In this document: positions 1 to 55,358 of the stretch, one piece after another
Position numbering within the stretch: the first letter of the stretch is position 1
Layout: each line of letters starts with the position of its first letter
Origin: Nitrososphaerales archaeon
GTDB lineage: Archaea > Thermoproteota > Nitrososphaeria > Nitrososphaerales > CADDZS01
Assembly (NCBI GenBank): GCA_030038075.1
Contig: JASHPO010000153.1
Coordinates: 1-55,358 of the forward strand
Direction: 5' to 3'
Length of the DNA stretch: 55,358 nt
Translations under genes and position numbers: made by a program
The notes under the pieces: generated by a model
The model's database searches: none
What the model was told of the DNA's origin: nothing
What the model saw: only the letters and a program-made list of their open reading frames with translations

Positions 1-233
1 CCCAGTATCTTAAGGCTCCCGTTCAGGGCTGGCTGCAAGCCCAATAGCATGCGGAATAGGGTTGTCTTCCCAGCACCGTTGGGGCCGATTACCGCCACGA
101 ACTCGCCCCGGCCGAACGAGAAGTTTGCGCCTTTCCAGACGACCTTCTCCCGGTAGCCCGCAGTGACATTTTCGCCGACAATGAGGTCGGAGCCCACTCC
201 GACCCCTGCCGTTCGCGCCTCGGTTACAGTCAT
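1..233 (-). CDS. Metal (Zn/Mn-type) ABC transporter ATP-binding protein, partial (N-terminus; runs off the window edge)
   Basis: Reverse-strand translation MTVTEARTAGVGVGSDLIVGENVTAGYREKVVWKGANFSFGRGEFVAVIGPNGAGKTTLFRMLLGLQPALNGSLKILG contains Walker A GPNGAGKTT; lies directly beside a ZnuA-like binding protein. Confidence 0.85.
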   Translation of the reverse strand, partial: MTVTEARTAGVGVGSDLIVGENVTAGYREKVVWKGANFSFGRGEFVAVIGPNGAGKTTLFRMLLGLQPALNGSLKIL

Positions 234-244
234 TTGGATATCTT

Positions 245-1276
245 CTAGTTGCCCAATGCTATGGAGTTCAGGCAGTTTTGCAAGCCAGCTACTTCGCCCT
301 CCTGCCAGGCTTGGAATGTAAGATAAGTTGGCTGTACCGTCTCGGAGACGAACGTGATTGGAATTTCGTACTGGCTGGCCACCACCTTCATCTGCTGGGT
401 GACGGGCATGACCGTCTGTATGTTGTAGACGAGGCAGCTATCCGATTCGTTCCCCAGTGAGAGCTGCTGCTCGAATGTGGCGATATCTGCTGGCGCCGGG
501 TCGTTCCCTTCGGCGACCGCGAACATGAAGGGGACAGGGGTGAGGATGTTTAGACCTGTTGCGTTCGCCAAGAACTGGACAATGCTTTCGGTCGCAGATA
601 TATTTACCCCACCCGAGTAGTCACGCAGTACTCCGCCCACGACTGTTGAACTGTTCCCACCGTAATGAACCCTCATTTGTTGCTCGGCCTGCATGTAGTC
701 TTGGTATAGCGACGCGTTCAAGCTTGCATAGTTCGCGGTGAAGTAAGCAGTATCTGTCGGGTCTATCTTCACAAGGGCGTTGTACATCGCGTGTACTGTG
801 TCGTTCACGTACCACGGGCTGTACCAGAGGTGGGGGTTTACCGTGGCGATTTGGGCGTCCGTGAGCCCAACTATTTGCTGCGCATCAAGGACGACCTGGC
901 CAGGGGTGTTGCTCGCATTTATCAGCAACGAGGCCCATGTGTCGTAATCCATCCCGTTGATTATGACCAGTTGCGCGTTCGCGATTGCAATTGCATCGGC
1001 TGGATTGGATTGATACTCGTGAGGGTCGGTGTTCGGGTCTGAGACGATGCTGGTTACGTTTCCGTGAACACCAGCGAGCTGCGACACCAAGCTACCCCAA
1101 AAGTTCTCGGCTGCCACTATTTGTATCGGCTTCGAGCTACCGGTAGCGACGGAGGTGTCAGTAGTGCCCACCGTGGTGCTGGTCGATGATTTGCTTGTTA
1201 TGTACAAACCTACTGCAACTCCGGCTACTAGGATTATGATAACGACAACGGCTGCGATTACATACGAATTTTTCAT
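245..1276 (-). CDS. Metal ABC transporter substrate-binding protein (ZnuA/TroA-like)
   Basis: N-terminal signal anchor, IQIVAAENFWGSLVSQLAG, DPHEYQ metal ligand motif, NPHLWYSP. Confidence 0.85.
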   Translation of the reverse strand: MKNSYVIAAVVVIIILVAGVAVGLYITSKSSTSTTVGTTDTSVATGSSKPIQIVAAENFWGSLVSQLAGVHGNVTSIVSDPNTDPHEYQSNPADAIAIANAQLVIINGMDYDTWASLLINASNTPGQVVLDAQQIVGLTDAQIATVNPHLWYSPWYVNDTVHAMYNALVKIDPTDTAYFTANYASLNASLYQDYMQAEQQMRVHYGGNSSTVVGGVLRDYSGGVNISATESIVQFLANATGLNILTPVPFMFAVAEGNDPAPADIATFEQQLSLGNESDSCLVYNIQTVMPVTQQMKVVASQYEIPITFVSETVQPTYLTFQAWQEGEVAGLQNCLNSIALGN

Positions 1277-1538
1277 GTTTCAATCTTCTCTGAAATTAAG
1301 ATATTTCATGGAATTATTGGAATATTAATAAAGATTATTCTAAGTTTATTAATTTAATTATAACGCGTCGAATTAGGAATAAATGGTAATCAGCTAAGGA
1401 AAGTTTCTGATTTTGACCTCTGGACAAAATAACTAATCTCCTAATCTACAGAAGGAGTAAATTATTCCAAGTGGACTAGAGTTTATCTCTAGTATAGGAA
1501 AGTTGTGGGGGAAATAGAACGATGATTTTGCTATTCGC

Positions 1539-1958
1539 CTATTTTCTGTTTTCGAACATTGCGGCGAAAGGTCTTGCATCAAATACAACCCTTATCGATC
1601 CAATTTTCCCGCCCTGAATATGGTACCACTCTGCGGTGAAGGAAGTAGCTGGAGGATTGCTGGTGATCAGATCGTACATTAAGCAAACATCGTCCCCGTC
1701 AACGAAGACCTTTTTCATTTCCACGCCCTTTACAATATGATGGAGCATCTCTAGATCTTTGAGAAGTCCTTCAGGTTTGTCGTGCGAGGCGAGCGGACCC
1801 TTAAAGGAAAAGTCGTCGCTCATGAGGGTTCTCGCGGTCTTGTAATCCTGGTTTCCCAGAACTCTTTGATACGACATCACAATATCCTTTGGACTAGAAG
1901 CCATAGAGATCAAAACCTTCGGTATCCAAAGGATACTATTTAACCCCAGTAGGGTCAA
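1539..1958 (-). CDS. SnoaL-like/NTF2-fold protein
   Basis: SPKDIVMSYQRVLGNQDYKTARTLMSDDFSFKGP ... TAEWYHIQGGKIGSIRVVFDARPF pattern. Confidence 0.65.
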   Translation of the reverse strand: MTLLGLNSILWIPKVLISMASSPKDIVMSYQRVLGNQDYKTARTLMSDDFSFKGPLASHDKPEGLLKDLEMLHHIVKGVEMKKVFVDGDDVCLMYDLITSNPPATSFTAEWYHIQGGKIGSIRVVFDARPFAAMFENRK

Positions 1959-1970
1959 AAAGGATAGTAT

Positions 1971-2429
1971 CTATTTCTTGTTCTGGGCAAGCCAAGCTTT
2001 CTCTTCGGGAGTTGGCGTCAGCTTCACTCCAGACATCCAGAGAAAAGTCCTCGAGCTTGATTCCCCAAAATGATGAAACCTCGATTGCAGATCGCCTTGG
2101 AGTGCATCTTCATTCCGCTTGAATGACTGTAGATACGCACGGAACGACCCGAATTCCTTCACTACCTTGAGAAACTCCTTTGCATTTTCTATCGTAGACA
2201 GTACTTTCCTCCCATTTCTGACGATACCCTGATCATGCATCAATCTGTCGATGTCTGTGTCGTCAAACTTTGCTACTTTCTTGATGGAAAAGTTTGCAAA
2301 AGCCTTTTTAAAATTCGGCCACTTTGTTTCGATCATCTTCCAGTTTAGACCCGCTTGGAAAAGCGCATGGGTCATTCTTTCGAAATACTCGTCGTCGGTT
2401 TGAGCGGTAGTCCAATCATCATTGGGCAT
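1971..2429 (-). CDS. DNA-3-methyladenine glycosylase I (Tag-like)
   Basis: DDEYFERMTHALFQAGLNWKMIETKWPNFKKAFANFSIKKVAKF...GIVRNGRKVLSTIENAKEFL is Tag-family-like. Confidence 0.75.
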   Translation of the reverse strand: MPNDDWTTAQTDDEYFERMTHALFQAGLNWKMIETKWPNFKKAFANFSIKKVAKFDDTDIDRLMHDQGIVRNGRKVLSTIENAKEFLKVVKEFGSFRAYLQSFKRNEDALQGDLQSRFHHFGESSSRTFLWMSGVKLTPTPEEKAWLAQNKK

Positions 2430-2438
2430 ATGTTTTCA

Positions 2439-2835
2439 CTAACTCCGTTGACGCGGTGCGTCTTCCCGGCAGGCAAGAATCGGCCCTCCGGGAATTCTAA
2501 ACCAGAAGAAACTTCCCATCTCGGGAACGTCAACGCGCGGCAGGACAATCTCTCCCCCTGAGGCTAAAATTCGCTTCTCAACTTCCTAAATTTTCAACCA
2601 AAACGTAGTTCATGCTGATAGGTGGTTCGTTGGGATTTGTCTTTCTTATGCTACCTTGCGATCCTCCTTGAGTCTGGTAAGATATCAACGCTCCTTGTCG
2701 AGTTTCCAAACTCTCGAAATGCCAGCCGAATACATGATCGAGAAAATTTCTTGTCGCGACTGGATCGGTACTCGCAAGTTCGGTGTGGGCGATCATCCCA
2801 ATTACGCGATTCTGCTTCCTCTCTTCCTGATCCAA
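2439..2835 (-). pseudogene. VOC/glyoxalase-family protein, split by one frameshift near 2588
   Basis: ORF 2578-2835 (MIAHTELASTDPVATRNFLDHVFGWHFE...) ends early; a second frame immediately downstream reads EKRILASGGEIVLPRVDVPEMGSFFWFRIPGGPILACREDAPRQRS*, the expected VOC C-terminus. Confidence 0.75.
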
Positions 2836-2904
2836 TTCCGGAATTCGGCCGAGAGAAATCTGCAGATATTATTTAAATCAAATAGGGACTGAAAGGATAG
2901 TCCC

Positions 2905-3273
2905 ATGCAAAAATTGATGGATAAAAGGCGGGCAGTCACTCCGAGACTCGCCTATCAGGCGGACCCGATAAGGGAGAGCTTGAAACTGTTGGGGAGAAAG
3001 TGGACTTTGCTCATTATCAGGGATATCGCATTTTTGAAACTTCGGAGATTTGGAGAAATTTTGAAGAATAATCCCGGTTTAACTCCTCGAGTCCTGTCGA
3101 GACGCCTGGATCAGATGACGGAGGCAGGTGTGCTCAAGAAGAGTGACGAGTCGAACAAGGGGTACTATCTCACTCCAAAGGGAGAGGACGCTGTCTACAT
3201 TTTGCTCGCAATATTGCGGTATGGCATCAGGCATCATTTTAGCAAAGAGAAGGGCGACGCCACGGTCAGCTAA
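2905..3273 (+). CDS. HxlR-family winged-helix transcriptional regulator
   Basis: PIRESLKLLGRKWTLLIIRDIAFLKLRRFGEILKNNPGLTPRVLSRRLDQMTEAGVL is the classic HxlR pattern; divergent from the VOC gene. Confidence 0.9.
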   Translation: MQKLMDKRRAVTPRLAYQADPIRESLKLLGRKWTLLIIRDIAFLKLRRFGEILKNNPGLTPRVLSRRLDQMTEAGVLKKSDESNKGYYLTPKGEDAVYILLAILRYGIRHHFSKEKGDATVS

Positions 3274-3583
3274 GATATAGCTATCGGAGCTCTTCAGTAC
3301 GACATTCCCGGAAAGAATCAATCGAGTTAACTGCCAAAAATTCCTCTAATTTTTAAGGGACACCAACGACCTTCTCTCTGAAATCTTTTGCGAAAGGGAG
3401 TACAGCTGGTAATTTGCCCGAAATGTTCTAACGCATTTCCTATCGAGAAAATTTTGGAACATCTCGCTTCGCACTCGACCGAAACTTTACCGAAGCATGT
3501 CGAACATGAATCGGGATCGGCTGGAGGCTGATTCCCTTCTCAAAAGGAAGCCTTGAATATAATGGGATAATGAAGAGTTCTGT

Positions 3584-4882
3584 TTGAATTCGCTTGATAA
3601 TTTTCTGACCGATATCGAGTCGGAGGAAGTTTCCCAAGAAGACAGGGAAAAGTTCGAGAAATGGCTTTCGAAAATACTCGCGGACCCGGAGCAAATTTCG
3701 TCGAAGATAGAAGATGCCCTAAAGCAGGGGATGTTTTCTGAATGGGAGAAAGAGTCTGTAAATCACAAGTTCAAGCTTGGATCGTACTATCCCAGCGTCA
3801 TCGAAAGGTGTCTCAGGCAGCAAGCGTACTCATATCTTTACGCTGAACCGCCTTCGCCAGAGGAACTAGCAATTTTCAACGAAGGAAAGGCGATTCACGA
3901 GCTCGTCGCCTTCGCCCTGAGACGATCTGGAATTATTTCGGTTGAAGGTAGCGAAGTCGTCGTCGATTTGATTTTCAATGAAGAAGTAAAGCTCCACGGG
4001 AGGATCGACGACCTTCTTCTGATTCGACTAAGCGAGGAAAGTAACAACTTCAAACTGTTCGTTCCTCTGGAAATCAAGAGCGCTTCCGTGATGCCGGACG
4101 AGCCGTGGCGCACACATTACTATCAACTTTCGACTTACCTCCTCGCGGAGAATTATCCTATGGGAGTGCTCCTATACTGGATCAAGAGGGAGGGTAAGGT
4201 GAAGGCGTTTCCGATCACGAAGGACGATACCATGCGCGCTGTCCTAAGGGAGCGAGTCTTGGAACTGCACGAGGCTCTAAAAAATGGAACTTTCCCCATG
4301 AAGGAAGCGGCGTCCAATAAAGACTATCTCCAGTGCGAGCGCTGTTCCTACATCGACAGATGCAACCCCTATCTCATAGACTCGATTCCGAAGGGGTCGA
4401 AGCTTTCTGTGTTCGATCTTGACGGCACTATACTGGATACCTCGCAGAGGAAAAGAACCATCTTGCAAGAACTCGGTCTTCCGCCATCTGCGAAGACCAC
4501 AGACATCCACGATGAGGAGACAAACAGGAAGTACTGGCAGTTGATGGACAATCCGAACTATGTAGAGTTGGACAATTTATATGACCAGGCGAGGGAGAAA
4601 GTATTTTCGGAGGCGAAACTGGGTAGAATCCCTGTTGCGATTTCTTCGGGCAGACGTGAAACTTTGCTTGAGGCGACCAAGGCTCGCTTGGCAAACTTGG
4701 GTGTCCCGCTGTTCCACCTAATACTGAGAGAAGCGGGAAACTATGAGACCGATGGCAAGTTCAAAACAAAATGGTCTCAAAGGCTCGCCTCGAATTACGA
4801 GCTCGTTGAGTTTTTCGATCGCGACGCTGTTCTTAGCTCGATGATAATGAAGACGGTCAAAGAGCGGCAGGCGAAGACATAG
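3584..4882 (+). CDS. Cas4-like PD-(D/E)XK Fe-S nuclease fused to a HAD-family phosphatase domain
   Basis: N-half: GKAIHELV, RIDDLLL, LEIKSAS, QLSTYLL, and Cys set (VIERC... CERCSYIDRC). C-half: HAD motifs FDLDGTI, ISSGR, K (FKTKW), EFFDRD. TTG start. Confidence 0.8.
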   Translation: MNSLDNFLTDIESEEVSQEDREKFEKWLSKILADPEQISSKIEDALKQGMFSEWEKESVNHKFKLGSYYPSVIERCLRQQAYSYLYAEPPSPEELAIFNEGKAIHELVAFALRRSGIISVEGSEVVVDLIFNEEVKLHGRIDDLLLIRLSEESNNFKLFVPLEIKSASVMPDEPWRTHYYQLSTYLLAENYPMGVLLYWIKREGKVKAFPITKDDTMRAVLRERVLELHEALKNGTFPMKEAASNKDYLQCERCSYIDRCNPYLIDSIPKGSKLSVFDLDGTILDTSQRKRTILQELGLPPSAKTTDIHDEETNRKYWQLMDNPNYVELDNLYDQAREKVFSEAKLGRIPVAISSGRRETLLEATKARLANLGVPLFHLILREAGNYETDGKFKTKWSQRLASNYELVEFFDRDAVLSSMIMKTVKERQAKT

Positions 4883-4920
4883 TAAGGCAGTGTAGGTAGC
4901 CATCAAAGGGGGAATATTAC

Positions 4921-5166
4921 GTGAAGAGATTAAGCGTAGAGGGAATTCTGCAGAAGGACTTGGATCTATGTGTCGATACGATAGCAGCGATCCAAGACTG
5001 GGCTAAAAAGGAAAAAGTAGACAGATGGGCGTTCAGGGCGGCGCTGCTGAAGGCGCTTTTCGAGGACGCTGAAAATTACTTCGAAGAGACCAAGGGAAAT
5101 TACAGGGAGATTGCAGCCTTTGATAATGGTGTGGCTAATACTCTCGATTCGTTAAAAGAATCCTAA
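4921..5166 (+). CDS. Small helical hypothetical protein (81 aa)
   Basis: GTG start 38 bp after the Cas4-HAD stop, same strand; likely co-transcribed. Confidence 0.6.
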   Translation: MKRLSVEGILQKDLDLCVDTIAAIQDWAKKEKVDRWAFRAALLKALFEDAENYFEETKGNYREIAAFDNGVANTLDSLKES

Positions 5167-5193
5167 CAGAAATTTGCAAGTTATCTACGGGGC

Positions 5194-5778
5194 CTAGGGT
5201 TTCTTCGTCAGTTTCGCGCCTCCATCAGGCAAACTGACTAGGTGCTCAGAAAATAGACTTCTTATCGAGGCGATGACTTTGCTGTCGTGTATACCACGGG
5301 TCGAGAGAAACATCGATGTTACGTTCTGACCTCCGAGAACTTCATTCGCGTTTTTTAGGAACTTGTATGTTGCTTCAAAGCTGGAAGAGATAAGCATGTC
5401 AGATATGCTGTCGATTACAATGGCGACGCATCCCCCTCGAGAAGACCCTATAGCTTTGCTAATTAGATCGAGATTAATTGCGGAATCGTTTTGCGGCACC
5501 AGCACTTCGTTCTGCTGGGCTCCCTTCTTTGGATAAGAAACAGTGGGGGTTGAAATGTAAAATGTAACCGAGCTCATGTTCGAAAGTAGTTTGTATACTG
5601 GACTGCTCCTGTGTGTAAGGATGTAGACTGCGCAACCATCTTTCAAAAGTTCATCTACGAAATCTCTCACAGCTTTCTCATACGGTGACGACGAATCCAC
5701 TTCAAGAAGGAATGATCTTCCGCGAAGAAAGTTTGGAGCCTCACCAATCTGTTTAGAAAACAGGGTTGGCGAAGGCAC
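5194..5778 (-). CDS. KaiC/RecA-like protein lacking a recognisable P-loop
   Basis: FLLEVDSSSPYEKAVRDFVDELLKDGCAVYILTHRSSP...GCVAIVIDSISDMLI (Walker-B-like) ... but no GxxxxGK[ST]. Confidence 0.55.
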   Translation of the reverse strand: MPSPTLFSKQIGEAPNFLRGRSFLLEVDSSSPYEKAVRDFVDELLKDGCAVYILTHRSSPVYKLLSNMSSVTFYISTPTVSYPKKGAQQNEVLVPQNDSAINLDLISKAIGSSRGGCVAIVIDSISDMLISSSFEATYKFLKNANEVLGGQNVTSMFLSTRGIHDSKVIASIRSLFSEHLVSLPDGGAKLTKKP

Positions 5779-5981
5779 AGGCTCCCCTTAGACTCTACTG
5801 TCAGAGTCTTAATATGACTATGCGAACGCTAAAACATCAACGGGTTTTTTTGGACCCCTAGCCCACTGATAATTTATCGCAGATAGAAAAGTAGTGATAA
5901 AAATTCTCTGAAATTGGTGAAAGCGAGAAGAATTAGAAAAAAGTGACGGACGCCTGTTGTGGCATCCATCTCTATGTCATG

Positions 5982-6119
5982 TTAGTTACTTCCCGGCCCG
6001 CCTATTTCATCAAGCATCGGTGGTCTGAGGCTTAGGTGCCCGAAGTGTGCAGCTACGACAACTGCTGAGACGACCGAGAGAGCCAACATTCCTAGTCTGA
6101 TTTTTTCATCGGTTGACAT
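5982..6119 (-). CDS. Single-TM small membrane peptide (45 aa), not in the ORF track
   Basis: Reverse translation MSTDEKIRLGMLALSVVSAVVVAAHFGHLSLRPPMLDEIGGPGSN*. Confidence 0.5.
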   Translation of the reverse strand: MSTDEKIRLGMLALSVVSAVVVAAHFGHLSLRPPMLDEIGGPGSN

Positions 6120-6210
6120 GGCGGCAAAAGATTAAATTCACTTACCGAAAAGTTTTTCGGTTTCACAATATCCTTATATCTAAATAGCTAAATATCTAAT
6201 ACTCTTTATC

Positions 6211-6271
6211 CTCTAATGAGCTCCATCGGAATATGGAGGTTCACCTCTATCTTTTGGATAAACCATTAGAG
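6211..6271 (+). other. Candidate structured RNA: three-helix junction
   Basis: P1 CTCTAATG(6211-6218)/CATTAGAG(6264-6271) encloses P2 CTCCAT(6221-6226)/ATGGAG(6233-6238) and P3 GTT(6239-6241)/AAC(6261-6263) with TATC(6248-6251)/GATA(6257-6260). TATA-like CTTATATCT ~35 nt upstream. Confidence 0.35.
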
Positions 6272-6413
6272 AGATTTTACAAAAAGTCTGTTAGTATGCA
6301 GAAGTGTGTGAGGGGGTCGTGAAAATTACCATGCAAACTATTAATTGGAAGCTAACACAGCGTTCTGAAAGCAAGGATAATTAACGGTTCGTAAAACCAA
6401 GGATGCCAGCGAA

Positions 6414-7526
6414 ATGAGGATACCCGCGGATAACGCTGCCGAGTTCCTTACGAGGATAGTTCCCTTCATAGATTCTGACGGAGCGAGGAATTTGAATGCC
6501 ATCTGCCGCGATCTCTCCATCCCTTACCAGACTCTCAGATTCAGAATGAACAGACTGAAACAGCAGGGGATCAGTGTCCTTCCTCTACTGGACATCGACA
6601 AGTTAGGGCTTCAAAGGATAAGGGCATCGTTCGGGCTTGCTCGTGACATACAGAATCCAAAGGCGATTCTTGGGGGACTTCATCAGAAGGCGGGTTTGAA
6701 GGCCTACACGAGAGTCTTTTTCAGTCAAGAGTTGGATTGTGAGTTTTTGATCCCAAAAGGATCCTTGAAAGAATTCGCCAAACTTCTCCGAGCCCTTGAG
6801 GAGATGAAACTCATAGAAAACATCGAATACAAACCCATTTTGTGGAAGAGAGTGTTTATGATGAGAACAAAGTTCTTCGACTACGAGTCGGGCGAATGGG
6901 ACGTAGATTATTCGAGGCTGGTCGGGGATCCTTCCGCAGCTGTTCCGAAACCTTGGACAGAAGAGGCAAAATTCGATTACAACGACCTCCTTATCATCAA
7001 ATCCCTGGAAATGGATCCGTGGATCAAAGTAGTTGATCTGGCCAGGAATCTCAAGCTTCCAGTTGGGGACGTGTCCTACCATCTTAATCGGCATGTTATC
7101 GGGCGCAAATTGATACCTTCATTCAGGTTGAGGTGGATTGGAACAAAGGAAGCATGGTCGAAGCACTCGTTGGTCGTGCAGTCATACGTTTTCGACAAAC
7201 TCTCTGACGAAGATATGAGGCACGCAATGTCCGTAATGACCGCCGCACCATTCACTTGGGACGATGAGCTCGCCGATGATGGAACGTACTATGCGGATGT
7301 CCTGATTCCACTGTCTCAATTCCCGGAAACGCAGAATTATATTTCTGAGAACCTGAGGCAAGTAGGCCTAAGGCCGCGAGTTCTTTCGGGCGACTGGTCT
7401 CTAATTTCTCTGTTTACAATCCCGTACACTATGTTCGAGAAGGGAATAGGATGGGCGCTTGACGCTGAAACGGGTCTAGGGTACGTACTCCAAATGATTA
7501 GTCAGTACGACAAACCGAAAGCTTGA
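6414..7526 (+). CDS. Tandem HTH (Lrp/AsnC-like architecture) regulator
   Basis: Two HTH-like segments (LNAICRDLSIPYQTLRFRMNRLKQQGI and WIKVVDLARNLKLPVGDVSYHLNRHVIGRKLI) each followed by an alpha/beta region. Confidence 0.6.
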   Translation: MRIPADNAAEFLTRIVPFIDSDGARNLNAICRDLSIPYQTLRFRMNRLKQQGISVLPLLDIDKLGLQRIRASFGLARDIQNPKAILGGLHQKAGLKAYTRVFFSQELDCEFLIPKGSLKEFAKLLRALEEMKLIENIEYKPILWKRVFMMRTKFFDYESGEWDVDYSRLVGDPSAAVPKPWTEEAKFDYNDLLIIKSLEMDPWIKVVDLARNLKLPVGDVSYHLNRHVIGRKLIPSFRLRWIGTKEAWSKHSLVVQSYVFDKLSDEDMRHAMSVMTAAPFTWDDELADDGTYYADVLIPLSQFPETQNYISENLRQVGLRPRVLSGDWSLISLFTIPYTMFEKGIGWALDAETGLGYVLQMISQYDKPKA

Positions 7527-7620
7527 GACACTGGCCTGCGAATAAGCCTCCAGTCACTCTTTTTTTATGAGTGAGAGGACACCAGCCTTCTATAATTCGG
7601 TGTCCCTCCATTGGACTGCT

Positions 7621-7950
7621 ATGTCATTAACGCAACAACAGGTCCAAACCGCCTCGGTTGATGATGAGATAATTTCATGTGTAGATAGAGGCCTAGAGTC
7701 AGTGGGACACCACGTCAGAAGTGCAGTCTACTGGCATCTCGAGAGAATGGGTCACATTAGCAAATTCGAAATTCCAGAAAACCCAGAAGCATTCATTCAG
7801 GGCTTGCGAGCAGTTTTCCGGGAAAGTTCGGCTGGTGTAGAGAGAGCTATTTTGCAGGAAATCAGTGCAAAGTTCGAGCTGAACTATTCAAACGCCAAGG
7901 ACTTGGTCGAGGCGATATCTGAACTTAAAGCCAAGTCCATCGGCCAGTAG
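7621..7950 (+). CDS. Hypothetical protein (NTP-independent helical; start at 7621 preferred over 7567)
   Basis: Intact ORF MSLTQQQVQTASVDDEIISCVDRGLESVGHHVRSAVYWHLERMG... Confidence 0.55.
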   Translation: MSLTQQQVQTASVDDEIISCVDRGLESVGHHVRSAVYWHLERMGHISKFEIPENPEAFIQGLRAVFRESSAGVERAILQEISAKFELNYSNAKDLVEAISELKAKSIGQ

Positions 7951-8088
7951 TCCATTTTTATCTTGCTGATTAGGGCGACCGCACGCCCGAGGTCTAGGCT
8001 GGTTTACTAACTAGCCCAACGGCAAGTGCATGTTTAAATATGCTCGGCAGACTAATCCTATAGTTTGTTATAGCCAGGTGAACAATTG

Positions 8089-8301
8089 ATGGAACAACAA
8101 TACGCGATATCGGCGGCCAGAGTCGAAATTTGCCAATCCTGTGGAAACAGCTTTACTCATCAGGGATATCTTGACCATCTCTTTGCAAACAAGGAATGTA
8201 TGCGCAGATATTGGGAAGACGAGGAAAAAAATCATATCTCTCGATTGAGGCAGAGAACATCGAGAGGAAAAGCAAAGATAAGCGGTATTTCTGAACAGTG
8301 A
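8089..8301 (+). CDS. Small zinc-finger protein
   Basis: CQSCGNSFTHQGYLDHLFANKEC: C-x2-C-x(n)-H-x(n)-C zinc-finger-like. Confidence 0.6.
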   Translation: MEQQYAISAARVEICQSCGNSFTHQGYLDHLFANKECMRRYWEDEEKNHISRLRQRTSRGKAKISGISEQ

Positions 8302-8373
8302 GATCTTTTGAAAGGGCTCTGAGTAGTCCAAGATTCCTCAAGAATGTCTAAATCTCTGTCAGCTGTCTACTGA

Positions 8374-8526
8374 ATGATGGGATCTTCGGCTCAGACTGAT
8401 ATCTGCACCTGCGAGACCTGCAAGCACTACAGGGCTACGGCCTGTTATGAAAATAAATGCCGATGCTGTAGCGAGATAGACGCCGAGAACCTGAGCACTT
8501 ATGCGGACGATGAGATGAGGGATTGA
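8374..8526 (+). CDS. Cys-rich small protein (50 aa), not in the ORF track
   Basis: MMGSSAQTDICTCETCKHYRATACYENKCRCCSEIDAENLSTYADDEMRD*: CxCxxC...CxxxxCxCC. Confidence 0.5.
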   Translation: MMGSSAQTDICTCETCKHYRATACYENKCRCCSEIDAENLSTYADDEMRD

Positions 8527-8793
8527 CTCATTTCTTTTGCTTCAAAGCGCTTTGATTAGCGTTACTGGATCTATCTTTTGATGCTGAGACAGCATGTAGT
8601 GAACTGAACTGATGTAGGAATAAACTAATCGATATGTAAACTGATTTTATCATAAATACAATTCTCCCCTTCTGAACGGAGTCTATTCGATTTGCTACCT
8701 ATTGATAATTCCTCACTTGAGATAGAAAAATGCTCATCTTGCACCATAACCCGTATATGACGTATTCCGGGAGCAGTCTTTTGTTGATCTGCC

Positions 8794-9120
8794 ATGTCAC
8801 GCCTTTTAGCATTCGTGGACATTTTCGTCGAGTCTCCTCAGATGGACGAGGTTGTCCAAGAACTTCAGAAACTTCCTAACATGGAAGAACTATACGAAGT
8901 CACCGGCGAATTTGATATCGTTTCTTTGGTTTCTGCCGCAGATATCGAAGAATTCAGAGATATTTTGAAGAACAAGATAATGAAAATCAAGGGAGTCAAG
9001 AGTACGGTCAGCTCCGTCGTGCTGCACTCGCACAAGGGGCCTCGATGCTCCACGAACGGTAAAGAAGTTTTGAGCGCTGCAGCGACCATCCGTTCTTCCC
9101 CAGCGGCCAGTCTTCGCTGA
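8794..9120 (+). CDS. Stand-alone Lrp/AsnC ligand-binding (RAM) domain protein
   Basis: AFVDIFVESPQMDEVVQELQKLPNMEELYEVTGEFDIVSLVSAADIEEFRDIL...IKGVKSTVSSVVL; no HTH. Confidence 0.85.
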   Translation: MSRLLAFVDIFVESPQMDEVVQELQKLPNMEELYEVTGEFDIVSLVSAADIEEFRDILKNKIMKIKGVKSTVSSVVLHSHKGPRCSTNGKEVLSAAATIRSSPAASLR

Positions 9121-9223
9121 GATCTTTCTCAGTGGTTTCAATTGGGCACGAGAATCCTAGGATTTTGACTATTCATGTCAAAGCCCTTCCTAACCTGAAT
9201 GCAGTCGGTGCATAGAGCGCTGA

Positions 9224-10912
9224 GTGTCTTTGATATCGCCACTTCAGGTACTAGACCTGATAATAATTCTAGCAGTTCTAGTTGCATGCGCTTGGCTACT
9301 GGCGCCTTACATCTCTAACGTATTCAAGAGAACTCCGAGCAAGATAGACAGAGTTTTCAATCCTATTGAGAATCTGATCTACAGGGTCACCGGTGTCGAC
9401 CCGAATCACACGATGGGTTGGAAAGAATACTTTCTCTCTGCGCTTATCCTGAACATCGTCCAGATGGCAATCGCAGCCGTGATTCTGACCTATCAAGGGT
9501 CGCTGCCGCTTAATCCGATGCACTTTCCAGGGTTGTCTTGGGATCTCACCTTCAACACCGTAGTTTCAATCGCCACAAACACGAATCTCCAGCACTACGC
9601 TGGCGAAGTCTCGCTCTCCTACCTGAGCCAGATGAGCGCGATCCAGTTCCTCCAGTTCACCTCTGCGGCGACCGGAATTTGCTGTGGAATTGCCATGGTG
9701 AGAGGACTTGTGCTTCACTCGAAAGATCTCGGAAACTTTTTCGTGGATTTTGTCAGGGCCCTGACTCGGCTACTCATTCCCCTGTGTTTTGTAGCGGCTC
9801 TGATTCTAGTCGCGCTTGGAGTCCCGCAGACTATATCGGGTTACGCTACCGTCAAGACAGTCGAAGGAGCAACGCAGACAATTCTCGTTGGTCCCGTTGC
9901 CTCACTCGTCTCGATCATGCAGTTAGGAACAAATGGTGGCGGGTACTACGGCGCGAATTCCGCTTATCCGTTTCAAAACCCGAGCCCCGAATCAGACCTC
10001 GTCGAAATATTCATGATGCTCCTCTTACCAACGGCACTATGCTTCGTCTTTGGTGACTACATCGGTAAGAAGAAGGAGAGCTTACCGATAATCGTTGGAG
10101 CCTACGGTCTGTTTGCTATAGACCTCGCGATTGCGTTCATACCGAATCCGATTCTAGTCGGTCCAGGGCTGGAAACAAGGTTCGGCGGCTTCATGTCAAC
10201 CTTCTGGACTGTCGTCACAACAGCAGTCACCACGGGATCGGTAAATTCGTCTCTTTACGGTATGCATCCGCTTGCTATACTTGCTGCTTTCATGGGTATG
10301 TTGATCCAGTCTACACCGGGCGGCAAGGGAGTGGGACTCATGTATATGCTCATGTACATTATCATCACCATCTTTATAGTGGGGTTGATGTCCGGCAGAA
10401 CGCCCGAATATTTGGGCATAAAGATCACGGGACGCGACGTCAAGCTAGTGATGCTAGCATTCCTAATCCATCCTCTCATAATCATAATTCCAACGGTGAT
10501 AGCTTACGCGGCAAACCAGGTCGCGCCTCTGGGAATAGGCAGTGGCTCGATCGCCTTTACTCAAATTTTCTACGAGTACGCGTCGTCCGCAGCAAACAAC
10601 GGTTCCGATTTTCTTGGAACGACTGCAAACACTCCGTTCTTCAACGTCTCAACTGCAATAGTGATATTCTGTGGAAGGTACGGGCCGATTTCCTGCCTTC
10701 TCGCCCTCGCGGGTTCAATGCTAGGAAGAAACCGTGCCACTACGAGTCCTGCAGCAATCAAGACTGCGAGCTTTCCATTTTCGATTGTTTTGATCGCGAG
10801 TATTCTGATTCTAGTTGTTCTGACATTCTTTCCGTTCCTCGCCGTGGGGCCGATACTCGCATACTTCCAGGGCAATACGAACTTTTTCGGAGCAATAGCA
10901 GGAGTTCTTTGA
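9224..10912 (+). CDS. kdpA: K+-transporting ATPase subunit A
   Basis: NTNLQHYAGE, LGTNGGGYYGANSAYPFQNP, SAANNGSDFLG selectivity-filter-like repeats; GTG start. Confidence 0.95.
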   Translation: MSLISPLQVLDLIIILAVLVACAWLLAPYISNVFKRTPSKIDRVFNPIENLIYRVTGVDPNHTMGWKEYFLSALILNIVQMAIAAVILTYQGSLPLNPMHFPGLSWDLTFNTVVSIATNTNLQHYAGEVSLSYLSQMSAIQFLQFTSAATGICCGIAMVRGLVLHSKDLGNFFVDFVRALTRLLIPLCFVAALILVALGVPQTISGYATVKTVEGATQTILVGPVASLVSIMQLGTNGGGYYGANSAYPFQNPSPESDLVEIFMMLLLPTALCFVFGDYIGKKKESLPIIVGAYGLFAIDLAIAFIPNPILVGPGLETRFGGFMSTFWTVVTTAVTTGSVNSSLYGMHPLAILAAFMGMLIQSTPGGKGVGLMYMLMYIIITIFIVGLMSGRTPEYLGIKITGRDVKLVMLAFLIHPLIIIIPTVIAYAANQVAPLGIGSGSIAFTQIFYEYASSAANNGSDFLGTTANTPFFNVSTAIVIFCGRYGPISCLLALAGSMLGRNRATTSPAAIKTASFPFSIVLIASILILVVLTFFPFLAVGPILAYFQGNTNFFGAIAGVL

Positions 10913-10913
10913 C

Positions 10914-13118
10914 TTGAGCGAAATGACAACATCGTCAGAGAACAAAAAGAACGAAAGTCCAGTTAGGATTGGTCTATTCTCAAAACAAGTTTTCGCCAAT
11001 TCGTTGGTTCGCCTGAGCCCCATCTCTCTGCTCGCAAACCCGGTTATGTTCATCGTTGAAATAACATTCTTCATCGTCGCAGCGATGGCAGTGGTCCCGC
11101 AACTATTCTATCCTGTTGCCAGTTCCTCGGAAAGGGTCTTCTACGTCGAGGTTGCGTTGATACTACTAATCACGGTGTGGTTTAGCACACTTTCAGATTC
11201 CATTGCAGAAAGACAGGCAAAATCGACTGCGAACAGCCTGCGCGCTTTCGAAATCGATGTTGTGAGCAAGAAAATCGTTGTCGGCAGTGACCGTTCAAGA
11301 TCTGTAGTCTCCACACGGGCATCTGAGCTCCGAAAGGGAGATCTGATCTCGCTTGAGAAAAGCGATCTCGTGCCAATTGACGCAGAGGTTATGGAAGGCA
11401 TAGCAATGGTGGACGAGTCTCTCCTCACGGGCGAGTCAACCCCGGTTCGCAAGGCGCCGGGAGACCAGCTGATCGGCGGATCAAAGATTGTGAGCGACAC
11501 TCTGACCGCCAAAGTCTCAGTCAACCAGGGCGAGACTTACATCAATCAGATGATAAAGCTCGTAGAAGCTGCAAAGAGACCAAAGACCCCCAACGAGCAA
11601 GCGGTCACGATAGTGCTCATCGGGTTGACTGCGATCTTCACAATAATGATCGTTGGTCTGCTCGGACTGTCCATCACTCTTAGCTTGGGCGCGGATCTCT
11701 CGGTATTGATAGCGCTCTATGTCTGTCTTCTTCCAACTACTATTGGAGCTCTGTTACCGGCAATCGGTCTGTCAGGCGTGTCGAGGTTGTATGAGCACAA
11801 GATTGTGGCAAAATCCGGCAAGTCGATCGAGACTGCGGGCGACACCGATACAATACTCCTCGACAAGACCGGCACGATCACGGTAGGGAATAGGCAGGCT
11901 ACGCAATTAATTCCGTTCAGTGGTCACAGCGAAAAAGAGGTTGGCGAAGCAGCATTTCTCTCTTCATGGCACGATGACACTCCCGAGGGAAGAAGCATAA
12001 TCCGTCTCGCATACGACCGCGGGTTCATCCCCAAGGAAATGAATGCGCTGGATCAAGCCGAAGTGTACGAATTTTCAGCAACTACGAGAACCAGTGGTGT
12101 GAAGCTTCCCAGCCCATCTTTGTTCCAGCTTCCCAAGGACGGGGGCAATTCCACGGGCAGAGGCAGCCGCTCGAGGTTCAGACGCAAGTACGCGGACGAA
12201 GCCCTTGCAGAATTTGTTGATTACAACGTGACACCAGGCTCGCCTCCTCATGACACCATCGAGATTTTAAAGGGCGCACCCGATTCCATAAGGAAAATCG
12301 CGCTCAATGTTCCTGAGAACTTTGACAGCGCCGTTGAAAGTATCGCCTCGACGGGAGAAACGCCGATCGCAATAGCTAAGAATCGAGAAGTTTTGGGCCT
12401 CATAAGACTCAAGGACGTATTGAAACCCGACATCAAAGAGAAAATTATCGCCGTCAAGACAATGGGAATAAAACCAATCATGATAACTGGGGACCAGCCT
12501 CTAACTGCGAAGAACATAGCGGCAGAGGTCGGTATAGATGATTTTGTCTCCCGCGCAAAGCCTGAGGACAAACACGAGATTGTCCTTAAGGAGCAGGAGG
12601 ATTCGAGGATCGTAGCTATGATAGGAGACGGTACAAACGATGCGCCTGCCCTGGCCGCTGCGGATGTGGGACTGGCCATGAATTCCGGCACGCAGGCAGC
12701 AAAGGAAGCTGCAAACATGGTCGACATGGAATCAAACCCGGCGAAGATAATCGACGTCGTGATGCTTGGAAAGCAGCTCTTGATGACGCGCGGGGCGGTC
12801 ACTACTTTCAGCATCGCAAATGACGTTGCGAAGTACTTTGCCATAGTGCCCGTGCTCTTTGTCGCTTACCCGCAGCTGCATGCCCTAAACATCCTGGGAC
12901 TGGGACTCCACAGCGCGGTGCTTTCCGCCCTGATTTTCAACGCGATAATAATCCCGCTGCTCATTCCGCTTGCGATGCGAGGAGTAGCCTTCAAGCCGGC
13001 GAGCACTATGGCCATTTTCCTGAGGAACACTCTGGTCTACGGATTCGGCGGGGTGGTAGTTCCATTTGTTGGAATCAAACTCATCGACCTCCTGCTAACG
13101 GGCGTGTTTCACGTTTAG
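10914..13118 (+). CDS. kdpB: K+-transporting ATPase subunit B (P-type ATPase)
   Basis: LLTGEST, LLDKTGTITVGN, DTPEGRSI, MITGDQPLTAKNIAAEVGIDDF, MIGDGTNDAPALAAADVGLAMNSGTQAAKEAANMVD. Confidence 0.97.
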   Translation: MSEMTTSSENKKNESPVRIGLFSKQVFANSLVRLSPISLLANPVMFIVEITFFIVAAMAVVPQLFYPVASSSERVFYVEVALILLITVWFSTLSDSIAERQAKSTANSLRAFEIDVVSKKIVVGSDRSRSVVSTRASELRKGDLISLEKSDLVPIDAEVMEGIAMVDESLLTGESTPVRKAPGDQLIGGSKIVSDTLTAKVSVNQGETYINQMIKLVEAAKRPKTPNEQAVTIVLIGLTAIFTIMIVGLLGLSITLSLGADLSVLIALYVCLLPTTIGALLPAIGLSGVSRLYEHKIVAKSGKSIETAGDTDTILLDKTGTITVGNRQATQLIPFSGHSEKEVGEAAFLSSWHDDTPEGRSIIRLAYDRGFIPKEMNALDQAEVYEFSATTRTSGVKLPSPSLFQLPKDGGNSTGRGSRSRFRRKYADEALAEFVDYNVTPGSPPHDTIEILKGAPDSIRKIALNVPENFDSAVESIASTGETPIAIAKNREVLGLIRLKDVLKPDIKEKIIAVKTMGIKPIMITGDQPLTAKNIAAEVGIDDFVSRAKPEDKHEIVLKEQEDSRIVAMIGDGTNDAPALAAADVGLAMNSGTQAAKEAANMVDMESNPAKIIDVVMLGKQLLMTRGAVTTFSIANDVAKYFAIVPVLFVAYPQLHALNILGLGLHSAVLSALIFNAIIIPLLIPLAMRGVAFKPASTMAIFLRNTLVYGFGGVVVPFVGIKLIDLLLTGVFHV

Positions 13119-13131
13119 AAGTGTTTGAGAT

Positions 13132-13599
13132 TTGAGCGAAAATACGACTCCAAGAAAGAACAAGTATGCGCCGATAATCGGGATTGCGATAATTTCTCTT
13201 CTGATATGCGGCCTTTTCTTTCCGCTGCTTATAACTGGAATTGCTCAGGCTACAATGCCATACCAAGCGAACGGAGAGATTGTAAAGCTGAACGGCGTGC
13301 CGGTGGGTTCTAACCTCATAGATAATAACTTTACACTGCCGATATTTTTCCACGCCCGCCCCGCCAACGAATCGGCTTCAGGAGTCGATCCAGACATTAC
13401 TATGCCTGAAGCCTATTCACAGATCCCTGGAATCAGCAACGCCACAGGAATTCCATCTTCGGCTCTGACGGCCATAATCAACAGTCACGAGAGAGGGACA
13501 TTCTGGATATTCGGTAGCCCATACATCAATGTCTTACAGGTAAATCTGATATTGATTAACGACTATCCGGCAGTATACAGCAACTTTACGAATTCGTGA
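13132..13599 (+). CDS. kdpC: K+-transporting ATPase subunit C
   Basis: Position after kdpB; N-terminal TM; FFHARPANESASGVDPDIT motif; short (155 aa). Confidence 0.9.
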   Translation: MSENTTPRKNKYAPIIGIAIISLLICGLFFPLLITGIAQATMPYQANGEIVKLNGVPVGSNLIDNNFTLPIFFHARPANESASGVDPDITMPEAYSQIPGISNATGIPSSALTAIINSHERGTFWIFGSPYINVLQVNLILINDYPAVYSNFTNS

Positions 13600-14083
13600 T
13601 TTTTGCGTCGGAATATACGCTCGCAACTACTACGCCAGTCATGACGTAATTTATTGCATACAAACTAATACAAACGGGGCATACCGCTTGGACTTTTTCC
13701 CAGATCAGAATGTCGAGGGACCACAAGTAAATTGTGAACATGTCTCCGATCAGAATAATTGGTATTAGCAGTAGCTTCGACCTGTTCCACAACACCAATC
13801 CTGAAACTAACATTAGCGGAAACCACACGACGCCGAGAAACCAGAATGGGATTACCGTATGTCCGATGACAATCGTCGTGTAGCCTGTCTGGAAAACCAA
13901 GCCGCACGAGATGTGCTTGTTGAGGTTGCAGTATTTGAATACCTGAGTTAGTTCCGAGTATGCGTGATATGCCGCATCAAGAATCCCAGCAGCTGCAAGA
14001 ATCAAGTAAATCCTGAAAGCGATCTGCGTCCTTTTCTCACCCGCTTTGCTCTCGTCAGGCGAAGGGTTTTCCTCTCCGGACAA
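13586..14083 (-). CDS. Vitamin K epoxide reductase (VKOR)-family protein
   Basis: Multi-TM with CNLNKHISC and CPVCISLYAINYV redox motifs; convergent 14-bp overlap with kdpC. Confidence 0.85.
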   Translation of the reverse strand: MSGEENPSPDESKAGEKRTQIAFRIYLILAAAGILDAAYHAYSELTQVFKYCNLNKHISCGLVFQTGYTTIVIGHTVIPFWFLGVVWFPLMLVSGLVLWNRSKLLLIPIILIGDMFTIYLWSLDILIWEKVQAVCPVCISLYAINYVMTGVVVASVYSDAKITNS

Positions 14084-14165
14084 TCCAGCACAATTAACGA
14101 ATCAACCGATTTAAGTTAATTCAACACGCTCAAAGATCCTGTCCTTATTTCGGCGCTGGCACACC

Positions 14166-14381
14166 TTAAACACTAATTCTCCAGGTTCGTCGGCGGAAGA
14201 AAATCATACCTAGTCCGATCGCAATTAGGATTAGTGCTAGGAAGACGCCGAGAAACTCAAGGATGAATAATATCAAACTGATCAGTGCAGATCGTAGTAC
14301 GTAAAGTAATGCGAGACCTAGTATGATCAGAACAAGTCCAACAATTGACGAAAATCGCATAGCAGCTTCTACTGCGCACAA
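14166..14381 (-). CDS. Small two-TM membrane protein
   Basis: Hydrophobic MRFSSIVGLVLIILGLALLYVLRSALISLILFILEFLGVFLALILIAIGLGMIFFRRR. Confidence 0.55.
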   Translation of the reverse strand: MCAVEAAMRFSSIVGLVLIILGLALLYVLRSALISLILFILEFLGVFLALILIAIGLGMIFFRRRTWRISV

Positions 14382-14455
14382 TTTTCACTCAATTTAAGTT
14401 TGCAAAATCGCTTCAGACTGGTTTTTATTGTCTGAAATCACGCTCTGCCCATTCC

Positions 14456-17035
14456 ATGTCGGGATTTGAGGCCCTCGGCTCCTTCATCAGGAGAAGGCAC
14501 AGGTGGATAATCATCATTTGGGTAATCGTGCTCGTCGCATCTCTAACGCTGATACCTAGCTTTTTCTCCTCTGTAAACTACAACATCACAGGCGGTTTTG
14601 GCGGCCCGTCGAACACTGAATCCCAAAAAGCCCAGAACATTCTCAACGCCCAATTCCCCTCGTCAAACAACACTGAAAGCAATAACCAGGTCCTTGTCGT
14701 ACTCCAAGGAGTCAATCCTTACTCCGACTCTTTGAAGAGCACCGTTCTTGCACTTAACGATACTTTAGCAGCAAATGATAGAATCGTGAACTATACGGGC
14801 ATGAGTACCGTTTACGGAACCGAGTATGCGCTTCTTACTGCCTTCCTGCCGGACTTTCTGCCAGAAGTAGCCCAGGCTCAAACGGGCATCACGGGGGTTT
14901 CTCCCACGGAGAGTTGGGCCATAGCCTCAAGTTACGTGGCAAACTCGACAGCTGGCGTATTTTCGGGGTCTCCGGTTTTCGTAGTCAACAGTACTTCACT
15001 AGCGAGCCTTCTCTCCAGTCTTTCAGCAAATTCAACGACATCCCAGATCAGCAGCGCCGCAAACGGAGTAGTTTCCAACCAGAGTTTCTCGGATTACCCA
15101 CTCCTTCCAACTCGAGCTCTTACCGGAAATTTCGTCAGCCCGGACAACAATACGATGCTTTTCGTTCTGAATCTGGCTTCGTATCCGACCAAGGAAACCA
15201 TCATACAGCTTCAAGACGCAATTGACAATTCCGCGTTGAAGAACTTTGGAACTGTATACGTGACGGGAGGGCCGGTAATCACGCAGGATGTGCAAGACGT
15301 TTTCACACCCGCTCTCAGCGTAACGATCGGCCCGGGCGTAGCGGTCTCGATTCTAATCGTTGGATTGTTGTTTCTCGCTCCGCTCGCTGCGCTAATTCCA
15401 ATACTTATGGGAGGTTTGTCCATCGCCATAGCGTATTCGGCGATTTATCTTGGCATCGTGAAAATTGGTCATGGCTCGCTGACTTTTCTGACACCTACTC
15501 TGACATCGCTCTTGATGCTCGGTCTCTCTGTTGATTACGCAGTTTTGCAGCTGAGGCGCACACGTGAGGAGCGACTGAAGGGAAAGACGATCGAGGAAAG
15601 CGTGAGCACTTCAGTCAAATGGGCGGGGCAGGCGATACTGACCGCTGGAATCACCGTGATCGTCGCCTACATTGTGATGGCTGTAGCAAACGTTCCGTTA
15701 TTCAGCGGTGTTGGAACTTCCATCGCGATTGGAGTATCCATACTGCTCACAATGTCGTTAACGCTTTTGCCGTCTCTCGAACTGTCACTGGGCGACAAGC
15801 TGTTTACACCAGGACTGCGCAGGAGTCTCGCAAGGCAGAAGACTCAGACTGGAAAGACGCGGCTGGAGAAAGTTGCGGAAAGTACGCTGAAGCACAAGGT
15901 GGCAGTAGCAACGGTGATCGGCCTGCTCGCAGTGGGCGCTTTTTTTACCTCTTACAACACACCGGTCGGTGCGGATTTTCTCAAGCTAATTCCAAACTTT
16001 CAGAGCAACCAGGGCCTGACCGTTTTGACCTACAGCTTCGGCGGGGCTCTGGTCGGTCCGGTTCAGCTCGTAATTACGACAACCAGTCCCATCGTGTTTG
16101 GAGATAATCAGTTCAATCAAACGCAGTTGAATTGGATCGAGAAGATTTCTGATGTCGCGGGAAATTCAAGCGGGGTTGTATCAGTAGAGGGTCTCACCCG
16201 ACCGTTTGGATCTGTGTTTGATTACGCCGCTCTAAACAATCTGTCTGCTCCGGTGATGTCTCAGTACGAAATAACAATGTTCACCTTCATCGGCAGCAAT
16301 AACAAAACCGCCCTAATTGACATTGGACTGGCAAATTCCAGCCAGAGCGCGGTTGCGGTTAACTCGCTTCGGGCGATGGAAAAAAATATCCAAAGTCTAT
16401 CCCTACCGAGCGGGTACGCTCTTTACTACGGCGGAACGACACAGCAGACTTACGACAGCGAGTCTTTCATCGTGGGGCTCCTACCTGAGGTAGTTATAAT
16501 CCTAGCAGCTGCTGTGTACGTAATTTTATTCGTTCAGCTGCGTTCAGCTTTCACGCCTTTCAGGTTGATAGTCACGATTCTGAGCAGCGTCGCTTTTTCT
16601 CTCGCAATTCTCTCTACCCTGTTCTATTACATATTGAAGCTGCCGATACTCGATTTTGCTCCGTTGTTCGTCGTCGTGACCATGCTGGGAGTAGGCATCG
16701 ATTACGACATATTTTTTGTATCGAGGATACGCGAGGAAGTTCTCAACGGAAAATCAGATCACGAGGCGATCAAGACTGCGGTGGACAAAATATGGGTGAC
16801 GATACTCGGACTGGGTCTTGTTATCTCATCCGTCTTTGGCTCGCTCGTGATAACCGGTGTCGCTCTTCTTCAGGAGATAGGTCTTGCGGTAGCCGCGGCG
16901 ATACTCGTTGATGTCGTCATCGTGATCCTCTTCTTTGTACCTTCGCTCATGGGCCTGGCCGCGAAGTTCAATTGGTGGCCGTCAAGGATCGGGAGACAGC
17001 GGCAAAAAGAAGCACCGAAACAATCGAGCCAGTGA
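14456..17035 (+). CDS. MMPL/RND-superfamily exporter
   Basis: 859 aa, duplicated 6-TM halves, GLSVDYAVLQLRRTREE and GVGIDYDIFFVSRIREE. Confidence 0.9.
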   Translation: MSGFEALGSFIRRRHRWIIIIWVIVLVASLTLIPSFFSSVNYNITGGFGGPSNTESQKAQNILNAQFPSSNNTESNNQVLVVLQGVNPYSDSLKSTVLALNDTLAANDRIVNYTGMSTVYGTEYALLTAFLPDFLPEVAQAQTGITGVSPTESWAIASSYVANSTAGVFSGSPVFVVNSTSLASLLSSLSANSTTSQISSAANGVVSNQSFSDYPLLPTRALTGNFVSPDNNTMLFVLNLASYPTKETIIQLQDAIDNSALKNFGTVYVTGGPVITQDVQDVFTPALSVTIGPGVAVSILIVGLLFLAPLAALIPILMGGLSIAIAYSAIYLGIVKIGHGSLTFLTPTLTSLLMLGLSVDYAVLQLRRTREERLKGKTIEESVSTSVKWAGQAILTAGITVIVAYIVMAVANVPLFSGVGTSIAIGVSILLTMSLTLLPSLELSLGDKLFTPGLRRSLARQKTQTGKTRLEKVAESTLKHKVAVATVIGLLAVGAFFTSYNTPVGADFLKLIPNFQSNQGLTVLTYSFGGALVGPVQLVITTTSPIVFGDNQFNQTQLNWIEKISDVAGNSSGVVSVEGLTRPFGSVFDYAALNNLSAPVMSQYEITMFTFIGSNNKTALIDIGLANSSQSAVAVNSLRAMEKNIQSLSLPSGYALYYGGTTQQTYDSESFIVGLLPEVVIILAAAVYVILFVQLRSAFTPFRLIVTILSSVAFSLAILSTLFYYILKLPILDFAPLFVVVTMLGVGIDYDIFFVSRIREEVLNGKSDHEAIKTAVDKIWVTILGLGLVISSVFGSLVITGVALLQEIGLAVAAAILVDVVIVILFFVPSLMGLAAKFNWWPSRIGRQRQKEAPKQSSQ

Positions 17036-17036
17036 A

Positions 17037-18053
17037 TCAGTATTTTCTCATGGCCAGATAGCTCGAAAGTTCAAGGAGTCTTTCTCGTGCCGTCGAGCTA
17101 TTGACAGATAGCAATAGTTTTTCCGCCCTTTCCATGTAATTTTGCGCAACCTTTTGAGCGTACTTGGGAGAATTGTATTTCGTAAGCAGGTTTCTCGCCT
17201 TCTCTATTTCCCAGTATTCGTAAGATCCGTTCCTTGCAAACAGCGAACGAATAAACTTGGATTCTTCTTCCGTGCATAGATTCAGAAAATGAATCAGTAC
17301 GAGGCTTTTCTTCCCACGCTTGATGTCTGTGAAGATGGGCTTTCCCATAACGCTCTCCTCGCCCATCAAATCCAAAATATCGTCCTGCACTTGATACGCC
17401 ATGCCGAGGGCTTCGCCGAAATCGTATGCAGAATCGATCATAGCTTTGTCTTTTGTCGAGCTGCCGATCAAGGCTCCACTGGCGGAAGAGGCGCCTATGA
17501 GTGCTCCGGTCTTCATCTTGATCATCTCACAGTATTCCGCTTCTGAAACATGATCACGCTCTGCCATCTGGAGATCCAAGAACTCTCCTATCGTGGCGGA
17601 CCTGTAGCAATCGCCTAAAAGATCTAAAAGTCTGCTCAGGGTTGGAGAATCCGCGCCCCGTCTTCCACATTCTGCAATGAGATTTGGAACCTGAAAGAGT
17701 AGCGTGTTCGACGCGAGAATTGCACCGGAGACCCCGTACTTGCCGAAGATCGACTTTTCCCCCCTTCGAAGAGACGAGTCGTCTATAATGTCGTCCTGGA
17801 CAAGTGCTGCCGCGTGTGCAAGCTCGTATGCGACGGCTATTGGCGCGGCCCGCCTGAAGTCGCCGCCCACTGCTTCGCACCACAGCAGTGCCAGGACCGC
17901 CCTGATCCTCTTGCCCTTCGATATAGCGTCTATGGCAGCTTTGTCAAGCTCGGTTTTGCCTTTTCCATATCTGGAGAGTATCTCACTGTCGATGCAATCA
18001 GCGTACTCGCCCAGCCAGGTCGGTAACGTGAGAGAGAAGGCTTCATTCGTCAT
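17037..18053 (-). CDS. Polyprenyl (geranylgeranyl/farnesyl-type) diphosphate synthase
   Basis: LVQDDIIDDSSLRRG (FARM-like) and YQVQDDILDLMG (SARM). Confidence 0.9.
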   Translation of the reverse strand: MTNEAFSLTLPTWLGEYADCIDSEILSRYGKGKTELDKAAIDAISKGKRIRAVLALLWCEAVGGDFRRAAPIAVAYELAHAAALVQDDIIDDSSLRRGEKSIFGKYGVSGAILASNTLLFQVPNLIAECGRRGADSPTLSRLLDLLGDCYRSATIGEFLDLQMAERDHVSEAEYCEMIKMKTGALIGASSASGALIGSSTKDKAMIDSAYDFGEALGMAYQVQDDILDLMGEESVMGKPIFTDIKRGKKSLVLIHFLNLCTEEESKFIRSLFARNGSYEYWEIEKARNLLTKYNSPKYAQKVAQNYMERAEKLLLSVNSSTARERLLELSSYLAMRKY

Positions 18054-18204
18054 AATGGTTGGCGCTTAACCCGCGCCTTTTCCATACAAAAAGTGATCTA
18101 TTTTTCATTAAACGATGACGGAAGCATTCGCTTTATTCGGGCGTGATCAAAATCCGAGACTACAACTCACGTTAAGAAAAAAAGTCAAAAGGGCAGAGTG
18201 AAAG

Positions 18205-18606
18205 CTACTTCTTGTTTAGCTTCCAAGAAAGCTCGGAAGCTAACTGCTCTCTTGTCTTTCCAGCCGTGTCTATTCCTTCATTCTGGCATGCAACGATTAA
18301 TGGATCCAATGCCTGCGCTGTCTGTACCGGCGCGGTTGCAGGAATTGGGGGGCTCTGCGGCATGACCGGCTGAGGCCTCGGCGCTTGCGGCACGCCTTGG
18401 GGAGTAGCTGCTCCAGGAGCCGTCATTATCTCCGTCGATATGCCTTTCCATCCGTTTTCGAATTCCTTCCTTGCTTGACCTAAAGATCTCGCAAATTGAG
18501 GAATTTTGCTGCTGCCGAAAAGGAAAATGACTACAGCTATGATGAGTACCCATACGACTGGGTCATCAAGTGCCATACTGTATTTTTCGCCGATGGTCAC
18601 TTGCAC
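18205..18606 (-). CDS. tatA: Twin-arginine translocase TatA/TatE-type subunit
   Basis: VWVLIIAVVIFLFGSSKIPQFARSLGQARKEFENGWKG. Confidence 0.88.
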   Translation of the reverse strand: MQVTIGEKYSMALDDPVVWVLIIAVVIFLFGSSKIPQFARSLGQARKEFENGWKGISTEIMTAPGAATPQGVPQAPRPQPVMPQSPPIPATAPVQTAQALDPLIVACQNEGIDTAGKTREQLASELSWKLNKK

Positions 18607-18683
18607 GTTCCTTCTATATTAACTCTAGCCCTCGCGAATGAGATTCCCGAGCACGGAAGGTTCGATTAGCGTATATTGAGGCG

Positions 18684-19550
18684 GTGAGGATCTCGGGCAC
18701 GATGGCCGCCTTTGTTGAGGGAAGCGTCTCGCTCGTGACTGGATCCAATTCAGGGATCGGATTTATTGTTGCGAAGGAAATGGCCAGAATGGGATCCTCG
18801 GTGACGATGGTGTGCAGGGACGAAGCAAATGGTACAATTGCACGGGACGAAATAATCAAAGCTTTAGGTAATCAAAAGACGGAATTGATGATTGCAGATC
18901 TCGCATCTCTAGAATCAGTCAGAAAACTTGCGGAGAATTTCAAACAAAAGCACGACAAATTGAATGTCCTTGTCAACAATGCTGGCCTGATAATGGGGAA
19001 GCGGGTGATAACCGTTGATGGTCTGGAAACAACTTTCGAAGTTAACTATCTGTCGCACTTTTTGCTGACGAACCTACTCTTGGATACTATGAAAACCTCC
19101 GCACCCTCGCGCATTGTCAACGTTACCTCTGACGCTCATTACAATGGAAGGATGGATTTTGACGATCTTCAGGAAGAAAAGGGATACTCGGCAATGAAAT
19201 CCTACAGCCAGTCAAAGCTCGCGCAGGTATTGTTCACGCACGAACTTTCGGAGAAGTTGAAAGGCTCTGGAGTTACCGTAAATTGCGTGCACCCCGGCGT
19301 AGTTAGGACACACTGGGGAGACGAGGCAGGAGCTCTCGCCCTAGGAATCAAATTGGCAAGGCCTTTCATGCTGAGCCCGGAAAAAGGGGCCCAAACGCCG
19401 CTTTACGTTGCCACCTCGCCAGATCTCGATGGTGTCACCGGCAAGTTCTTTGCCCAAAAGAAGGAGAAAGAATCATCCAAGGAATCGTACAGCGGCGACG
19501 AAGCGAAAAGACTGTGGGATTTAAGTTTGAAACTTTCGGGGCTTCAGTGA
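18684..19550 (+). CDS. Short-chain dehydrogenase/reductase (retinol dehydrogenase-like)
   Basis: VTGSNSGIGF, NNAG, YSQSKLA (YxxSK), NCVHPGVVRT. Confidence 0.9.
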   Translation: MRISGTMAAFVEGSVSLVTGSNSGIGFIVAKEMARMGSSVTMVCRDEANGTIARDEIIKALGNQKTELMIADLASLESVRKLAENFKQKHDKLNVLVNNAGLIMGKRVITVDGLETTFEVNYLSHFLLTNLLLDTMKTSAPSRIVNVTSDAHYNGRMDFDDLQEEKGYSAMKSYSQSKLAQVLFTHELSEKLKGSGVTVNCVHPGVVRTHWGDEAGALALGIKLARPFMLSPEKGAQTPLYVATSPDLDGVTGKFFAQKKEKESSKESYSGDEAKRLWDLSLKLSGLQ

Positions 19551-19574
19551 CTATCCCACAGATATCGCTCGTTA

Positions 19575-19979
19575 TTAGCCTACTATCTTGGAGATCTCTT
19601 TTGCCAGTCCGTTCTCTACGTGTACTGTCCAGAGTGCTTCGGGTACATCCACCAAAATAAACAATGTTGAGAGAAGGATAATTTCCACAGCGGCGACGGC
19701 GATGTTTTGAACCCATTTGCCAATGCCGATGTGAATCGTAAAGTCGTCAGGTGAGCCGGTTATTAGGATCGTAAAGGCTCTGTCAGCCAGAATGATGTCT
19801 CGCAAAATTCCAGCTTTCTGTGCTTGGATAATCTGTCCCAGAGGAGCTGCCCTCGTCTGGACCTTATATCCATCAGTTTGAAGCTGCTGAGCTATTGCCT
19901 GTGAAAGCTGTCCCAAATCCTTGCTCTTGCCTTGATACCGCATAACTTTTTCGAGAACCATTTTCTCTTCAGCGACCAC
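19575..19979 (-). CDS. Hypothetical protein with C-terminal TM
   Basis: Intact 134-aa ORF; NIAVAAVEIILLSTLFILVDVPEALW. Confidence 0.5.
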   Translation of the reverse strand: MVAEEKMVLEKVMRYQGKSKDLGQLSQAIAQQLQTDGYKVQTRAAPLGQIIQAQKAGILRDIILADRAFTILITGSPDDFTIHIGIGKWVQNIAVAAVEIILLSTLFILVDVPEALWTVHVENGLAKEISKIVG

Positions 19980-20017
19980 AACCTGATGAAGGTAGTTAAG
20001 CCTTGCCGAATTGGGTT

Positions 20018-20821
20018 CTAGGCTTGCTCGCTGCCTCTGGCTTTGCTTATCGATAGAAGTCCCTTTAGCAAAATCTTGTGCTTTTCTTCGTCAATGTCCA
20101 TCGATTGGAGCAAAAGCTTCAGGGCCGGATCTAGACCCCGCAATTTGATTGGTTCTTCGGTAGCGCTTTCCTCTCCCCTGATCATCGCTTCAATTTGTGC
20201 AATATCTTCCTGCAGCATTCTTCGGTTGATCTTTCGCTTCTCATCATTTTTGGGAAGGCTCAAAATGAACGAAACGATTTCTGCGTGACGTATGCTGTCA
20301 GAAGCTATCTGTCTGTAAATGCTTCTTGAAACCTCATCTGTCGTGCCAACGGCGAGAGCCATGTTTCGCTGCGCGGCAAGTTGTTCTTCCTGCAACCTGC
20401 CGATCAGGGTGTCCGTTATCGAGTCGGAGTTATCGCTCTGAGACTTGACGTGAGCGGGAGATCCAATTTTTTCGGATTGTGGTGAGGAGACGATCCGCAT
20501 TATTCGGTACGCGGCGTCAAGTATAAGCGGGAAAGTGTCGCCTTGGGGCTCTTTGTCCTCGCTCTTTGAAGTCCTTTTCGGGCCGATTCGCTCCATCAGG
20601 TTATCGATCACAAGACGGGCGTTCCGATCGGATTCAATTATTTTCGAAAGCTCTCTGCCTCTTCGATCTTTCGAGTAGAGCGTTACGGCTGCGGGACTGG
20701 TTCCGAGTATTTCTGCAATGACCTTCTGCGAATATCCAACATTAACCAGCTCTCTTGCAAGAACGGCCCTGACTCCGCTCAGAACGTTGTCGATTCCCGA
20801 TGATTGTACCACGAGACTCAC
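20018..20821 (-). CDS. HTH regulator fused to a ferritin-like helical domain
   Basis: N-term RELVNVGYSQKVIAEILGTSPAAVTLYSKDRRGREL HTH; C-term EEQLAAQRNM, DSIRHAEIVSFIL, DIDEEKHKILLKGLL metal-ligand-like helices. Confidence 0.6.
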   Translation of the reverse strand: MSLVVQSSGIDNVLSGVRAVLARELVNVGYSQKVIAEILGTSPAAVTLYSKDRRGRELSKIIESDRNARLVIDNLMERIGPKRTSKSEDKEPQGDTFPLILDAAYRIMRIVSSPQSEKIGSPAHVKSQSDNSDSITDTLIGRLQEEQLAAQRNMALAVGTTDEVSRSIYRQIASDSIRHAEIVSFILSLPKNDEKRKINRRMLQEDIAQIEAMIRGEESATEEPIKLRGLDPALKLLLQSMDIDEEKHKILLKGLLSISKARGSEQA

Positions 20822-21112
20822 GCCATGAATTCAGAAAGGGCGAAACATTAATCTTCCTTTCCGCACTTGATGCTACCTTGTCGAGTTACGGTGTCAATTT
20901 GCCAGGAAACAATTGACATTGTAAATCATAAAATATGAGGTTTGTCATAGTCATTGGAGTGGCAATCGGCTGCATCCCGTATGCGATCCCTGCCGATGTT
21001 GAAAATGATTTTTAGAGTGTCAGACCGCAGGATTCAAAGCTTCACGTAAATAGGAGTATTTGTTGGGTTCCTACTGGGCTTTCTAGTGAACCTAGTATGA
21101 AGAATCCTTTTA

Positions 21113-21379
21113 CTATTTTTTCTTCCAAGCCGTAGAACGTTTTCGAAAGGCCTCAAGATCCTCTTCTGTTTGCGCACAGTGTTTGTAGTGGATGATGATC
21201 TCCCTCAGCGCTTCTTCGATGGGGGTCGGAGCTCCAGGAACTTGCGCGTCAAGCTGCGTCCTAATTTCTACGAGAGGTTGCCAAATGTCAGCAGGAATCT
21301 GAAGTGGAACGCTTCCCTTGCTTGCTTTCATGCAGCATTCGCGGATAGCCTTGGATTTAAAGATCAAATTCTGCGGCAC
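21113..21379 (-). CDS. Hypothetical protein (88 aa)
   Basis: Intact ORF ahead of the divergent Usp gene. Confidence 0.45.
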   Translation of the reverse strand: MPQNLIFKSKAIRECCMKASKGSVPLQIPADIWQPLVEIRTQLDAQVPGAPTPIEEALREIIIHYKHCAQTEEDLEAFRKRSTAWKKK

Positions 21380-21420
21380 TCGTGGAGTGCTTATTTATCC
21401 CTAAGGAAGCAAGTAAATTC

Positions 21421-21894
21421 ATGAGTTCAACCAAAAATTTGTTCCCCCTGAATAAGATACTCGTATCAACCGATGGCTCCGAGAACGCAAATCGCGCTCT
21501 TGACGCGGCGCTAACTTTGGCGAAGCAAAACGAGTCGGAGCTTGTGATCGTGAATGTTGTGTCCGAGACTGTTCCAACTCAGTATTCGCCAATTGGAATA
21601 AACACTCCAACTGTAAACTATGACGATTATTTCAAAGCAATCGAGCAGGCCGGAGGAAGGATTGTGGATCAAGCGGTGAAGAAAGCAGAAAGCAAAGGTG
21701 TAAAGGTGAAGGGCGAAGTCCTGCGGGCGATGTCTTCCACAGTCGAATCGATAGTCAACGCTTCCAATGAAGAACATGTTGATCTAATCGTGATGGGAAC
21801 AAGAGGCTTGGGTGGATTCAAGAAACTTGTACTAGGCAGCGTTTCAAGCGGCGTAGTTTCTCACGCCCACTGCTCCGTTATGATAGTGAGGTAG
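21421..21894 (+). CDS. Universal stress protein (UspA family)
   Basis: KILVSTDGSENANRALDAAL ... LIVMGTRGLGGFKKLVLGSVSSGVVSHAHCSVMIVR; start at 21421 preferred. Confidence 0.92.
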   Translation: MSSTKNLFPLNKILVSTDGSENANRALDAALTLAKQNESELVIVNVVSETVPTQYSPIGINTPTVNYDDYFKAIEQAGGRIVDQAVKKAESKGVKVKGEVLRAMSSTVESIVNASNEEHVDLIVMGTRGLGGFKKLVLGSVSSGVVSHAHCSVMIVR

Positions 21895-21953
21895 TTTCAC
21901 TTCTTGGAGATTTAGCGCTCCACCAATTTTAGCCGCAGCTGGTTATCCCGAGC

Positions 21954-22631
21954 TCAGTCTTTCGCAGCATCAACTCTCCTACCGCCTTTGATCGTTACGA
22001 CAAACGTAGAATCACTCTGCTCTTTCTCGACGATTATGTTGCTGTAATCCTTCTGCAAGAGTGTAAACTTGTATTTTTGTGGGCTCGCTCGTCGCAACCT
22101 GATTTCAGCTGCCATTCTGTCTATCAGACGTTGGTTCACTTGCTTTACGTGCTTGCGCTGCTTTGAGATTTCACCCGAGTGTTCATTGTAGCAAGCGATT
22201 ACCATGCGATTGAGCTTCCTGTCCAGGTAAAAATACGAACCGAAGCCGGCCATATACGCTGCGATGAAGATTATCGCGAAGACAAAAGCCCCGTACTTTC
22301 CTAGCGAATCTAGGGCCCCCAGAGCTGAACCGATGATGTAAATTGTGAAAACTATCAAGCCTATGAACATCAGCACCTGTTTCAGGACTCCTAGAATCTT
22401 CGAGAGCCTGTTTATTTCCGGTGACATTGATGGAATTCGCGCAATGTCCCAGACATCACTTTCGACTTCTTTCCAGGCAGTAGTTATGTCGTGGTCGTCG
22501 GGATATTTGCTAGCAATTTTTCTCAGCCGCAGAGGATCGACTGGTGACATTGCCGAATAGGCGTCAAGCCACATCACGAGTTTTGACAAATCTCCCAGGC
22601 TGACAGATTTTATTTTTGCCACTCTGTTCAC
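21954..22631 (-). CDS. Hypothetical membrane protein (2 TM)
   Basis: 225-aa ORF with two TM segments. Confidence 0.5.
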   Translation of the reverse strand: MNRVAKIKSVSLGDLSKLVMWLDAYSAMSPVDPLRLRKIASKYPDDHDITTAWKEVESDVWDIARIPSMSPEINRLSKILGVLKQVLMFIGLIVFTIYIIGSALGALDSLGKYGAFVFAIIFIAAYMAGFGSYFYLDRKLNRMVIACYNEHSGEISKQRKHVKQVNQRLIDRMAAEIRLRRASPQKYKFTLLQKDYSNIIVEKEQSDSTFVVTIKGGRRVDAAKD

Positions 22632-22638
22632 AACTTGA

Positions 22639-23655
22639 TTATCTTGCCCTAGGAGTAGCGATTAGCTCTCTGAGGCCCTCGTAATCTTGTCTGTCTGCCA
22701 ATCCTTTCGGTTTTTTGCCTTTTACAAATCTGACCACATTGTCAAGTGCGTGGTCCAGAGCAGACTCGTATTCTTCAGGAACAAACCCTGAGCAGTGAGG
22801 TGTTCCTACAAAGTTTGCGAGCTCCAAAAATGGGAAATCCGGAGTGAATGGTTTGTTAGGAGTAGGGAAACGCCACCAGACGTCCAGCCCGCACTTGAAC
22901 TGGGGGTTTTGCGACAAATGGTTGTAAAGAGCCTCCTGGACGATCAGGTGACCACGTGCGACATTTATGAGGATGCAGGTCTTCTTCATGAGCGAAAGTT
23001 TCTCACCGTCGATAATGTGCAATGTCTTTAGAGTCAGCGGTAGGGAAAGAACGATAACATCCGAACTTCTCAGTACTTCATCCACTTTTCCCAAGGCAAA
23101 GGTCTTGTCAAAGTTTGGCACGGCTTTTCCGGAAGTGTTTACGCCGAGAGTTTTCATCCCAACGCTTCTCGATAGCTTTGCAACCGCCTGGCCGATGCCG
23201 CCGGCACCTACCACGCCGAGGGTTTTGCCCTTTAGAAGTATAGAATCATGGACATCAACTATACCGCTCCTTAACTTGCTGTTTCTGACTCCCAGATCTT
23301 TTGCAAGGTAGAGAATCATTCCAAGGGTGTGCTCTGCCATTGGCTCAGAGTACGCGCCGACGTTTCCGCAGACTGTTACGTTCATAGGTATTTGCTGGAA
23401 GTCGATATTGTCCACTCCTGCCCTATGACTCTGCACTAGTCGCAGCTTGGGCATTTTCGAAATTTTCTCAGCGTTAAGCCATACCTGCGCGGAGGGCACG
23501 ACGGTGTCAAGCAGCATAATTTCGACATCAGCCAACTCTGAGTCGTTGATATCCTCGATACTTCTTAGAGCAAAGGTTTTGCCGAGGCCCTTCGCCAAAT
23601 GCTTCTGGTTTTTAGTGGAAAACCGGCAATTTGAGAGCAAGATTTTTTTCCGCAT
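22639..23655 (-). CDS. D-2-hydroxyacid dehydrogenase family protein
   Basis: LGVVGAGGIGQAVAKLSRSVGMKTLGV, INVARGHLIVQEAL, GTPHCSGF. Confidence 0.88.
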   Translation of the reverse strand: MRKKILLSNCRFSTKNQKHLAKGLGKTFALRSIEDINDSELADVEIMLLDTVVPSAQVWLNAEKISKMPKLRLVQSHRAGVDNIDFQQIPMNVTVCGNVGAYSEPMAEHTLGMILYLAKDLGVRNSKLRSGIVDVHDSILLKGKTLGVVGAGGIGQAVAKLSRSVGMKTLGVNTSGKAVPNFDKTFALGKVDEVLRSSDVIVLSLPLTLKTLHIIDGEKLSLMKKTCILINVARGHLIVQEALYNHLSQNPQFKCGLDVWWRFPTPNKPFTPDFPFLELANFVGTPHCSGFVPEEYESALDHALDNVVRFVKGKKPKGLADRQDYEGLRELIATPRAR

Positions 23656-23664
23656 CTTGAATTC

Positions 23665-24120
23665 CTACTTTTCCTCAGGCAGATATTCGAGTAATCTCTT
23701 CGCCGCGTTTTTTGTATCTTCTTCGGATTTGAATTCCCAGATCAACAGTTTCTGTTTCGGTCCGGGTCTGAAGCCCAGTTCTCTTGGGTCGTCCATCTTC
23801 GTGACAATGGTTCCGCTCGTGATCTGTCCGATGTACTCATCATGATAAGATGCTTCAACTGGGTCTTTTCTCAAGTAGAGCACAACTTGGACGGGTTTTT
23901 GAGATTTTCTCAAGAAAATGAGATCGTAACCTGTTGCGATGAGTATGAAAATTATCAGCGCAATATACCCTCCAGGAGGAGCAAGAATCGCGAAAACTAC
24001 ACCCAAGCAAACGAGCGAAAGGGCGATCAAATGAATTTGCTTCATAGAAGTGTTTCGTGGTCCCTGAAATTCCACGACTTCTGGATATTCTGAAAAATCC
24101 TTTCGCTGTGACATTTCCAA
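23665..24120 (-). CDS. Hypothetical membrane protein
   Basis: Two TM segments, intact ORF. Confidence 0.5.
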   Translation of the reverse strand: MEMSQRKDFSEYPEVVEFQGPRNTSMKQIHLIALSLVCLGVVFAILAPPGGYIALIIFILIATGYDLIFLRKSQKPVQVVLYLRKDPVEASYHDEYIGQITSGTIVTKMDDPRELGFRPGPKQKLLIWEFKSEEDTKNAAKRLLEYLPEEK

Positions 24121-24244
24121 AACGCGCCCTATTTCTCTTCGTCCCGTGAAATGAAACGCAGAAGATCGAGTTGATCAGTTGCAGGCAAGTAGTGATGATT
24201 TTCTCCGAGGAGAATAACTAAATGTCGAGCTATGGTAAATTCTT

Positions 24245-24652
24245 TTGGTCAGCCAGCCTGTTCGAATTGGAATCAAAGAGCTATCTTTATTGACTATTCG
24301 TTTTTTCCGAGTCTCGATGCGAACGCAAGTACTCTCGGAAATCCAATCAAAGATACTCCTCGCTCTCATGCTGCATGCTAAATCCTCTTCGGGAGAGATT
24401 CTGAAGGAAGTCGGTATAAGCGGCTCAACATGGAATAAGGAGAAAATGCAGCTGCAAAATAGCGGATTGATCGAAGGGCAAACGACGCGAGGACTGACCG
24501 AAAACGGCGTGGTCAGAAAAACAGAGTTCAAGCTTACAGGAAAGGGAAAGAGCATCGCCCAGTACCTCCTTTCGATATCTTCGCTGATCGGAGGGGAACC
24601 TATCCAGAATGAAGGAATGGAAAAAGTTCTAGAACTGACGGTAAAGTCTTAG
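24245..24652 (+). CDS. MarR/winged-helix-like regulator
   Basis: LSEIQSKILLALMLHAKSSSGEILKEVGISGSTWNKEKMQLQNSGLIEGQTTRGLTENGV. Confidence 0.55.
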   Translation: MVSQPVRIGIKELSLLTIRFFRVSMRTQVLSEIQSKILLALMLHAKSSSGEILKEVGISGSTWNKEKMQLQNSGLIEGQTTRGLTENGVVRKTEFKLTGKGKSIAQYLLSISSLIGGEPIQNEGMEKVLELTVKS

Positions 24653-24663
24653 GGCGCTTTCGC

Positions 24664-24945
24664 CTAGAACGTGATCTTTGCCAAGACTACTAGGCCGACG
24701 AACTCCATACCAGAAATTGCAGATAGCGCCGGAAGAGCTCCCGAGCCGAACAGATGGGACATCGAAACATACGCGGCAACTGTTGTGAGGTTTTGCGCGA
24801 GAAGGAAGGTAGCAAAAACCACCAATCCTACCGAATGAGCCGCTTTGGACTTTAGCGCGATCTTCCCGTACATCGAGAGAAGAATAACGAGCACCACTAC
24901 ATTCAGGACCGCAAAAACTACGGCGATCTCCATCATCGGAAACAA
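24664..24945 (-). CDS. Small membrane protein (3 TM)
   Basis: Hydrophobic 93-aa ORF. Confidence 0.45.
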   Translation of the reverse strand: MFPMMEIAVVFAVLNVVVLVILLSMYGKIALKSKAAHSVGLVVFATFLLAQNLTTVAAYVSMSHLFGSGALPALSAISGMEFVGLVVLAKITF

Positions 24946-25035
24946 TAGTGTTCTCTTTGAGAACAGTTTGCAGCATGCGCTTTAACTCTTTTTCAAAATT
25001 TTGTAAACCGAGCTTTTCAAGAATTAAATAGGAAA

Positions 25036-25380
25036 TTGAGAAGCGAAACCTCAATGCCCGATGATCCCGAATTGCGGCGACTCCTCTGGTATCTTCTCGG
25101 CGGCACAAGGGGCGGAGAAAATCGGGCTAAGATAATTTACGAGCTGAAAAACCGACCGAGCAATTTGAACCAGCTTGCAAAGAGACTTGGGGTCGAGTAC
25201 AGGTCGATACAGCACCACATCGAAGTTCTGAAGAAGAACTCTCTTGTTACTTCTCAAGGTGAAAGGTACGGTTTGACTTATTTTCTGAACCCTTGGCTCG
25301 AGTCTCACTATGACCTCTTCCTTGAGATTGTAAAGTCCTTGAATCTCAAACTGGAGTCTGAATCTGGAACAAATTTGTAA
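25036..25380 (+). CDS. ArsR-like winged-helix regulator
   Basis: RAKIIYELKNRPSNLNQLAKRLGVEYRSIQHHIEVLKKNSLV. Confidence 0.8.
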   Translation: MRSETSMPDDPELRRLLWYLLGGTRGGENRAKIIYELKNRPSNLNQLAKRLGVEYRSIQHHIEVLKKNSLVTSQGERYGLTYFLNPWLESHYDLFLEIVKSLNLKLESESGTNL

Positions 25381-25435
25381 GAGAGTATGGAATCAAGACA
25401 TATACAAAGCGTGTTGATATGGAAGAATTGTCAAT

Positions 25436-27061
25436 TTGAAAAGTTCTGCTTTTGCCCCATTTTGGAAAGGTTGCGTAGCTGGCATTGTCTCGCTCGGTTT
25501 CCTGTTCGTTCTGCGCATCGGGCAGATTGCTCCATTTCCGCCCGAGTCCGCACTCGAGGCTTTCCTCAAAATTATCCCGGAAACGGTGCAGGAGCCTTCG
25601 ATACAGGCGCTCGGAGACTTTGCGGGAGAGTCCGGACTCATCATCGCGACGCTCATAGCTATACTGGTCTACGGGGCTTTTGGGGTTCTCTTTGAAAAAT
25701 GGTACGCCCCCAAGATATCATCAAAATCAATTTCGAAGCTGGAAAAATTTCTAATTTATTCCATCGTGCCATTTCTGTTTTTTGGGCTCATCGTCCTCCC
25801 CATCTGCGGAGATTCAGTTTTCGGAATTTCTTCGGATTTCGCGAACTCATCGAGCGTCTTCCTGTTTCCTCTTGCCTTGCTTTTTGGAAACATGATCTAT
25901 TGCCTTGTTCTCGACTGGCAGTACGGCGCGACCAAATTATTCGCAAAGGTGCCGGCAAGCAGGAAGGAAACGATCTCGGCTTCGCGCAGATCTTTCATGG
26001 AAAATGGTGTTCTAGCTCTGGGTGCGCTCGCGTTCCTGGCTGCAGGAATCAACGGACTCCTGACATCTCCATCTCCCCCTGAATCTTCCAGCGCGCCGCA
26101 AGGTACTCCGATCAACCTGGCAAATGCCCCTTCAATATTCGAAGATCCTAGACTCTCGGGGCTGGTTGACTCCGAGGTAACATCGAACGGCAATTTCTAT
26201 GAGGTTGACATCGACACTTTTGGGCCTCCTTCGGTCGATGCGTCGACGTGGTCGCTGCAGGTCACCGGACTGGTTCAAAACCCGAAGACCTATGCCCTTT
26301 CCGACTTGCAGAACCTACCTAAAACAACGGAGTACAATACCTTTGAATGCGTGAGCAACGACGTGAACGGAAATCTGATCGGCAACGCCGAATGGGGCGG
26401 AGTGAGCCTCTCAGATCTCTTCAACGATATGGGGGGCGTCTCCGAGGGAGCGGACACTGTTATTTTCTATTCCGTTGACGGTTACAGTGTGGGAATTCCA
26501 ATAGAGAAGGCCCTGGAGTCGGACAGCATGATCGCTTATGAGATGAACTCGGTCTCGCTGCCGCAAAATCACGGATTCCCACTTCGAGCGGTCATTCCAG
26601 GTCTATACGGAATGATGAGCGCCAAGTGGATCAGAAAAATCCAGGTAATCGATACAACATACCTCGGCTACTGGCAGACCCGCGGATGGAGCGATAGCGG
26701 AGAGGTGCAGACTCTGGCTTTCATCACTGTTCCGGGGGACGGAAGTTCCGAGAGCCTTTCTGATTACAACGGCACGGTTCTCGTCGGAGGTTATGCCTAC
26801 GCCGGCGATAGGGGAATATCAAGCGTCGAGGTTAGCACTGACAGCGGCAAGACATGGCAGCAGGCAGTACTCAAACCTGCGATCTCAAATGACACTTGGA
26901 CACTCTGGGCCTTCGAGTGGGCAACTACCAACACAGGAATTGTGAATGTTTATGCGAGGGCGACCGACGGAACGGGAGCAATCCAAACTTCGAGTGAAAC
27001 GAGCAACTTTCCTAACGGCGCCACGGGCTACGCTTCGATCATGGTCAAAGTGACAAAGTAA
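25436..27061 (+). CDS. Membrane-anchored molybdopterin-dependent oxidoreductase (sulfite oxidase/YedY-like)
   Basis: N-terminal multi-TM region then WSLQVTGLVQNPKTYALSDLQNLPKTTEYNTFECVSNDVNGNLIGNAEWGGVSLSDLF; Ig-like Mo-co dimerisation C-terminal domain. Confidence 0.85.
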   Translation: MKSSAFAPFWKGCVAGIVSLGFLFVLRIGQIAPFPPESALEAFLKIIPETVQEPSIQALGDFAGESGLIIATLIAILVYGAFGVLFEKWYAPKISSKSISKLEKFLIYSIVPFLFFGLIVLPICGDSVFGISSDFANSSSVFLFPLALLFGNMIYCLVLDWQYGATKLFAKVPASRKETISASRRSFMENGVLALGALAFLAAGINGLLTSPSPPESSSAPQGTPINLANAPSIFEDPRLSGLVDSEVTSNGNFYEVDIDTFGPPSVDASTWSLQVTGLVQNPKTYALSDLQNLPKTTEYNTFECVSNDVNGNLIGNAEWGGVSLSDLFNDMGGVSEGADTVIFYSVDGYSVGIPIEKALESDSMIAYEMNSVSLPQNHGFPLRAVIPGLYGMMSAKWIRKIQVIDTTYLGYWQTRGWSDSGEVQTLAFITVPGDGSSESLSDYNGTVLVGGYAYAGDRGISSVEVSTDSGKTWQQAVLKPAISNDTWTLWAFEWATTNTGIVNVYARATDGTGAIQTSSETSNFPNGATGYASIMVKVTK

Positions 27062-27197
27062 GCTGCGAATTGCGTTCGAAAATCGTCTCGCAAGCAAATC
27101 AACCATTTCGTACTGGTTATGAGTTGGTTCTCTTAGCATAATCTCGCAGAGAATACTTTTATGGACTCGACTTTCGAAAGTCTGAAAGGCGTAGCAA

Positions 27198-27617
27198 ATG
27201 TCAGGTCTCAGTTTGAAGGGCGCGCAGGAAATAATTGAAGGTGCAATCGCGAAGGCAAACCAGCTCGGGATAAAGATTACGGTGGCCGTAGTCGATGGAT
27301 CGGGTCATCTGTTGCAGCTCACAAGAATGGACGGTGCGGGTTGGGGAGGTATTGATCTTCTCGTGGGAAAAGCCTACACGGCGGTTGCCTTCCGGGCCGA
27401 TACCGAAATGACAGCGAGGTGGATGGGAGCAGACGCGCCGCAGGCGATGGCAGCGGTCGAAGCCTCACATGGAAAGATAGTTCCCGCGAAGGGAGGTCTT
27501 GTGATTAAAGAAGGCAACGATGTCATCGGTGGAATAGGTGTTGGTGGCGGTAGGGGCGAGGAAGACCTTGAATGCGCAAGGGCGGGACTCGAGCGTTACA
27601 CGTCTTCAAAGAAATGA
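27198..27617 (+). CDS. GlcG/HbpS-family heme-binding-like protein
   Basis: AIAKANQLGIKITVAVVDGSGHLLQLTRMDGA ... GGLVIKEGNDVIGGIGVGGG. Confidence 0.85.
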   Translation: MSGLSLKGAQEIIEGAIAKANQLGIKITVAVVDGSGHLLQLTRMDGAGWGGIDLLVGKAYTAVAFRADTEMTARWMGADAPQAMAAVEASHGKIVPAKGGLVIKEGNDVIGGIGVGGGRGEEDLECARAGLERYTSSKK

Positions 27618-27633
27618 AGGCCGAACTGCGATC

Positions 27634-28197
27634 TTAATCTTCCGCGGAATTCAATCTTCTCTTTACGACCAGTAAAGAGCCGAGAGCTATTATCAGGGCA
27701 CCAACGGAGAGAGTTGCGAGTATAACAAAGAGAGAAGAGTATCCTTCCGCCGAATTTATCCCAGTCGGAGCGAAGACAAATAGCAACTTCTCGCTTGAGT
27801 TTGTAGAACTCTGAACAAGCGTCGCTTCCGCGCTGATCGGCAATTGCGTCTGTGTGGTCTGAGACACTGAGGTGGTCGCCGCGGTCGCAACATTCGAGGT
27901 AGCCGAAATGATCGAGGATAGCTCGGTAACGTTTGGAGAAAGACTGTTGACTGAAGCGGATGTGACAGAGTTCACAGATTGAGCAGTGTTTTGTGCGCCA
28001 GTAATAGCAGTCTGTATAGTGGTTGTCGTAACCTCTGTGGTCGTCGAAAGCACAGTTTTCGAAGTTGCACTTGTCGCAGAAGGTTTCGCAATAGGAGACT
28101 CGATGATTGTCGGCCAAGAGAGTGCAACCAGAAGTACGAGAGCAGACACCATTCCCAGCCCGGCACTCACCGAATGTTTGTCGAGAAATCTCAGCAT
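27634..28197 (-). CDS. Ser/Thr-rich cell-surface protein with N- and C-terminal TM anchors
   Basis: Low-complexity S/T/A middle with GYSSLFVILATLSVGALIIALGSLLVVKRR tail. Confidence 0.55.
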   Translation of the reverse strand: MLRFLDKHSVSAGLGMVSALVLLVALSWPTIIESPIAKPSATSATSKTVLSTTTEVTTTTIQTAITGAQNTAQSVNSVTSASVNSLSPNVTELSSIISATSNVATAATTSVSQTTQTQLPISAEATLVQSSTNSSEKLLFVFAPTGINSAEGYSSLFVILATLSVGALIIALGSLLVVKRRLNSAED

Positions 28198-28347
28198 TCG
28201 GGCATTATGGTTGAACCTTCTACATAGTTCTAGTCATCAGAACAGCATAAGGGACGACCTGTTAGCGCTCATTGAATTCCTAGAAAGTTCAGGTCAGGTC
28301 TAGAAAGCATAAATAGCAAATCTCTGAGCTCGGGTCCACGAGACTCA

Positions 28348-28629
28348 ATGGCAAAAGATAGAGCTATTGGAGCGGCACTTGTTGCGGGCGCTGTGATCGG
28401 GGTAATAATTTACGGTTTATTGATGTTTTACTTCGGTTACAATAGCAAAGTAACTTTGTACACCCTAGAGATCACAGCATTTGTGGCGGTTCTTGCGATT
28501 CTCGCGATCCTTGGCTGGATAGGTTATGTGATGGCGACGACACCTCCGCCAATGCCTTTGGAGCCAGAGGCAACGCCTGCAACGGAGAGTACTACTCCAC
28601 AGCAGACTGCGCAAGAAAAGAAGCCATAA
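28348..28629 (+). CDS. Small two-TM membrane protein
   Basis: Intact ORF with TATA-like upstream sequence. Confidence 0.55.
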   Translation: MAKDRAIGAALVAGAVIGVIIYGLLMFYFGYNSKVTLYTLEITAFVAVLAILAILGWIGYVMATTPPPMPLEPEATPATESTTPQQTAQEKKP

Positions 28630-28708
28630 CCTTACAGATCTGCGATACTCGAAAGAGAAATCGCAAGCGCCTTTTATACCATCGATCTGATGCGATAACA
28701 GAAAATTT

Positions 28709-29755
28709 TTGGTACTGCTCTGGATAGACGCGCTTACCCCAAAACAGGTTCTTTTTACAAAGGCCTTAGTCGAGCGTGCGCCGTCCAAAGTAAAGTGCAT
28801 AGTAACAACAAGGGACTACTCAGAACTGAACCAGTTCATCTCACAAATTGATCTTAAGCATACCAGAATGGGAAGACACGGCGGCGGACAATTAGAAGAC
28901 AAATTACGTGCGAGTGTGGAACGCGAGAAGCTGTTGATTCAATTCGCTTCTCACTCTAGCTTTGACTATTCTCTCTCTTTCCTCTCGCCGGAAGCTGCAA
29001 GGGTCAGTTTCGGGCTGGGTTTGACACACTATTTGTGCAGCGATTCGCCGCACGCCAACGCTCCATCGCGGCTAGCAGTTCCGCTATCAAAAGAAATTTT
29101 CACGCCTTTTCCGATCCATAATGAACTCTGGACCAGGTACGGCATCAGGCAAAGCAGCGTAATCAAGTATCACGCGCTTGATCCCTGGGCCTGGCTCAAA
29201 TATTCAAAGGTAAGGACGACACGCAAAGTGTACGGCCGGGTACTTATCAGGCTCGAGGAGTGGTTTGCCTCTTATTTCAAAAGAAATATGGGACTGTCTG
29301 ATTCTCTTTCAAAACTCGTTGCGGGAATCAAACAGGTGGGCGATTTTGAGATAACGTTAGTTCCGAGGTATGATGATCAGAGGGCCTGGGCGGCAAAGAA
29401 ATTCGGAAAGACATGCATAGTCCCAAAGACCACTATAGACGGCGCGGAAGCCGTAGCGGCGACCGACTTGCTCGTGGGCGGCGGTGCGACAATGACGCAG
29501 GAAGCGGCGCTGCTGGGAGTGCCTAACATCTCGTACTTCCCCTCCGCGAAGCTGGACGTGTTTTCTGATTATTATTTTCCCAAGAAAATGTCCGTTAAAG
29601 CCTCGACTCAAACTCAACTATTGAATTCAACATTCACACTCCTGAAGAGGATTGACGATGCGAAGACGGAATTCATGGACAGGGCAGAGAAGGAAACGCG
29701 GACTTTTGAAGATCCGGTAAAATTTGTCTTCGAGAAACTGTTGAACCGAAGCTGA
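28709..29755 (+). CDS. DUF354-family (glycosyltransferase-like) protein
   Basis: DALTPKQVLFTKALVERAPSKVKCIVTTRDYSELNQF...DLLVGGGATMTQEAALLGVPNISYFP. Confidence 0.8.
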   Translation: MVLLWIDALTPKQVLFTKALVERAPSKVKCIVTTRDYSELNQFISQIDLKHTRMGRHGGGQLEDKLRASVEREKLLIQFASHSSFDYSLSFLSPEAARVSFGLGLTHYLCSDSPHANAPSRLAVPLSKEIFTPFPIHNELWTRYGIRQSSVIKYHALDPWAWLKYSKVRTTRKVYGRVLIRLEEWFASYFKRNMGLSDSLSKLVAGIKQVGDFEITLVPRYDDQRAWAAKKFGKTCIVPKTTIDGAEAVAATDLLVGGGATMTQEAALLGVPNISYFPSAKLDVFSDYYFPKKMSVKASTQTQLLNSTFTLLKRIDDAKTEFMDRAEKETRTFEDPVKFVFEKLLNRS

Positions 29756-29767
29756 ATTACGAACCAC

Positions 29768-30991
29768 TTGCTAGTCCTAGATCTAATTTCCACGACGATA
29801 GCTACTCTCTCGTTCCTGGGGGCAGGATCCTTCCTTGTTTACCTTGTCGCGACTGAAAAAAATGCGCCGAGGTTCGCCGAATCGCTTGTGAAAATTGACG
29901 CGTCCGATTTCAATCTGCTAGTCTCGGTCATTATACCTGCCCGAAACGAAGAACAGACAATAGAGGATTGCCTGAAATCCATGGCGGGCCAGACTCACAA
30001 GAATCTTGAAATCTTGGTCGTAGACGACTCCTCAACCGACAATACATGCAACGTCGTGAGATCGTTTTCAGAAACCAATAAGAATATCAAATTATTGCAG
30101 GCGGGCGCAAAACCGCGGGGCTGGGTGGGAAAAGGGTGGGCCTGCTGGAAAGGATACGAGGCCTCGCGGGGTGAGTTTTTGCTGTTTGTGGATGCCGATT
30201 CCGTCCTCGCGGCGGCTGCGATCGAGTCCAGTTTGAAGTACGCTTTGGAGAAGGGGATCGAAATGTTCTCCTTGTCACCAAGCATTCAGATGAAAGGAGT
30301 CTTTGCGAAGGCAGTTTTGCCAATGGTGACTGGAGCTATCAACCTTCTGTACCCGATGCAAAAGGTCAACGACAAGAATAGCCACCGAGCTTACGTGTTC
30401 GGAACCTTCGTGCTCGTGAAGAGATCTGTCTACACCGCTATCGGCGGACACGAAAAAGTCAGGGAAGAAATTGTTGAGGACGCCGCGATCGCCCGACTGG
30501 CAAAGAGCGCAGGCTACAATTTGAGAGTGGAAAGAGGACCTCAATTTGTCTCCTCGCAGTGGGAAAGCGATCCTCGGGATATCTATCAGGGACTGGAAAG
30601 GGTGACTTCGACATCTGTCAGGAGCTTTGGTCTGATTTCCATTCTGAATGCAGTCCTTCTTTTCTTCATCACGTTGTATCCTATCATTTTTGTCATCGTG
30701 TACGCCGCGATTCGCACTTCGAACGCCTTGCTTATTGGTTTCATCGCTTCCGTTTTGAGCATCTTGATTTTCCTCATTCTCGACGGTTTTGAGACCAAAA
30801 CAATAAGCGGGAAGATCAGCTTGTCCGCCTGCCTCTATCCAATCGGAAGTATATTCTTCATAGCTGCGATAGTGAGCACGTCTATCAAAGTCTCCCGCGG
30901 CTCCAAGATTATGTGGAAGGGCCAAGGCTATGTCCAGCCGGCAAGAAAACGCAACGCAGATAAATTCCAGTTACGTTCTGATTTTAGATGA
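29768..30991 (+). CDS. Family 2 glycosyltransferase, membrane-anchored
   Basis: SVIIPARNEEQTIEDCLKSMAGQTHKNLEILVVDDSSTDNT, FVDADS; C-terminal TMs. Confidence 0.92.
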   Translation: MLVLDLISTTIATLSFLGAGSFLVYLVATEKNAPRFAESLVKIDASDFNLLVSVIIPARNEEQTIEDCLKSMAGQTHKNLEILVVDDSSTDNTCNVVRSFSETNKNIKLLQAGAKPRGWVGKGWACWKGYEASRGEFLLFVDADSVLAAAAIESSLKYALEKGIEMFSLSPSIQMKGVFAKAVLPMVTGAINLLYPMQKVNDKNSHRAYVFGTFVLVKRSVYTAIGGHEKVREEIVEDAAIARLAKSAGYNLRVERGPQFVSSQWESDPRDIYQGLERVTSTSVRSFGLISILNAVLLFFITLYPIIFVIVYAAIRTSNALLIGFIASVLSILIFLILDGFETKTISGKISLSACLYPIGSIFFIAAIVSTSIKVSRGSKIMWKGQGYVQPARKRNADKFQLRSDFR

Positions 30992-31185
30992 GCAAAGAAG
31001 AAACGGCGCCGAAGGAACCGGAATTGACCAAAGATGAGCGGGAGCTCATTCTCAAAGCTTTATCGTACTATCAGATCCACTTGTTCGACCAGATGAGCAG
31101 ATCGGATATTCCTGATGCAGCTCTGGATGTTGACTACAAGAAAACAGCAGCCGTGATTAAGAAGATCCACAAAGGGATAGAGTAG
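30988..31185 (+). CDS. Small hypothetical protein (65 aa)
   Basis: ATGA-type overlap with the GT2 gene. Confidence 0.55.
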   Translation: MSKEETAPKEPELTKDERELILKALSYYQIHLFDQMSRSDIPDAALDVDYKKTAAVIKKIHKGIE

Positions 31186-31200
31186 AACCTATTTTCGCTA

Positions 31201-31872
31201 ATGACCCAACAAGTCTCATCTCAAGCCAACAGTGTCAGGGCAAGGAAAGTCTTAGCTCTAATCGAGAATTCGGTATCGAACAAAACAGCACTCGCAAACA
31301 TTAGGGACAAGGCGGAAGACCCTTTTCGAATCCTGATTTCTACTATTCTTTCTGCAAGAACAAGAGACCAGGTGACCGAAAAAGTATCCGATATGCTGTT
31401 CTCAAAATATCCTGACGCGGACTCTCTCGCGAAAGCGAATTTTTCGTCCGTGGCAAAGATCGTGCGGCCGGTGAACTTTTACAAAGGCAAAACGAAAAAG
31501 ATCATCGGCGCCTCAAAACTCATAGTCTCAAAGTACCGTGGCGTAGTTCCCAGGACCTATGAGGAACTCCTCGAACTTCCCGGCGTCGGAAGGAAAACGG
31601 CCGGATGCGTGCTGGTCTACGGATACAAAGTCTCCGCTATACCAGTCGATGTACACGTCCATAGGATCTCTAACAGGATCGGTCTTGTAAAGACGAAAAA
31701 GCCCGAAGACACCGAAATAGCATTGCGCGAATTGTACGATGAAAAGGATTGGCTCGCTGTGAACGAGCTGTTCGTCAGTTTCGGACAGACGATTTGTCTT
31801 CCGGTTAATCCCAGATGCGAGATATGTCCGGTAAACTTTCTGTGTAACTATTACGCGGCGAAAGTCAACTAG
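31201..31872 (+). CDS. nth: Endonuclease III
   Basis: FRILISTILSARTRDQVTEK, LPGVGRKTAGCVL, VDVHVHRISNR, C-terminal CEICPVNFLC Fe-S cluster. Confidence 0.93.
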   Translation: MTQQVSSQANSVRARKVLALIENSVSNKTALANIRDKAEDPFRILISTILSARTRDQVTEKVSDMLFSKYPDADSLAKANFSSVAKIVRPVNFYKGKTKKIIGASKLIVSKYRGVVPRTYEELLELPGVGRKTAGCVLVYGYKVSAIPVDVHVHRISNRIGLVKTKKPEDTEIALRELYDEKDWLAVNELFVSFGQTICLPVNPRCEICPVNFLCNYYAAKVN

Positions 31873-32488
31873 TTTCGTCTTTCTTTTCTTCTTGCTTTTG
31901 CGCTGCTGGCTTTGGAGTGCCTATTCTAGGTCTCGCGCTGATCGGCGTTCCGACCTGCGGTCTAGGAGTTCCAACCTGAGGCGCAGTGAGTGGAGAAGTT
32001 TTTGTTTCAGGTGCTGGCGAGTTCTGACTTCCAACCGGTGTTCCCACCGTCACCTTTGGAGCTCCTACCGGGGTTCCAACGCTCGGACGAGGAGTTCCTA
32101 CTGTCGGTCTAGGTGTTCCCACAGAAGGTCTGGGAGTGCCGACCGTTGGTTTAGCAGTCGTTGACGCAGCTGCGGGGGCAGCTGGCTTTTGTGCTTGGGG
32201 TTCCTCCTGGATCTTGTCGAGATGCTCTGCCTTTTCGTCGCGCTCCTTGCTAGGTTCGCGTAGCCATGACAGCCCGTGGGAATACTTCTCCAGTTCCTCC
32301 GAAAGAAGCTCGATGTTCTCGTTTGTCTCAGCAATTCTTCTCTTCACGATCTCCTTTCTCAGCTCGCCAGAATGCGCGAACTCTGTGTAAAGATCATCGA
32401 GGTGCTTTTTCTCCAACTCAATGTTTTCGCGTACGTACTTCTCGTAGGGTGTCGTGTGAGCTGTTGTCTCAATTTGATCAGCGCCCAA
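31865..32488 (-). CDS. Repeat-tailed protein with iterated VGTPRP motifs
   Basis: Helical charged N-half; tail PTVGTPRPSVGTPRPTVGTPRPSVGTPVGAPKVTVGTPVGS...PQVGTPRPQVGTPISARPRIGTPKP. Confidence 0.7.
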   Translation of the reverse strand: MGADQIETTAHTTPYEKYVRENIELEKKHLDDLYTEFAHSGELRKEIVKRRIAETNENIELLSEELEKYSHGLSWLREPSKERDEKAEHLDKIQEEPQAQKPAAPAAASTTAKPTVGTPRPSVGTPRPTVGTPRPSVGTPVGAPKVTVGTPVGSQNSPAPETKTSPLTAPQVGTPRPQVGTPISARPRIGTPKPAAQKQEEKKDETS

Positions 32489-32570
32489 GTAAGAATCAAT
32501 TGGTGAAGTACTCGATTGCGTTTTTAACTCTAACTACGCCTCCTTCCTCCTTTCTAGGGGAGGAATCCCG

Positions 32571-33860
32571 ATGATATTCGTCGTTCTCGCCATCTTTGTC
32601 CTAACTTATGCCCTCTTGATTTTCAGAAAAATCATCGGCAGGACGATTCCGATTTGGGGTTCCATGGCCTTGGGTGCCATACTAATGGTGGCGACTTTAT
32701 CGATTTCGCCGATCAAAGCTTTCGACGCAATCAACTTTCAAATTATTGCTTTTCTATTCGGTATTCTAGTCATTACAGCGGGATTCGAAAAATCCGGGGT
32801 GATCGAATATCTGATACTGTCAGTATTCAAGAGGTCTAGAAACTTTGATCTACTGTTGCTTGGACTACTTTTTGGTGCAGGACTATTATCGGCGTTCCTT
32901 GTGAACGACGGAGTGGCGCTCTTGCTAACTCCTCTGGCTCTCGGAATCTCAACTAGACTCGGAGTGAGTACGAAGTCTTTGCTGATTCCTGTTGCTTTTG
33001 GGATAACGACGGGGAGCGCCTTCAGTCCAATTGGAAATCCTCAGAACCTATTGGTCGCCCTAAACAGTGGAATGTCAAGCCCCTTTGCACGTTTTGTGGG
33101 TTTCCTTCTTATCCCCTCGCTCGTCTCTTTACTTGCCATATTCGGCCTTTCGAAGATATTCTTCAAAAGCGACTATAATTCGGTGCGCAATTACTCTCAG
33201 ATCAAAGTGTCTTTGCAAGATCCCTCGGAGGCTATCTCCGATCCGGCGCTTGCAAGGCTCTGCGTAGTCACTCTCGTTTTGATGATAATTTCGTTCATGG
33301 CTATCGAAATATTCCCTACTATGCAATCGCACGGAGTAACGTACGGAACCGTAGCGTCCTTTTTTGGAATCATAATACTCGTCCTCAGTCCGAGAAGGCC
33401 GTATCTTCTTGCAGAATTAAACTGGGGAATCTTGATCTTTTTTGCAGGAATGTTCGTCATCATGGCGGCGGTTTGGGACTCGAACGTAGGCTCGGCGCTT
33501 CTCTCGATCTTTCCTAAACCCGATGTAGCATTTCCCGTTGAATCAATCGGAGCAATCATGTTCAACTCCGTATTCTTGAGCCAGGTACTGAGCAATGTTC
33601 CCTTCGCGCAGCTTTACAGTTACGAAATGCACGCGCTGCTCTTTTCTAGCTCCAGCACGCGGGAGTGGCTTTCGCTCGCTTCGGGAAGCACTCTTGCGGG
33701 AAATCTGACCCTCCTGGGAGCGGTCAGCAACGTGATAATTTTACATTCTGCAGAAGCGAGGGGATCGAAGGCTTTCTCCTTTTTCGAGTTTCTGAAATAC
33801 GGATCTGTGATAACCCTAGTTACGGTTGCGATATTCTTTGTTTTCCTGATAGTGCTTTAA
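32571..33860 (+). CDS. SLC13/ArsB-type anion permease
   Basis: Multi-TM; GSAFSPIGNPQNLLVALNSG and LSNVPFAQL motifs. Confidence 0.85.
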   Translation: MIFVVLAIFVLTYALLIFRKIIGRTIPIWGSMALGAILMVATLSISPIKAFDAINFQIIAFLFGILVITAGFEKSGVIEYLILSVFKRSRNFDLLLLGLLFGAGLLSAFLVNDGVALLLTPLALGISTRLGVSTKSLLIPVAFGITTGSAFSPIGNPQNLLVALNSGMSSPFARFVGFLLIPSLVSLLAIFGLSKIFFKSDYNSVRNYSQIKVSLQDPSEAISDPALARLCVVTLVLMIISFMAIEIFPTMQSHGVTYGTVASFFGIIILVLSPRRPYLLAELNWGILIFFAGMFVIMAAVWDSNVGSALLSIFPKPDVAFPVESIGAIMFNSVFLSQVLSNVPFAQLYSYEMHALLFSSSSTREWLSLASGSTLAGNLTLLGAVSNVIILHSAEARGSKAFSFFEFLKYGSVITLVTVAIFFVFLIVL

Positions 33861-34738
33861 GAAACCATTATTCCCATTTCTCTCGCAACCTTGGAAATAT
33901 TCGCAATCCTCTTTTCGAGCTTCGGATGAGTCGAGAACATCTCTGTCCAAGAGCTACCCTTGAGAGGATTAACAATCCACAGTGAAGATGTCGAAGGCGA
34001 AGGCGCGTTCTGCTGCTTCCATTGAGACGCACTAGCTCTGGCGGAAATCTTTCTCAGCGCGTTGATGAGTTCTTGGGGCTTTTGCGTCAGTCTCGCGCCT
34101 TCTTCATCGGCGAAACTCTCCCTGCTTCTCGAAATTCCTAGCTGGATCAGCATCGCGCCGATCGGAATTAAGATAGCCGCGATTATCAAAAGGTAGATCC
34201 CATTGTTGTTTTTCCTACCGGTTCCCCCGAAGAAGCTGTTCCATAGAACCATCTGGCCGAGAAATGATATAGTTCCAGCAATCGTTGCTGCGATGCTTGC
34301 AACTAGGACATCTCTGTGAGTCACGTGACTGATCTCGTGCCCTATCACCGCTTCTAGTTCGCCGGGCGTAAGAGTTCTGAGGATTCCGGTTGTCGCGGCG
34401 ACCACTGCTTTGTCGGGACCCCTGCCAGTCGCAAACGCGTTAGGCTGAGGCGAGTCAACGATTCCAACTCGCGGCATTGGGATATTCGCACGCTGAGCCA
34501 CGTTTCGCACGATTGAATATAGCTGCGGGTTCTCCTGTTCTTTGATTAGCTTGGTGTGCGTTGACCACAGAACGAATTTGTCGCTCCAAGCGTACGAGGC
34601 AAAATTGATCACCGCGGCAAATATGAGACCCAGAAGCATGAAGCCCAGTGGATCGCCTAAGAAGAGCCCGACGACGAAACCAAACAGCATCAGCAGCAGA
34701 GTCAGCGTTGTGAATAGCAACATTGTTCTTGCGAGCAT
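33857..34738 (-). CDS. htpX: HtpX-like M48 membrane protease
   Basis: VIGHEISHVTHRDVLV (HExxH), PNAFATGRGPDKAVVAATTGIL. Confidence 0.93.
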   Translation of the reverse strand: MLARTMLLFTTLTLLLMLFGFVVGLFLGDPLGFMLLGLIFAAVINFASYAWSDKFVLWSTHTKLIKEQENPQLYSIVRNVAQRANIPMPRVGIVDSPQPNAFATGRGPDKAVVAATTGILRTLTPGELEAVIGHEISHVTHRDVLVASIAATIAGTISFLGQMVLWNSFFGGTGRKNNNGIYLLIIAAILIPIGAMLIQLGISRSRESFADEEGARLTQKPQELINALRKISARASASQWKQQNAPSPSTSSLWIVNPLKGSSWTEMFSTHPKLEKRIANISKVAREMGIMVS

Positions 34739-34836
34739 TGGGAATCAGCCGGAACAAGACATGTTGGCGAACAAAGATATAATGATAACTGAAATCTCCA
34801 CCAATTTAATTAGAGGCTGGGCAGATCGTATATCAC

Positions 34837-35238
34837 TTGAAAGCGTTCGTGGATTCGGCCATCATCGAATCTCTTTCCAGTTTTGTCAGGAATCTGAATG
34901 ACGAAGATGACGCTCTCGTTGTAGTCGAGGGACTACGCGACGCTAAAGCCTTGCGAAATTCTGGCTTTGTAGGCGAGATCTTCATGCTGTGCCATCGCTC
35001 GAACATAACGAAACTGGAAGAGCGCGCCTCCAAATTCAGAAAGACGATACTTCTCCTCGACAACGACAGTGAAGGGAGAAAGTTGACCGAACGGACCAGG
35101 CGGATACTGAACGGAAGAGTAAGACTAGATACGTTCTACCAGAGGAAACTCTTGCCTGCGAGCAAGGGAAAGATCAGACACGTCGAGGAGCTTGCTCCTT
35201 TTGCCGACCGCGTAGCCAAGAACGTAGCCGGTTTCTAA
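34837..35238 (+). CDS. Small Toprim-domain protein
   Basis: VVVEGLRDAKAL and LLDNDSEGRKLT Toprim motifs (E ... DxD-like). Confidence 0.8.
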   Translation: MKAFVDSAIIESLSSFVRNLNDEDDALVVVEGLRDAKALRNSGFVGEIFMLCHRSNITKLEERASKFRKTILLLDNDSEGRKLTERTRRILNGRVRLDTFYQRKLLPASKGKIRHVEELAPFADRVAKNVAGF

Positions 35239-35744
35239 CCATAGCCCGGATAGGATTCCCTCAGAAGCTTCTTGATCTCGGAGGACAGTTTTTCATCAAG
35301 CTGCTTCTGGTTCGGGGAAACGCCCAGTATTTTCCTGTTAGAGAATAGAACCGGTCCCTCAGCGTAACTTCCCCCGAAGACTGGAGCAACCGGGTTCAAC
35401 GACCCCAGCATCTGCTCAAACTTCGCCCTCGGAGAGTCAGGTTCCTCGGAGATTTCCTTGAACAATTTCAGAATGATATCAGGCTCGATTTTTCTGTAGC
35501 CGTACGACGGAATGTTTTCGTACGGCGTCGCTTTTGGCGCGTCCACCTTCGCTCCCAGCACAATGGGAGCGGGTTTGAACACAGAGTCCAGTTTGAGCTG
35601 CCAAGACTCATTTGGTCCCGAGAGCATGCCGTCGAAAAAATTGTCCCTCGGCGACGGACCGATCATGAAATTCCAACCGGCGGGATTTTTTGAATACTGT
35701 GAGAGCAGGTGGCGAAAGAGAGCGTTCCCGCGCATTATTTCCAT
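35235..35744 (-). CDS. Hypothetical protein (169 aa)
   Basis: Intact ORF, convergent 4-bp overlap with the Toprim gene. Confidence 0.5.
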   Translation of the reverse strand: MEIMRGNALFRHLLSQYSKNPAGWNFMIGPSPRDNFFDGMLSGPNESWQLKLDSVFKPAPIVLGAKVDAPKATPYENIPSYGYRKIEPDIILKLFKEISEEPDSPRAKFEQMLGSLNPVAPVFGGSYAEGPVLFSNRKILGVSPNQKQLDEKLSSEIKKLLRESYPGYG

Positions 35745-35835
35745 TTAAAATGACTACTCAATAATCGCATAATAACGTTGTGTATCGCCGAAAAACAATA
35801 TAACGCCTCTCGATGAAAGTTGCGGTATCTGCTTG

Positions 35836-35969
35836 GCCGCTGTGGTGCAGACTGCAGTAGGGTAAATGGACTTTCTTACTTCGGGCGCAGTTTGGTTAGC
35901 ATAGGAGGCTGTGGTTCTCGAAAGAGAACGGATACCTCTCGATCGTGGGTTCAAATCCCACCGGCGGCC
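35836..35969 (+). tRNA. tRNA-His(GTG) with two introns (approx. 35851-35890 in the D-loop, 35915-35933 at 37/38); G-1 encoded at 35835
   Basis: Acceptor GCCGCTG/CGGCGGC; D-arm GTGC-AGTTTGGTTA-GCAT after removing the 40-nt insert; anticodon stem GGAGG/CCTCT; loop CTGTGG-A, anticodon GTG; T-arm GTGGG-TTCAAAT-CCCAC; discriminator C; TATA-like CAATATAA ~35 nt upstream. Confidence 0.88.
35871..35964 (+). repeat. 94-bp direct repeat, copy 1 (within tRNA-His)
   Basis: Identical by eye to 38240-38333 (CTTTCTTACTTCGGGCGCAG...AAATCCCACCGG). Confidence 0.95.
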
Positions 35970-36012
35970 CCTTAGTCCATGCCTACAAATCCTACACTTT
36001 TACATGACATGA

Positions 36013-36309
36013 ACAAGGAAGCAAACGGAAGAAAGGACCACCCATCACCACGAGAAAAGACTCAAAGAAGAACTACGTTGCCTTCAATTCGACAGTGAGA
36101 TACCTCTAGAGGACTCGGAACTGATCTCCAAGTACGTCACATTCTTGGAAGCCCAGGGACTCTCCTACGGGCGGCTTGCCAAGGCGGCATATCAGCTACG
36201 AATGCTGCGAAAGCACGCAACTACTGGATTCGTCGCATCGAAGAGAGATGAAAGGAGAGGAGGAACCGAGGTTACCAAAAACCGAATGAGAGTGACGCCA
36301 CCGACGTAG
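36013..36309 (+). pseudogene. Tyrosine-integrase N-terminal (SAM-like core-binding) domain remnant
   Basis: Open frame without ATG start: HEKRLKEELRCLQFDSEIPLEDSELISKYVTFLEAQGLSYGRLAKAAYQLRMLRKHATTGF...*; catalytic domain absent; 44 bp after the tRNA. Confidence 0.55.
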
Positions 36310-36564
36310 CGACTATTATGACCACCGCCAGCACAACAAGAGCAACTTTCTCCCACGGCATGCTAACGCAACTTGGGACTCAAAAAATAGAAACCAAGCC
36401 AAGTATTTCATGGTATTGGCGTGAATTGCTCTAAATCTATATATTTTGATCTTTTAGAATTATTGGCACAATTCTGTTCGCCAGCGTCGGAAACTACAGG
36501 CCCCTTACATTAGCAATTTCTTTAGATATGAGCAAGAAATAGAGCATAGTGACGGGGAAGGCTC

Positions 36565-37113
36565 GTGACTAGGAATGCCTATCTTCTGCTCTTTCTTGTG
36601 ATTTTCACCGTAGCACTCTTCATCATCTCATTTTGGAGCGGCGTTTTCGTCCTATTTGTGGAGATTATAGCTGCAGCATTCTACTTCCATCGTCCGCAAT
36701 GCCCAAAGTGTGGAGCAAGAGGACAGATTGTCAATGCGGGTTCGCAAGAAGTCGGACGTGTGAATGCGTTTGATATTTTCGATAGGAAAGATACAACTTC
36801 CACCCGATATTTCGATAATCAAGGAAATCCCAGTACTGCTCGTTCTACGACATATCGACAAGAAAGAGCTCCGTCTATAAGAGTCACATACAGAACCTTT
36901 TACGAATGCAAAAATTGTCATAACAGGACCTACTCCGACTCCGTTAAGGTCTATGAAGACTTTAGCAGGTCCGGAAACGAAGTTACCAAAGAAATATACA
37001 ACACGAAGGTGGTAGAGAGAGAAGTTCTAAAAGTCCCCTGCAAATATTGCCGCAGTCTCATTGATCCGGTGACCAATACATACTGTCCGAGCTGCGGCGG
37101 ACGACTACTGTAA
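36565..37113 (+). CDS. Membrane-anchored multi-zinc-ribbon protein
   Basis: Two TM then CPKCGARG, CKNCHN, CKYCRS...CPSCGG. Confidence 0.75.
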   Translation: MTRNAYLLLFLVIFTVALFIISFWSGVFVLFVEIIAAAFYFHRPQCPKCGARGQIVNAGSQEVGRVNAFDIFDRKDTTSTRYFDNQGNPSTARSTTYRQERAPSIRVTYRTFYECKNCHNRTYSDSVKVYEDFSRSGNEVTKEIYNTKVVEREVLKVPCKYCRSLIDPVTNTYCPSCGGRLL

Positions 37114-37450
37114 CTATCTGCTCGGAGACGAAACCGGAGAATACAACGTCACTGCAAATGCTGCCTTCTCAGATCTATCGCAACAAATACCCAGTCTTCT
37201 CAGGTCATTCCAAAACTGCTCCGCGCACTCGTTTCCAAATCGGATCAACTTCTGTGGGAATTTGATGTGAATCACCTAGAGCTATCCATCCTTGTTTAGG
37301 GCAGTCCGCCTTGCAGTGCTCCGTGGGGCCTGAACTCACTGGCAAGAATCTTGTCCTCCATCTGGTCCCACTTTGCGCCCCACCGGCGGCTGCACATTGA
37401 ATAGGATTAGATGGCGGGCAGGAATACTTTACTACCAGGAAACCGTCCTA

Positions 37451-37678
37451 ATGAGTATGGTTAAAGAAGTTCTGGTAACCAGACGCGGCCAAACGACCAT
37501 CCCTTTGGAAATCCGAAAAAAGCTTGGGATAAAAGAGGGATCCAGGCTTAAGGTCGAGAGTTCAGGTGACAAGGTAATCATGACAAAAGTTCCTTCCGTT
37601 TTTGATCTTGCTGGGACATCACGGCTAACCCGCGAACAAGCCTTCAAGCAACTGGACAAGATGCGAGAGGAAGACTGA
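37451..37678 (+). CDS. AbrB/VapB-family antitoxin
   Basis: VLVTRRGQTTIPLEIRKKLGIKEGSRLKVE; start at 37451 preferred over 37373. Confidence 0.88.
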   Translation: MSMVKEVLVTRRGQTTIPLEIRKKLGIKEGSRLKVESSGDKVIMTKVPSVFDLAGTSRLTREQAFKQLDKMREED

Positions 37679-37679
37679 C

Positions 37680-38045
37680 GCTCTTCGAAACACGCTACTT
37701 TTGGGCTCTGTTCACTTCGAAGAACTCGAATACCACGAATCAGTTGAAAACACTCTACGAAAAACGAAGTCGCCCTTTGCCTCGTCGATCACCATTTACG
37801 AAATTTACAAACAGACTCTTGCCATTGAGGGCAAAACTGTCGCGGATTTAAGAGCTCGAACAATTGTTCGTGACTTTCATATCATAGATGTTGATGCCCA
37901 AATCTCGCAAACTGGGGCAGAAATCAGCATCCGATTAAGAATTCCAATGGCTGATTCGCTCATAATGGCATCCGCCAAGCGATTCAATTTTCCGTGTGTA
38001 ACAGATGATCCGCACTTTTCTGAAGTCAAAAGAATATGGATTTGA
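37680..38045 (+). pseudogene. VapC/PIN-domain toxin, frameshifted near 37765
   Basis: Frame 1 reads FETRYFWALFTSKNSNTTNQLKTLYEKR; frame 2 continues PFASSITIYEIYKQTLAIEGKTVADLRARTIVRDFHIIDVD...RIPMADSLIMASAKRFNFPCVTDDPHF. Confidence 0.7.
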
Positions 38046-38046
38046 A

Positions 38047-38130
38047 TTCATTTACCTAAAGGAAAAACTAGGGGCCAAGTTGTAATTCCAGCTAATATCA
38101 GGAAAAAAAGCTTCGCGGGCCGAAAACCCC
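38047..38130 (+). pseudogene. AbrB-type antitoxin fragment
   Basis: IHLPKGKTRGQVVIPANIRKKSF resembles the AbrB/SpoVT core KGQVVIPxxIRKK. Confidence 0.4.
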
Positions 38131-38239
38131 TTCTTATCAATAGCGTGCGTTCGAAGCAAATTTTCAGCTTCTGAAGAAAAAAGATAACCGAAGAGCACGA
38201 TTTTCGGTGGCACAAATAAGGGTCGCAGAGATCTATGAT

Positions 38240-38333
38240 CTTTCTTACTTCGGGCGCAGTTTGGTTAGCATAGGAGGCTGTGGTTCTCGAAAGAGAACGG
38301 ATACCTCTCGATCGTGGGTTCAAATCCCACCGG
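38240..38333 (+). repeat. 94-bp direct repeat, copy 2 (truncated tRNA-His, probable att)
   Basis: Starts inside intron 1 and stops inside the acceptor stem; cannot form a complete tRNA. Confidence 0.93.
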
Positions 38334-38679
38334 ACATCATAACTAGTGTTCATCTCGCGATTTCGATAACTTCAACGCGGGATTAGAAATCACCCAAAAT
38401 TGAACGGCCTCCTTTTTATCACTCGCTTGGCTTGAACGGCACCAATTTTTCTTTCTTAAATTTCGGTGATCGGCTTGACGCTTTGCCAACTCCGTTATAA
38501 AGACAGTCGTTGGAGCTGCGATAGGATTGGTTTTACGTTGGAAATTAACAACCGGTTCTGGTAGCTAATCCCGCTTTTCGCGCTCACAGTACTTATGTTT
38601 TTGACGCTCGGAGTCAATGTAGCACTGGTTCAGATATTCGCAAGTCCTCACTTGACAATTTTGTTAAACATAATTTGCA

Positions 38680-39048
38680 AGAGGAAAGTAGAGTTCGCGG
38701 AAACCCGCATTCTAGAATCTGCCAGACTGACTCATCGCTGATTGTCTTCCCGTTGATTTTATTTTACACTCCTCGATTGCTTCCTTGAGCTTGGATAGAG
38801 AGCATGAGTTGAACGGATAACCCAGTACTTTTGGAGCTATCTGTGCGAATTCGGCTACGGTTGATCTTTCTTCCTCGGTGAATTTTGGATTTACCTTTCT
38901 GGGCTTCTTTGGTCTGATTGCAACTAGGCCTCTATCGTTGAACGTTCGAATTATCTCTCGCGTGGTACTCGCTCAGGAGAGTCATCCTCGATATTTCCTG
39001 CACGGTCATTCCCTGAGCTGAACAGAGGATAACCTGGCATCGCTTCAT
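38680..39048 (-). pseudogene. IS630-family transposase N-terminal relic (frameshifts)
   Basis: Stitched reverse frames: MKRCQVILCSAQGMTVQEISRMTLLSEYHAR / EIIRTFNDRGLVAIRPKKPRKVNPKFTEEERSTVAEFAQIAPKVLGYPFNSCSLSKLKEAIEECKI / INGKTISDESVWQILECGFPRTLL. Confidence 0.75.
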
Positions 39049-39434
39049 GAAGACAGGGTTGTCTCCGTGTCTGCGTGGTCAGATTCCTTGCGTTCAGACA
39101 CATGGAGACGAGGAAGCGTGCAATGGTCATAAGCGAACGCCAAGCCTCTCCAATCTAGCTAAAAATGTTGGACGAACTGCTTGGTAGGGCACTAGCTAAT
39201 GTAATGGAATTTGGTTAAACCTTGGACAGGAAAAAGAGACACTGGAGAATACTATGTTGGGATTTTGTTTCCGGCTAACGATCTCATTCCTCACAAAAAG
39301 CCTCTCCAATTCTGTATGAAATAAAACGATTGGACCTTACACTGCCGCATCTTCGTAAAACGCTTTGTCGGACACGTTCATTATGTTGATTTCGGTCAAA
39401 AATTGACACGAGTTCCGGTCAAAAGTATAAATCC

Positions 39435-40010
39435 TTGTGCAGCGCACTGCGCCACGTGTCCAGAACTGCCGTGAAAAGCAACACGACTATGAAATCGTTT
39501 CGGTTGGACTGCGATCTTGCCACTGCGCTTTCGAGATGTGCAGAAACAAGGCAGTTAACCGAAACCACGCTTGTTTCAAACATTCTGGAAGAGGCGATTA
39601 GATTCGAGCCGTTGGTACAAAATATAGGTGGCCTCGGGCTAAGCAAACCGGTCTTTACGAAAATACTTGCTCAGACAAATCTCGATGGTCTCGAGATTGC
39701 GGCTGCCGAGTGTGCACGAGAAAATGTTCCAGTGATATTTCATTTGCTAGAGCTAGAGAAGACAACGGCCTCTCTGGATTTCTTCCTGAAGAAAATACTC
39801 GAAGGCTGGGGGTGGTTTAAGGCTGATACTAAAATAAAGAACGGAAATTATACGGCTAAGATAGTCCACGATTATGGTCTGATGTGGTCCATATTTCTGA
39901 AATCCTATATGACCGACGCATTTGAATTAGTTATAAAAGAGCGCCCGCAATTCGAAGTGACGGATCGTACCGTAATATTGACGGTTCCGGAAATGCACAC
40001 TCTATCCTGA
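39435..40010 (+). CDS. Hypothetical protein with RHH-like N-terminus
   Basis: Intact ORF; MKSFRLDCDLATALSRCAETRQLTETTLVSNILEEAIRF; likely start 39489. Confidence 0.5.
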   Translation: MCSALRHVSRTAVKSNTTMKSFRLDCDLATALSRCAETRQLTETTLVSNILEEAIRFEPLVQNIGGLGLSKPVFTKILAQTNLDGLEIAAAECARENVPVIFHLLELEKTTASLDFFLKKILEGWGWFKADTKIKNGNYTAKIVHDYGLMWSIFLKSYMTDAFELVIKERPQFEVTDRTVILTVPEMHTLS

Positions 40011-40084
40011 GAACTGTTTTCAACGATACGAGCGGAAGGATAAATCGCTCATGCTTCGTTCAATCCGAATCAATATTCCTACGG

Positions 40085-41329
40085 ATGACAAGTATTGCAA
40101 TCAACAACGTAATACATAGTCCTGCTTTGTATTACCCAATTTTAAATAATTGTTTACGCTACGCTCTGCGTGCCTTGAACAAGATCATTTTGTCCACAAT
40201 CATGATCGTAACTCTCCTAGCTTCTGGTTCCTCTTATTTACTCTCGTCAAATGCTTACGCTGCTTCAACCACCTCCCAAGGTTGCACAGTTGTGTCAATA
40301 GATAATCAGATTCAACTACAAAAGTCCGATTTCTCGGCCGTGCCCGCCTATCCACTTGCGGAATCGTCTAGCGCATATCTAAGTTTGTTACAGAATAGCT
40401 CTGTACAGTCTATAGGCGCAACCGGAATATGGAAGTTTGACATGAATACTTGTTCTGCCAGCTTAGCATCGATAAATGTAGTCTTTTCGTTTGTGAGCTC
40501 CACTGGTGTAAATCAATACCTTTACGTCGGAGAGAATGCGAATGCCAGCCAGGTATTGGGCTCTACACTTCAGACTGCAGTAGGAGCTACAAATAGTGTG
40601 ACTTGGTCCGGATATGAATACTATGTGTCGAGCGGCGTGAATTATGTCGAAGCAGATTGGGGCCTTCCGTCTGCTTCCGCTCCTTCGACAGGGTGCTCAA
40701 CAAATAATGAATGCATCCTACTTGATTGGACTGGTGGGTCTATAGGAGCAGGCGGAGCGAGTGGATTGGCTCAGGGTGGGTCTGGAGACACTGTAGTTTG
40801 TCCCAGCTCGAGCTGTACGAGCTACTATACAGACTACTTTGCATGGTACGAGTTCTACGGTGTTTCGTGTGGCCAACCTGGCTGTGGTGTCTCTGGGCTA
40901 GTTAATTGTACAGCTAATCAATTCATGACTGTTTCATCAGGCGACGATATCGAGAACTATATTGACTACACTCCTTCCAACAGTACAATGAATGAGTATG
41001 TTAATGATTTGACAGACGGATACTCTTGTACAAACCTAATTTACATCCATGACGGAGCTGTTACAATGAACCAGCCATATTACGGGCAATTTATCGCCGA
41101 AAGACCAGAAATAGGCACTTCTGGGAGCTACTATTCTCTACCGGATTTCCAAACTACAGTTATAGCGGACGCTTACGTGGACGGCTCACAAATAAACAAC
41201 CTGAGTCCTTCTTCTACATACAACATGGTAAATAGTGGTAATACCAACATCAATCTCGGCTCGGTGAATTACAATACGTACATAGGTGCGTACTTCGACG
41301 AGACTTGGAGCACAAGCTCCGGAACCTGA
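40085..41329 (+). CDS. Secreted G1-family (eqolisin-like) acid protease
   Basis: N-terminal signal region; VEADWGLP, LLDWTGGSIGAGGASGLAQGG (Gln), DYFAWYEFYG, MTVSSGDDIENYIDY, GQFIAERPE (Glu), SLPDFQTTVIADAYVDG in eqolisin order. Confidence 0.65.
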   Translation: MTSIAINNVIHSPALYYPILNNCLRYALRALNKIILSTIMIVTLLASGSSYLLSSNAYAASTTSQGCTVVSIDNQIQLQKSDFSAVPAYPLAESSSAYLSLLQNSSVQSIGATGIWKFDMNTCSASLASINVVFSFVSSTGVNQYLYVGENANASQVLGSTLQTAVGATNSVTWSGYEYYVSSGVNYVEADWGLPSASAPSTGCSTNNECILLDWTGGSIGAGGASGLAQGGSGDTVVCPSSSCTSYYTDYFAWYEFYGVSCGQPGCGVSGLVNCTANQFMTVSSGDDIENYIDYTPSNSTMNEYVNDLTDGYSCTNLIYIHDGAVTMNQPYYGQFIAERPEIGTSGSYYSLPDFQTTVIADAYVDGSQINNLSPSSTYNMVNSGNTNINLGSVNYNTYIGAYFDETWSTSSGT

Positions 41330-41444
41330 TTTTTCTATTAGGTGAGATAACTATCAATATAAGCTCCGAAAGGACCTTACCGTAGGCTTCAGAGGAGAAA
41401 CTTTTTTCATCGGGATAGAATCTCGAAAACGGGGAAGATAGAGG

Positions 41445-42257
41445 ATGAGGAAGACTCCCTACTACGCGCTTATTCTCCTAGTCCTAGTTATCGCTGCAAC
41501 AGTAGCGGCTGTAGAAATTAGTTACGGGACGGCCACCAGCGCCGTTTCCTCATCTTTATCTTCGTCGTCAACAACGACGATGAGCGAAAGTTCCTTCACG
41601 AGCATCTCTGGCACATCGTACAGCTCTCAGACTTCCTTAGCTGGTGCAAACGTAAGTGACTGCAACCAGACTGAGACGCAGGTCCTTTCAGATTTCGGCG
41701 ACTTCGCCAGCGTTCCTTCCAGTATTCTGAGTACCTTTGACCCGCTGCATTCCTGTCAATCAGTCACAAATCTGGGTTACCTTGTTTATCCAGTGATCTT
41801 AATGAACATAAATGCAACTGGTTACATACGAGCGCTTTATTCACAGATTCTATCAAATTACCCCACAAACACTTCCTATCCGCAAGTGTATGAACTTCCC
41901 TACCTTGAGGCCACGAACGCAACTATTTTCACCGCCGCGCTCCCATTTAACTTGTCCAGTTCCTTCGAGATCACTAATGCAACGCTTGTCTGGAAGGACA
42001 ATACCACCATCGAATACCAGTACACTGTAAGGTCACTTGCAAATTCCACTGGCTACTACATGTTTACACTTCCAGGCGCTTGCGGAATCTTTGAAACTCC
42101 ATTTGTTGTAGGGATCAAGAACACTTCCCTTAGCGGAAATTATCTCGATGAATTGGGTTATCAGGGCCTTGTTCTCTGCGGGGCAAGTATGCCGGGAATC
42201 ATAGTCGGAGTGAGTAACATGAGCGTCTCGTACGTTCTACTTCCCGAATGGGAGTAA
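41445..42257 (+). CDS. Secreted or membrane-anchored hypothetical protein
   Basis: N-terminal TM followed by Ser-rich linker and globular domain. Confidence 0.55.
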   Translation: MRKTPYYALILLVLVIAATVAAVEISYGTATSAVSSSLSSSSTTTMSESSFTSISGTSYSSQTSLAGANVSDCNQTETQVLSDFGDFASVPSSILSTFDPLHSCQSVTNLGYLVYPVILMNINATGYIRALYSQILSNYPTNTSYPQVYELPYLEATNATIFTAALPFNLSSSFEITNATLVWKDNTTIEYQYTVRSLANSTGYYMFTLPGACGIFETPFVVGIKNTSLSGNYLDELGYQGLVLCGASMPGIIVGVSNMSVSYVLLPEWE

Positions 42258-42359
42258 TAAAATCCTCCACGATCAATTACTTCACCGTAAGGCAGCAATG
42301 CTAGCACACTACGGAAGCATTTGCACTTGGATACAAAGGAAAAAAGGAAAATACTCCCA

Positions 42360-43056
42360 TCAGTGTTGAAAGGGACGCCTCTGGGATAAGCATGCCGCCA
42401 TAGCTGCCAAAAACCAGGATAGTGATAGTTCTTTACTGGGCCAATAAGGACCAGTCGTAAGTTTCGCCGGAAAGTCGAGATCGAAATGGGTAGTTAATCT
42501 GGAAGACCGCGCGGATCGAGAAAGAATTATTTTCGGAACCCTATCGTACTCGTAATCCGGGATTAGGCTTCCATAGACGAGCAGCTCGGCTAGCGCATCC
42601 CTATGAAACCACTTTTTCAAGTAGCTAGAGGACTCGCCTTCCTCAACTGTCTGGCCCAACACGAGATTTTCGGACAAGATTGTAAATGTCTTCGAAATAA
42701 TATCTCTGATTTCCCTTGACAGTTTTGGAAGGTCGTAATGGTCCGTCTTTACTCTAGTTAATAAGCAGTTGAACGAACTTATGTTGCAACTAATCGAGGC
42801 GATTTCGAGCGAGTTTGCCTCGACAAGAGTAGTACCCGATCCGCTAAAAAGGATCACAAACTATTCTTGGGTTAAATTTTCTCAGGAAGATTTCAACCAT
42901 TTGAGGAACATGCTTTCCAAGATACGGATGAAGTCGATGTACATGCTTTGTTCGTGGGTAATCGGGAAGATCTCTTTCAAGCCAGTTAAGGTCAAGTTTC
43001 TCTCATGGAGTAGAAGGATTAATCCAACTAAAGTCACCTAGACCGTACCGGCTCCA
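42360..43056 (-). pseudogene. DNA (N4/N6) methyltransferase, decayed
   Basis: Stitched frames NWLERDLPDYPRTKHVHRLHPYLGKHVPQMVEIFLRKFNPRIVCDPF / SGSGTTLVEANSLEIASISCNISSFNCLLTRVKTDHYDL; frameshift at ~42856 and an in-frame stop upstream. Confidence 0.75.
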
Positions 43057-43124
43057 TTTAGTTAAGCCTGTTAGTGACCGATCGGCCTAAGGCCGAGAGC
43101 TCGCCTTCCTTCGCTTGTGATTAA

Positions 43125-43515
43125 GTGTTCGAAAGAAAGCGGACTCCATACGAGATAATCTATTACGCAGTATATCTCGCTTTTCAGGGACTCTCGTTTG
43201 AGAAGTGTGCCAAGGCTATAGAACCACTCATCAAAAGGACTCCCAAAGCAGTATGGGATTGGTCGCAGGCGCTCGGTCAAGACAAGGGCATTTCGAAAAT
43301 ATTCAGATTGGGCGAGAAAGGATCAAAATATCTGAAATCGACTAGACAGAGATTACGATTGCAGGAGCTAAAGCTTGGTTCTTACTGGACTGGCATACGA
43401 ACCGTTCGAGCAGAGAATTCTCGGGTTATATTTCACATGGCAACCAAACAGCATAGCGGTGGAGATGTTCCTCAAACAGCTCAAGAAAATGTATGGCAAG
43501 CACGCTCGCCTTGCA
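43125..43515 (+). pseudogene. IS6/IS240-like transposase relic
   Basis: FERKRTPYEIIYYAVYLAFQGLSFEKCAKAIEPLIKRTPKAVWDWSQ; other frames read LAYEPFEQRILGLYFTWQPNSIAVEMFLKQLKKMYGKHARLAS. Confidence 0.65.
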
Positions 43516-43526
43516 TCCATCATAGC

Positions 43527-44262
43527 GAAAGTCAGTTTGTCGTGACAAAAGAAAGCAATGGCACGTTCGTAATAACTCCTATGAGTGGTTTAGGAAGGGA
43601 ATCACAGATTCCCGAGTGTTTGCCGAACAGTGCGACTTCGGGCAGCCTTACTCCAGGCTCCAACATAAACCCATTGACGGCTTCCGATTGGTTGTATGGC
43701 GTTACTGATTTGGACAGTACATCGGGTATCATCGGCGCCTATTTGACATATGATAGCGGCGGGACCTATCCGAACACTAATACAACTTTGTCCCTTTGGT
43801 TAGGGGTGACCACGGATACAGGCTACTTCAAGTGGACGCCGCGTGGGGAGGTGTAAACTGTGGAGATACAGCTACTTCGGCACCAATTTTCTCCTACGGT
43901 TACGGGTCCTCGCTTTCAAATTGTCCAGTTGGAACCGCAACAGAGGGAGACCAATATGAGTTAGACATTGCGTACGATTATGTTTGGACATTAGAGTGGT
44001 ACGTGCTAATTTGGGATGAATCGACCAATAGTTACTTCATGAATCCTGTTTATTTGTCATCGGCAACGGGTACATATACGTCCGGAGGAGCTTTCGGCGT
44101 GGTTATGGAAGGATAAACTGGCCAAGCAACGCAAATGCAACAAATTACATTCCAGATGGATCGCAATCTGTTTCCCTTCTTCAGTACTTTACAAGCAGTA
44201 GCTACTACGATTGGGTCAACTGGGGGTATTGTGAAAGCACGAGTTGCCCTACAATTACTTGA
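43527..44262 (+). pseudogene. Secreted beta-rich protein (possibly distant eqolisin-like), frameshifted
   Basis: Three consecutive frames: ...TTLSLWLGVTTDTG / YRLLQVDAAWGGVNCGD...VGTATEGDQYELDIAYDYVWTLEWYVLIWDE...GVVMEG / INWPSNANATNYIPDGSQSVSLLQYF... Confidence 0.55.
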
Positions 44263-44757
44263 AGAACACTAACCTCATGTGAAAAATTCCAAGTCTTCGT
44301 ATCCTCAGCGAGGGTCGAAGACATTCAAAGTATCCTCCATCCTTTTGTCAAACTCGGATGGTGACACTTCGATCGAAGTGCCGCTTTCCCAGAACATACC
44401 ATAACGTTGACGTCACTTCTGCATAGCTTGAATTCACAAAACTCAGACTGAAATTCTGAATGTTAAGAACTAGGATTAACAGAAAAGAAGGCCTTCCAAA
44501 ATGATGCTATGCTGTTAGTTTCCCCAATAAGCTCATTCACATCCGGTTTCACGTGTAGTAGCACTTCCAGCGGGTTCAACGGTTTCACGGAGGAAACAAA
44601 TAACCTCAACTTGGGGTCGTCGTGTTCTTACACGTCGACCAGATCGTGCTCCTTCTCCGAAAGTTAGCTTGGGAAACGAGAGAGCGGGCGCCTTGACATT
44701 TTCATATAAAGAACCAGTTTGGTAGATCTGGAATTGAACAGGATCGGATTTCTCTGA

Positions 44758-45501
44758 TTGCAGTACAAATTTTTATTAAAAATGAAGCCAAGACAATCCT
44801 TTACGAACATTCACCTCGCCATAAGTGAAAAACACCTAGCCCTGAGCACGGTTCTGTTGGTGCTGGTAATTTCAGTCATGGTCATAGCAGCTGCTGGTGT
44901 TTTAATTTACACGGTTACCCACCTTCAAGCGCAGAACTTGTCATCCTCATCTAAGACAGAGGATCAGGAAACTATCGCCCAGACAACCAATTCCACACTC
45001 GGTCTTGAATTCTCGCTTTCGATAAATACCACTATCATCAATTATGGAAATTCGATTTCGATTACGATGGAGCTTCAAAACGTGTTTTCAACACTTAACT
45101 CTGTCAACGCTTCCTTTGACTGGACTCCCTCCATCTTGAGTGTCCAGCCCTGCCGATATTTTGACAACTACGTGGTTTTCACAGGGGACTACGACATTGC
45201 AAACCTTTCACTCGTTGGAGAACCACTGATAGTCAGTGGCATACCTCCACCAAGCTGTCCTGCCTTCGACTTGCAACAGCTGTTAATTCAGCCACACAGC
45301 ACTAACGCGACAGCGATTCCTTCCTACCTTGACGCACAATTGGCGCTTGAACTTTCGAGCTCTATCAACGGATACTATTCAAAAATAGCAGTAGATGATG
45401 ATCAATATACTCTGTTCCCTGTCGGCGTCTACACAATATTAGCGGGCGATGAGTGGGGGCAGAGCGTACTGCTTCACTTTGAGGTAGTTCAACCTGGTTA
45501 G
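44758..45501 (+). CDS. Membrane-anchored extracellular hypothetical protein
   Basis: N-terminal TM VLLVLVISVMVIAAAGVLIYTVTHL; Ser/Thr linker. Confidence 0.55.
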   Translation: MQYKFLLKMKPRQSFTNIHLAISEKHLALSTVLLVLVISVMVIAAAGVLIYTVTHLQAQNLSSSSKTEDQETIAQTTNSTLGLEFSLSINTTIINYGNSISITMELQNVFSTLNSVNASFDWTPSILSVQPCRYFDNYVVFTGDYDIANLSLVGEPLIVSGIPPPSCPAFDLQQLLIQPHSTNATAIPSYLDAQLALELSSSINGYYSKIAVDDDQYTLFPVGVYTILAGDEWGQSVLLHFEVVQPG

Positions 45502-45953
45502 CAATTTTATGCACAAAATGGTTTGTAACAAAACAAGCACGAATTGAAGAAAGAGTGTAACATTCAGAGGAAAAAAGACTGAAACTGAAGCAAAAATTCA
45601 GTCAATATGAATTTTAATTGAGGTGCGTTTCTAGAAGAATCTCTGGCCATAACATGAGATTGCAAGAAAAGTAAGGAGAAAAAAATGCCGTATCGCTGAT
45701 CCATCCCCTCATGGTCTTCATAGCAGACTAGGATGACAAAATAGGTAGCTCTACACTTGCTTCAGATAAACAAAGCATATAGAAGCGAGCCGATCGAAGA
45801 CAGGATCGTAATAGAACATGTGGTAGATTGCATTGCGTTTGCGCATTTACCCGTGATTCATGCAGCTGCGCAAGCTTGAAAATTGATGGTACTTCCTCTT
45901 TTTTTCGACGACCCGGGACTCGTTTTGCATTGGTCTTATACTCAAATTAGCAT

Positions 45954-45971
45954 AAATCCCACCGGCGGCCC
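45954..45971 (+). repeat. attR-like 18-bp copy of the tRNA-His 3' end
   Basis: AAATCCCACCGGCGGCCC followed by CTCTTTTTTT. Confidence 0.75.
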
Positions 45972-46258
45972 TCTTTTTTTGGGCTTTAACGGTGATCCGT
46001 TACGTTATTATTATCGTTGATGACGAGTTGATGGACACGCGCGAGCAACCGAAGAGATAACAGTACCAGGAATGTCACGCGAATTAATGAAATCGAGATC
46101 AGGTAACGCTTTTGCTAGAAGCTCTGCAACCGCATTGCAATGCCATTACAACTCGCTAAAAATTTTGAAACTCGCAGATGCAATTAGGACAATCAAGAGG
46201 ATTTTGTTGGTTACCATTAAAAGAGACGCAAAGTCCTGAGTCCTTCAGAATTATCGTG

Positions 46259-47184
46259 AATCAAAGAACAATTGTAACAGCATTAACTGTGACCCTGTTG
46301 TTCATCAGCTTTGTTCCCCGTTGCGATATACGTAGCTGTCCCCAAAGTCGTTGCTGCATCGGTCAGCAGTAATTGCTCTAGCCCAACGGTTCCGACAGGT
46401 ACTCCGCCTACCTTGAATTCTACATTTACTCTTACTGTGATAGGCGCAACCGGCAGGACGGTAACTTACAATCAGAGTTCGATCTTGTCACTAGCTACCT
46501 GCACGTCATACGGTGGTTTTGCTCACGGTACGCCAAAGTTTTCGGATGACTACGGAAATTACACAGGTGTTCCCGTGCTGACATTGGTTAACCTCGTGGG
46601 TGGAATAACGCCAGGTGAGACTGTAACAGCGACCTCTGGCACAGATAATTATCAGACCGTTTACAACTATACCGAAGTCGCTAACGGTACCGGATAGGGA
46701 TCCGAATATACCGCGACCGCTTCCTTACAGTGTAACTGCTCCGGTTCCAATGTATCTAGTTCTAGCGTACCTGTGGAATAACAGTGCCATAGGCGCATAC
46801 TCTTGCACGTCGGGCACTCCACCCTGTCCCAACGGGCCTGAAACCTCTGGAACAGGGCTTCTTAGGACTGTGACAATAAGTTCTACTGCCGGATACCTGA
46901 TCGCTGCCGGCGCACCGTGGAACAAGGCTGTAGCTACGGTTCAGGTGAATTCGACTGATTCGACGACAAACTCAACCTCAACATCATCAGTAACTGCATC
47001 GTCCTTGACTTCATCATCGGCTTCGCCGACAAGCACTACTTCCGTCGTTGCCACTACAACATCATCGTCCTCTAAAAGTGCAATAGCGCTGACGGCCGGT
47101 TACCTGCTTGTTGTGGCAACCTCGCTCGTAGTAATAGTCGGGGCAGGGCTAGCTTACCTTGTAATTCGGCGCAAGTTCTCCTAG
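46259..47184 (+). pseudogene. Secreted sulfite-oxidase-fold (molybdopterin-domain-like) protein with C-terminal anchor, frameshifted twice
   Basis: NQRTIVTALTVTLLFISFV / PVAIYVAVPKVVAASV...GNYTGVPVLTLVNLVGGITPGETVTAT...TEVANGTG* / DPNIPRPLPYSVTAPVPMYLVLAYLWNN...VVIVGAGLAYLVIRRKFS. Confidence 0.6.
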
Positions 47185-47282
47185 CAAGCGACCTCGGCAG
47201 ATCTAGAAGATATCTAGCTGCGCTCGCCGCAGAATTGAAGACCAGCCGATGCGATTTGCGACGGAGGCCGGCCGAACGCATC

Positions 47283-49004
47283 CTATCTTGGTCTTCTAAG
47301 GAAGAAATAACTCAGCCCACCAGCTACAATGACCACAACCGCGACGATTCCGCCTGCTTCAAGGACTGGGAATCCGGACGAACTGGACGACGAAACTGTC
47401 GTAGTAGTCGTTGTCGGAAGATTGGGCTCTAGTACTACAACTGCCGTGCCGCCGCTCTGGCTAAGGGTTGTGGGAGTCGAGAGGCCGACTCCGTTCACGG
47501 TCGCGGAGATGCCGTACGTATCACCCGGCGTCAGCCCCATAAACAATGCTTCTCCACTTGAGTTAGTGCTTTGCACAGTAGAAAAGCCTGAGGAAAGGGT
47601 CAGAGTGACTTGGTCTCCGCTAACCGGTGATCCTCCTGAGCTATAAATGTAAACAAGGATCTGAGCGGGACTCGATCCTGTGACTGTTTGGGTTGATACA
47701 CTTGGTGAGGTAACTGTTTGGGTGGAGGTAACAGTACTAGGCGAAAGCGTAGTCGTCTGCATCTGAGTTTCTGTGTCAGTGACAGTCTGCGTCTTCGTCG
47801 TGGTGTAGGTGGTGTAAGTGTAAGCGACGGTCTGCGTTTGCGTTACGGTTGAGGAAGTAGTTGTAGTCACGGGATAGCTTTGCGTAACAGTGTTGGTCTG
47901 AGTCACTGTCGCGGTACCGGCTGGCACTGTAGAAGTTTGAGTGACTGTGCTTGTTTGAGTCAGGGTCGTCGTGCTGGTTGGTTGCGTAGATGTCACCGTT
48001 ACGGTGGTTGGAGACGTTACTATGGACGTTACAGTCGTAGGCGAAGTCACGGTAGATGTTTGGGTGGTCGTGCTGGTTACAGGCAGAGGAGTTGATGTGG
48101 TTGTTACTGTGGAAGTTGTGGTTAACGTTTGTGTCTGAGTTTGAGTTTGCGTACTTGTGACCGTAGAAGTTATCGTAGAAGTGGAAGTCGATGTGGATGT
48201 AACGGTAGAGGTGAGAGTACTCGTGCTAGTCACTGTCGAAGTGGAGGTGACCGTAGTGGTGAGCTGTGCGGGCTGTATCACAATAGCAGCCTCCGTATAA
48301 CCAAGAACGCCAGTTGTAAAGGGAAAGTCCGTCGGAGACGACACACCGCTGATCGAATACTCCGACCCCGACTGATTTCCGTAACCGCCTTGTATCATCG
48401 TGAATCCGGCGCCCGCCGTGAGATAGTTTTCCGAGGCATCATTTCCCCAGTTGGTCATGACTGACATCAGGAAGGCGCCGGGGTAGAATGACAGCGAAGT
48501 AGAGGTGAAGGAAGAATCGCCAGCGTTGCTCGCCGTATATAGACCGACACTTAGCGTCGCCCCTGAGAGCTCGTAGATGTAAATGTCTGCAACCGAAGGC
48601 ACGTTCACATCATAGGTCGCAAAGACCGTGTCAGGGCCGCTTGATGGAGCCGTTGCGTAATAGATGGACGCGTTGTCAACGCAGTACATCCCACTTATCT
48701 GACACACATTTACTGCTTGAGTGAAAGAAGAGCCAAGAGAATCCGTAACCACGGGAGCGGCACCAAGATTCCCGCCCTCGATGTCAACCCCGACAACGAT
48801 TATGTCTCCGGACATCACGTCGCTAGAAAACGTCGCGCTGGGGTTGCAGGCAGAAGGGCACGATCCAGAACTGGATTGCACAATCGTCACGCTGCTACCG
48901 TCAGGGTAAGCGTGCACAGGCAGTGCGAATGAAGGTGTCACCAAAGCAAACACGAGAAACATGCACACGCAGACTGAAGCAATCAAGCTTCTGTTTATTT
49001 GCAA
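47283..49004 (-). CDS. Thr/Ser-rich stalked cell-surface protein with C-terminal TM anchor
   Basis: Signal sequence, N-terminal beta domain, long TVTSTST tract, carboxypeptidase-like SGGSPVSGDQVTLTLSSG domain, VVVIVAGGLSYFFLRRPR tail. Confidence 0.75.
   Translation of the reverse strand: MQINRSLIASVCVCMFLVFALVTPSFALPVHAYPDGSSVTIVQSSSGSCPSACNPSATFSSDVMSGDIIVVGVDIEGGNLGAAPVVTDSLGSSFTQAVNVCQISGMYCVDNASIYYATAPSSGPDTVFATYDVNVPSVADIYIYELSGATLSVGLYTASNAGDSSFTSTSLSFYPGAFLMSVMTNWGNDASENYLTAGAGFTMIQGGYGNQSGSEYSISGVSSPTDFPFTTGVLGYTEAAIVIQPAQLTTTVTSTSTVTSTSTLTSTVTSTSTSTSTITSTVTSTQTQTQTQTLTTTSTVTTTSTPLPVTSTTTQTSTVTSPTTVTSIVTSPTTVTVTSTQPTSTTTLTQTSTVTQTSTVPAGTATVTQTNTVTQSYPVTTTTSSTVTQTQTVAYTYTTYTTTKTQTVTDTETQMQTTTLSPSTVTSTQTVTSPSVSTQTVTGSSPAQILVYIYSSGGSPVSGDQVTLTLSSGFSTVQSTNSSGEALFMGLTPGDTYGISATVNGVGLSTPTTLSQSGGTAVVVLEPNLPTTTTTTVSSSSSSGFPVLEAGGIVAVVVIVAGGLSYFFLRRPR
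47690..48270 (-). repeat. Degenerate TVTSTST-coding tandem repeat tract
   Basis: Iterated (T/S)VTST units within the surface protein. Confidence 0.75.
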
Positions 49005-49096
49005 CCTTAGATCGATTCAATTAGATCGATTTATGGTTTGTCTAGAAGGAACTGTTTCGTTTTCTCAGCAAGAGCCCGCTAATCTTGCATCAAATT

Positions 49097-50824
49097 CTAT
49101 CTAAACAAATTCGTCCGTGCAAGATCGATGACTTCGTCTCCCTTTCCGTTGAGCACTGCCCTAACCATGTAGAGGGAAAACCCTCTGACTTGGTCGAAGG
49201 TTATGCTTGGCGGTATCAAGAGTTCTTGACGGTTAACAACAACCTCCACAAGGGCCGGGCCGTCATGCTGGAAGGCCTGCTTGAGAGCTGGCTCTAGTTC
49301 CTCCGGTTTTTCAACGCGCTGGCCGAGAATTCCCGTAGCCTCCGCAATTTTTGAGAAATCGGGATTCAGCAACTCGGTTCCGAATTCTACGAACCCCGCG
49401 GCCTTCATTTCCAGTTCGACGAAACCAAGAGCTGAATTACCAAAGACAACAACTTTGACAGGAAGGTTGTGCTGCCGAAGGGAAAAAAAATCTCCCATGA
49501 GCATGGAAAGTCCACCATCCCCAGATAGTGAAATTACCTGCCGATTGGGAAATGATTCCTGAGCTCCTATTGCCAGAGGTAAAGCTCCTGCCATGGAGCC
49601 ATGCGAAAACGATCCGATAAGTCTTCGCTTGCCGTTCATTTTCAGATAACGTGCAGCCCAAAGAGTAGGAGTGCCGACATCGCAAGTGAAAATAGCATCT
49701 TCGGATGCGAGCTCGTTAACTACCTTAATGACATATTGAGGATGAATGGGAGTTTTGCCGGGAGTTCCGACTGCCGAGGAGTCGAGATCTGCTCGGGTCT
49801 TTTTGTAGTGGTCAGTGCAGGCCTTCAAGTGTCCATTATTATCTTCTTTCCGAATCAAGAATGGCTTTAGAGCATTAAACGTCTTTTTGACATCACCCAC
49901 TAGTCCTACGTCGACCTTGGTTCTTCTTCCCAATTGAGAGCCACGCAGATCAACCTGGACGATCTTTGCCTTACTCGGATAAAATTGTTGGTAGGGGAAA
50001 TCGGTTCCCAACATTAGCAGAGCGTCACAATTCATCATCGCGTAATAACCAGAAGAAAATCCAAGCAAGCCGGTCATTCCCACATCGTAGGGATTGTCGT
50101 ACTCTATGAACTCCTTGCCTCTCATGGCGTGGACTATGGGAGCTTGGAGCAAACTAGCGATTTCGATTAGTTCGGAATGAGCTCCCTCGCAGCCTGCCCC
50201 TGCGAGGATTGTCACCTTAGAAGCAGAGTTCAGAAGACTCGAAGCTTTTTTGATTTCCTCTTCAGAGGGACAGACCATGGGTCTAGGCCGATCAAAAGGC
50301 ACAAACGGACGTGGAGAAGCTGAATCCTGCAAAGCTACGTCGCCTGGAATTACGATTACGGATACTCCTCGCTCTGAGACTGAAGTCCGCATGGCAATCT
50401 CAAGAATGCGAGGCATCTGCTCGGCACGCGAAATCAACTCGCAGTATAGAGAGCACTCTTTGAAAATTAGTTCGGGATGGGTTTCTTGAAAATACGAGCT
50501 TCCGATTTCTTGGCTAGGAATGTGTGCAGCGATTGCTAGCACTGGGAGGCGACTGCGATGGCATTCGTAGAGTCCGTTGATCAAGTGGGTATTTCCGGGA
50601 CCGCAGCTGCCCGCGCATACGCAGAGCTCTCCGGTAAGATGTGCTTCTGCCCCGGCCGCAAAAGCTGCTACCTCTTCATGACGAACCCCTACCCAGTCAA
50701 TTTGATCTGATCTGGAGTGAATGGAATTCGTGATACCATTCAGAGAGTCGCCCACAACTCCATAAACTCTCTTGACTTTACTTGCCACGAGAGAGTCGAC
50801 TAATACATCCGCGACTTTCGGCAT
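49097..50824 (-). CDS. TPP-dependent pyruvate oxidase / pyruvate:quinone dehydrogenase-like enzyme
   Basis: KRVYGVVGDSLNGITNSIHSRSDQIDWVGVRHEEVAAFAAGAEAHLTGELCVCAGSCGPGN; SLSGDGGLSMLMGDFFSLRQHNLPVKVVVFGNSALG (TPP motif). Confidence 0.88.
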   Translation of the reverse strand: MPKVADVLVDSLVASKVKRVYGVVGDSLNGITNSIHSRSDQIDWVGVRHEEVAAFAAGAEAHLTGELCVCAGSCGPGNTHLINGLYECHRSRLPVLAIAAHIPSQEIGSSYFQETHPELIFKECSLYCELISRAEQMPRILEIAMRTSVSERGVSVIVIPGDVALQDSASPRPFVPFDRPRPMVCPSEEEIKKASSLLNSASKVTILAGAGCEGAHSELIEIASLLQAPIVHAMRGKEFIEYDNPYDVGMTGLLGFSSGYYAMMNCDALLMLGTDFPYQQFYPSKAKIVQVDLRGSQLGRRTKVDVGLVGDVKKTFNALKPFLIRKEDNNGHLKACTDHYKKTRADLDSSAVGTPGKTPIHPQYVIKVVNELASEDAIFTCDVGTPTLWAARYLKMNGKRRLIGSFSHGSMAGALPLAIGAQESFPNRQVISLSGDGGLSMLMGDFFSLRQHNLPVKVVVFGNSALGFVELEMKAAGFVEFGTELLNPDFSKIAEATGILGQRVEKPEELEPALKQAFQHDGPALVEVVVNRQELLIPPSITFDQVRGFSLYMVRAVLNGKGDEVIDLARTNLFR

Positions 50825-50984
50825 GTCTTTCGAAATCAAAGACTCATGATAATAAACAACGCGTCTTTTTGCTTTAGAACATTCTGTGAAAAGGCAGACG
50901 TAATTGCAGCCATAGTAGCCCACTCTCTCAGAGAGCGGTTTCGCGTTGATCGGGCAGGATCGCGACAATCAATTCTGCAATTTT

Positions 50985-51281
50985 CTAATCCTCATCTGGA
51001 GGAAACGCATCACTCTCTCCGAGAAAGGTGGGAACCGCAGGCTGAGTGAGGTTGCGAGCTACGGATGGATGACGAATAGCCGAGACGTAAAAGTCCACAT
51101 GGTCACATTTCGGACAGCGATAAACGTTGAACGTCATCCTTTCGTTCAAACTTACTAGATCTCCAGAAGCTTCATCAAGAAATCCCATTTCTCCAATCAA
51201 AGCGAGAGTTCCCTGTCCTTTCGGGTCTTTCATCCTGTACGTCTTGCTATGACAATTCGAACAGCTGTCTCGTGAACTCAT
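50985..51281 (-). CDS. Zinc-ribbon protein
   Basis: MSSRDSCSNCHSKTYRMK...FNVYRCPKCDHVDFY: CxxC pair. Confidence 0.65.
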   Translation of the reverse strand: MSSRDSCSNCHSKTYRMKDPKGQGTLALIGEMGFLDEASGDLVSLNERMTFNVYRCPKCDHVDFYVSAIRHPSVARNLTQPAVPTFLGESDAFPPDED

Positions 51282-51722
51282 GTTATCTTGGCGTACAAAC
51301 CAAAGTAAAAAGGGAATCGACTTTATCGCCATACTCTGATAATCAAGGGAAAAATCAGGGGATTGCTGCAGACGTACTAAGACTATCATCCTGAAGCTCC
51401 AGATCTGTCGGAAGTCATAACGAATTGAATCCAGCAACGAATGCGAAAAAAGCGAAGGTGGAGTGGATTTCAACGCTCTACTTGAGGGCAAGATGTTTAC
51501 AGTCCGACTCATCATCAGAAATGAGTCGAGTGCCCTAAATTAGACGATACATTATAGGCCAATTTATTCTATATACAAATTCCCAGAATCTGTATGATAT
51601 TCTCCTTATGCGGAGAATAATTTGGAAATTTTTTCATGCGCAGAATCCGCGGAATAAGCAAACACTAAAAAGGCGGCTTTCAAAACTGCTTGAGTTACGA
51701 TTTCGGTTAGGTTTTTGCGAAG

Positions 51723-53162
51723 TTGAGTGATTTAGTATTTGAAGATACCGTAAGGCAGACGTCCCCAACAGAAAATTTAGTTTCGAAAGTTTCTGCGGGA
51801 TCGTTTGCCCTCCAAACCGTTGGAGTCGAACAACTGTCTGTAAAAACTGCGACACGTGATCTACTCAGAGCGCTTGAAGAGCATAAAGTCGAAAATATCG
51901 TTCCACAACTTACGTCAGAAGGAGCTCTGGTTTATCCTGAAATTACGAAGTTGACTGGGATAGATACCTCTCAGGTGTCCGATATTCTTGAAGCACTTTC
52001 CTTGGAAGGCGTCCTGACAAAGAAACTCGTTAATCCGCTGATTAATTGCCCTCAGTGCAGTTCGACTGTTTTAGCCCAATCTATTGTATGCCCTAACTGT
52101 CATGGAACAGACCTAGTCGGAGGAACGGCTTTGCAGCATCTGCCTTGCTTAAAATTCGACTTCGAGTCAAACTTCAAACATCAGGATGGCTCTACTTTTT
52201 GTCCAAAATGTGATCGAAAACTCCTGAATCTTGGCTCAGATTATTACAGACCGGGCATCTTTTTCAAATGTTTCACCTGTGGAGAATTTACGGCTCGCAC
52301 TTTGCGAGTGTATACTTGCGAAAGCTGTCAGAATGTTTTCGAGACGACCGAAGAGTCTATGACTCAGGCGTACGAATACGCGGTAAATCACGATCGGAAG
52401 GAAATTATCTCGAAGTACCGGGTGGAGACAATCTTTCCTATGGTTCTCGAAACGGTGACGATCTGCGGACTGAAAGCCGCTAGTGGTAACATTTTGACGG
52501 GAAAGTCCGGCGTCGTTCACTCTTTCAGTGTCTTATCCAAGTATAAAGGGGTTGAAGACATTCAAGGACTAGTGGCAATTGACGTAGTATCTAATCCAGT
52601 TAGTGTGGGCTCCAACGCTGTCCTCTCATTGTTCGCAAAAGCTCTTGATTGCAAACTAAGGAACACGGTCTTGATCGCGCTTCCCGAGTTGGATGCCGAC
52701 GCAAGGGTTCTTGCTCGGAACTACAATGTTACCTACATCGAAGCTGGGCGTTCGCTTGAGGAAGCTGCAGCCAAACTTCAGGCGCTATTGAAACAGCGAG
52801 AATTTTCCCTTGGCCTTTCTAGGAAAAATCCGAGGTCTGGTCAAGCTGAAAAGTCTGGAAAGAGACGGCAATCTAAACGAAGAGGAACTCATGATATCAT
52901 GGTTGACATTCTGAAGGTCATAACTTCGCCTTCCAGCAAAACCCAAGTTATGGCTTGTGCCAATCTAAGTTTCGATCAATGTCAAAATTATCTACCGGCG
53001 ATGGAGAAATTAGGATTATTGACCAGGAGCATTGAGGATGGTGTTCATACAAAATATACAATTGCCGAAAAGGGACGCGAATACTTGTTAAACATGTCAG
53101 CTGACTACGGAAGCATTGCTGACGGACACAAATCCGTATGGACGACTAGAGGAATGCCCTAA
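51723..53162 (+). CDS. TackOD1-like zinc-binding domain protein with REase-like middle and C-terminal winged helix
   Basis: CPQC...CPNC, FCPKCDRKLLNLGSDYYRPGIFFKCFTCGEFTARTLRVYTCESC; C-term DIMVDILKVITSPSSKTQVMACANLSFDQCQNYLPAMEKLGLLTRS wHTH; TTG start. Confidence 0.65.
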   Translation: MSDLVFEDTVRQTSPTENLVSKVSAGSFALQTVGVEQLSVKTATRDLLRALEEHKVENIVPQLTSEGALVYPEITKLTGIDTSQVSDILEALSLEGVLTKKLVNPLINCPQCSSTVLAQSIVCPNCHGTDLVGGTALQHLPCLKFDFESNFKHQDGSTFCPKCDRKLLNLGSDYYRPGIFFKCFTCGEFTARTLRVYTCESCQNVFETTEESMTQAYEYAVNHDRKEIISKYRVETIFPMVLETVTICGLKAASGNILTGKSGVVHSFSVLSKYKGVEDIQGLVAIDVVSNPVSVGSNAVLSLFAKALDCKLRNTVLIALPELDADARVLARNYNVTYIEAGRSLEEAAAKLQALLKQREFSLGLSRKNPRSGQAEKSGKRRQSKRRGTHDIMVDILKVITSPSSKTQVMACANLSFDQCQNYLPAMEKLGLLTRSIEDGVHTKYTIAEKGREYLLNMSADYGSIADGHKSVWTTRGMP

Positions 53163-53225
53163 CTCAATCCTGACCCGCCTTATTGTAAAAACTAACTTGT
53201 ATAGTCAGACTGCTTAAGGCAGCTC

Positions 53226-54626
53226 TTAAGCTTGCGCGCTACCACTTGTACTCGGGCGACCTACTGCTCTAAATGAGAAGCCGGAAGCAAGTGCATCTTT
53301 GGGGCTGATTATGTTTCTTGCATCAACAAATGCAGCCGGGCTTTCTGTGAGTTGTGCCAAGAGCTTTAGGTCGAGCTGAAGGAATTCTTTGTGAGCCGTG
53401 CCCATCACTATACAGTCAGCGCCGTTCACCGCTTGAGCAACGCTTCGCCTTGTGGTGTAGCCAAATACGTTCTCTCCCGGAAACATAGGATCATAGATGT
53501 CGAGAACTGCTCCCAATCGAGCAAGGCCGTTGCACACTGGTTCCATGGGAGTTAGCTGGACATCCTTTATCTCGGGTTTGTATGCTACGCCGAGGATGGC
53601 TATCTTCGACCCGCGGATAGTCTTTCCGACCTCATTTAGCGCCTCAGATGTCAAAGAAACAACGTGTTCGGGCATCCTGTCATTGATTTCCCTAGCCATT
53701 CTGACAAGGGATGGAATGTGTCCAGCCTTCACTCCCTCAGAGATTAGATAGTAAGAGTTCGATGGTAAACAAGGGCCACCGACTCCTACGCCCGGATAGT
53801 GCGGCATAAAGTTGTACTTCGTTGCGCAGGCCTTTATCACCTCCAAAGAATCGATGCCTAGCTTCTCGAAAACGAGTGCGAATTCATTCGCGAGAGCTAT
53901 ATTCACATCACGAAAGAGGTTCTCGGTAAGTTTTACCGCGTTCGCAGTCTTTGGATCGTTTACCTTGTACACTTTGATGTTCAGAAGAGTTTCGTAGAGA
54001 TCTGCGACAATATCGAGGCAGTGTTGGTTTATCGCTCCTATCACGCGAGGCACAGTTTTCATGTTCATCACAATGTTTCCTGGATCTGATCGCTCGGGAC
54101 AGCTCGCAAGTCCAAACTCCGAACCTGCTCGCAAGCCTGATTCGCTCTCCAATATTGGCAGAATCAGGTTTTCAACAGTGCCAGGCCCCACAGTACTTTC
54201 TATGATCACAACTGACCCCGGCTTGATCAGCTTACCGACCGTGCTGCACGCTGAAATTACAGCCGAGTAGTTCGGTGTCTTCGTGTGGTCAACCGGTGTG
54301 GGAACACAAATTATGATAAAGTCTGCTTTGGGTATTGCTGATGAAAAATCAGTCGTTGCCCTAAGTTTTCCTAGACGCACTGGCTCTTCGATCACTTTGT
54401 CTAGGCCTGGCTCGTCTACAAATCTGGACTTTCCCTCGTTGACGTTCACGACCACTTCTGGATTGATGTCGACTCCGATCACATTCGCCCCAGCAGCCGC
54501 GAACATGGCGGCCGTCGGGAGTCCGATTCTCCCCAGACCTATGGTGCAGATAGTCACCTTGCGGTCCTTGAATAGCCCTTTCGCGTCTTCGACCTTTTGC
54601 TGCAACATTCCTTCTTTGCTCATCAT
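53226..54626 (-). CDS. UDP-glucose/UDP-N-acetylmannosamine dehydrogenase family protein
   Basis: ICTIGLGRIGLPTAAMFAAAGANVIGVDIN, ESTVGPGTVENLILP, GVGVGGPCLPSNSYYL. Confidence 0.92.
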   Translation of the reverse strand: MMSKEGMLQQKVEDAKGLFKDRKVTICTIGLGRIGLPTAAMFAAAGANVIGVDINPEVVVNVNEGKSRFVDEPGLDKVIEEPVRLGKLRATTDFSSAIPKADFIIICVPTPVDHTKTPNYSAVISACSTVGKLIKPGSVVIIESTVGPGTVENLILPILESESGLRAGSEFGLASCPERSDPGNIVMNMKTVPRVIGAINQHCLDIVADLYETLLNIKVYKVNDPKTANAVKLTENLFRDVNIALANEFALVFEKLGIDSLEVIKACATKYNFMPHYPGVGVGGPCLPSNSYYLISEGVKAGHIPSLVRMAREINDRMPEHVVSLTSEALNEVGKTIRGSKIAILGVAYKPEIKDVQLTPMEPVCNGLARLGAVLDIYDPMFPGENVFGYTTRRSVAQAVNGADCIVMGTAHKEFLQLDLKLLAQLTESPAAFVDARNIISPKDALASGFSFRAVGRPSTSGSAQA

Positions 54627-54641
54627 TTCTACTTCTATCTC

Positions 54642-55307
54642 CTAACCATAAATTACAGAATTCCGGGCCTTGGGCAGTGGTTTCTCACGGTTTTTGACGT
54701 ATCCGGCGAGTGCCGCGATACAAACTGCCAAGGCGATGAACGGAATTTGGACTGATTGCAAAGAGTAGTAGTTGAACGAAACTGGGGCGAAAAACGCAAA
54801 CACCCCTGTATCAGCTGCCATGTGAGCAAAAAATGCCGAGGCGAAAAGTATCGGTATTTCGATGTGGCCTCTCCTTCCCGCCACGAAATAAAGAACTACG
54901 AGTGTAATCGCAAGGAAAGCGAGAGAATGCGCGGGTCTAATCGGCTGATTAATGCCAAAGAACGCTGGAAGATGGTCCATGTCCAAAAGAACAACAAATG
55001 CAACGGCTAGAGTGACGAGATTCACATCTAGACGCCTATAGGCAAGCGAGGCAACGAGGCCTACCGCGAGCCCGGCAGAGAAGAGCTCTAACTCTTTAGG
55101 AGCAATGCTAGATTCTGGCCGAAGAGTGCCTGTATGAGATGAGGGAGGACTAATCACCAGAAAGATTAGCGTTATCGCAAGGTTCACCACTACAAAGACC
55201 AATAGAGACGGAAATACATCAGAAACCCACCGCCTAATTTTTGAAACGAACGAGCTCGGTTTCGCTTGCAGCGGAGGGGTTACTGTTTCAGTCATTACCT
55301 GTTTCAT
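54642..55307 (-). CDS. Multi-TM membrane protein (DUF457/YdjM-like)
   Basis: Several TM helices; DMDHLPAFFG and AHSLAF motif-like residues. Confidence 0.55.
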   Translation of the reverse strand: MKQVMTETVTPPLQAKPSSFVSKIRRWVSDVFPSLLVFVVVNLAITLIFLVISPPSSHTGTLRPESSIAPKELELFSAGLAVGLVASLAYRRLDVNLVTLAVAFVVLLDMDHLPAFFGINQPIRPAHSLAFLAITLVVLYFVAGRRGHIEIPILFASAFFAHMAADTGVFAFFAPVSFNYYSLQSVQIPFIALAVCIAALAGYVKNREKPLPKARNSVIYG

Positions 55308-55358
55308 CTACCATTCTTTGTCAGACAAGACTATTCCCGATCATAGGACTAATCGTTG

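Follow-up and report, generated by a model that had tools for sequence, protein, structure and literature searches.

The window analysed here, a 55,358-nucleotide stretch that makes up one whole contig of a 2.6-Mb, 170-contig archaeal metagenome-assembled genome (86% complete, 5% contamination), encodes a Cas4-like nuclease with a predicted Fe-S cluster and a PNKP-type HAD domain in a single chain of 432 aa. Profile and fold searches bear out both halves of this fusion, which had been proposed in an earlier note along with the open reading frame that encodes it (table 1). Our main reading, to which we give roughly one chance in two, is that the gene is a single-copy, chromosomal, non-CRISPR solo-Cas4/RecB-like (iron-staple) nuclease fused C-terminally to a compact PNKP-type HAD 3'-phosphatase, and that the protein trims ends. 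The TTG start agrees with the conserved N-terminus of the orthologues, S-L-D-N-[FY]-[LF]. An AF2 model of the full-length fusion was only fair (pLDDT 77, pTM 0.49, with its minimum around the cysteine segments), and for this reason we left the relative placement of the two domains uninterpreted.

Table 1. Features of the fusion gene and its neighbours, in window coordinates; residues are numbered along the fusion protein.
Feature	Position	Strand	Match or conservation
Methyladenine DNA glycosylase gene	1971-2429	-	Pfam Adenine_glyco, 1.4e-29
Fusion gene, 432 aa, TTG start	3584..4882	+	Orthologous full-length fusions, 57-68% identity, in the window's family
Cas4/RecB-like PD-(D/E)XK nuclease domain, residues about 38-262	3695..4366	+	PDDEXK_1, PHROG 1706 and SSO0001 Cas4 matches
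Cys76, N-terminal cluster cysteine	3809..3811	+	Invariant
Catalytic motifs RIDD (140-143), EIK (163-165), QLSTY (181-185)	4001..4138	+	D, E, K, Q and Y invariant in fused and nuclease-only members
C251-x2-C254-x5-C260, three C-terminal cluster cysteines	4334..4363	+	Invariant
PNKP-type HAD domain, residues ~270-432	4391..4879	+	Pnkp1 profile, PHROG 415, AF2 and T4 Pnkp fold match
HAD motif I, D278-x-D280	4415..4423	+	D-x-D in 8/8 family members having the segment
HAD motif II, S-S-G-R (354-357)	4643..4654	+	S355 and R357 kept in 7/7
D390-x3-K394 element, common to PNKP-type phosphatases	4751..4765	+	D/E and K kept in the family and nearly all stand-alone relatives
HAD motif IV, F-D412-R413-D414, atypical	4814..4825	+	R413 position is Asp in 22/22 stand-alone relatives
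81-aa co-oriented gene, without family, genus-restricted	4921..5166	+	Window genome (G000) and G001 only, among 31 genomes
Gene earlier called degenerate RecA/KaiC	5194-5778	-	Sub-threshold DUF835/DUF7090 matches

The nuclease half retains the residues of characterised Cas4 proteins

The fusion protein matched Pfam PDDEXK_1 above the cut-off (E=6.6e-8), and its nuclease half matched PHROG 1706 at 2e-20. Among PDB sequences, a profile made from ten nuclease sequences found the Cas4 protein SSO0001 (PDB 4ic1) at 2.9e-9, and a Foldseek search of the PDB with the AF2 model of the fusion returned 4ic1 at 8.7e-7. The curated Cas4 cut-offs were not reached: TIGR00372 matched the nuclease domain at 1.5e-9, yet scored 37.9 bits against a cut-off of 65, and PF01930 had no match in the window genome. 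The PD-(D/E)XK landmarks and the cysteine set that had been read from the sequence are all present and proved to be invariant across the family. H105, D142, E163, K165, Q181 and Y185, as well as C76, C251, C254 and C260, are unchanged in all aligned fused members and have equivalents in the nuclease-only members. The arrangement of one N-terminal cysteine and a C-x2-C-x5-C segment is the Cas4-type four-cysteine pattern and predicts an Fe-S cluster.

SSO0001 contains an Fe-S cluster and degrades ssDNA exonucleolytically in the 5'-to-3' direction (PMC3466216), and mutants in the D, E, Q/K and Y motifs of two other Cas4 proteins had nearly abolished activity (PMC4176176). Because the residues required in characterised Cas4 proteins are invariant here, we infer with good reason that the fusion protein is probably an active nuclease. 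It was also said to lie outside any CRISPR context, and this agrees with our searches: window positions 1-14000 hold no direct repeats, and the window genome (86% complete) yielded neither Cas1 nor another Cas4. The fusion gene thus has none of the cas1/cas2 genes or repeats nearby that mark a CRISPR-associated Cas4. Since the window genome yielded no Cas1 and the surroundings of the fusion no repeats, we rejected a role in CRISPR adaptation there.

Cas4-like proteins were also seen in three other families of the same order, numbered f2, f8 and f9 (L026:5363-6124, L028:5685-6437, L029:5093-5842 and L117); family labels of this kind are arbitrary numbers, not named taxa. The f2, f8 and f9 proteins keep the cysteines and have apparently lost the E-x-K motif (e.g. 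MFRTAEELP), which suggests Fe-S proteins that may be devoid of catalytic activity and are retained in neighbourhoods they share.

PNKP-type is the best label for the HAD half

Pfam HAD models matched the C-terminal half below their cut-offs (HAD_PNKP, 19.1 bits versus 27.6), and HAD_PNKP likewise stayed under its cut-off on a stand-alone relative (18.4 bits). A profile of fused and stand-alone HADs found Pnkp1 (4xrp) at 1.7e-11; VSP, a plant storage protein, followed at 2.7e-9. The HAD half matched the polynucleotide kinase family PHROG 415 at 7e-10, and polynucleotide kinase was the name carried by its best PHROG matches. Structure prediction, which the earlier note had named as a check on the HAD fold, was confident when this half was modelled alone (pLDDT 93, pTM 0.85). 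The top PDB fold matches were a mixture of VSP, T4 Pnkp, Pnkp1 and other HADs, with the highest TM-score by target length (0.72) belonging to the T4 Pnkp 3'-phosphatase 5uj0, and in the viral library BFVD many of the matches were phage polynucleotide kinase phosphatase domains. With profile, PHROG, fold and viral-library matches pointing to PNKP, 'PNKP-type' describes the HAD half best, although the superfamily also includes acid phosphatases and nucleotidases that resemble it closely.

All four HAD motifs had been reported in this half. Motifs I and II, K394 and D412 are indeed present and conserved, and D278, D280, S355, R357, K394, D412 and D414 were kept in seven of seven full-length sequences of the window's family, with D390 kept in six and replaced by Glu in the remaining one. 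The protein therefore has the HAD fold and the D-x-D, [ST]-x-R and Lys of PNKP-type phosphatases; what did not hold was a regular motif IV, in which R413 takes the place of the second residue of the acidic pair. This substitution speaks against our main reading. The HAD half of the window protein is 47-59% identical to those of its family relatives, and amino-acid-changing sites evolve about 1.5 times faster in this half than in the nuclease; synonymous sites were saturated in nearly all pairs, which makes dN/dS unusable.

The fusion recurs and its HAD half decays in related families

The fusion was present in eight of the nine genomes of the window's archaeal family. Full-length orthologues occur in six of the eight other genomes, the G002 copy breaks off after 291 residues where its contig ends, and no fusion was found in G008, a genome that is 67% complete. 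A same-genus genome, SubAcS9-71, belongs to a heterotrophic terrestrial thaumarchaeote (PMC10640624). Orthologous fusions were found in four further families, f17, f21, f24 and f68, the last of them outside the class. When genome contigs were scanned with a single sequence nothing was retrieved, while an alignment-based scan gave 10 loci. A scan of viral contigs with the fusion alignment revealed no relative, and we rejected a viral origin on this ground.

The catalytic residues of the HAD half differ between these families. D-x-D is kept in f17, which has no acid at motif IV. The nucleophile is lost in f21 and f68, where motif I reads E-x-D, and in f24, where it reads S-x-D. In f20 the HAD half is unrecognisable and has no motif, in f22 only the nuclease remains and the HAD domain is absent, and f19 has stand-alone HADs without a nuclease. 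HAD matches of any kind occurred in 62 of the 398 genomes sampled from the phylum, and the stand-alone nuclease and stand-alone HAD did not consistently co-occur. Two HAD proteins (L153:1102-2601 and L090:4963-5859) showed a different HAD architecture, with C-terminal extensions of roughly 130 and 320 aa that look alike near their start.

In the nuclease tree, which was midpoint-rooted, all fused, HAD-decayed and f22 nuclease-only members formed one clade (98/94), within which f20 and f22 fell together with f21 and f24, which are fused (89/97). The HAD tree, also midpoint-rooted, was poorly resolved, with long branches and the fused HADs split; a single clade of fused HADs was not rejected (p-AU 0.506). 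As the nuclease tree unites fused, decayed and nuclease-only members, the pattern agrees with a single ancient fusion, after which one family (f22) lost the HAD domain and in another (f20) it decayed. Two independent fusions were rejected on the nuclease grouping and the p-AU value. TATA-binding-protein and signal-peptidase-like genes, recognised by eye from sequence, are found close to the gene in both f20 and f21, and this shared neighbourhood is consistent with vertical inheritance of the gene.

These changes give some standing to the reading that the HAD half has little or no catalytic activity and has a role in structure, DNA binding or dimerisation instead, in which case the protein would work as a solo-Cas4-like nuclease only. 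Catalytic residues are changed or lost in most fused lineages, f22 lives without the HAD half, motif IV shows the D-to-R change in the window's own family, and the HAD half evolves faster than the nuclease. Against this, D278, D280, R357, K394 and D412 are retained in all seven full-length members of the window's family despite the divergence of this half, a degree of conservation that exceeds the needs of a structural role. We consider a dead HAD half a serious alternative, though a rather doubtful one.

Gene neighbourhood and remaining alternatives

We found no conserved partner and no conserved DNA-repair operon around the fusion. The co-oriented 81-aa gene, put forward earlier as a possible partner, had no Pfam, NCBIfam or PADLOC family match; it is 54% identical in one same-genus genome and absent from all others of the 31 searched. 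We rejected it as a general partner because of this restriction. The neighbouring gene described as a degenerate RecA/KaiC protein exists, but it had sub-threshold matches only and is not a conserved neighbour.

The 3-methyladenine DNA glycosylase gene of the window lies a few genes from the fusion. L023 has a longer homologue of this glycosylase close to its own fusion, and L019 carries a 6-O-methylguanine methyltransferase within a few genes of it. Stand-alone HADs adjoin uracil-DNA glycosylase, or are one gene from it, in four of four f19 loci (L086-L089), and adjoin 6-O-methylguanine methyltransferase in two other lineages; they also adjoin many unrelated genes. Directly beside the stand-alone HAD in all four f19 loci is an uncharacterised gene of ~122 aa. 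Overall, the gene context weakly supports a role in DNA repair.

Some of the genes adjoining stand-alone HADs belong to nucleotide metabolism (dCTP deaminase, adenylate kinase, read by eye, and a phosphoribosyltransferase), as would suit an exonuclease whose HAD half dephosphorylates the released mononucleotides, for salvage or to make degradation irreversible. The resemblance of the HAD half to class B and plant acid phosphatases (VSP 4fyp came first by fold E-value, and AphA was matched) and a match to a phage deoxynucleoside-5'-monophosphatase point the same way. However, D390-x3-K394 aligns with the D-x3-K of Pnkp1 and not with VSP, where Gln replaces Asp, and the best-matched phage families are named polynucleotide kinase. 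A mononucleotidase is thus unlikely.

Pnkp1, the best profile match, is part of an RNA repair complex, and the two f17 genomes have the tRNA-modification gene tiaS, encoding tRNA-Ile2 agmatinylcytidine synthetase, immediately upstream of the fusion (L024:2207-3559, L025:2786-4138). The protein might on these grounds trim and heal broken RNA, e.g. tRNA. This we regard as improbable: the substrate of characterised Cas4 nucleases with the same motifs is DNA (PMC3466216, PMC4176176), tiaS adjoins the gene in f17 only, and we recognised neither a ligase nor a methyltransferase as a partner next to the fusion.

Finally, the metagenome-assembled genome to which this contig belongs has some contamination, but an assembly or binning artefact joining two genes, an error that the earlier note had named as a possible refutation, can be dismissed with near certainty, as orthologous fusions occur as single open reading frames in many independent assemblies from several projects, including the single-contig 1.59-Mb f21 genome G066.

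Proposed function

In our main reading, a nuclease fused to an end phosphatase, the N-terminal half would degrade or resect single-stranded DNA ends with a divalent metal. In the window lineage the C-terminal half would strip 3'-phosphates, or terminal phosphates of a similar kind, from these ends or from others close by, which would make them usable by a polymerase or ligase. The phosphatase activity of the HAD half and its 3'-end specificity, drawn from the family label and the retained residues, are less certain than the nuclease activity. A two-step, coupled end-processing enzyme is plausible in the window lineage, with the coupling putative.

Because the HAD nucleophile is gone in three sister families (f21, f24 and f68) and the motifs are absent in another, the nuclease is the conserved core and the HAD half an accessory, inactivated or lost in several relatives. 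Since sister families have kept the protein while its HAD half decayed, retention of the protein does not depend on coupling of the two activities. The families f22 and f20, where the HAD domain is absent or decayed, the stand-alone nucleases without a HAD and the stand-alone HADs without a nuclease likewise speak against strict coupling.

More tentatively, the fusions may represent an undescribed bifunctional archaeal family that joins a Cas4-like Fe-S nuclease to a 3'-phosphatase of the PNKP type in a single chain, is old enough to occur in several families of Nitrososphaeria and in one or more further families of Thermoproteota, serves the repair of DNA breaks or base-excision repair independently of CRISPR, and later lost the phosphatase lineage by lineage; we think this broader proposal possible rather than probable. 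Our search, which covered the open-access literature, turned up no account of a Cas4-HAD or Cas4-PNKP fusion, a result that by itself does not establish novelty.

Comparison with known systems

The component domains are known, and their combination here is a variant. Solo-Cas4 proteins are widespread in archaea and their cellular role is open (PMC5704561). A solo-Cas4-like nuclease joined to a DNA or RNA end phosphatase, if true, would hint directly that at least this branch serves end processing and not CRISPR adaptation. The gradient of the HAD half within one orthologous family, from mostly intact through loss of the nucleophile to unrecognisable and absent, makes this family useful for probing whether nuclease and phosphatase activities are really coupled.

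SSO0001 shares with the window protein the RecB-like fold, the D/E-K/QxxxY motifs, one N-terminal and three C-terminal cysteines, and a gene located away from CRISPR. It differs in having no HAD domain, and the two nucleases show ~20% identity in structure alignment and only distant profile similarity. To the Cas4 family (TIGR00372, PF01930) the likeness is significant across the nuclease domain, whereas the window protein falls below the cut-off, is HAD-fused and comes from a genome in which no cas1 was found. The stand-alone PNKP-like HADs of Thermoproteota (L086-L090, L153-L168 and L170) belong to the same HAD family by profile; unlike the fusion, they are mostly single-domain, with a full catalytic set and a motif IV of [DE]-D. 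Compared with the T4 Pnkp 3'-phosphatase (5uj0, 1ltq) and bacterial Pnkp1 (4xrp), the window protein is without a kinase domain, is fused to a nuclease and has D-R-D in place of the acidic pair of motif IV, but it shares with them the HAD fold and the D-x-D, [ST]-x-R and D-x3-K elements in the same order.
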